Notes under the pieces: generated by a model
What the model was told of the DNA's origin: nothing
The model's input: only the letters and a program-made list of their open reading frames with translations
Databases searched by the model: none
Shown: in pieces, positions 1 through 37,228 of the stretch
How the letters are laid out: each line of letters opens with the position of its first letter
How positions within the stretch are numbered: the first letter of the stretch is position 1
Program-made: the position numbers and the translations under genes
Origin: Alphaproteobacteria bacterium
GTDB lineage: Bacteria; Pseudomonadota; Alphaproteobacteria; UBA2966
DNA length: 37,228 nt
Assembly (NCBI GenBank): GCA_018650465.1
Contig: JABIFY010000026.1
Span: forward strand, 1 to 37,228
Direction: 5' to 3'

Positions 1-1437
1 CTGTCAGTTGGTGACGGTATTGCCCGCGTTTACGGTCTGGACCAGGTCCAGGCTGGTGAAATGGTTGAATTCCCCGGTGGTATCCGTGGCATGGCCCTGA
101 ACCTCGAGACTGACAACGTCGGTATCGTGATTTTCGGTGATGACCGCACCATTAAAGAGGGTGACACCGTTAAACGGACAAACTCCATCGTGGACACCAA
201 CGTTGGCATGGGCCTGCTGGGTCGCGTCGTTGACGCGCTGGGCAACCCCATCGACGGCAAGGGCCCGATCGAAAGCACCGAACGCTCTCGTATGGAAGTC
301 AAGGCGCCTGGTATTATCGCCCGTAAATCGGTGGATGAGCCCATGCAGACCGGCCTTAAGGCGCTGGACAGCCTGGTGCCGATTGGACGTGGTCAGCGCG
401 AATTGATCATTGGTGATCGTCAGACCGGTAAAACGTCTGTTGCCATCGACGCCATCATCAACCAAAAATCCATTAACGATGGCGACGACGACAGCAAAAA
501 GCTGTTCTGCGTTTATGTCGCTATTGGCCAGAAGCGCTCCACTGTTGCCCAGGTTGTTAAAACCCTGGAAGACGCCGGTGCCATGGAATACACAATCGTT
601 GTGGCTTCCACCGCTTCCGAGCCTGCGCCGCTGCAGTATATGGCCCCTTACACCGGTGCTGCCATGGCTGAATATTTCCGCGATAACGGCAAGCATGCCT
701 TGATCGTTTATGATGATTTGACCAAACAAGCCGTGGCTTATCGTCAGATGTCCCTGTTGCTTCGCCGCCCACCTGGACGTGAAGCTTTCCCTGGTGACGT
801 TTTCTACATTCACTCACGTCTGCTAGAGCGTGCGGCCAAGGTTAACGACGAACTTGGTGGCGGTTCCATGACGGCTTTGCCGGTTATTGAAACACAGGCT
901 TCTGACGTGTCTGCCTACATTCCGACCAACGTGATTTCGATCACTGACGGTCAGATCTTCCTGGAAACTGAACTGTTCTATCAAGGTATTCGTCCGGCCA
1001 TTAACGTTGGTCTGTCGGTGTCTCGTGTGGGTTCGGCAGCGCAGATCAAGGCCATGAAGCAGGTCTCCGGCTCCATTAAACTGGAACTGGCCCAGTATCG
1101 TGAAATGGCTGCCTTTGCGCAGTTCGGCTCTGATCTGGACGAAAGCACCCAGCGCCTTCTGGCCCGTGGTGAGCGTTTGACTGAACTTCTCAAACAGGGC
1201 GTGAACTCGCCACTGGCTGTGGAACAACAGGTGGTTTCCATCTTCTCAGGTGTGAACGGTTATCTGGACGGCATTTCAGCCAGGGACGTTGTTCGCTTCG
1301 AGCAAGCTTTCCTGAGTGAAATGAACGCCAATAACGCTGACGTTCTGGCCACCATTCGTGAGGAAAAAGCGCTTTCGGACGAAACGACCGCAAAGCTCAA
1401 ATCTATCCTCGATGACTTCGTCAAGAAGTTTGCGTAA
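1..1437 (+). CDS. atpA: F1F0 ATP synthase subunit alpha, 5'-truncated by the window edge
   Basis: This is the non-catalytic nucleotide-binding alpha subunit of the F1 head, which alternates with beta in the hexamer on the cytoplasmic face of the membrane. The open frame runs from base 1 without a start codon, so the gene begins outside the window. The 478 residues present lack roughly the first 30 of a usual subunit of about 510. The P-loop GDRQTGKT is encoded at 412-435. The alpha/beta family is further supported by the segment around [17 protein letters not shown] and by the C-terminal helical domain. The gene heads the visible atpAGDC run, with atpG starting 25 bases after its stop. The internal ATG at 61 is not the start, because the frame upstream of it is conserved alpha-subunit sequence ([11 protein letters not shown]). 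Confidence 0.97.
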
Positions 1438-1462
1438 CAACGGACAAAGGTAAGGTTGGCCA

Positions 1463-2350
1463 ATGGCAAGCCTCAAAGATCTTAAAAACAGGATCTCCTC
1501 CGTCCGGTCGACGCAGAAGATCACCAAGGCCATGCAAATGGTTGCCGCATCCAAACTCCGCCGGGCTCAAGAGCAGGCAGAGGCCGCACGCCCATATTCT
1601 GAGCGTATGGAACGTATGATGGGGTCCCTGACCGCCAATCTGATGTCGGCGGATGATGCGCCGAAACTGATGGCTGGTACCGGTAAGGACGACGTTCATC
1701 TGCTGATCGTCGCAACGTCTGAGCGTGGTTTGTGTGGCGGATTTAACTCCTCCATCGTCCGCGCCGCCAGAGCCAAAATTCAGATTCTGCTTGGCGAAGG
1801 CAAAACGGTGAAAGTCATGAGCGTTGGTAAAAAAGGCACCGACGCCCTGAAGCGTAACTACAGCCAATACTTTGTCGACAGTGTCGATATGAGTGGCATC
1901 AAAAAATTGACCTTCGCAGATGCCCATCCGGTATCTGACAGCATCAATGCGATGTTTGAGGCTGGCGACTTTGATGTTTGCACGATCTTCTACAACAAGT
2001 TTGTGACTGTTATGGAACAGGTTGTAACGGAACAGCAGCTGGTGCCGCTTCCCATGGAAAAGCCAGACGATGCGGTTTCGGCTGAGGATTCCAATCTGGC
2101 TTATGAATTTGAGCCGGAAGAAGACGAAATTCTGGCTGAATTACTGCCACGTAATATGGCCGTACAGATTTATCGGGCTTTGCTCGAAAATGCTGCCAGC
2201 GAGCAAGGTGCCCGCATGTCGGCCATGGACAACGCCACACGTAACGCCGGTGATATGATCGACAAGCTGAACATCGTGTACAACCGTACGCGTCAGGCCA
2301 AGATCACCAGCGAACTTATTGAAATCATTTCCGGTGCTGAAGCCGTTTAG
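1463..2350 (+). CDS. atpG: F1F0 ATP synthase subunit gamma
   Basis: This is the central rotor shaft of F1, coupling proton-driven c-ring rotation to conformational change in beta. The 295-residue length is normal. The N-terminus [20 protein letters not shown] and the C-terminal segment with [16 protein letters not shown] are the two conserved ends that form the coiled-coil shaft. The sequence [12 protein letters not shown] is a typical internal gamma motif. An AAGG stretch lies upstream of the ATG. The gene sits between atpA and atpD, as in other alphaproteobacteria, and is presumably cotranscribed with them. Confidence 0.97.
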
Positions 2351-2390
2351 GCTGCGCGCCGGGCAACACCGTTTACTCACGGGAGTTTAG

Positions 2391-3827
<1,437 letters not shown>

Positions 3828-3853
3828 AGCGGTTTGGTAAAAGGGATAAAGTG

Positions 3854-4252
3854 ATGTCTGACAAAGTCTCCTTCGAGCTTGTCTCACCAGAAAAACTTCT
3901 GTTGTCCGAGGACTGCGAAATGGTCGTGGTCCCCGGCACGGAAGGTGATTTTGGTGTGCTCGCCGGACACGCGCCGATGATTTCATCGATCCGCCCCGGC
4001 GTGATCGAAGTGCACGAAGGCAGCAACGTAACCCACCGTTTGTTCGTCTCAGGCGGCTTGGCCGAGGTTACCAACGAACGCCTGACCGTGCTGGCAGAAG
4101 AAGCCTTGCCCGTCGAAGATTTTGATGCCGCCGATCTCGATCAGCGCATCAAGGATGCTGGTGAAGACCTGGAAGACGCCAAAACAGACGAAGGCCGCCA
4201 TAAAGCAGAAGCCACTATCGCCCTGCTGACCGAAATGCGTGCCGCTATCTAA
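3854..4252 (+). CDS. atpC: F1F0 ATP synthase subunit epsilon
   Basis: This is the small regulatory subunit of the F1 rotor, which contacts gamma and can inhibit ATP hydrolysis. It has 132 residues. The N-terminal beta-sandwich begins KVSFELVSPEKLL and contains the conserved GDFGVLAGHAPMIS. The C-terminal helical part is short and acidic. A GTG at 3851 lies directly before the ATG at 3854. I prefer the ATG because the AAGGG at 3841-3845 is then 8 bases away. It is the last gene of the operon, followed by an intrinsic terminator about 40 bases downstream. Confidence 0.95.
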   Translation: MSDKVSFELVSPEKLLLSEDCEMVVVPGTEGDFGVLAGHAPMISSIRPGVIEVHEGSNVTHRLFVSGGLAEVTNERLTVLAEEALPVEDFDAADLDQRIKDAGEDLEDAKTDEGRHKAEATIALLTEMRAAI

Positions 4253-4291
4253 GATTTCTATCTGATATTAACTGAACAAATTCAGTACTTT

Positions 4292-4318
4292 AAACCCGGC
4301 CTTGGTGCCGGGTTTTTT
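4292..4318 (+). terminator. Rho-independent terminator of the atp operon
   Basis: A GC-rich stem (4292-4300 pairing with 4307-4315, core AACCCGGC/GCCGGGTT) with a 6-base loop runs into six T residues at 4313-4318. It lies 40 bases after the atpC stop and faces the same way. Confidence 0.93.
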
Positions 4319-4360
4319 GTGTCCGCATGCTGGACAATGGGCTTTCCTGTTTGTGCGATG

Positions 4361-4525
4361 CCCAGGAAAAATGGTGCCTGGCACAAGCGCCTTCGCGAAG
4401 CTGCCTAGCTCCACTTTTCCGGCCGGAATTAACATGCCTTAACCCGCAAAACGACCGACTTCACAAACGTAAACCCTAAAAATTGGAGCCAGGCGCGAGA
4501 CGAGCCAGGCACAATTTTTCCTGGG
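4361..4525. repeat. Nested inverted-repeat element (REP/MITE-like)
   Basis: The outer arms 4361-4384 and 4502-4525 are inverted copies matching at 22 of 24 positions, around the core TGCCTGGCAC. Each half also folds on itself. In the left half the arm pairs imperfectly with about 4411-4428, around the 10-base palindrome CTTCGCGAAG. In the right half AAAAATTG pairs with CAATTTTT and the 9-mer GAGCCAGGC occurs twice. It holds no reading frame worth keeping. It occupies most of the 462-base gap between atpC and the next gene. It resembles bacterial REP/BIME or MITE elements in shape. Family identity is not established. Confidence 0.7.
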
Positions 4526-4618
4526 GCGAGCACACAATCAAACCGACAGAACAGAGTTGTTTCAGCAGACGCAGATTCAGAAAGCTGCAAAAAATATACG
4601 CGAAAAACGAAAAAATAC

Positions 4619-4646
4619 TTGCAATTATGTATAAAACATATATATC
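4619..4646 (+). promoter_or_regulatory. Possible sigma-70 promoter for the 4715 gene
   Basis: TTGCAA at 4619-4624 and TATATC at 4641-4646 are separated by 16 bases, within a very AT-rich tract. Just downstream, AGGTGAAA (4657-4664) pairs perfectly with TTTCACCT (4670-4677), forming a hairpin near the predicted 5' end of the transcript. This is based on pattern only. Confidence 0.35.
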
Positions 4647-4714
4647 TTGAGTGGTAAGGTGAAAGTATTTTTCACCTCGGAAAAAAACAACCCTGGTCCC
4701 TGCATAGCATTAAC

Positions 4715-5677
4715 ATGGAACTCATATCGCAAAAAACACCGCTTCTGCCCCATGACTGGAGCATCGGGCGGGCTATCGGCTGGTTCACCAAACTCGGCAT
4801 TTTCGTGCTCGTCCCTGGCCTGCACCAGATCGCCTGCAAGCGGCGCATCCTCGGCGGGCTGTTGATGGTGATGTATTTCGTCGCAGAATTTGCCGTCGAA
4901 AACCGTCCATTAAACCTGGATCCAATTGTTCTATTTGGCCCTCCGGACCTCAGCAACTATGATTTTAGCAATTTTAACATCAAGGATTTCGACAAAGAAA
5001 ACGAGAAATTTGAATTGATTCTCAATTACTACGTTATGGATCGAATTTTGGCCTGGGTACCGCTCTATTTCAGTTGGTTTCTATTGGTGATTGATGTGCG
5101 GAAAATTGAACGCCGCAGAATGACGTTGAACTGGTTTTTGGTATTTGCATGCCTGACAGGTGCCTGGTTCTGGCCCGAGAGACATCGCTTCTTTTCAAAT
5201 TTCTTTGTCGTTCAAACAAACATTGGTTGTCCGGAAATCTGCAAAAATGACATTGTTGCTTGGCATTACCTCGAGCCCGACCATGAAACTGCAATTTCAG
5301 GTCAATTGGTTGCCATTGGCTCTTTCGTTAACAGACCTTTTATGGCGAGGGTTTTGCCGGGAACTCCACAACAACTCTGCGACGGAGAATTACCTGAGGC
5401 CAGTATACGTCCTGGCGAATTGAATGATTGCAAATACAGTTGGATGGGCGGGGGTAAATACCGAATAGATACCGGCCCTGACTCGATTCATCAATCCGGC
5501 AAAAGGCAGCATGTCTATTGGACGCATCCATTATTTTCTATGCATACAAGTTTCAGCAAAATTGGGAACACCCACAAATATTTCATCCTGAATGACAGCG
5601 TGACGGATGCGGTCGGGCATACCTTGTTCGAAATCTACAACTGGACCTTTTTTGATCCATTCAACTTTATTGAATGA
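4715..5677 (+). CDS. Membrane protein with weak S26 signal-peptidase-like C-terminal region
   Basis: I do not recognise this 320-residue protein with confidence. The N-terminal part has hydrophobic segments at about residues 25-36, 46-60, 107-127 and 138-152. The phrase VLVPGLHQIACKRRILGGLL resembles the PGLGQ-type small membrane domain found in many bacterial proteins. The soluble C-terminal part (about 160-320) follows the order of blocks seen in S26 signal peptidases: KNDIVAW, then GQLVAIGSF, then ARVLPGTPQQL (compare KRVxGLPGD), then KYFILNDSVTDAVG (compare YFVLGDNRDNS). The catalytic Lys of the third block is replaced (Ala211 before Arg) and no clear SxM serine box is seen, so it may be a non-catalytic relative. 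No good Shine-Dalgarno precedes the ATG. A stop/ATG overlap at 5674 points to a frame I reject. It probably pairs with the next gene. Confidence 0.6.
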   Translation: MELISQKTPLLPHDWSIGRAIGWFTKLGIFVLVPGLHQIACKRRILGGLLMVMYFVAEFAVENRPLNLDPIVLFGPPDLSNYDFSNFNIKDFDKENEKFELILNYYVMDRILAWVPLYFSWFLLVIDVRKIERRRMTLNWFLVFACLTGAWFWPERHRFFSNFFVVQTNIGCPEICKNDIVAWHYLEPDHETAISGQLVAIGSFVNRPFMARVLPGTPQQLCDGELPEASIRPGELNDCKYSWMGGGKYRIDTGPDSIHQSGKRQHVYWTHPLFSMHTSFSKIGNTHKYFILNDSVTDAVGHTLFEIYNWTFFDPFNFIE

Positions 5678-5767
5678 CTGCAACGCCGAGCAAGCTTTCA
5701 ATTTCAACCCGTAACAAACGGTTTCGCCAACCTACGTCCTGGCGATCCAAACAGGAACAATTAGCAA

Positions 5768-6661
5768 ATGACAATAGCACCCCCAGAAACGCCAAAGCCA
5801 TCAATGACCAAGAAAGAGCAACTTGTCGCAGCGAGGAATCTTTTTGGTTGGGCAACAGCGAGCATAGATGAGCTCAATCAAAAATATTCAGATATGAGAA
5901 AAGAGCTTGGTGATTTAAAAATTCGAATTGGGAAAGCAACGTCAACTGCTGAACTGACGGAAATACAAACGGATTTTAATGCTCTTAAACCCGAATACGA
6001 CCAAGTGAAAAAATGGCGAAACTTTGCAAAGTATATTTTGAGAGACTACCCCGCGGTAATTGACAGGCTTGAGGGTGAAGTTCTTGATGACGGGCCGCAT
6101 GAACAAGATCAAAACCAGAAGCAAAGCTTCGAAAACTTGATTGAGGCTCCGTCCCAAACTACCGGGCCTGCCGTTCCTGACGTAGGTGATGCCAAATTTA
6201 GTCTGGCAAATAATGGATTAATCCAACAGGAACGACCGCTGGGGAAATTGCCAGGGATTGGCTCTATCGAAAACAGGTTCAATAATATTGCAGCAGTCGA
6301 ACCGGTTGCCGTGGCGCCAGTGCAGGCAGTCGTAAGCCCTTTGCAGTCTGGCAGCCTGAATGCGCAGGGATTACCGCCGCTGGTTCGTCTCGATGGGCAG
6401 CCCTTGAAGCCAGAGGAAAATATGTATCCGGCCATGGCCTATCGTGAAAATGAACATCAGGCTTGGCCGCAGGAGGCGATTGATCTGGCGACCAAAAAAT
6501 ATCCTGACCTGCCAAAGCAGATTGAGGCGAGCCGCACGTTGGTGCCGGACCATCCAGACGATCTGCTGGACCCGGACTATTTTCCCCTGCCGGAAAATCC
6601 CACATTGAAGGATCAGTTGTATCATGGCATCTGGAAGGAAAAGAAACAGGGCATCCTGTAA
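5768..6661 (+). CDS. Hypothetical coiled-coil protein
   Basis: This is an unrecognised 297-residue soluble protein. Residues about 14-100 are predominantly helical and charged, with heptad-like spacing (ELNQKYSDMRKELGDLKIRI), suggesting a coiled coil. The middle (about 105-210) is rich in Gln, Pro, Ala and Val and looks disordered. The last 85 residues are Pro-rich and acidic, with repeated DLPKQ, DDLLDPDYFPLPENP-type phrases. No signal peptide or membrane segment is visible. AGGA lies about 11 bases before the ATG. The gap from the preceding gene is 90 bases on the same strand, so cotranscription is plausible. Codon use is more AT-rich than in the housekeeping genes, especially in the first third. 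Confidence 0.65.
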   Translation: MTIAPPETPKPSMTKKEQLVAARNLFGWATASIDELNQKYSDMRKELGDLKIRIGKATSTAELTEIQTDFNALKPEYDQVKKWRNFAKYILRDYPAVIDRLEGEVLDDGPHEQDQNQKQSFENLIEAPSQTTGPAVPDVGDAKFSLANNGLIQQERPLGKLPGIGSIENRFNNIAAVEPVAVAPVQAVVSPLQSGSLNAQGLPPLVRLDGQPLKPEENMYPAMAYRENEHQAWPQEAIDLATKKYPDLPKQIEASRTLVPDHPDDLLDPDYFPLPENPTLKDQLYHGIWKEKKQGIL

Positions 6662-6826
6662 GGCATTAACATACCACCCCAGCTTTGCCCCTTGAGCCCG
6701 GCTCCCTGATTTTGGCTGTGATGCACGACTGCCCGGCATAAATATTGTCACCCTCCGGGAAGTTGCGGCGACATTAGTCTTTGGCCGAAATTGCCAACTT
6801 GCGGTATGAATTCGCCATCGAAAATT

Positions 6827-6942
6827 CCGTCACCCCGTACTTGATACGGGGTCCATGCTTCGAATATTTCGGACATCATTTGATCTCTTCGCGCCGAGCC
6901 CTGTCCAGACGCGTAGATGCCGGATCGGGTCCGGCATGACGG
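6827..6942 (+). repeat. Composite palindromic element, copy 1
   Basis: This element has two hairpins about 65 bases apart. Hairpin A is CCCCGTA (6833-6839), loop CTTGA, TACGGGG (6845-6851). Hairpin B is ATGCCGGA (6917-6924), loop TCGGG, TCCGGCAT (6930-6937). The ends are CCGTCACC and CATGACGG. The same arrangement occurs inverted at 16059-16190 and 16258-16388. It sits in the 437-base gap 6662-7098 between the coiled-coil gene and the permease. I see no gene in the rest of that gap. Confidence 0.8.
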
Positions 6943-7098
6943 AGTGTACGGGTGTTAAATTTGTCATTATCTGCTGCCCCTGAGTTCGCAGTGTATGCGA
7001 ATTGAATCAAAACGAACGCAAGTGGCTGCGGCACCTGGTCACAGTTCCATTCTGCCACCGGGCTGCCTAGATTAAAGGGGTCGCAATCGGGGGCTTCC

Positions 7099-8340
7099 AT
7101 GACAGATCAGCCAGCTAGTCCGCCTAAGCTTAAACGCTCTCTGACGTTATTGCCGCTGACGCTGTATGGGCTCGGCACCACAATAGGGGCGGGGATTTAT
7201 GCGCTGATCGGTGAAATGGCGTTGGTCGCCGGATATCAGATGCCGGTCTCCTTTTTGATTGCGGCGGCGCTGGCGACCCTGACCGGTTTCTCCTTTGTCG
7301 AACTTTCGTCCCGCTATCCCAAGGCTGCCGGAGAAGCGGTTTATGTCCAGCAGGGGTTTGACCGGCGCTGGCTCACCATCGTTGTGGGGCTTCTTGCTGT
7401 CAGCGCTGGAACCGTTTCGGCAGCCAGTATCGTTAACGGTTTTGTCGGTTATTTACAAAGCTTTACCGACATACATCGCACGATCATCATCGTTGCCCTG
7501 ATGTTGGGGATGACCGTCGTGGCCGCGTGGGGCATTGGCTCCTCCGTTGCCGCCGCTGCCATACTCACAGTTATCGAAATCGGCGGCTTGGCAATTGTGA
7601 TCGCGGCCGGGGGCGAACATCTTGCTGATTTGCCAGCGCGCATCAATGAATTTGTCCCGACGTTCGATGCAGGAATGTGGGCCGGGATTTTTGCCGGATC
7701 GTTCCTCGCGTTCTATGCCTTCATTGGCTTTGAAGACATCGTCAATATGGCCGAGGAAACCAAAGACCCAACCCGGGTCGTACCTTGGGCGATCATCCTG
7801 ACTCTGGCAGTGACGGCTGTTCTTTATGTTCTGGTCTCCGTCGTGGCCTTGTTATCCGTCCCCTTGTCGGAACTGGCAGGCAGTGCCGCTCCCTTGAAGC
7901 TGGTTTACGCAAGAGCCACGGGATCAAGTGGGGCCCTGATCGGCGTTATCGGCATATTGGCCATGGTCAATGGTGCGCTGATCCAGTTGATCAAGGGGGC
8001 ACGGGTATTGTACGGCCTCTCCAGACAGGGTGTTTTGCCCGCCTGGTTCGGCCAGGTCAACGCTCGTACAAGCACACCCCTGAACGCGACTTTGCTCGTC
8101 GGGGCTGCGATTTTTATTCTCGCATTGTGGTTTCGTCTGGGCGGACTCGCTCAGGCTACATCATTGATTACACTAGGGGTTTTTTCACTTGTGAACCTGG
8201 CATTGGTTCGGGTGAAACTGCGTGATGACCCGGTTGATCACACGGCAATATTCAATATTCCGATCTGGATTCCCTTGGGGGGTTTCGCTGTTAGCGCCGG
8301 ATTTTTGCTCACCAAACTTGTGCAGTTGGCGTCTGGCTGA
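7099..8340 (+). CDS. APC-superfamily amino acid permease
   Basis: This is an inner-membrane secondary transporter, most likely taking up amino acids or polyamines with a cation. Its 413 residues contain about 11 to 12 hydrophobic segments along the whole length. The start of TM1 reads LYGLGTTIGAGIYALIG, the unwound Gly-rich substrate-binding motif of the APC family. FYAFIGFEDIVNMAEETKDP is the conserved TM6 region with its following loop. RVLYGLSRQGVLPAWF matches the TM8-loop motif seen in YfnA/CAT-type carriers. The substrate cannot be read from sequence. A GGGGGC purine run lies 4 bases before the ATG. Its stop (8338-8340) directly abuts the stop of the convergent Sel1 gene. Confidence 0.9.
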   Translation: MTDQPASPPKLKRSLTLLPLTLYGLGTTIGAGIYALIGEMALVAGYQMPVSFLIAAALATLTGFSFVELSSRYPKAAGEAVYVQQGFDRRWLTIVVGLLAVSAGTVSAASIVNGFVGYLQSFTDIHRTIIIVALMLGMTVVAAWGIGSSVAAAAILTVIEIGGLAIVIAAGGEHLADLPARINEFVPTFDAGMWAGIFAGSFLAFYAFIGFEDIVNMAEETKDPTRVVPWAIILTLAVTAVLYVLVSVVALLSVPLSELAGSAAPLKLVYARATGSSGALIGVIGILAMVNGALIQLIKGARVLYGLSRQGVLPAWFGQVNARTSTPLNATLLVGAAIFILALWFRLGGLAQATSLITLGVFSLVNLALVRVKLRDDPVDHTAIFNIPIWIPLGGFAVSAGFLLTKLVQLASG

Positions 8341-9414
8341 TTAGCCTGATTTCGCGGAGCCGGGCTTTTTCAGTGACTCGGGTGATGGCGGGTCACCAGG
8401 TTCTGAGTTGCCAGGTTCTGTGCTGCCAAAGATCGAAACAATCACTGATGTTATCATGTTGGAAACGGATTTTAAGAAAGACTTTTCTTCTGCTTGCAGC
8501 AACTTTGCGATTTCTTCTTTTGACCGCGGTGTGATGGTTATTTTGGTTTTGCCGTCCTTCGAAACCGTCGTGACAGTGCCCGGAACTTTCGCGTCTTTTT
8601 GTGGCTTTTGAACGGCATTTTGTGGAGCATCAGCGGACTTCTGCGTTGCTTTTGACGGCGGTTTCGCACCCTTCGGGGCCAGCGTTACGGCCAGTGTAGC
8701 GTCCAGGGCTTCACCCAGTTTACTGATCTGGGTACCCGCCTGTTCAATCTTTTGTTCAGCCAACATGGTCGCTTGGTCGACCAGGCTGATAATCTCTGGT
8801 TCAACGACCTTGATGCGATCGGCCCAATCCAGCGAGCGGGCCTGGGCGACGGCAATTTCAGCGGACGTCATGGTCGCACCCAGCGTGTCCCGATACTGGA
8901 TTGCCACGGTGCGCGCGTCGCCCATCAAACTTGAGGCAGCGAGATTGTACCAGGCGTAAGCCATGGTTTTGTTAATAGCAAGGCTGAGACCCTTGGCATA
9001 AATATGACCCAACTCAATTTGCGCCGGACCGTAACCAACGTCTGCAGCTTGTCTGAACCAGGTTCTTGCCGTGCCATTACTGGCCATAACACCGGAGCCG
9101 GTCAGATAAAGTTTGCCAAGCTCGGTGGCTGCCCAGGCATTTCCCTTTTTGGCAGGCTTTTTCAGATGTTGATAGGCGCGGGAATAGTTGGCCGGCACGC
9201 CGAGGCCTTCCAGATACATGCGTGCCAGAATCAGGCTCGCCCTGGTGGGTCGCTTTTTCTTTTTCAGGTAAGGCTTCAGCTCTTTTAACGCCGTTGTGAA
9301 ATCACGCGCCTGAAAAGCCGCCTCCGCTTCCTTGAGCTTTGCCTGCACGGGTCCGGCAACTGACAGGCAAAGCCCCAGCGTAAATGCTGATAATATCAAT
9401 CGCTTTGTGTTCAT
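8341..9414 (-). CDS. Secreted Sel1-repeat (TPR-like) protein
   Basis: The first 25 residues form a signal peptide ending VQA, so the protein is probably periplasmic. About residues 28-165 contain TPR/Sel1-type helical repeats: AEAAFQARDFTTALKELKPYL, then units with ARMYLEGLGV, AYQHLKKPAKKGNAWA, LGKLYLTGSGV, TWFRQAADVGYGPAQ and LGHIYAKGL. The last 150 residues are low-complexity (Ala, Lys, Pro, Gly), with an SEP-type acidic tail, and contain a short hydrophobic stretch around SNMITSVIVSIFGS. Sel1 proteins usually serve as scaffolds for protein-protein contacts; the partner is unknown. It faces the permease with no gap between the stop codons. A 105-base gap separates it from rppH, so its transcription could continue from that operon. 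Confidence 0.8.
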   Translation of the reverse strand: MNTKRLILSAFTLGLCLSVAGPVQAKLKEAEAAFQARDFTTALKELKPYLKKKKRPTRASLILARMYLEGLGVPANYSRAYQHLKKPAKKGNAWAATELGKLYLTGSGVMASNGTARTWFRQAADVGYGPAQIELGHIYAKGLSLAINKTMAYAWYNLAASSLMGDARTVAIQYRDTLGATMTSAEIAVAQARSLDWADRIKVVEPEIISLVDQATMLAEQKIEQAGTQISKLGEALDATLAVTLAPKGAKPPSKATQKSADAPQNAVQKPQKDAKVPGTVTTVSKDGKTKITITPRSKEEIAKLLQAEEKSFLKSVSNMITSVIVSIFGSTEPGNSEPGDPPSPESLKKPGSAKSG

Positions 9415-9519
9415 TTTATTCCCGTTACCAGACGCAGGGTTTGTGAAATCATATCGTGAAACGTAGATTGGCGCAAAACGATCTTCATTTAGTTAACAGG
9501 GGCAGCCAGGCCACCCCGG

Positions 9520-10017
9520 TCAAGCCTGTCTTAATTCGGTCAATAAAGGGCGAAATTCATCCAGGATACGGGCATAGAGATCACTTTTGAATTTCACGAT
9601 AAGGTCTGGCAATTGCTCAGGCGTAGCCCAACGCCAAGCGCCAAATTCACGGTGATGCACGTCCAGATCGATATCCGCGTCGGTGCCCAGAAATTCGATC
9701 AAGAACCACATCTGGGTCTGGCCACGATAACGACCACCCCATAATCGAGGGATTATGTCGACCGGCAGGTCATAGGGAATCCAGTTTGCACTTTGCCCTA
9801 CGATTCGGGCCTTGTCGGCAGGCACACCGGTTTCTTCATACAACTCTCGCAGGGCTGCATCTATGGGCTCTTCGCCATCGTCAATACCGCCTTGTGGCAT
9901 TTGCCAGGCATCCGAGGGCATATCAACCCGACTGCCGACGAACACCATGCCGTCTTTGTTCACCAGCATGATCCCGGCGCAGGGACGATAGGGCAGCTGT
10001 TCAATATCAATGGTCAT
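9520..10017 (-). CDS. rppH: RNA pyrophosphohydrolase (Nudix)
   Basis: The enzyme removes pyrophosphate from the 5' triphosphate of RNA and so opens transcripts to RNase E decay. The Nudix box GX5EX7REUXEEXGU is complete (GGIDDGEEPIDAALRELYEE then TGV). The start of the fold reads YRPCAGIMLVNKDG, and QMWFLIEF and EFGAWRWATPEQLP are typical of the RppH subgroup. A longer frame begins at a TTG (10038), but the ATG at 10017 gives MTIDIEQLPYRPCAG, the usual RppH N-terminus, with AGG 8 bases upstream. That makes 165 residues, the family length. It is the last gene of the gpmI-envC-ctpA-deacetylase-rppH run. Confidence 0.93.
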   Translation of the reverse strand: MTIDIEQLPYRPCAGIMLVNKDGMVFVGSRVDMPSDAWQMPQGGIDDGEEPIDAALRELYEETGVPADKARIVGQSANWIPYDLPVDIIPRLWGGRYRGQTQMWFLIEFLGTDADIDLDVHHREFGAWRWATPEQLPDLIVKFKSDLYARILDEFRPLLTELRQA

Positions 10018-10055
10018 AAAACTCGCCTGCCTTAACAAAAGGTTTAACGAAGGGT

Positions 10056-11696
10056 TTAACGAATGGTTTGCAGGTTGGCGACAGCCGACAAAGGGACCAG
10101 AACAATGTTCTTCTTTTCGATGTCGGCCATCCAGGCCTTCAGGCGTTCCAGGGTCACCGGATAAGGAAAGCCGATACCGACCGATGCGCCCGTAGATTTT
10201 GCAATGCGTTCCAGCTCAAACAGGCGGGCATCAATGCTGACGCGCGAGGCCTCACGATCAATGAAGCGTGTATTGTAGGCCCGTGGCATCTTGATTTCCT
10301 TGGCCAGGCGCGCGCCAACACTTTTGCGACTGGCCTTGCTGTCGAGATACATCAAGCCGCGCTTTTTCAGATATTGCAAAATTGGCATCATGGCTTCTTC
10401 ATTGGCCGTGAACTTTTCGCCAAGGAAATTGGTCACGCCCACATAACCGGGGAAGCGACTCAGAAGCCAGTTCAGGTTCTTTATATTGTCATCCGGTCCC
10501 TTGGATGTCAGCAGAGTATGGGGACCGGGATCATTGTTGGGATAGTCCTTGGGCTCCATGGGAACCTCCAGAATGACCTCGTGGCCGGCGGCGCGAGCCT
10601 CGAGAATCCATTCGCCAAGGTTTTTGGCATAGGGCGCAAAGGACAACGTCACCGCACCGGGCATCTGCTGAATAGCAGCCTGGGTCTGGGTTTTGCTTAA
10701 GCCCAGGCCGGCTATAATCAGGGCAACCCTGCCAGACTTCTTTTCCTTGTCTGCTGGAACGAAAGGGCGGGCATAAACCTGCCAGGCTTGGCGTCCGTCC
10801 GGTGCGATGACCGGCAGGGGGCCGTCTGGTGTTGTCTTGATCATTGCCGGGTCAATCGCGGCGACAACTACCTCACCAGGCTTGGCGCTGCCCGGTTTTT
10901 CAGCGTCTTTGTCCGCCGACGTGCCATCCGTCTTGCCTGTCGGGGTATCTTTTTCGCCAGCTTTTTTGCTGCCTGGCTTTTTGTCGCCTGGTGTTTGAGG
11001 TGTCGTGGCGGCGGTCTTTTTTGACTCAGGCTTTTTCTCAACCTTTTTGGCCGGTTTTTTCCCTTGGGGGTTCTCGGGGGTGCTTTCTGGGGTTTTTATC
11101 GGGGGCTTTGCTTTTGCCTTTTCTTTTCCTGTGCCCTTTCCCTTTGGCGGGGCCTGCAGGCCAGCCAGAGAGGTCACGACTTCGACTTTTTCACTGCCCT
11201 TGTCGTGGGCATCTTCGTCAAAACTAAGGGATAACCAAGTCACTAACGTGATGAGTGCGATCAGAAAAACACTGCCGCTGGCAACCAGGGCGATCATGCC
11301 GCGCGGCAGGCCAGACATTTTTTCCTTCAGGCTATCAAGGGCCCCGCCACCGCTACCCCGCGGTTCGTAATCACCCAGGTCCGGCATATCGTCGTAATCT
11401 TCGTCGTCGTCATCATCTCCCAGCATAGGGATATCGAAGTCGTCGTCGTCGTCATCTTCTGGCCCGTCTTCGTATTCATCGTCGTCGTCATCGGCGAAGG
11501 GGTCATCGCTGCCTGGTGTTTGTGCGTCGGCATCGTCATCGGCGAAGGGGTCATCGCTGCCTGGTGTTTGTGCGTCGGCATCGTCATCAGCGAACGGATC
11601 ATCGCTGCCCGGCGCTTGTGCGCCAGCATCATCATCGTCGTCTTCATCCGTATCAAGCTCGTCTTCGTCGAACTCGTCTTTGTCGTCATCCGCCAT
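10056..11696 (-). CDS. Divergent polysaccharide deacetylase family protein (Polysacc_deac_2/DUF610)
   Basis: This 546-residue membrane-anchored protein has an unusual layout. Residues 1-112 are extremely acidic, with three 16-residue repeats built on TPGSDDPFADDDADAQ. A single membrane segment is at about 133-157, followed by a Lys/Pro-rich linker (about 180-280). The deacetylase-like domain is at about 322-540, with SFAPYAKNLGEWILEARAAG, GHEVILEVPMEP and NNDPGPHTLLT. The domain opens IIAGLGLS where gammaproteobacterial YibQ-type members have IIDDLG. The alphaproteobacterial branch often lacks these aspartates, so catalysis is uncertain. Its conserved place between ctpA and rppH suggests an envelope role, probably in the periplasm. 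Confidence 0.87.
   Translation of the reverse strand: MADDDKDEFDEDELDTDEDDDDDAGAQAPGSDDPFADDDADAQTPGSDDPFADDDADAQTPGSDDPFADDDDDEYEDGPEDDDDDDFDIPMLGDDDDDEDYDDMPDLGDYEPRGSGGGALDSLKEKMSGLPRGMIALVASGSVFLIALITLVTWLSLSFDEDAHDKGSEKVEVVTSLAGLQAPPKGKGTGKEKAKAKPPIKTPESTPENPQGKKPAKKVEKKPESKKTAATTPQTPGDKKPGSKKAGEKDTPTGKTDGTSADKDAEKPGSAKPGEVVVAAIDPAMIKTTPDGPLPVIAPDGRQAWQVYARPFVPADKEKKSGRVALIIAGLGLSKTQTQAAIQQMPGAVTLSFAPYAKNLGEWILEARAAGHEVILEVPMEPKDYPNNDPGPHTLLTSKGPDDNIKNLNWLLSRFPGYVGVTNFLGEKFTANEEAMMPILQYLKKRGLMYLDSKASRKSVGARLAKEIKMPRAYNTRFIDREASRVSIDARLFELERIAKSTGASVGIGFPYPVTLERLKAWMADIEKKNIVLVPLSAVANLQTIR
11493..11636 (-). repeat. Three 48-bp in-frame tandem repeats
   Basis: The units lie at 11493-11540, 11541-11588 and 11589-11636. 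The first two are identical over 48 bases; the third has diverged. Each encodes 16 residues of the acidic cytoplasmic region of the deacetylase-family protein. The repeats preserve the frame, so copy number could change without breaking the gene. Confidence 0.9.
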
Positions 11697-11790
11697 CAGG
11701 CTTCAATTCCCGAAAGAGGTTGCCAGTTTGCATTCAATTGGCCCCTTGGCAAACTCTTGCCATATACGCTGGTATCTGCGGGGGTCACCG

Positions 11791-13131
11791 TTATTCAGCT
11801 GCCGGGTTTTGGTACAAAGATATACCCTGCAACAGATCGACCGCGCGGGATAACTGATAATCCTGCGGCTTTTCTTCCTTTTTCGCGGCATCGCCTGCAG
11901 CGGGTTTGGTGCCGTCTGCGGGTTTGTCTTTTGACGCATCAGCCGGTTTGTCGGTCTTTTTGCCATTGCCATTGTGGATAGCATTGCGCAATGAAGCTTC
12001 GCTGCGACGGGGGCTGGCTTCCAGTAATTCTACCTTGGCCTGGGGCACCAAAATATCCGGCGTGATCCCCAGCTTCTGGATTGATCTGCCCGATGGCGTG
12101 TAATAAAGCGATGTGGTCAGACGCATGGCCGTACCGGCAGACAAAGGCATGATGGTCTGCACTGATCCTTTGCCAAAGGATTTGGTGCCCATGATGATGG
12201 CACGTTTGTGGTCCTGCAGGGCACCGGCAACAATTTCCGAGGCCGAGGCAGAGCCGCCATCGATCAGGACGACAACCGGTTTGCCGCTGGACAAATCACC
12301 GTCACGGGCAGTAAACCGCTGCACGTTTTTATTATCCTTGCCACGGGTGGAAACTATTTCACCCCGATCAAGGAAGGCATCCGAAACCAGCACTGCCTGG
12401 TCCAGTAGTCCACCCGGATTCCGTCGTAAATCCAGTACAACGCCCGTCATCTTGTCGCCCAGTTCTTCGCTCAGCTTGATCAGGGCTTTTTTCAGGCCTT
12501 TTTCAGTCTGCTCGGAAAAGCTGGTGATGCGAATATAGGCGGCATTGCCTTCGGTGCGATATTTCACGCTTTGGACCTTGATGATGGCGCGCGTGATGGA
12601 AATCTCCAGCGCCTTTTCTTCGCCGGTGCGGCGGATCGTCAGATCAATACTTGTATTGACCTTGCCGCGCATTTTTTCCACGGCTTGTGACAAGGTCAGC
12701 CCCAGCACAGCTTCGCCATCAATATGTGTGACCAGGTCACCAGCTTTTACCCCGGCCCGGAAAGCAGGGGTGTCGTCGATGGGCGAGATCACTTTGACGT
12801 AACCATTTTCCATGGTGACCTGAATACCCAACCCGCCAAACTGGCCGCGGGTCTGAACTTTCATGTCGGTGTAATTCTTTTTGTTCAAGAAACTGGAATG
12901 CGGATCCAGTGAGGTCAGCATACCGTTGATGGCAGCCTCGATCAGTTCCTGATCGGTTACCTCGCGCACGTAATCGGCCCGCACCCGCTCGAACACATCC
13001 CCAAACAGATTTAACTGGCGATAGGATTCGGAACTGTCCGCAGTGGCCTGGCCCGGCATGAAAACGTGTGCCGTGATCGGCAGGGTCAACAGGGCTATGG
13101 CACCCATGCCCGCTAAAATCTTGTTCCGCAT
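11791..13131 (-). CDS. ctpA: S41 C-terminal processing peptidase
   Basis: This is a periplasmic serine protease that trims the C-termini of envelope proteins. A signal peptide covers residues 1 to about 32. The N-terminal helical region has MLTSLDPHSSFL. A PDZ domain (about 95-170) contains GGLGIQV and the GVKAGDLVTHIDG loop. The catalytic core has DLRRNPGG, the nucleophile Ser296 in GGSASASEI and the general base Lys321 in KSFGKG, exactly 25 residues apart as in D1-processing proteases. The C-terminal 75 residues are low-complexity Lys/Ala/Asp. The ATG overlaps the envC stop by one base (TAATG), implying translational coupling with the division-associated hydrolase activator upstream. Confidence 0.95.
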   Translation of the reverse strand: MRNKILAGMGAIALLTLPITAHVFMPGQATADSSESYRQLNLFGDVFERVRADYVREVTDQELIEAAINGMLTSLDPHSSFLNKKNYTDMKVQTRGQFGGLGIQVTMENGYVKVISPIDDTPAFRAGVKAGDLVTHIDGEAVLGLTLSQAVEKMRGKVNTSIDLTIRRTGEEKALEISITRAIIKVQSVKYRTEGNAAYIRITSFSEQTEKGLKKALIKLSEELGDKMTGVVLDLRRNPGGLLDQAVLVSDAFLDRGEIVSTRGKDNKNVQRFTARDGDLSSGKPVVVLIDGGSASASEIVAGALQDHKRAIIMGTKSFGKGSVQTIMPLSAGTAMRLTTSLYYTPSGRSIQKLGITPDILVPQAKVELLEASPRRSEASLRNAIHNGNGKKTDKPADASKDKPADGTKPAAGDAAKKEEKPQDYQLSRAVDLLQGISLYQNPAAE

Positions 13132-14414
13132 TATCCGTCGACCTTCCTGTCACTTGGCGCCAACCACGTTAACGGGTTGATTGGCTCTCCCTGCCGCCGC
13201 AGCTCAAGATAAAGCTGTGGCAACCCACCATTATCTGCAACCTTCGCGGTGCCCTTGGCCACCCCGCGTCTGTTGCCCATTTGACCGACAGGTTCACCCG
13301 CCAGTAACCACTGGCCGACTTCTCCGTCAATCTGCGCCATTCCGGCGATAAGTGTATGATATCCCTCGCCATGTGCGATGATCAAGAGCCGCCCGTAGCT
13401 TCTGAAGGCTCCGGCAAAAACAACCCGGCCATCATGGGGGGCCACAACGGTTGCATTTGGCCGTGTCGCCACCTTGATTCCCTTTGATTTCAGACCGGTT
13501 TCCAGCTGTTCGCCAAAGCGCAAAACCACCGGACCCCGCGCTGGTAGCGGCAGACGGCCCATTTCAGCACTGAAAGGCGTGGCCCCGGGCGGCGGCGGTA
13601 AAACCTTAATGCCTGTGCGTTTACGCTCTTCTGCTTCCAGTTTGGCAATCAGGGCTTTTAAATCCTTGGCCTGGCTGGCGAGGCGTTTCAGGCGTCTTTT
13701 TTCACGGGCGCTGCTTTTCAGGGTCAATTGGCGTTGCCGGGCCGTGCGTTTCAGCAAACGGTCCAGGGCGGTACGTTCTTTGCTCAAACCCTGATTGGCC
13801 GAGGCCAGACGGACGCGTTTCTGACCGATTTCAATGCGTAACCGGCGCAAGGCATCCAGTTCCGAGGCAAGTTTTGCGGCTCGTGCTTCCAGCCTCGGCA
13901 CCACAGCCGACAGCACCATGGACCCGCGCACCATATCAACCGGCGAGGCGGGGCTGACAATCAGCGCTTCCGGCGGGTGGCGCGACAGCCGCGCCAGGGT
14001 CCCCAGGGTATTGGCCAGGTGCCCCCGACGACGTGCCAGGATTTTTGTTTTGGCATTCTGTTCGGCTGCCAGCGCGGCCAGGCGGGTTTCAAAGTCGCTG
14101 ACCATATCTTCATAACGCTGCACAGATGCTGCAGTGCCAATCAATGATTTGCGCATGGACTTCAGATCCTGGCCCAGCAGCTTGGCCTTGGTCTGCAAGG
14201 CCCGGCGCTGGTCCCGGTGTTTCTTCAACGCTTCTTCAACGGCCTGAAGTTTTTTTTCGGCTTTATTGTCGGCGGTGTATGCGGGCAGAGCAGGGTAGAG
14301 CAGTCCGGCCATAAACCCCGCAAGCAAACCCGCACGCAGCATTTGTCGCACCGTTTTGCTTGCGGGTTTTCTTGTGGGTTTGCTGGCCGACTTCTCAGGC
14401 ACTGGCACGCGCAT
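13131..14414 (-). CDS. envC: EnvC-family murein hydrolase activator (degenerate M23/LytM)
   Basis: This is a periplasmic protein that in characterised relatives activates amidases for septal peptidoglycan splitting. It has 427 residues with a hydrophobic export segment at about 27-47. A long coiled coil (about 50-270) is rich in Lys, Arg, Ala and Leu. The C-terminal M23 domain runs from about 300 to 420 (VVAPHDGRVVFAG, GRLLIIAHGEGY, PQLYLELRRQGEPINP). The HxH zinc motif of active M23 enzymes reads LYLEL here, so the domain should be non-catalytic, as in EnvC itself. It overlaps gpmI by 20 bases upstream and ctpA by one base downstream, a tight operon. Confidence 0.92.
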   Translation of the reverse strand: MRVPVPEKSASKPTRKPASKTVRQMLRAGLLAGFMAGLLYPALPAYTADNKAEKKLQAVEEALKKHRDQRRALQTKAKLLGQDLKSMRKSLIGTAASVQRYEDMVSDFETRLAALAAEQNAKTKILARRRGHLANTLGTLARLSRHPPEALIVSPASPVDMVRGSMVLSAVVPRLEARAAKLASELDALRRLRIEIGQKRVRLASANQGLSKERTALDRLLKRTARQRQLTLKSSAREKRRLKRLASQAKDLKALIAKLEAEERKRTGIKVLPPPPGATPFSAEMGRLPLPARGPVVLRFGEQLETGLKSKGIKVATRPNATVVAPHDGRVVFAGAFRSYGRLLIIAHGEGYHTLIAGMAQIDGEVGQWLLAGEPVGQMGNRRGVAKGTAKVADNGGLPQLYLELRRQGEPINPLTWLAPSDRKVDG

Positions 14415-15966
14415 CCGCAGGTTTTTCTGATCTTGTCAGCACCTGCCCTGTCATGGCGTCCGGTGTTTCCAGTCCCATCAGGGCCAGCATGGTCGGGGCC
14501 ACATCGGCGAGACGTCCGTTGGCCAGGCTGTTGACGCCATCCGGCGCGTTGACCAGCACTGCGGGCACTGCATCCATGGTGTGGGCCGTGTGGGGTTCTC
14601 CCGTCGTGGCATTGCGCATGCATTCAGCGTTACCATGATCAGCGGTGACAAACATGGTCCCGCCTGCACCAGTGATGGCAGCCTCAAGGCGTTCAAGGCA
14701 ACCATCCAGGGTTTGTGCTGCCTTGATGGCGGCTGACAATATGCCTGTATGTCCGACCATGTCACCATTGGCATAATTCACCAGAATGAAATCAAACTTG
14801 CCGGCGCCGATGGCGTCGACCAGATTATCCGTAACTTCCACGGCTGACATTTCCGGTTGCAGGTCATAGGTGGCCACCTTGGGGGAGGGCACCAAAATAC
14901 GCTCCTCGCCGTCGAACACCGTTTCTTCGCCGCCGTTAAAGAAGAAAGTCACGTGAGCATATTTTTCGGTCTCGGCAATACGCAGCTGTTTACCGCCTGC
15001 CTCAGACACCACTTCACCAATGGTGTCCGACAAGGTTTTGGGCGGATACATGGCGGCGATAAACTCGTTTAAAGCCTTTGAATATTCCACCAGACCAATG
15101 GCGCTGGCAAATTCCGGCACCACATCGCGCCGGAAGCCATCAAACGTGTCGTTCAGCAAGGCCGTCAGGATTTCCCGCGCCCGGTCAGCCCGGAAATTGG
15201 CCATCAACAGACCATCGCCATCCATCATACCGGAATAATCACCGATCACCCGTGGTTCGACAAATTCGTCCGTCTGATCTGCGGCATAAGCATTTTTAAT
15301 GGCCGACAAGGCGTCTTCTTCATAAGCGCCAACTGCGCGGGTCATGGCGTCATAACCCTTGACCACACGCTCCCAGCGCTTGTCCCGGTCCATGGCAAAA
15401 TAGCGCCCGGTCACGGTCGCAACAGTGACGCCTGGCAAGCTGGCAATTTCCGAGAGGAAGATTTCCATAAAACCGGCGGCACTTTTGGGCGGCGTGTCGC
15501 GGCCGTCCAGAAAGGCATGCACGCAAACCGGAATGCCGGCCGTCGATACTGCTGTGGCAAGTGCCACCATATGATCCTGATGGGAATGCACCCCGCCTGG
15601 TGACAACAACCCCAGCAGATGACAGGTCCCGCCGGTCTCCAGCAGGACAGAAATCTGGTCCTGCAAGGTGTCGTTGGTCAACATCGCACCCGACGCTACC
15701 TGGGCATCAATGCGCGGCAAGTCCTGTTTGACCACACGCCCGGCCCCCAGGTTCATATGCCCGACTTCCGAGTTTCCCATCTGCCCGTCCGGTAGCCCCA
15801 CCTCATCGCCGGCCGTCTGCAAAAATGCACTGGGACAGGTCGCCATCATGCGGTCCCAGGTGGGTGTGTTGGCTTGCGCAATGGCATTGTCGGTCGGATC
15901 ATCCCGATGGCCCCAGCCATCCAGAATACAAAGCACGGCAGGCCGCGTTTTAATTTGTTCACTCAT
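14395..15966 (-). CDS. gpmI: 2,3-bisphosphoglycerate-independent phosphoglycerate mutase
   Basis: This glycolytic and gluconeogenic enzyme interconverts 3- and 2-phosphoglycerate using two manganese ions and a phosphoserine intermediate. It has 523 residues, the normal size. The metal-binding ILDGWG is near the N-terminus (Asp16) and the phosphorylated Ser66 is in GNSEVGHMNLGAGR. HSHQDHM, FLDGRDTPP, GRYFAMDRD, NFRADRAREI and FVTADHGNAE follow in the expected order. The open frame extends 45 codons further upstream, but the extension lacks family similarity. The ATG at 15966 gives MSEQIKTRPAVLCILDGWG. It is the first gene of the envelope operon, and fusion of glycolysis and division genes in this order is common in alphaproteobacteria. 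Confidence 0.96.
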   Translation of the reverse strand: MSEQIKTRPAVLCILDGWGHRDDPTDNAIAQANTPTWDRMMATCPSAFLQTAGDEVGLPDGQMGNSEVGHMNLGAGRVVKQDLPRIDAQVASGAMLTNDTLQDQISVLLETGGTCHLLGLLSPGGVHSHQDHMVALATAVSTAGIPVCVHAFLDGRDTPPKSAAGFMEIFLSEIASLPGVTVATVTGRYFAMDRDKRWERVVKGYDAMTRAVGAYEEDALSAIKNAYAADQTDEFVEPRVIGDYSGMMDGDGLLMANFRADRAREILTALLNDTFDGFRRDVVPEFASAIGLVEYSKALNEFIAAMYPPKTLSDTIGEVVSEAGGKQLRIAETEKYAHVTFFFNGGEETVFDGEERILVPSPKVATYDLQPEMSAVEVTDNLVDAIGAGKFDFILVNYANGDMVGHTGILSAAIKAAQTLDGCLERLEAAITGAGGTMFVTADHGNAECMRNATTGEPHTAHTMDAVPAVLVNAPDGVNSLANGRLADVAPTMLALMGLETPDAMTGQVLTRSEKPADARASA

Positions 15967-16058
15967 GCGCCGGACATTAGCATATTTTGGCTTTGGGGTA
16001 ATATTGCGCTGCGGGAAATTTGTGGGGGTGTTTTCACCGACCTCACGCCCAAGCAACT

Positions 16059-16190
16059 CCATCATGCCGAACTTGATCCGGCATCTACGCGGTTGGATCA
16101 AGCGGGGCGCTAATTCCAGTGAAAACTATTCCCGAGGGAAGTGACAAAAACCTGAAGCATGGACCCCGGATCAAGTCCGGGGTGACGGAG
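16059..16190 (-). repeat. Composite palindromic element, copy 2
   Basis: This copy is inverted relative to copy 1. Hairpin B lies first on the plus strand (ATGCCGAA, loop, TCCGGCAT, with one mismatch). Hairpin A is perfect: ACCCCGGA (16163-16170), loop TCAAG, TCCGGGGT (16176-16183). It lies in the 476-base gap between ykgJ-like and gpmI, which holds no gene. Confidence 0.8.
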
Positions 16191-16257
16191 AGCGCTAGTC
16201 TTCGCGAGTTCCGCTGACGATGCGGTGTCGGCACCCCTGCCTCACCCCCAAACAACT

Positions 16258-16388
16258 CCGTCATGCCGGACTTGATCCGGCATCTACGCGGTTGGGTTAT
16301 GGAGGACGTTGGTCCAGGTGAACACTATTCCCGAGGGAAGTGACAAAAACCTGAAGCGTGGACCCCGCATCAAGTGCGGGGTGACGGA
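16258..16388 (-). repeat. Composite palindromic element, copy 3
   Basis: This is the tandem partner of copy 2, offset by 199 bases. Hairpin B is ATGCCGGA (16263-16270), loop CTTGA, TCCGGCAT (16276-16283). Hairpin A is ACCCCGCA (16362-16369), loop TCAAG, TGCGGGGT (16375-16382). Flanking bases on both sides also match those of copy 2, so the pair arose by duplication of about 199 bases (16041-16239 and 16240 onward). Confidence 0.8.
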
Positions 16389-16442
16389 GAGCGTTAGTTC
16401 TGGTGCGTTGCACCTACAACGTGGGGCGTGCGAAACCCCACC

Positions 16443-16844
16443 TCACATCCAGTCGTTATTGGTCACGGAGATATGGTCGGCGTCTTCCAGGGTGCGGCGT
16501 TCGAAGAAGAGAAAATCGTAGTAGCCGCAGCGACGCACACCAGGGAATTCTCGGCAGATGGTGGGGCGGCCTTCGTAGATGGTGCAGCCACGGCTTTCCT
16601 GATCCAGGAACATGCAGGCGGTGCCAAAATGTTCGTCTTCCTGGCGGCGCAGGATAATCTCACCGGGTTCGTGGCCGTCCTTGGTGAATTTTTTGGCGGC
16701 CTGTTTGTGCGTCAGGCCATGATGTTCGGCCAACAGGGCGATATCTTCTTGCGTGACGCAGATGCGCGGATAAGTGCAGCAGTAGCCTGGGCACTTGAGG
16801 CAGTTATAGGACTGGCGGGGCGGTTTCTTTTTGGGCTTGGTCAT
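16443..16844 (-). CDS. YkgJ-type cysteine cluster protein
   Basis: This 133-residue cytoplasmic protein belongs to the Cys-rich family often annotated YkgJ or Zn/Fe-S oxidoreductase. The N-terminal cluster reads CLKCPGYCC, followed by CVTQEDIALLAEHHGLT. A second set of cysteines lies in ACMFLDQESRGCTIYEGRP, TICREFP and RRCGYYDF. These eight or so Cys are expected to bind a metal or iron-sulfur centre; the reaction is not established for the family. It starts 14 bases after the rlmH stop and is probably the last gene of that transcript. Confidence 0.85.
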   Translation of the reverse strand: MTKPKKKPPRQSYNCLKCPGYCCTYPRICVTQEDIALLAEHHGLTHKQAAKKFTKDGHEPGEIILRRQEDEHFGTACMFLDQESRGCTIYEGRPTICREFPGVRRCGYYDFLFFERRTLEDADHISVTNNDWM

Positions 16845-16858
16845 CTGGGTGATCCGTT

Positions 16859-17317
16859 TCAGGCGCGGTGATAGGGATGGCCGCGCAGGATGCTGTCGGC
16901 CCGGTAGATTTGTTCGGCCAGCATGACCCGCACCAGCATGTGGGGCCAGGTTTGTGGGCCAAGGGACAAGGTGAAGTTGGCTCGGTCGAGCAGGCTTTGG
17001 TCGTGACCATCGGCGCCGCCGATAACGAACAGGGCACTGCGCTGGCCATCGTCTTGCAGGGACTGGATTTTGACGGCCAGGGCTTCGCTGGAAAGTTGTT
17101 TGCCGCGGCCGTCCATGGCGATGACATAAGCATCGTCGGGGATCGCCTCCAGCAGCAATTGTGCTTCCCGGCGTTTCAGTTCATCGCCTTTCAAGGGGCG
17201 ACGTTCCTCAACTTCTTTTAGGGTGATTTTGGGGTTCAGGCGAGTGGCGTAATCTTCAAAAAGTTCTCTCATCGCGCCTTTGCGGGCGCGACCGATTGCA
17301 ACCAGACCAAACTGCAT
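16859..17317 (-). CDS. rlmH: 23S rRNA (pseudouridine-1915-N3)-methyltransferase
   Basis: This SPOUT-class enzyme methylates pseudouridine 1915 in helix 69 of 23S rRNA in assembled ribosomes. The knot-forming C-terminal half contains FVIGGADGHD, LSLGPQTWPHMLVRVMLAEQ and the terminal HPYHRA, which carries the conserved catalytic-site histidine and tyrosine. The frame is open further upstream, but the ATG at 17317 gives MQFGLVAIGRARKG and 152 residues, close to family length, and AGGAAA lies 5 to 9 bases before it. It sits between rsfS and the Cys-cluster gene, the usual neighbourhood. Confidence 0.95.
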   Translation of the reverse strand: MQFGLVAIGRARKGAMRELFEDYATRLNPKITLKEVEERRPLKGDELKRREAQLLLEAIPDDAYVIAMDGRGKQLSSEALAVKIQSLQDDGQRSALFVIGGADGHDQSLLDRANFTLSLGPQTWPHMLVRVMLAEQIYRADSILRGHPYHRA

Positions 17318-17342
17318 CTTGTTTCCTGAAGGCCTTAAGCCC

Positions 17343-17711
17343 TCAGCCTGCGACCGTTTCGGCAGGGGTAACAAAATTATCTGTCAGTTCCGCAGACCAC
17401 ATCTTTTCCAGGCCATAGAAGTCACGGACTTCAGGTCGGAACAAATGCACAATGATATCGCCGGTGTCGATCAATACCCAGTCGGATTGTGCCATACCTT
17501 CAACGTTCGGTCGGCCCAGGCCTACTTCTTTTGCTTTGCGGGTGAGGTGATCGGCCATGGCGCTGACATGGCGACTGGAAGTACCAGAAGCGATGACCAT
17601 ATAGTCGGCCAGGCTGGTTTTGCCCTTTAGGTCGATGGAAACAACATCTACCGCCTTGTCGTCGTCAAGCGACGAGAGAACGGTATTCAACAGGTCTTGT
17701 GATTGAGACAC
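17343..17711 (-). CDS. rsfS: Ribosomal silencing factor
   Basis: The protein binds ribosomal protein L14 and blocks subunit joining in starved cells. It has 122 residues. Family features are SLDDDKAVDVVSIDLKGKTS, DYMVIASGTSSRHVSAMAD, SDWVLIDTGDIIVHLF and the end RDFYGLEKMWS. The start used is a GTG with only a weak ribosome site. No ATG is available nearby in frame, so the exact start is uncertain. The 143-base gap before nadD contains a repeated CAAACGGAG and could hold a promoter. Confidence 0.93.
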   Translation of the reverse strand: MSQSQDLLNTVLSSLDDDKAVDVVSIDLKGKTSLADYMVIASGTSSRHVSAMADHLTRKAKEVGLGRPNVEGMAQSDWVLIDTGDIIVHLFRPEVRDFYGLEKMWSAELTDNFVTPAETVAG

Positions 17712-17854
17712 TGTGTTAGCTTGAGCAGAAATGACTGTATTCTCCGTTTGTTGGTTTCAGGTTTCGCACTCCTCCGTTTGGCCCCTCATATAGAAATGGG
17801 GTGGTTGGGATCAGGTTGCGAGACCAGTATTACATAATATTGATGAAATGGCTT

Positions 17855-18442
17855 CTACGAATTTTGGGTCCGGATTTCAGTGGCTGAAGCCGGGTTTTGC
17901 ACATCCTGCAGGAAAACCCATGCTGGCGGTGCGGTTGTAACGAGTTGTTGGCGCTGATCAGGATCAAGTCGGGCATGGGCGAAACGTTTTGCGGCAACGC
18001 CTGACAGGGCTTGTTGGCTGTAGCCTGGGCGGTCAAACACCGCGACGGGCACAGTCTGCATCAAATCTTCCCAGCGCTGCCAGTCCGGCATTTGCACCAG
18101 ATTATCAGCCCCGATGATCCAGACGAAGTAATCATTGGCGTGGCGTTGTTGCAGGGCCCCGATCGTATCGACGCTGTAGCGGGTACCCAGGTCCTGTTCC
18201 ATATCGCTGACCCGGATTTGGTTCGCCATAGGGCTGTTGTCGACGATTGTTTGGGCCGAGGCAATGCGCTCGTCAAAAGGAGCCATGCCGGTCTCATCCT
18301 TCAGTGGGTTTTGTGGCGAGACCAGCCACCAGACTTCGTCCAGCGCCAGGGCCGTCAGGGCATGTTCGGAAATCTCCCGATGCCCCGCGTGGGCCGGATT
18401 AAACGATCCGCCCAACAAGCCAATACGCCGTGGAGTATTCAT
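17855..18442 (-). CDS. nadD: Nicotinate-nucleotide adenylyltransferase
   Basis: The enzyme joins nicotinate mononucleotide and ATP to make deamido-NAD. Its 195 residues begin with the nucleotidyltransferase motif [11 protein letters not shown] (the HxGH signature). PQNPLK, the [11 protein letters not shown] segment and [10 protein letters not shown] follow. The second signature, usually SSTxIR, reads SATEIR close to the C-terminus. Its ATG overlaps the proA stop by four bases (ATGA), so translation is probably coupled to proA. Confidence 0.95.
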
Positions 18443-19725
18443 GGTCGTATCTGGCCCTGGCCACGTACGACATATTTAAAGGTTGTCAGTTGTTCGACAC
18501 CGACGGGGCCGCGGGCGTGCATGCGGCCGGTTGAAATGCCGATCTCGGCCCCCATACCAAACTCGCCGCCGTCGGCATATTGCGTTGAGGCATTGTGCAG
18601 CAAAATGGCGCTGTCTACCTGGGCCAGGAATTTTTCCGCGGTGGCGTTGTCGTCAGTAACGATGCATTCTGTATGGTGGCTGCCATAGTGATCAATGTGG
18701 GCCATGGCGGCATCAACGCCATCGACCACTGCCACGGAAATAATCATATCAAGATATTCCGTCACCCAGTCGTCTTCCGTCGCCGGGATCACTTTGTCAT
18801 TGGCGGCGCACGTGGCTTCGTCGCCGTGTATCTCCACACCAGCGGCCAGTAAATCATCCAACAGCGGACCCAGATGCGTCGCGGCACAAGACTTGTCGAC
18901 CAACAGGGTTTCGGCAGCACCGCAGATACTGGTGCGCCGGGTTTTGGCGTTCAGGGTTATGTCGCGGGCCATTTGCAAATCAGCTTGGCCGTCCACATAG
19001 ACATGGCACAGGCCTTCCAGGTGGGCAAAGATCGGTACCCGGCTGTCATTCATCACGCGTTCAATTAATGACCGTCCGCCGCGCGGCACAATCACATCAA
19101 TGTGCTGGTTCATGCGCAACATTTCACCCACAGCCTCGCGGTCGCGGGTGGGGACCAGTTGCAGGCTGTGCTCGGGTAAACCAGCGACGGCCAGGCCCTG
19201 TTGCAGGCAGGCAAAAATCGCCCGTGCGGAATGATAACTGTCACTGCCACCGCGCAAGATCGCTGCGTTGCCCGCTTTCAGGCACAGGGCACCGGCATCC
19301 GCCGTCACATTGGGGCGGCTTTCATAGATAATGCCGATCACGCCCAGGGGCACGCGCACACGATTTATTTTCAGGCCACTGGGCACATCCCAATCCGCAA
19401 TAACTGCGCCGACAGGGTCGTCCATGGCAGCGATACTTTCCAGCGCCCGGGCGACGCCTTCGATGCGGTCCGCGTCCAGCATCAGCCGGTCCATTTTGGA
19501 TTGGGCCATGCCGTTGTCGCGGGCATATTGCATGTCAGCCTTGTTGGCCTCGATGATCGCATCCGTCGCGTCGCGCAAAGCCTGGGCGGCCGTTGTCAGT
19601 GCCAGGTCTTTGGCTGCCGAGGAGGCTTGCGATAACGGACCCAATGCGGCACGGGCGTTTTTGCCCAAGCCCAGCATCATGGCTTTGATGTCTTCGCTTG
19701 TTTCGAGTGATTCTACTGCGCTCAT
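18439..19725 (-). CDS. proA: Gamma-glutamyl phosphate reductase
   Basis: This is the second enzyme of proline synthesis, reducing gamma-glutamyl phosphate to glutamate semialdehyde with NADPH. It has 428 residues, the normal length for this member of the aldehyde dehydrogenase superfamily. [20 protein letters not shown] and [13 protein letters not shown] form the cofactor and substrate region. The catalytic Cys lies in [15 protein letters not shown]. The C-terminus has [26 protein letters not shown] lies 8 bases before the ATG. It is separated from proB by 14 bases. Confidence 0.97.
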
Positions 19726-19739
19726 TGCCTAATCCCTCT

Positions 19740-20885
19740 TTAACTTACCGTCTGATCGTTTAAGGCAAGATCATCACGGTGTACAACCTCGTCGCGGCCA
19801 CGGTAGCCCAATAATTCTTCGATTTCACCGCTTTTGTGACCCATGATGCGGCGGGCATCCTTTGAGGAATAGGCACACAAGCCGCGCCCCAGATCACTGC
19901 CGTCGGGGCCGCATAACATCACTGTGTCGCCCCGTTCAAAATCACCTTCGACGTCATGCACACCGGCGGGCAACAGGCTCTTGCCGTTGGTGAGTGCGGT
20001 CAGGGCGCCGGCATCCAGGATCAGTTTCCCCACCGGTTTCAGGCTGCCCAAAATCCAGCGCTTGCGTGCCGACCGTGGCGTGGCTTTGGAAACGAACCAG
20101 GTGCAGTCGGCCCCGTTTTCCAGCGCTTTCAGGGGGTGCAATTTTGTACCGTCGGTAATCACCATGTGACAACCTGCATGCACAGCGATATGGGCTGCGG
20201 CAATTTTGGTCACCATGCCACCCTTGGCGTGGGCGCTGCCAGTGCTGCCTGCCATATTTTCAATTTCAGGTGTGATTTCTGTCACTTCACGGATCAGCTT
20301 GGCCGAACCGTCAATGCGGGGATTGGCATCATACAAACCGTTCACATCCGACAGCAGGACCAGACAATCAGCGGACGCCATCTCGGCCATGCGGGCGGCG
20401 AGGCGGTCGTTGTCGCCGACCCGGATTTCGTCCGTGGCGACCGTATCATTTTCGTTGATCACCGGTACGGCACCCAGCTTCAGCAAGGCGTTAATGGTAT
20501 TGCGCGCATTCAGATAACGCCGCCGGGCTTCTGTATCGGCGCTGGTCAATAATAGCTGCGCTACATGCAGGTCTTGTTTGCCAAGGGTTTCCTGAAAAGC
20601 ATGGGCGAGGCGAATTTGCCCGGCAGCAGCAGCGGCCTGGTTTTCTTCCAGCTTGAGAACCCGGTCGCCCAGTTCCAGATGCCGGCGACCCAGGGCAATG
20701 GCCCCGGACGAGACAATGATCACATCTTTGTGCAGCGCCCGCAAAGCCGCTATGTCCTGGGCCAGGGCTTCAAGCCAGGCGTGATGCAAGGTGCCCGTGG
20801 CGTCATCGACCAGGAGAGACGATCCGATTTTGATGACGACGCGTTTTGCAGAATCCAGATAATTCGCGGTGGGACGGTCCGTCAT
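19740..20885 (-). CDS. proB: Glutamate 5-kinase
   Basis: This is the first, feedback-controlled enzyme of proline synthesis. It has 381 residues with two parts. The amino-acid-kinase domain (about 12-260) contains [37 protein letters not shown] and GTGGM-like [19 protein letters not shown] domain (about 285-370) contains [11 protein letters not shown] and [15 protein letters not shown]. The ATG overlaps the obgE stop by four bases, so it is coupled to obgE. Confidence 0.97.
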
Positions 20886-21931
20886 GGCGTCCAGGCTTTC
20901 ACCTCACCTGAGGCTATCTTTTGTTTTTGAATGTCGTTCTTGCGGCGTGTTTTGACAAAGGTCAGCAGGGCCAGTAAAGCCTCTTCCACACCTTCGCCGG
21001 CCACGCCCGACATTTGCAAGACCTTCGCGCCTGAGGCTACTTCCAGCTCGGCTTGTTTCTCGGTCCGTTGTTCGTCAGTCAAGGCATCGCACTTGTTCAG
21101 CACCAGCACTTCCGGCTTTTCACCAAGGCCATTACCATAGGCCACCAGCTCATCGCGGATCATGTGGTATTGCGCGGCCACATCTTCTTCCGTGCCATCC
21201 ACCAGATGCAGCAGGGCACCACAGCGTTCTACGTGACCCAGGAAACGATCGCCCAGACCAGCACCTTCGTGGGCCCCTTCGATCAAGCCGGGAATATCGG
21301 CCAGGACAAATTCTTCCGTACCCGCAAAAACCACACCCAGCTGAGGGTTCAGGGTTGTGAAGGGATAGTCGGCAATCTTGGGTTTGGCGCGTGACGTGGC
21401 GGCCAGAAAGGTCGATTTGCCCGCATTGGGCGCCCCCACCAGACCGGCATCGGCGATCAGTTTCAGGCGCAACCAGATAGTGCGCTCTTCACCCGGCCAG
21501 CCCACATCGTAGCGGCGGGGTGCCCGGTTGGTGGCGGTCTTGAAACGGGTGTTGCCAAAGCCGCCATCACCGCCCTTGCAGATCAAGGCGGTCTCGCCCA
21601 GTTCGCTGAAATCCACGATCAGGGTTTCGTTGTCTTCTTCAAAGATCTGGGTGCCGACGGGCACTTTCAGATAAAGGTCGTCGCCATCGGGCCCGGTGCG
21701 ATCACGGCCTGCGCCGCCCGTACCTGTCTGGGCCTTGTGGTGCTGGCGAAAGCGATAATCGATTAATGTGTTCAGGCCGTCCACAGCAATGGCATACACA
21801 TGCCCGCCGCGTCCGCCGTCGCCACCATTGGGACCACCGAACTCGATATATTTCTCACGCCGCATGCTGGCGCTACCGCTGCCACCATTGCCACTCTTGA
21901 CGTAGATTTTTGTCTGATCGAGAAATTTCAT
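20882..21931 (-). CDS. obgE: Obg-family GTPase
   Basis: This essential GTPase is linked to 50S ribosome assembly and stress responses. It has 349 residues. The glycine-rich Obg domain (about 1-158) has GGNGGSG-type turns ([26 protein letters not shown]). The G domain then shows G1 [10 protein letters not shown]2 region [12 protein letters not shown]3 [16 protein letters not shown] and G4 NKCD. The frame stays open for 53 codons upstream, running through an inverted repeat. The ATG at 21931 gives [14 protein letters not shown], the family N-terminus. No promoter was identified with confidence in the gap to the rpmA terminator. Confidence 0.96.
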
Positions 21932-21995
21932 GTTTCGCTTCGCTGTTTGCTTCGCTATCGGTTGGCTCGGCCAGCCCGGCCTTGTTAAGTTTCTG

Positions 21996-22079
21996 TTTCC
22001 AAGCCGCCCGCTCCCCCTCCCGGCCAGCCACAGGATAATCGCATGGGGTGGCCGGGAGGGGGAGCGGGCGGCTTGGAAA
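21996..22079. repeat. 31-bp perfect inverted repeat
   Basis: The left arm 21996-22026 and right arm 22049-22079 are exact reverse complements over 31 bases, with a 22-base loop. The arms are very GC-rich, with core CCGCCCGCTCCCCCTCCCGG. It lies between the rpmA terminator and obgE, about 65 bases before the obgE start. It has no U tract and so is not a second terminator of the usual kind. Confidence 0.92.
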
Positions 22080-22098
22080 TCATATCTCAATACCCCAC

Positions 22099-22130
22099 AA
22101 AAAAAGGGGAATGGCTCGCCATTCCCCTTT
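22099..22130 (-). terminator. Rho-independent terminator of rplU-rpmA
   Basis: A 12-bp perfect stem (22103-22114 with 22119-22130, arm AAAGGGGAATGG) with a 4-base loop is followed on the minus strand by seven U residues (A run at 22099-22105). It lies 30 bases after the rpmA stop. Confidence 0.95.
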
Positions 22131-22159
22131 AATATATATGGAACCGCGAGCGTGGTTAG

Positions 22160-22417
22160 TTAACTCGCCGGGTCAACATGAACGTAGGTGCGGTCGTTAC
22201 GTCCTTTGGAGAACGAAACGTTGCCTTCGATCTTGGAGAAAATGGTGTGATCTTTGCCCATGCCAACATTGTTGCCGGGGTGCCACTTGGTACCGCGCTG
22301 ACGCAAAATGATGTTACCGGGGATGACAACTTCGCCACCGTATTTTTTGATCCCCAAGCGACGACCTGCGGAATCGCGACCGTTCCTGGAACTACCGCCT
22401 GCTTTTTTATGTGCCAT
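22160..22417 (-). CDS. rpmA: 50S ribosomal protein L27
   Basis: This small basic protein of the large subunit reaches towards the peptidyl transferase centre. It has 85 residues. The N-terminus [20 protein letters not shown] and the segment [20 protein letters not shown] are diagnostic of L27. There is no N-terminal extension of the Firmicutes type that needs cleavage. It follows rplU by 6 bases. Confidence 0.98.
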
Positions 22418-22423
22418 GAGTTC

Positions 22424-22816
22424 TTACTCCTCGGTTGCAGCCTCGGCCTTGTCGGCCGGAGCTTCTTTTTTCGCAGCGGGCTTCTTGGCTGCTTTTTTCT
22501 TGGCCGAACCTGCAACATCCAGGATGCGCAATACTGTCTGGTCCTGACGATGGCCAGCCATACGACGATAGCCTTGGCGGCGCTTCTTTTTGAAGACCAA
22601 AATCTTGTCGGCGCGACCTTGCTCAATGATTGAGGCGGTGACAACAGCGCCTTCAACAGTTGGTGAGCCAATGACAGTGGTGGTGCCATCGTTGACCATC
22701 AGGATATCATCCAGTTTGATCTCGGCACCGGCTTCACCGTCCAGCTTTTCAACCAGAACAACATCACCCGGGGCGACCTTATATTGCTTGCCGCCGGTTC
22801 GAACTACTGCGTACAT
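22424..22816 (-). CDS. rplU: 50S ribosomal protein L21
   Basis: This large-subunit protein binds 23S rRNA. The core of about 100 residues begins [18 protein letters not shown] and includes [19 protein letters not shown]-terminal tail of about 27 residues is Lys/Ala-rich and then acidic, an extension common in alphaproteobacteria. The frame is open 9 codons upstream, but the ATG at 22816 has GGAG 8 bases before it and matches the family start. It is the first gene of the rplU-rpmA operon, with its own promoter. Confidence 0.97.
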
Positions 22817-22856
22817 AACTTGCTCTCCGCAAACGCGGGCCAAAAGCCTGCGTATC

Positions 22857-22904
22857 GGGGTTAAAACCCCATGGTAAAATTGGGGTACAACCCCGTGGTA
22901 AAAT
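22857..22904 (-). promoter_or_regulatory. Structured leader of rplU (two short hairpins in a 24-base repeat)
   Basis: Two GGGG/CCCC hairpins, at 22857-22870 and 22882-22894, lie 40 to 90 bases before the rplU start. They sit in a direct repeat: the 15-mers at 22866-22880 and 22890-22904 match at 14 positions. A further stem (ACCGGC with GCCGGT, inner CGCT with AGCG, about 22959-22983) lies close to the predicted transcript start. The layout resembles a ribosomal-protein leader but matches no family I can name. Confidence 0.45.
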
Positions 22905-22994
22905 CTAATTTGCCTCGCAACTGCACTTCAAGAACAACAAGCCCAATAAGCAAAGCAACCGGCCCCGCTAAAGCGAGCCGGTAATGCAGGCGGG

Positions 22995-23022
22995 AATATA
23001 GTCACTGAAGCGCCCCTGTCAA
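22995..23022 (-). promoter_or_regulatory. Sigma-70 promoter of rplU-rpmA
   Basis: On the minus strand a perfect TTGACA (23022-23017) is followed after 16 bases by TATATT (23000-22995). Transcription would start near 22988, giving an untranslated leader of about 170 bases before rplU. A separate 10-bp inverted repeat, GCGATTCATT (23043-23052) with AATGAATCGC (23075-23084), lies just upstream of the promoter. I see nothing else in the gap to 23228. Confidence 0.8.
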
Positions 23023-23227
23023 CGGTTATTGTGGCTGATTCGGCGATTCATTCGGGAATCATCCGGGAATCTGAAATGAATCGCAATTCTTTGATAAATC
23101 CAGCCGCAATCCACAGTATCCAGAGGTGTCGCACAAGTTCGGATCAGGCTAAATCCAGCGATTCTGACCTGCATATATATTTACACTGAAAATAGCCGAA
23201 CAATCAAACAGCGACAGATATTGCGGC

Positions 23228-24010
23228 TTACTTGAACTCGCTGAGCAGCGCCATTTGTTGTTCGCGTGGGATTTTGGGCCAAATGCGGTCGAGGTTGGGT
23301 TTGACGCGTTTCAGGCCCTTCATATAGGCTTGGCCGTATTGACGGTAGGCTTCTGCCAGATTGATCGGGGTAGGACCCTTGTTGGTGCTGTAGGCGTAGC
23401 CGAGGATTTCATTGGCTTCGGGGAAGTTGCCCGTCGCCGCAAATTCCCTGATGGCCATGATTTGCGCCATTGTCAGGTTGGAAACATCCGTCTCGGCAAG
23501 AAAACTTGTCCAGGCTTTGGATGTTTTTTCAATTTCTTGTGCGGCTTTTATTTCGGCAAGCCTTGCCAGGGCAGCCGGATCATTTTTGGCCGCCAACGCA
23601 GCCTCTTCTGCGGCCAGGGCCTGGCGTTTGGCTTCAGCGAGTTCGGCCTCACGGGCCGCTTCTTTGGCGGCAGCGGCTTGCGCCTCGCGAACCTTGCGGG
23701 CGGCTTTCTGTGACTTTACCCAGTCGGAGATGGAAGAGCCAAATTTGGCAGCGCGATAGGATTTACACCAGCCGGGGGCGGAAAATTGATCTGCGCAGAT
23801 ATAAGTTTTCAGTTCGTTTGAAAGGTTTTCTGCATCGGCTTCGCTGATTTTCGAGGGCAGGGTTTCACTGTGTGCAGTCTTTACAGTCGCAAACGAAGCT
23901 ACGGTCACAACCAGCAATATGGCCAGGGCTACGATTGTTCTGCGTACCACATAATTGCCATATACCACACGGTGGTTGGCAGACTGGGTATATGAAATGG
24001 CGGCAGGCAC
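23228..24010 (-). CDS. Secreted coiled-coil protein, paralog A
   Basis: The function is not recognised. The sequence has an N-terminal export segment (TIVALAILLVVTVASFATV, then a likely cleavage near AHS). A short domain follows with two cysteines in TYICADQFSAPGWCKSYRAAKFG. Next is an Ala/Glu-rich helical coiled coil (about 95-160). The C-terminal domain of about 85 residues has a TPR/Sel1-like look (NEILGYAYSTNKGPTPINLAEAYRQYGQAYMKGL). The start is a GTG with a poor ribosome site; a GTG 20 codons later would also leave an intact signal peptide. The next gene upstream is a clear paralog with the same layout, 215 bases away. Confidence 0.7.
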   Translation of the reverse strand: MPAAISYTQSANHRVVYGNYVVRRTIVALAILLVVTVASFATVKTAHSETLPSKISEADAENLSNELKTYICADQFSAPGWCKSYRAAKFGSSISDWVKSQKAARKVREAQAAAAKEAAREAELAEAKRQALAAEEAALAAKNDPAALARLAEIKAAQEIEKTSKAWTSFLAETDVSNLTMAQIMAIREFAATGNFPEANEILGYAYSTNKGPTPINLAEAYRQYGQAYMKGLKRVKPNLDRIWPKIPREQQMALLSEFK

Positions 24011-24225
24011 AGAATTCAGGTTCCAAATATTAAAATGATATTCGGTCTGGAATTCGCAAGAGCTGTGCCAGGTTTGAAGTGAAGTTTAGCCCCGTTAACT
24101 GGGTTTTAACGATGAATTGGGCAGATCATGCACCAATATGGTACGTTAATGCATCAAAATGAAACGATTTTGACCTGAGATAGCGATATTGGATCAGGTT
24201 CATACTTAATCTCGCCAACATCCCG

Positions 24226-24987
24226 CTATTTAAACTCGTCAGTTAAAGCCGCTTGCTCCTCCTTGGGAATTTTTTTCCAGATGCGGTCCATGTTGGGTTT
24301 GACATGTTTCAGGCCTTTGACAAAGGCCTGGGCATATTGGCGATAGGCTTCAACCAGATTGACGGGGATGGCCCCTTTGTCGGTGCTATAGGCAAAGCCG
24401 AGGATCTCGTTGGCTTCTGGCAATTCATCACTTTCTGAAAATTCCCTGATCTTCATGACCTGATTAATCGTCAGGTTGGCCAAATCCGCTGTGCCCAGGA
24501 ATGTGGTCCAGTCACTTGATAGTTTCTTTGATTTTTCTTTGGCGCGGGCTTCGGCTTCCCGTGCGATGGCGGCCGGATCATTGTTGGCCGCCAGAATGGC
24601 GTCTTTCTTGGCCTGTTCCTTCCTTTTCTCCTCGGCTATTACAGCATCCCGTTTGGCTTTTTCTATCGCGGCTTTTTTTGCCGCGAGGGCCTTTTTGGCG
24701 TCCTCGCGGGCCTTGATCCACCTGGCAATTGAATTTCCAAACTTGGCGGCGCGATAGGCCTTGCACCATTCCGGTGCCGTATTTTGATCTATGCAAATAA
24801 AAGTCTTCAGGGCGGGGGATAAATGTTCAACCTCGCTCCCCGTTGCCTTTGTTGCCAGAGTCTCGCTGGCAACCGAGGCAGTCGGAGCCGTCATCAGCAC
24901 AAACCCCAGCGTCAGGCACAAAAATGCGAGCCGCAAATTAGTACAAATGAGCCGCACGGGGTCTGTCTTTGGTTGTTGAACAAACAT
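24226..24987 (-). CDS. Secreted coiled-coil protein, paralog B
   Basis: This is a 253-residue relative of the neighbouring 23228-24010 product. The signal peptide ends near VAS. The two-cysteine segment reads TFICIDQNTAPEWCKAYRAAKFG. The central coiled coil is Lys/Ala/Glu-rich (KKALAAKKAAIEKAKRDA). The C-terminal domain (NEILGFAYSTDKGAIPVNLVEAYRQYAQAF) and last residues (DEFK) are nearly shared with paralog A (SEFK). The two cysteines are conserved in both copies, consistent with a periplasmic disulfide. Linker length and charge differ most, so the coiled coil is the fast-changing part. It starts at an ATG. Confidence 0.75.
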   Translation of the reverse strand: MFVQQPKTDPVRLICTNLRLAFLCLTLGFVLMTAPTASVASETLATKATGSEVEHLSPALKTFICIDQNTAPEWCKAYRAAKFGNSIARWIKAREDAKKALAAKKAAIEKAKRDAVIAEEKRKEQAKKDAILAANNDPAAIAREAEARAKEKSKKLSSDWTTFLGTADLANLTINQVMKIREFSESDELPEANEILGFAYSTDKGAIPVNLVEAYRQYAQAFVKGLKHVKPNMDRIWKKIPKEEQAALTDEFK

Positions 24988-25104
24988 AGGTGTTCAATAA
25001 TCCATATCCGTTAAGTTTTGCTAAAAACCACTGAAGGAAGCGGCAGGATATAACATAATCCGGGACATGATCAAAACCGGGACATGGCACGTTGCTGAAG
25101 GGGC

Positions 25105-25491
25105 TTAATAGATAAAGTGCTGCCTGATTTTCAGGTCATGTTTCAGCATGTGGCTGATAATTGTGTGCAAAACTTCGGATACGCAGGCTTGGCCACTACA
25201 TACTTTTTCGCATTTCTTTTTCAGGCCATTCAAGTGAACCAGAATCTGCTGATGATCACTGAAGTGTTCGCTGGGGTCGATGCCATCCAAACTCCTCAGC
25301 AAAGTACTTTCTTCTACAAAATGCTGCTCACAGTTCCGCAGGCAATCAGACATTGCTTGTGAACATCGAGCGGTGTCGCCTGATGACAAGTGCTCGATCA
25401 TGATATTGCAGTCAGAAATAATGCCCTTGTGCTGTGCGTCAGTTGGGCCGTGGCCGGTCGAAAAATTCTCAGACCATTCAATCCTGTTCAT
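25105..25491 (-). CDS. Bacteriohemerythrin
   Basis: This is a small cytoplasmic four-helix protein holding an oxygen-binding di-iron site. All seven expected ligands are present, counted from the ATG at 25491: His21 (DAQHK), His57 and Glu61 (HFVEE), His76 and His80 (HFSDH), His114 and Asp119 (HMLKHD). The spacing matches the Methylococcus protein. A TTG at 25503 would add four residues, but the ATG has GGAT at a good distance. It is unusually Cys-rich (seven Cys in about 128 residues). Roles in oxygen delivery or sensing are known for the family; the neighbours do not decide which applies here. Confidence 0.92.
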   Translation of the reverse strand: MNRIEWSENFSTGHGPTDAQHKGIISDCNIMIEHLSSGDTARCSQAMSDCLRNCEQHFVEESTLLRSLDGIDPSEHFSDHQQILVHLNGLKKKCEKVCSGQACVSEVLHTIISHMLKHDLKIRQHFIY

Positions 25492-25588
25492 CCAGCTATC
25501 CAAAATGTTCTCTGATTCTCGGTGAATTTATACAAGTTATAGGGGTGTTATGGAAGCCGTCATTGCCGGTGTGACGTCTGGTCGCACT

Positions 25589-25628
25589 TGACTGCCAGCT
25601 TGCTAGCCAACTAGCAAGCTGGCAGTCA
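25589..25628 (-). terminator. 18-bp perfect hairpin containing the stop codon of the CoxE-like gene
   Basis: Arms 25589-25606 and 25611-25628 are exact reverse complements (core CTGCCAGCTTGCTAG), with the 4-base loop CCAA. The TGA stop of the CoxE-like gene (25628-25626) forms the base of the stem. No U run follows, so termination would not be of the standard intrinsic type. RNA end protection is an alternative. Confidence 0.5.
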
Positions 25629-27080
25629 GGCCCGAACAGAAGAACGCAACAGGTCGTCAATGATACGTTCAAGTTGTTTGAGCGTGTTGCAGGTCTTGGC
25701 CACATGACAATAGGGGCGATAGCGTGGCATTTCTGAATCGCCCGTGCCCCAGAAACTTTCCGGCTCAGGATTAAGCCAGATGACGCGCCGGCTGCGCTCA
25801 TATATCTGTTTCATGATTTGCGCTTCCGGATCGGCACCATTGGTGCGGCCGTCACCCAGCATGATGACGGTCGTGCGCCGGTCGATACTATCAAGATGAT
25901 CGTCACGAAAATCACGCAGCATCTGACCATAGTCGGTAGAGCGAAAACCGATTTTTTGCAGGATTGCCGGGATGGCTTCTTCCACAACATGATTTTCCAG
26001 ATCATCGCTGATCTCTATCATATGACTGGAGAAGGCAAAACTTTGCAGTCGGGCAATAACCTCGTTCAGGCTGTAGAGAAACATCAATAGAAAACGCGCA
26101 CTGGCTGCCACCGAACCACTGACATCACAAATGGCGACAACCGAAGGTTTGTTGATTTGCTGGAACCTCCACACGGTCTCGAACGGCACACCATCATGGG
26201 CCATGTTGCGGCGCAGGGTGCGACGCACATCAAGTTGTCCGCGTTTGGCCCGGCGGTGGCGGCGCATGTATTTTGACGCCAGTTTTTTGGCCATGCGTCG
26301 CACAATGCGGTTCATGATCGCAAAATCCCTCGGTGGGATATTGGACATGGCGGTGGTTTCCAGAAATTCTTCGCGGAACTGTTGACCGGCGGCACGGGCA
26401 TACAGCTCGAACTGGCGTTCCATATAATTGCGGGCCTCGGCAAACAGTTGCATACGGCCTTCAGTGAGGGCCGTAATCTTGCTGTCTTTGTCGACGTCAT
26501 CGCCTGTAGAGTTTTCTATGGCTGCCTGTTCCATGGCTGCGATCATGCGCTCAAGATCGCGCATGCCCATTTCATCCAGCATCTGCCGGGCCAGGTAGCC
26601 GCGTTGGGTAAAGACCTTGATCTTGGCGGCACCGGTCTCAACGGCGGCGGCCTCCATGGCAGAGGCCAAGCCTTCGCCGTCGCCTGCCAGGATCATGTCA
26701 GCCAGATCACTTTGCATGCCGGGCACCGACCCTTCGCCCCCTTCGGCTGAACCGTCACCATCGCCGCTGCCATCGGCATCGCCACCATCACCACCTTCAG
26801 GCGGGCAATCCTCGTCTTTATCTTCGGCGTCTGGATCTTGCCAGGCTTCAAAAGCATCCTTGAATTCCGTGCGGGCGTAAAAAAGTTCAAAGGCCGCCTC
26901 AAAGCGATCTTTTTCATCTTGCGACTTGGCCACGGTCAGGGCCAGGGCGTCCTTCAACAATTGTCGGTCGTGATAGCCAACGGCAGCGATTACTTCGCTC
27001 GCGTCAATAACCTCGGCGACCGACACCGGCACGTCGGCCGCGCGCAGGGCGCGCACAAATTGTTCAAAAGGTTGTTGCAT
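25626..27080 (-). CDS. CoxE-like VWA-domain protein
   Basis: This cytoplasmic protein has a C-terminal von Willebrand A domain and works with MoxR-type ATPases in metal insertion or complex assembly. It has 484 residues from the ATG at 27080. The first 80 residues are helical and family-typical (FVRALRAADVPVSVAEVIDA). A Gly/Asp-rich, low-complexity insert follows (about 105-145). The VWA domain carries the metal-site motif DVSGS in AICDVSGSVAASARFLLMF, and later TTVIMLGDGRTN. The frame extends 27 codons further upstream inside moxR. I prefer the ATG, which leaves a 17-base overlap with moxR. Its stop codon lies inside a perfect hairpin. Confidence 0.88.
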   Translation of the reverse strand: MQQPFEQFVRALRAADVPVSVAEVIDASEVIAAVGYHDRQLLKDALALTVAKSQDEKDRFEAAFELFYARTEFKDAFEAWQDPDAEDKDEDCPPEGGDGGDADGSGDGDGSAEGGEGSVPGMQSDLADMILAGDGEGLASAMEAAAVETGAAKIKVFTQRGYLARQMLDEMGMRDLERMIAAMEQAAIENSTGDDVDKDSKITALTEGRMQLFAEARNYMERQFELYARAAGQQFREEFLETTAMSNIPPRDFAIMNRIVRRMAKKLASKYMRRHRRAKRGQLDVRRTLRRNMAHDGVPFETVWRFQQINKPSVVAICDVSGSVAASARFLLMFLYSLNEVIARLQSFAFSSHMIEISDDLENHVVEEAIPAILQKIGFRSTDYGQMLRDFRDDHLDSIDRRTTVIMLGDGRTNGADPEAQIMKQIYERSRRVIWLNPEPESFWGTGDSEMPRYRPYCHVAKTCNTLKQLERIIDDLLRSSVRA

Positions 27081-28035
27081 GGAGTCCGTGTTCGGCCACT
27101 TTTTCAGCCTGGCGCAGCATTTCGGGAATTTTCCTGTCAGCGCCCTGGATGTCTTCTTCAAACTTCAACAATACGTTCAGGGTTTCCCGCACCATATCTG
27201 ACGTCAGGTCCTCGGCATGCAGCAAGACCAACACCCGGGCCCAGTCGATGGTCTCGGAAATACTGGGCAGCTTCTTCAGGTCGAGATCCCGCAGTTGTTG
27301 CACAAAAGACACCAGCTTGCGGCGCAGACGGGCTTCGATCTCCGGCACCCTCGTGGCGACAATCTGTTCTTCCAGCTTGGCATCAGGCAGAGGAATGAAA
27401 AGATGCAGGCAGCGTCGCTTCAGGGCGTCACCCAGGTCACGTGTGGCATTAGAGGTGAGAAACACAATAGGTGGGGTTTTCGCCTTGATGGTGCCAATTT
27501 CAGGGATCGTCACCTGGAAGGCCGAGAGAATTTCCAGCAGAAAAGCTTCAAACTCTTCGTCAGACTTGTCGATCTCGTCGATCAACAAAACCACACCTTC
27601 GTCATGCTGCAAAGCTTTCAACAGGGGGCGGGGCTCCAGAAAATCTTCCGAGAAAAAGACATCCGAGAACTGGTGAAGCTGGGTCATGGAATCCCGCAGG
27701 CCCACGGCCCCTTGCATCACGTCGCCGATCTTGTCCTTCAGCACCTGGGTATAAAGAAGTTGTTTGCCATACTTCCATTCATACAAGGCCTTGCTTTCGT
27801 CCAGGCCTTCGTAGCATTGCATGCGGATCAGCGGCAGGCCCAACAAGGCGGCCGTCGACAAGGCCAGTTCAGTCTTGCCGACACCGGCAGAGCCTTCCAC
27901 CAGGATCGGCTTGTCGAGATTTTGCGCAATCAGAATGGCCGTAGCGATTTGCCGTGAGGCCACATAAGAGGCGGAGCCCAGGCCTTCAATAATTTTTTCG
28001 ACGGAGGCGAGGTGGATGTCTTTTGGATGGTTCAT
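27064..28035 (-). CDS. MoxR-family AAA+ ATPase
   Basis: This ATPase is thought to act as a chaperone with its VWA partner, remodelling target complexes. It has 323 residues. Walker A GSAGVGKT is at residues 48-55, Walker B VVLLIDEIDK at about 148-157 and sensor-1 LTSNATRDLG around Asn196. The segment YEGLDESKALYEWKYGKQLLYTQ is typical of the CoxD-like MoxR branch. The stop overlaps the start of the CoxE-like gene, giving a coupled pair. No CO dehydrogenase or other client is in the window, so the substrate is unknown. Confidence 0.92.
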   Translation of the reverse strand: MNHPKDIHLASVEKIIEGLGSASYVASRQIATAILIAQNLDKPILVEGSAGVGKTELALSTAALLGLPLIRMQCYEGLDESKALYEWKYGKQLLYTQVLKDKIGDVMQGAVGLRDSMTQLHQFSDVFFSEDFLEPRPLLKALQHDEGVVLLIDEIDKSDEEFEAFLLEILSAFQVTIPEIGTIKAKTPPIVFLTSNATRDLGDALKRRCLHLFIPLPDAKLEEQIVATRVPEIEARLRRKLVSFVQQLRDLDLKKLPSISETIDWARVLVLLHAEDLTSDMVRETLNVLLKFEEDIQGADRKIPEMLRQAEKVAEHGLHATTF

Positions 28036-28079
28036 ATTTTCTGACTGTTTGGGACGAAGGTGGGGTTCAGCGATACTCT

Positions 28080-29231
28080 TTATTGATTTTTTGCCAGCTT
28101 GGCCTGGCCACTTTTCAGGGCGCGGACCTGGTAAGCCGTAGTGGCAATACCGGACATCTTCATTATATCCCGCCGGGCCGCGTCATACGCAAGCCCCCCG
28201 GGACCCGAAAGTTTGCCTGAAAAATTGAGGGAATTCGCCTCTTTCAGGTCATCGATGCCTGATTGAAGAGACTGAAGGCAGGTCTTGAACCCGGCATTCA
28301 GCGGCATCAAACGTTGTGGGTCATCAGGATGTTGATCCAGTTCCTGTGCAATCACCTGCGACATGCGCGCCAGCAGATCGGCCTGATCGGCAAGGGTGCC
28401 CAGGGCCATAATGGCCTCGCGGGATAGAGCCTCTGGGGCAGCCGCTTTGGCCAGTTGGTTTAAAAGGTATCGCACCGCACCAACTGTGGACGCCGTCGAC
28501 AAGGCATCTTCCACCGCCCGCATGGTCAGGGAGATGGCCTCAAAAGCCGTGCCTTGCGCGCCGACCATGTTGCTGGCAGGCACACGGCAATCCTCAAGCC
28601 TGATGCCGCAATGGGGGGAGGGGTGCAGGAAATCTATTTCAATGCCGGGCGTTTGAACAAAGCCTGGTGTGTCGCGCGGCACCAGAAAAGCCGAAAAAGA
28701 CTTGCGGTCATTTGTTTGATCTGTCACCGCCAACACCAGAAACACATCCGCCAATGGGCCGTTGGTGAGATATGATTTTTCACCGTTCAGAACGTAATCA
28801 TCCCCCTGCCGCACTGCGCTGGTTTTCAAATGCTTGGGATGGGCACCGGCACCTGGTTCCGAAACCGCCACGGTCAGACTGCTGTCGCCTTTTGCGATGC
28901 GGGGCAGCCAATGTTGACTTTGCTCCGGCGTCCCGTGGGCGCCCAGGTGCAGGGCCGCGTTCAGGTTATGCCCCACCCAGGTCATGACCACGCCCTGGTT
29001 GCCGCCGGTTTCCGCCATGGCCGTGGCACAAGCCGCCAGGGTCGCATAGCTGCACCCCCGTCCGCCATATTCTTGCGGGATGATGATGCCCATCAAGTCG
29101 CGTGCTGCCATTTCCTGCCACAAGTCGGGGGGAAAGTCTTTTTGTTGATGCAGGTCGGGCCGGGTGGCAATACAGGATTCGGCAAAAAGAGAGACTTCAG
29201 CAATCAAACCGTTGGCGGACATGGAGGACAT
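28080..29231 (-). CDS. Acyl-CoA dehydrogenase family protein
   Basis: This FAD enzyme is expected to oxidise an acyl-CoA at the alpha-beta bond. It has 383 residues with the three-domain layout. N-terminal helices include MGIIIPQEYGGRGCSYA. The middle beta domain has TVAVSEPGAGAHPKHLKTSA, GEKSYLTNGPLADVFLVLA and FLVPRDTPGF. The C-terminal helical domain lacks the usual YEGT-IQ signature that carries the catalytic Glu in short- and medium-chain enzymes. A Glu in MRAVEDALSTASTVGA occupies the position used by isovaleryl- and long-chain-type enzymes, so activity remains possible. Substrate unknown. Its start region faces the histidine kinase, and the gene after it is moxR. Confidence 0.85.
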   Translation of the reverse strand: MSSMSANGLIAEVSLFAESCIATRPDLHQQKDFPPDLWQEMAARDLMGIIIPQEYGGRGCSYATLAACATAMAETGGNQGVVMTWVGHNLNAALHLGAHGTPEQSQHWLPRIAKGDSSLTVAVSEPGAGAHPKHLKTSAVRQGDDYVLNGEKSYLTNGPLADVFLVLAVTDQTNDRKSFSAFLVPRDTPGFVQTPGIEIDFLHPSPHCGIRLEDCRVPASNMVGAQGTAFEAISLTMRAVEDALSTASTVGAVRYLLNQLAKAAAPEALSREAIMALGTLADQADLLARMSQVIAQELDQHPDDPQRLMPLNAGFKTCLQSLQSGIDDLKEANSLNFSGKLSGPGGLAYDAARRDIMKMSGIATTAYQVRALKSGQAKLAKNQ

Positions 29232-29345
29232 TCAGGAGCTTTCTGCAAGGCGACTGAAGAATATCTTAGGACCCTTTGGCGCTGTGGACCAGATGCGGAA
29301 TAACCCTCATTCGCCGGTGGGACTGGTACTTTCGTACAATTGCTT

Positions 29346-29386
29346 CCTCAATTTGTTCGCCATAGTATTGATCTGCAATATTGAGG
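29346..29386 (+). promoter_or_regulatory. Hairpin that could cover the ribosome site of the kinase gene
   Basis: CCTCAAT (29346-29352) is the exact reverse complement of ATTGAGG (29380-29386). The right arm contains the first four bases of the GAGGG Shine-Dalgarno at 29383-29387 that serves the TTG at 29395. The loop is 27 bases. If it forms, it would lower translation. Confidence 0.4.
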
Positions 29387-29394
29387 GAACAAGA

Positions 29395-31392
29395 TTGTAT
29401 AAGAACATTTGTGCAGGCGTGCGGAGACTCTCCGCTTGCCTGGTTGTATCGCCTGGATTGTTTGTGACTGCCACGCTGTTGTGCCTGGCTTTTCCCATGG
29501 TATCGGTTTATGCCGATACGGGGCAAACTGATCTCCGGCAACTGATCAAAACCACAGATTTTGCCGATATGGCAGAAAAGGATCAGTTGCGGCAATGGAT
29601 CGTCGCGAAGCATCCTGACCTGGACAAAGTCCTTGACGTTTCGCAATGGCAAACTGTTGAACTGCCGCAAGCCAGGACCCGGGTGCCACGAAATCAAGGT
29701 CTTTCAGGGCGGCATTTTGACTGGCTGCAAATAACTGTTCCAGGGACGGCGAGGGGGTTGCTTGTCGTTGTTACTGACGGATCCGGAAACCCGGGCAGGG
29801 TTATTTTTGAGACGGACCTGTTTCAACAGTCAGGATATTTCTATGGCTCTTACTGGCTGAAACTTTTCAGAAGTTCAGATGCATCGACGACCAGGGGGCC
29901 GCTTCCGTACAAAATCTATGTTTCAAAATATCTGGATGGTCACTCACATCCCTTGCGTCAATTGAGGCTCTATTCCGAAGACGCCCTGACAGAATTCAAA
30001 AGCTCGATCAATCTGGCCATGTCGGGCTATTTTGGCGCCTTGCTGGCCTTGTTGATCTATAATCTTGGTTTTGCGCTACGTTTGAAGAGCCGCTTACATG
30101 GCCTTTATGCCACCTATTGCAGCGCCAGTTTGATTTATGGTCTGTCCCGGATCGGCTTGCTGTATGACGAAGCCGCGTTGCCCTTCGGTGGGCTTTATCA
30201 TCGGACGCTGGATACATTATCGACAGGACTTTTGGCCAGCAGCATTATGGTGTTTACCCTGTTTTTTCTGGACCGCAAATTTCAATGGCCTCGCGTGCGG
30301 CAACTGGTCTGGCTGTTTCTGATGCTGACCGTCATCAGTCCTTTCGGCTATCTGCTGGAAATTGATTCTTATGCTGTTGTAAAGGTCTTCAATTTCCTGG
30401 CGATGTCATCGACTTTGTTGGTTGTTGTGATGGTCCTGCGGGGTGCCGTCAGGGGCAGTTGGGAAGCATGGTTGTTGATTGTTGCCTTCATGCCAGTTCC
30501 GTTGATCGGGCTGGGCCGGATATTTAGCCAGGATTGGGGCTTCTTTCTGCAAAACGGGATCCAGATCACCTTGGTGGTCGAGGCCCTTGTTCTATCCTAT
30601 GGATTGACAGAGCGTGTGCGCCGGATTCGTGAAAATGGTCTAAAGGCCATGGCGGAAAACGCCGCAAGATCTGATTATTTTGCCAATATGGCGCACGAAT
30701 TACGCACGCCCCTGAATGCGATCATCGGTTTTTCGGATGCCCTGAAGTCCGGCTACGGCGGCAAACTTGCCTCCCGCCAGGAGCAGTATATCGGTGATAT
30801 TCACGATGCGGGAAATCATTTGCTGACCCTGATAAACGACGTGCTGGATATGTCGAAAAGTGAGGCCGGCAAACTTGAATTGTTTGAGGAAGAGGTCGAC
30901 GTGGGCGAACAGGTCCTGCGCAGCCTGCCTTTCGTGCGGGAGCAGGCGCAGCAGGCACACATTCGCCTGATTGGAGACATTGAACCGGATCTGGCAAGCA
31001 TGAGGCTGGATGCTCGCGTGGTCCGTCAAATGGTAGTGAACCTGTTATCCAATGCTGTCAAATTCACCCCCGCAAATGGTCAGGTCACCGTAACAGTGCG
31101 CCGGGCAGACGATGGCGATTTGTTGCTGATCGTTAAAGACACCGGCCAGGGCATGTCGCCAGAAGATATCCCGGTTGCCCTCAGCCCCTATGGTCAGACC
31201 ACGACCGGCAGACATATGCCCGGCAGCACGGGCCTTGGCTTGCCCTTGGTGAAGAGCATGGCTGAGTTGCATGGCGGGACCGTCTTGATCGAAAGTGAGG
31301 TCGGCAAAGGCACGACGGCCACCATTCGTCTGCCCGGCGACCGATTTGTTGAAAGTTCAAATGCTATCCGGGTTGTCGATAGCATAGCCTGA
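29395..31392 (+). CDS. 7TM (7TMR-DISM-like) sensor histidine kinase
   Basis: This is a membrane sensor kinase of a two-component system, 665 residues from the preferred start. The N-terminal export segment ends near VYA. A periplasmic beta-rich region (about 40-200) resembles the DISM extracellular domain, followed by seven hydrophobic segments (about 207-400). The H-box SDYFANMAHELRTPLNAIIG (His434) follows, then N-box NLLSNAVKFTP, G1 DTGQGMSPEDI and G2 STGLGLPLV. I chose the TTG at 29395 because GAGGG lies 7 bases before it and it gives a clean signal peptide. Upstream ATGs at 29293 and 29221 are alternatives, the latter inside the acyl-CoA dehydrogenase. Its last 36 bases overlap phoB tail to tail. 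No cognate regulator is adjacent on the same strand. Confidence 0.85.
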   Translation: MYKNICAGVRRLSACLVVSPGLFVTATLLCLAFPMVSVYADTGQTDLRQLIKTTDFADMAEKDQLRQWIVAKHPDLDKVLDVSQWQTVELPQARTRVPRNQGLSGRHFDWLQITVPGTARGLLVVVTDGSGNPGRVIFETDLFQQSGYFYGSYWLKLFRSSDASTTRGPLPYKIYVSKYLDGHSHPLRQLRLYSEDALTEFKSSINLAMSGYFGALLALLIYNLGFALRLKSRLHGLYATYCSASLIYGLSRIGLLYDEAALPFGGLYHRTLDTLSTGLLASSIMVFTLFFLDRKFQWPRVRQLVWLFLMLTVISPFGYLLEIDSYAVVKVFNFLAMSSTLLVVVMVLRGAVRGSWEAWLLIVAFMPVPLIGLGRIFSQDWGFFLQNGIQITLVVEALVLSYGLTERVRRIRENGLKAMAENAARSDYFANMAHELRTPLNAIIGFSDALKSGYGGKLASRQEQYIGDIHDAGNHLLTLINDVLDMSKSEAGKLELFEEEVDVGEQVLRSLPFVREQAQQAHIRLIGDIEPDLASMRLDARVVRQMVVNLLSNAVKFTPANGQVTVTVRRADDGDLLLIVKDTGQGMSPEDIPVALSPYGQTTTGRHMPGSTGLGLPLVKSMAELHGGTVLIESEVGKGTTATIRLPGDRFVESSNAIRVVDSIA

Positions 31393-32067
31393 ACCACGAA
31401 CGGTGCGGATCAGGTCCGGTCCACCGGTCGATTTCAAGGCTTTACGCAAACGCCCGACATGAACATCAACCGTACGGTCTTCGACATGGATATCTGACCC
31501 CCAGACCCGGTCCAGCAATCTCTCGCGGGAATAGACCCGGCCTGGTTTTTCCATCAGCACTTTCAGAATGCGGTATTCCGTCGGGCCCAGTGCAATACGT
31601 TTGTCACCACGCGTGACCTTGTGACTGACAATATCCAGCAGAATGTCTTCGAAAATAATTTGTCCTTCATCATTTTCCGGACGTGTCCGTCGCAACAAGG
31701 CACGCACCCTGGCCACCATTTCACGGGGGCTATAGGGCTTGATGACATAGTCGTCTGCCCCCGAATCCAGGCCCAGCACACGATCACTTTCTTCCCCCCG
31801 GGCAGTCAACATGATAATGGGCAGGCGTTGGGTTTCAACATTGGCGCGGATATGGCGACAAATTTCAACACCTGATCTTTGTGGCAACATCCAGTCGATA
31901 ATGGCAAGATCCGGATGGTGTATGGCAACAGCTTCCAGCGCTTCTTCGCCGTCCATCGCCACCACAATCCTGTAGCCTTCACGCTCCAGATTATAGCGCA
32001 GCACCTCGACCTGGGGGGCTTCGTCTTCCACGATCAAAATCAGGGCCGTCGCATCTTGGGAAGTCAC
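31357..32067 (-). CDS. phoB: Phosphate regulon response regulator
   Basis: This OmpR-type regulator activates phosphate-starvation genes by binding PHO boxes. It has 236 residues. The receiver domain has the acidic pair Glu15-Asp16, phosphoacceptor Asp58 (LAIIDWMLP), Thr88 and Lys110 (YVIKPYSP). The winged-helix domain has LGPTEYRILKVLMEKPGRVYSRERL, then DRTVDVHVGRLRKAL and IRTVRGSGYAI, all typical of PhoB. The start is a GTG with AGGA about 12 bases upstream. It lies 153 bases after pstB on the same strand, with no phoU between. A near-palindrome around TGACG-N9-CGTCA (32103-32121) lies just before the start and could be an operator. Confidence 0.94.
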   Translation of the reverse strand: MTSQDATALILIVEDEAPQVEVLRYNLEREGYRIVVAMDGEEALEAVAIHHPDLAIIDWMLPQRSGVEICRHIRANVETQRLPIIMLTARGEESDRVLGLDSGADDYVIKPYSPREMVARVRALLRRTRPENDEGQIIFEDILLDIVSHKVTRGDKRIALGPTEYRILKVLMEKPGRVYSRERLLDRVWGSDIHVEDRTVDVHVGRLRKALKSTGGPDLIRTVRGSGYAIDNPDSI

Positions 32068-32102
32068 GTTCTTTACTATTCCTGATTGCTCTTGGTAGTT
32101 CG

Positions 32103-32203
32103 TGACGAATTAATTACGTCAGTGTCGCTTCGGGGTGTTTCCGGTTTTGCAGGAAACGCTGTTGTGTGTCAAACATGTGCGATTTCGCAAAGATTGAAAT
32201 CGC
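32103..32203 (-). promoter_or_regulatory. pstB-phoB intergenic structures
   Basis: In the 153-base gap there is a hairpin GCGATTTC (32179-32186) with GAAATCGC (32196-32203), 18 bases after the pstB stop, and a weaker one GTTTCC/GGAAAC (32137-32157). A TGACG/CGTCA near-palindrome lies at 32103-32121. The first hairpin could slow readthrough from pst into phoB. None has a U run. Confidence 0.35.
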
Positions 32204-32220
32204 CCTAACCAAAAACCGTC

Positions 32221-33105
32221 CTAACCAATACGTCCGGTTATGTAGTCCCGTGTCCGCGCATCAACCGGTTCAGCAAACACCTGGTCCGTCGTACCGGTTT
32301 CAACCAATTGGCCCATATGAAAATAGGCCGTCTTTTGCGAGACCCGCGCAGCTTGCTGCATGGAATGGGTAACCATGACAATAGTATAGGCGTCCTTCAA
32401 ATCACCAATCAATGCCTCGATTCCTGCCGTGGCAATGGGATCAAGCGCCGAACAGGGTTCGTCCATCAAGATCACCTCAGGTTTTACGGCAATGGCGCGG
32501 GCAATACACAGCCGCTGTTGCTGGCCGCCGGACAAGCTGGTGCCGGGGGCGTTCAGGCGATCCTTGACTTCGTCAAACAGGCGGGCCTGTTCCAGACTTT
32601 CCATGACGATACGGTCAAGGTCTTCCCGGTTACTGGCCAGCCCGTGAATGCGGGGGCCATATGCAACATTTTCATAAATCGATTTCGGAAAGGGGTTGGG
32701 TTTTTGAAAAACCATGCCGATGCGAGCCCGCAGCCCGACCACATCGATCTGTGAGCCATTGATATCTGTGTCATCGAACCAGATCTGTCCTTCGATGCGG
32801 CAGGTTTCAATCACATCGTTCATGCGATTGAGGCAACGCAGAAAAGTTGATTTACCGCAACCCGACGGACCAATCAGTGCTGTGACCTGGTTTTGGGGAA
32901 TGTTCAGCGAAATGTCATAAAGCGCCTGGGTTTCTCCGTACCAGACGTTCAGGCTTTCCACTTCCAGGCGGTTCAAATCGGCAGCAATGATTTTCGGTGT
33001 GCTGCGTTCTGGTGCGATACCCATACTTTTTGCATAATCCATATTCAGGTTTGCCAGATGCAGCAGACCTGATTGTTCGGGTGATGATATTGTCAGACTG
33101 TTCAT
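32221..33105 (-). CDS. pstB: Phosphate ABC transporter ATP-binding protein
   Basis: This is the ATPase of the high-affinity phosphate importer. It has 294 residues from the ATG at 33105; a TTG at 33132 would overlap pstA and is less likely. Walker A is [37 protein letters not shown] is the PstB-specific Q-loop region. The signature [14 protein letters not shown] and Walker [14 protein letters not shown] follow. The N-terminus carries about 45 extra residues before the ABC fold. AGAG lies about 9 bases before the ATG. It starts 10 bases after the pstA stop. Confidence 0.96.
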
Positions 33106-33115
33106 GATTTTTTCT

Positions 33116-34351
33116 CTACCAGCGGGTTTCAAATTTGCGGCGAAGGATGACGGCGACCAGGTTCATGGCCATCAGAAAAACAAGCAGGATGATGATTGTA
33201 GCGGCCGTCCTTTCCTCAAAAGCCCTCTCCGGGCTGTCAGCCCACAGAAAGACCTGAACGGGCAGCGCTGTCGCCGGATCGAGAATACCTTTGGGCACAT
33301 CCACGATGAAAGCCACCATGCCGATCATCAACAAAGGGGCAGTTTCTCCGATCGCCCTTGCCATACCAATAATGGTCCCCGTCAAAACACCGGGCATGGC
33401 CAGGGGCAGGACATGGTGGAAAACCGAATGGACTTTGCTGGCACCAATGGCCAGGGCGGCCTCCCGGATCGAAGGTGGCACGGCTTTTAGTGATGCGCGT
33501 CCGGTGATGATTATTGTTGGCATCGTCATCAAGGCCAGAACCATGCCGCCAACAAGCGGGGCTGATCTTGGCAATTCGAATAAGTTCAGGAAAATTGCCA
33601 GACCCAGAAGCCCGAATACAATGGAAGGTACCGCAGCCAGATTGTTGATGTTGACTTCAATCAAGGATGTCAGCCAGGTTTTTGGCGCGAATTCTTCCAG
33701 GTAAATTGCAGCCATGACACCCAGGGGAAAGGCCAGGATCAGACAAATGATCAAGCTGAAAAACGATCCGGCAAGGGCTGCAGCAATACCGGAAACTTCC
33801 GGCTCTCGCGAATCACCGTTGCTGAAAAAATTGCTGTTGAACTGTTTTTCCAGGCGGTTGGCGGTTGTCAGTTGTTCAATCCAGCTGATCTGACGATCAC
33901 TCAGGCGACGCACAGCCGCTTCGTCATCAACCAGGACTTTGCCCTTGATCAACATGTCGACATTGTCAGATGCGGTCAGCCAGATTTCTAATTCTGTTCC
34001 GGCCCTTGCTGGATTGGCCCGGGCAAACTGGTGCACCTCGTACGCTGCACCGGTGCTGACCAGGGCGTAAAGTTCCTTTTTGCTACGGCGCTGGCTGACA
34101 TCCGGGAAGGTTGCGCGCAAAGCCTGTTTGACCAAATCCTGATAGCTGGCTGATTCCGGATCAGCTGGCAGGGTGATGTCCAGCTGAATGCGGGTTTGCT
34201 GAAACGCCGAATAGCCGGACAGTGTAATCGAGACGAGCAACGTGCCGAGAAAGGCAATGGCCAGGGTAATCGCCCCCAGTCCGGCAAATCGAAATATCTT
34301 TTCACTACGGTGACGCTCGCGAAGATGAGCGGGGTTTCGCGTATCAGTCAT
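33116..34351 (-). CDS. pstA: Phosphate ABC transporter permease, long PstA type
   Basis: This inner-membrane permease subunit has 411 residues. The first membrane segment (about 22-48) is followed by a periplasmic region of about 140 residues (the DUF3333-type insertion seen in alphaproteobacterial PstA). Five further membrane segments follow. The permease loop reads [25 protein letters not shown], with [14 protein letters not shown] after it. Its ATG overlaps the pstC stop by eight bases. Confidence 0.95.
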
Positions 34352-35354
34352 ATTGTTCTCGATAGTTTTTGACGATGTACTGGGCGATGACGTTCAGGAC
34401 GAGCGTGACCAGAAACAGCAACAGGCCGAGGGCAAATGCCGCCAGTGTTTTGGCGCTGTCGAATTCCTGATCACCCGTCAGCAAGGTGACAATTTGCACC
34501 GTCACTGTGGTTACCGCTTCCAGGGGATTGAGGCTGAGATTGGCGGCAAGGCCCGCTGCCATGACGACAATCATGGTCTCGCCAATGGCCCGCGACGCGG
34601 CCAGTAACATGCCCCCCATGATGCCGGGCAGGGCGGCTGGCACAACGATTTTCCGGATGGCTTCGGACCGGGTTGATCCCAGGGCAAGGGCACCTTCTTT
34701 CAGGGAAAGCGGTACCGCGACCAAGGCATCGTCTGCCGTCGACGAGACAAAGGGGATCGTCATGATGCCCATAACAAGGCCAGCGGCCAGGGCGCTTTCC
34801 GACGAAATGGACAGGCCGATCTCGTCACCTCCGGCGCGCAGGATCGGGGCGATAACCAGTACCGCAAAAAAGCCATACACAACGGTTGGCACGCCGGCCA
34901 GAATTTCCAGGGTTGGTTTGATGATGGCGCGCGTTTTGCTGCCGGCATATTCGGCCAGGTAGATGGCGCAAAACAAACCTGTTGGCGCGGCCACGGCCAG
35001 GGCAATGGCGCTGATTAACAAGGTGCCTGTAATCAGGGGAACGGCACCAAATTCACCACTGGCCCCAACCTGATCGGTGCGAATGGCCGTTTGTGGTGAC
35101 CAATGAAGGCTGAACAGAAACTCGGTCAGGGGAACAATTTGCAGAAACCTGACAGTTTCAAACACCAGCGACAGCACAATCCCGACGGTTACCAGAATGG
35201 CCACCATGGATCCGGCAAACAGGATGGCGACCACAAGCCGGTCGGCCAACACCTTGCGGGGCCGCTTGTGCGGCATGGATTGTTGACGCAAGGGAGGCGG
35301 CACCGGATTTCCGGCACCGCCCGCAACCTTTTGTTCGGGGTGAAGCAAGCCCAC
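34344..35354 (-). CDS. pstC: Phosphate ABC transporter permease PstC
   Basis: This is the partner permease. It has 336 residues from a GTG at 35354, one base after the pstS stop. An ATG at 35276 (MPHKRPRKVLADR) gives a more typical N-terminus and is a real alternative; neither has a good ribosome site. Six hydrophobic segments are visible. PTLEILAGVPTVVYGFFAVLVIAP and EGALALGSTRSEAIRKIVVPAALPG followed by ASRAIGETMIVVMAAG are diagnostic. It is in one transcript with pstS, pstA and pstB. Confidence 0.94.
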   Translation of the reverse strand: MGLLHPEQKVAGGAGNPVPPPLRQQSMPHKRPRKVLADRLVVAILFAGSMVAILVTVGIVLSLVFETVRFLQIVPLTEFLFSLHWSPQTAIRTDQVGASGEFGAVPLITGTLLISAIALAVAAPTGLFCAIYLAEYAGSKTRAIIKPTLEILAGVPTVVYGFFAVLVIAPILRAGGDEIGLSISSESALAAGLVMGIMTIPFVSSTADDALVAVPLSLKEGALALGSTRSEAIRKIVVPAALPGIMGGMLLAASRAIGETMIVVMAAGLAANLSLNPLEAVTTVTVQIVTLLTGDQEFDSAKTLAAFALGLLLFLVTLVLNVIAQYIVKNYREQYD

Positions 35355-35355
35355 G

Positions 35356-36426
35356 TTACATCACAAGTCTGGCGTTCGACTTGACCCGTGTGCGCCAGTC
35401 CCGGCGTTCCTTGTTTGACATGGGGATCAGGCCCTTGTCAGCCAGATAACCGTCCGGACCAAAGGCATGTTCACTGACGAATTCTGAAAGATATTCAGCA
35501 ACACCGGGTATGGTCTTGATGTGAGCCTGTTTGACATAGAAGTACAAAGCCCGCGAGATCGGATAGGCACCGCTCGAGATATTTTCAAAAGTCGGTGCCT
35601 TGTTGCCAATCTTGCTGCCTTGAACCTTGTCGGCATTTTGATCAAGAAAACTGAAACCGAAGATGCCGAGGGCGTTTGGATTGGCAACCAGTTTCTTTAC
35701 GATCAAATTGTCGTTTTCACCGGCTTCGACATAAGCGCCGTCTTCACGGATTGTGTGACACAAGGCCTTGTAAGCCCTCTTGTCCTGCTTTTTCAACGCT
35801 TTGACCCAGCCAAAGCTTTTGCAGCCGCCTTCCATGGCCAGTTCGACAAAAGCATCACGCGTGCCTGAGGTTGGCGGCGGTCCGAAGACCTCGATCTTTA
35901 CGGCCGGCAGGCCAGGATTTACATCCTGCCATGTTTCGTAGGCGTTGGCCGTTGTTTTTCCTTCTGCGATGGGCACGTCTTTTGCCAGGGCCAGAAAAAC
36001 ATCCCGCAAGGTTAGTTGAAATGGCTTGGCGTTGCGGGCGCTGCGGGTGTTGGCCAGCACGATGCCGTCAAAGCCGACTTTTACTTCTGTGATATCTGTG
36101 ATGCCGTTACTGGCGCAGCGTTTGACTTCTGACGTCTTGATCCGGCGAGATGCATTGGTGATGTCCGGGTGACGCTCGCCAATGCCGGCGCAGAACAATT
36201 TCAATCCACCACCCGAGCCGGTGCTCTCAACAACAGGCGTTTTGAATGATGTGGTCTTGCCAAATTGTTCGGCAACTGATGCGGCGAACGGGAAGACAGT
36301 TGATGAGCCGACGATGCGGATCTGGTCGCGGGCGATGGCAGCACCAGAAAAAGACCCGGCGATCAGTATTGCCAGAGCTGATATGGTCGCAAGTGTATGT
36401 GTTCGTTTCAACATGATGTATTTCAT
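35356..36426 (-). CDS. pstS: Phosphate-binding periplasmic protein
   Basis: This is the periplasmic receptor that delivers phosphate to PstCA. It has 356 residues with a signal peptide to about residue 32 (AIA then RDQIRIVGSS). Ligand-contact motifs are IVGSSTVFPF, ESTGSGGGLKLFC, DITNASRRIK and PPTSGTRDAFVELAM. The C-terminal part has YPISRALYFYVK. It belongs to the long PstS branch common in alphaproteobacteria. The start is ATG at 36426; a second ATG four codons later is possible. A PHO box lies about 85 bases upstream and a stem TCGAGCAA/TTGCTCGA (36462-36483) sits in the leader. Confidence 0.95.
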   Translation of the reverse strand: MKYIMLKRTHTLATISALAILIAGSFSGAAIARDQIRIVGSSTVFPFAASVAEQFGKTTSFKTPVVESTGSGGGLKLFCAGIGERHPDITNASRRIKTSEVKRCASNGITDITEVKVGFDGIVLANTRSARNAKPFQLTLRDVFLALAKDVPIAEGKTTANAYETWQDVNPGLPAVKIEVFGPPPTSGTRDAFVELAMEGGCKSFGWVKALKKQDKRAYKALCHTIREDGAYVEAGENDNLIVKKLVANPNALGIFGFSFLDQNADKVQGSKIGNKAPTFENISSGAYPISRALYFYVKQAHIKTIPGVAEYLSEFVSEHAFGPDGYLADKGLIPMSNKERRDWRTRVKSNARLVM

Positions 36427-36510
36427 GATCCATTTAGTTTATGTGTGACTTGCTCAGTCCTTCGAGCAACGAATTTTGCTCGAGCGGAAGATGCCAGCCG
36501 AACACTGGCG

Positions 36511-36543
36511 TTTGATGACAATCATGTGAAGTTTTTGTGACAG
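36511..36543 (-). promoter_or_regulatory. PHO box upstream of pstS (three 11-bp units)
   Basis: On the minus strand the 33 bases divide into CTGTCACAAAA, ACTTCACATGA and TTGTCATCAAA. The TCA core recurs with exactly 11-base spacing, as expected for PhoB dimers bound in tandem. First and third units match CTGTCAT at six of seven positions; the middle one is weaker. It lies 85 to 117 bases before the pstS start, in the divergent gap with the GNAT gene. Confidence 0.8.
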
Positions 36544-36605
36544 TGTTCAGAGGCTCAAAAGGCGTCGGATAATATAATCCCGGCGCACAAATCAAGAGGG
36601 TTACC

Positions 36606-37022
36606 ATGCCGGAGATCATTGCAGATCACGATCAGTCGCAAGCAGATGGAGATGCCGTTACGGCTTGGTTGATGCAGCACTCTGACGAGGCCGAACAGCC
36701 CTGGAACCCGATCCCCTATGCCTTCACATTGATGGACGACGGTCGTATCAGAGGTGGCTTGATAGGCAATATCAATCGCAGCTGGGCCTATGTGGCGGTC
36801 CTGGCCGTGGATGAAAAACTGCGTGGCCTTGGTTGGGGCGAAAAACTCATGGCCGAGGCAGAGGCCTGGGCGATTGAAAATAAATGCAGCGGCATCTGGC
36901 TCGACACCTTCAGCTTCCAGGCCCCGAAATTTTACAAAAAACTGGGCTTCACCGAATTCGGCAGCCTGCCGAACTTCCCCGACGACCAAACCCGCCATTA
37001 TTTCAAGAAAGAACTGATTTGA
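36606..37022 (+). CDS. GNAT-family N-acetyltransferase
   Basis: This cytoplasmic protein of 138 residues is predicted to transfer an acetyl group from acetyl-CoA to an unknown amine. The GNAT core is clear: GGLIGNINRSWAYVAVLAV leads into motif A with the acetyl-CoA loop RGLGWG (DEKLRGLGWGEKLM), followed by AWAIENKCSGIWLDTFSFQA and the motif-B-like KFYKKLGFTEFG. AAGAGGG lies about 5 bases before the ATG. It is divergent from pstS, so its promoter shares that gap and PhoB could affect it. An 8-bp hairpin (37027-37034 with 37048-37055) just after the stop lacks a U run. Confidence 0.88.
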   Translation: MPEIIADHDQSQADGDAVTAWLMQHSDEAEQPWNPIPYAFTLMDDGRIRGGLIGNINRSWAYVAVLAVDEKLRGLGWGEKLMAEAEAWAIENKCSGIWLDTFSFQAPKFYKKLGFTEFGSLPNFPDDQTRHYFKKELI

Positions 37023-37110
37023 CGCCGCGACGGCCTTGCTCTTGGCAGCCGTCGCACAAAGATGTATTAAGACCCCGGTTCTGGCTTGAGAAGCACCGGA
37101 TCAGACCTGC

Positions 37111-37158
37111 GGAGAGATGACAGAGTGGTCGAATGTGGCGGTCTCGAAAACCGTTGCC
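37111..37158 (+). tRNA. tRNA-Ser(CGA), 5' half only; interrupted
   Basis: The bases from 37111 match a serine tRNA: acceptor strand GGAGAGA, a D-arm with GTGGTCGAA, and an anticodon stem-loop with stem GCGGT (37138-37142), loop CTCGAAA holding anticodon CGA (37145-37147), and stem ACCGT (37150-37154). After about 37156 the match ends. No variable arm, T-loop (GGTTCGAAT) or complementary TCTCTCC is found before the window ends 70 bases later. The gene is therefore interrupted or truncated. Its missing 3' half could lie beyond the window. Confidence 0.82.
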
Positions 37159-37228
37159 AGAAGTTATCCTCACTGACTACACACATATTAAACCACTAAT
37201 AATAAATAATAAAACATTGTATATATAA
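37157..37228. other. AT-rich segment following the broken tRNA
   Basis: The last 72 bases change abruptly to AT-rich DNA, especially 37190-37228, which is almost entirely A and T with few G or C. No gene starts here. The change at the tRNA break suggests the edge of inserted DNA. Confidence 0.55.

Follow-up and report, generated by a model that had tools for sequence, protein, structure and literature searches.

A tRNA-Ser(CGA) 5' half at the end of an alphaproteobacterial contig, probably left by an element that replaces the 5' part of its target gene

Introduction

The window, as the whole analysed stretch of 37,228 nucleotides is called here, ends in the 5' half of a tRNA-Ser(CGA) gene that stops resembling a tRNA directly after the anticodon stem and gives way to AT-rich DNA, which raises the question of what divided the gene. 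The window is one entire contig (G000:C58) of a draft alphaproteobacterial genome of 4.8 Mb in 163 contigs, and the break lies 74 bp from the contig end at position 37228, so that the DNA beyond these 74 bp is unseen. Fragments of tRNA genes produced by integration are described as pervasive in prokaryotes (PMC9897764). Islands that replace the 5' side of their target are a minority among the elements responsible, and through them the host tRNA comes under the promoter of the element. The Islander collection holds 3919 islands, of which 159 leave a 5' tDNA fragment and 3760 a 3' fragment, with 2083 using the anticodon site (PMC4383910). With its stem, 7-bp loop, and stem, the anticodon arm is built like the core sites of tyrosine recombinases described in a review (PMC8371274).

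A tRNA-Ser(CGA) gene broken after the anticodon stem

The leftover half occupies positions 37111..37154 on the forward strand, as do all features of the window described here. It runs from the acceptor 5' strand (GGAGAGA, 37111-37117) through a D-stem of full complementarity (ACA at 37120-37122 and TGT at 37134-37136) to the end of the anticodon stem (GCGGT at 37138-37142, ACCGT at 37150-37154), which encloses the loop CTCGAAA with the anticodon CGA (37143-37149). These parts were read from the sequence, and the identity of the half rests in addition on matches to the tRNA-Ser(CGA) genes of relatives and on an identity with the congener G001. The ACA/TGT D-stem is also found in one intact tRNA-Ser(CGA), that of a Holosporaceae MAG, and is thus of a working type. 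Upstream of the half lies the native spacer of the tRNA, the presumed promoter region (37023..37110), preceded by a GNAT acetyltransferase gene (36606..37022; PF00583, E 2e-14), a chromosomal flank that marks the locus in the congener. The DNA downstream (37155..37228), ended by the contig end, probably represents the first bases of an inserted element, the G+C content falling from 0.57 (37080-37153) to 0.26 (37154-37227).

When positions 36600-37160 were used as a query, 43 of 61 genomes matched. Among the 51 matches listed, 45 lay in the tRNA half, with 80-94% identity over 39-55 bp and a best E of 5.6e-15, while two covered the full locus (the window's genome, G000, and G001) and four lay elsewhere. 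The tRNA-half matches stop at 37153-37157, yet the query itself stopped at 37160; the break position is better tested by a reverse search, for which an intact tRNA-Ser(CGA) together with its flanking DNA was the query: the match to the window stops at 37156, although 362 bases of the query still follow. Two further bases beyond 37154 (TG) still agree with intact tRNA-Ser(CGA) genes. ARAGORN called no tRNA gene at 37111-37228, and the Rfam tRNA model gave a sub-threshold alignment of 21.6 bits (E 0.034), mostly to the 5' half, with nothing at gathering score. That alignment hinted at a minimal tRNA without a T-arm, a candidate that was rejected on account of two non-standard pairs among its seven acceptor pairs and because nothing similar was seen by eye in G001. 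The break at 37154 in tRNA-Ser(CGA) is real, and an earlier sequence-only reading of this DNA had both the coordinates and the anticodon right when it placed the break immediately after the anticodon stem.

The same half in the congener

The sequence-only reading had called for a comparison with relatives, among them G001, the sole congener in the set of genomes compared. Its contig C83 carries the same locus in an 86% match to the window that includes the acetyltransferase gene, with the same half and the break inside a contig of 38 kb. Between the two genomes, the tRNA half is identical over 43 bp, whereas the 88-bp spacer just upstream is 71% identical and the adjacent GNAT gene 87%, a contrast that speaks against a chance resemblance to a tRNA; the chance of 43 unchanged sites is about 4e-7 at a per-site identity of 71% and about 0.003 at 87%. 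Measured against its neighbours, the half has therefore probably been selectively maintained during most of the divergence of the two species. Either both lineages had it in a functional tRNA until a short while ago, in which case the insertions would be two distinct events, or it has been retained as an attachment site. After the half, both genomes have nTGnCAGA in common. The similarity between the window tail and the end of the G001 element is not significant, its score being reached by 82 of 500 shuffles, and the same holds for the tail and the end of the element in G005, another genome of the family (331 of 500 shuffles).

The gene of a tyrosine integrase, P0001 (PF00589, E 1.4e-11), starts 144 bp past the break in G001 and is read in the direction of the tRNA. 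It is followed by an excisionase-like HTH protein and then by a weakly primase-like protein, for which PriCT_2 scores slightly below the cut-off and a primase PHROG matches at E 1e-7. Next comes a protein of 562 aa with a caspase (Peptidase_C14) domain (G001:C83, L057:2115-3803). No second core was found in G001 between the integrase side and the contig end. An intact tRNA-Ser(CGA) is nonetheless present in this genome, on a small contig that begins 12 bp upstream of the tRNA and shows no visible link to the element; its D-stem (CCG/CGG) is unlike that of the leftover half, a difference that could fit a replaced 5' half.

Broken halves elsewhere in the family

Two genomes from another genus of the same family, G003 and G005, carry a tRNA-Ser(CGA) half with its break at this very position. 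Their upstream flanks show no similarity to each other above the reversed control and their halves differ at one base within the last 30 before the loop, while after the break 700 of 706 bases are identical (99%). A shared element thus stands at two unrelated loci, at the same point of the tRNA in each, which is what site-specific integration gives. In both, the integrase gene P0002 begins 81 bp past the break; its Pfam call was made on the G005 copy, the G003 contig stopping within the gene after 204 open codons. Neither P0002 nor the G003/G005 junction was found in IMG/VR. The far ends of the elements are unassembled in G001, G003, and G005.

A different state is met in G004, where a decayed half is preceded by a promoter that resembles the ones upstream of the unbroken G002 and G006 genes (0 of 200 shuffles each) and an intact tRNA-Ser(CGA) follows 1.34 kb downstream. 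The upstream sequence of this intact gene is a different one and resembles that of an intact tRNA-Ser(CGA) in the more distant alphaproteobacterium G104 (CTAAGTGAYTGGAAT; 0 of 200 shuffles), the match comprising 19 columns in a comparison of upstream regions in which seven of 66 pairs passed. Since two of the seven passing pairs look like chance, namely the G002 gene with the G000 half (2 of 200) and the G104 half with the G000 half (1 of 200), the short match between G004 and G104 amounts to moderate evidence. From these sequences, we take G004 to hold what is left of an old element of this kind after the loss of most of it. Seven genomes of the family are listed (G000-G006): four have a sharply broken half (G000, G001, G003, G005), one has the decayed half with an intact gene (G004), and two have an unbroken gene (G002 and G006, the latter cut by the end of its contig near the 3' end).

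A complete island in a more distant alphaproteobacterium

The class as a whole was covered with two patterns in 385 genomes. The junction pattern GGTCTCGAAAACCGNTGNCAGA, with one mismatch, was found in G000 and G001 only. The pattern GTCTCGAAAACCGVV, which represents the anticodon stem, allows no T at the next two positions and thereby misses G000 and G001, was found at 42 places in 39 genomes, all of which were read by eye; 33 proved to be non-tRNA sequence, eight were whole tRNA genes, and one was a broken tRNA-Ser(CGA) half in G104.

The G104 half lies at C49:23447 on a contig of 23.8 kb, which also carries an intact tRNA-Ser(CGA) about 21.8 kb downstream of the half, in the expected order and orientation. 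The two share an exact direct repeat of 49 bp that ends at the break, and an integrase gene (PF00589, E 1.4e-18) ends 71 bp ahead of the intact tRNA. G104 shows in full the layout predicted by the sequence-only reading: a leftover 5' half, an element, and a replacement 5' half joined to a 3' half. Its integrase gene is situated at the far end of the island, whereas that of G001 is beside the leftover half. A second intact tRNA-Ser(CGA) exists elsewhere in the G104 genome.

Integrases at the break

The integrases associated with these halves are of different kinds. P0001 and P0002 show no significant BLASTP similarity (E 0.23), even if the broad integrase family phrog_1 covers the two of them; the G104 integrase shares 24% identity with P0001 and has no similarity to P0002. 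Within the 385 class genomes, P0001 is matched at E 1e-30 or better in G001 and in four other genomes, at 30-33% identity. Two of these four have an intact tRNA just upstream, one has no tRNA in sight, and the fourth has a tRNA on the opposite strand which, judged by eye, is without its 5' end; such neighbours are not informative about the crossover. The best-ranked phage relatives of P0001 in INPHARED are the integrase of Mannheimia phage PHL101 and its kin, distant relatives with 28.7% identity over 92%. P0001 may be P2/HP1-like. A search against plasmids returned only matches below 60% identity, and of two pattern matches in IMG/VR, none was confirmed.

Search for the presumed element in the window's genome

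Two further sequences that the sequence-only reading had proposed to look for, a second copy of the bases around 37138-37156 and a complete tRNA-Ser(CGA), did not turn up: the G000 assembly yielded neither a second copy of the core GGTCTCGAAAACC nor an intact tRNA-Ser(CGA). It likewise yielded no relative of P0001 and no tRNA-Ser(CGA) 3' half, a pattern for the latter with at most one mismatch finding three matches in the tRNA-Ser genes GGA, GCT, and TGA. The same assembly also has no tRNA-Gln, tRNA-Tyr, or tRNA-Ile(GAT), and several tRNAs lie less than 100 bases from contig ends; tRNA loci are thus poorly assembled in this draft and the absence of tRNA-Ser(CGA) is no proof of loss. Twelve integrases occur in the genome, three of which were read near contig ends (C81, C37, C46), and none of these three shares a 13-base word with the window tail. 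A 27-base piece of the tail has no exact match in IMG/VR. In that database, 22 contigs carry a tRNA-Ser(CGA) 5' half; 21 of them have an ARAGORN CGA gene and are consequently not broken halves, and the remaining contig, whose 5' side is cut by the contig end, contains the 3' half as well and was rejected too.

Origin of the broken half

The half is very probably what an element left on the chromosome as one att end when it was integrated into tRNA-Ser(CGA) by a tyrosine-recombinase crossover in the anticodon loop. The support comes from relatives and would apply equally to the window's genome, in which 74 bp are visible past the break. The fragment at 37111-37154 starts at the 5' end of the tRNA and stops inside the gene, as a 5' tDNA fragment does, and broken halves occur at the same place in five genomes (G000, G001, G003, G005, G104), in three of which (G001, G003, G005) an integrase gene adjoins. 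All five halves are the same through ACCG (37153) and then diverge, so that similarity stops at the 3' side of the stem, consistent with a crossover in the anticodon arm (site A) and with the stem-loop at 37138..37154 as the probable attachment core. A tyrosine integrase is present in the elements of G001, G005, and G104 and as an open part in G003, while the corresponding position in the window is beyond the contig end. The proposal in the sequence-only reading of a tyrosine-recombinase element in the anticodon loop is supported by the integrases beyond the halves.

In the mechanism envisaged, the 7-bp loop CTCGAAA would serve as the crossover and the arms of the stem as the recombinase sites. 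After a crossover in the loop, one junction would keep the chromosomal 5' half together with its native promoter, and at the opposite junction a 5' half borne by the element would be joined to the displaced chromosomal 3' half. If the window's element likewise brought its own promoter and 5' half, the tRNA would have been restored under a new promoter. This replacement, which had also been suggested earlier, finds its support in the G104 island, where the intact tRNA follows downstream in the same orientation within a range of 2-200 kb; the element of the window's own genome was not found, and there the step may be supposed to have been the same. The right end of the window thus read probably marks the start of an unassembled island.

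Other origins of the broken half have to be weighed against this integration. The nearness of the break to the contig end, in a genome of 163 contigs, is what a chimeric join beside the tRNA with no insertion in the cell would produce, but the same break follows an identical half well inside the 38-kb contig of the congener, and G003, G005, and G104 are broken at the same place, with integrases beyond it in G001, G003, and G005, which leaves an assembly artefact very unlikely. Introns occur near tRNA anticodons, and a group I or other intron interrupting the gene just past the anticodon stem would be in keeping with a tRNA 3' half that is not seen. The sequence-only reading had wanted a group I intron checked with a covariance model; the Rfam models found no intron family and no group I intron core at gathering score in the window (74 bp past the break) or in 1.8-3 kb at the four equivalent places in G001, G003, G005, and G104, and three of these (G001, G003, G005) have integrase genes there instead, so an intron can hardly be entertained.

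A classic element of the 3'-replacing type, with a later deletion of the 3' half, would belong to the majority class (3760 of 3919 islands, PMC4383910), and a leftover 3' half of tRNA-Ser(TGA) does exist in G001. Here, however, the broken tRNA is at the junction of the element with the chromosomal 5' flank (G000, G001, G003, G005), and in five genomes a deletion would need to have stopped at almost one and the same base, beside four different neighbouring sequences, a coincidence that makes this course of events highly improbable. An element could also have broken the tRNA without rebuilding it, leaving tRNA-Ser(UGA) to read the TCG codons: the searches of G000, G003, and G005 yielded no intact tRNA-Ser(CGA), tRNA-Ser(TGA) is present in G000, and in Sinorhizobium meliloti two of 88 site-specific elements are reported to disrupt a tRNA gene centrally (PMC11476347). 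The absence means little in an assembly that also lacks three other tRNAs, and G001 and G104 retain an intact tRNA-Ser(CGA); loss without rebuilding is, on balance, improbable.

Relation to known integrative elements

Integration with replacement of the 5' half would make the locus a new case within a known, uncommon type of tRNA island, ordinary though tidy. The layout of the Islander islands that leave a 5' fragment, with this fragment upstream, an intact tRNA downstream, and a tyrosine integrase, is fully seen in G104, whereas the window shows the leftover fragment alone. The archaeal element pTN3 of Thermococcus nautili uses the 5' half of tRNA-Leu as its att site and parts the rebuilt gene from its promoter (PMC5495485, PMC8371274), a situation seldom met in bacteria according to the review. 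Attachment at a tRNA 5' half and a rebuilt tRNA away from the original promoter are common to both cases. The integrase gene of pTN3, however, is disrupted on integration, while in G001, G005, and G104 the integrase frame is unbroken and situated on one side. Closer in taxonomy are the phage-related sequences of S. meliloti, also alphaproteobacterial, in which nine of the 88 site-specific elements are attached at the 5' end of a tRNA with the gene preserved, two more disrupting it (PMC11476347).

Elements with clearly different integrases (P0001, P0002, and that of G104) thus target a single tRNA gene at one shared point. It might be ventured that tRNA-Ser(CGA) is a recurrent landing pad in the family, whose elements take over promoter and 5' half or even remove the gene permanently, expression passing repeatedly from host to element control, a generalisation that is speculative and, as things stand, rather doubtful. 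The group could serve to ask how such elements keep the host tRNA expressed.

Other tRNA genes in the genomes compared

Several other tRNA loci in these genomes show possible signs of integration. The leftover 3' half of tRNA-Ser(TGA) in G001 (C9, L127) starts from the anticodon arm and has an intact counterpart on C124; with this remnant, the congener has a case of the classic 3'-replacing mode. In G003 (C230, L125), non-tRNA DNA is joined to the upstream end of a 3' tRNA half whose anticodon loop reads TCT by eye, and ARAGORN calls no gene there. In the same genome, tRNA-Ser(GGA) and tRNA-Ser(GCT), near the ends of contigs C7 and C9 (L113, L119), share one 3' flank a short distance from the two contig ends, an arrangement that related elements at the 3' end of each gene would give. 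No leftover half was seen in G000:C145:1-5000, where an intact tRNA-Ser(TGA) is immediately preceded by the gene of a tyrosine integrase, both read in one direction (about 3846-4720; L182, L188). The CTAAGTCATTGATAT stretch ahead of this tRNA resembles the upstream sequences of G104 and G004 by eye and is not significant in the shuffle filter; C145 may hold a further element of the 5'-side type within the genome of the window itself.
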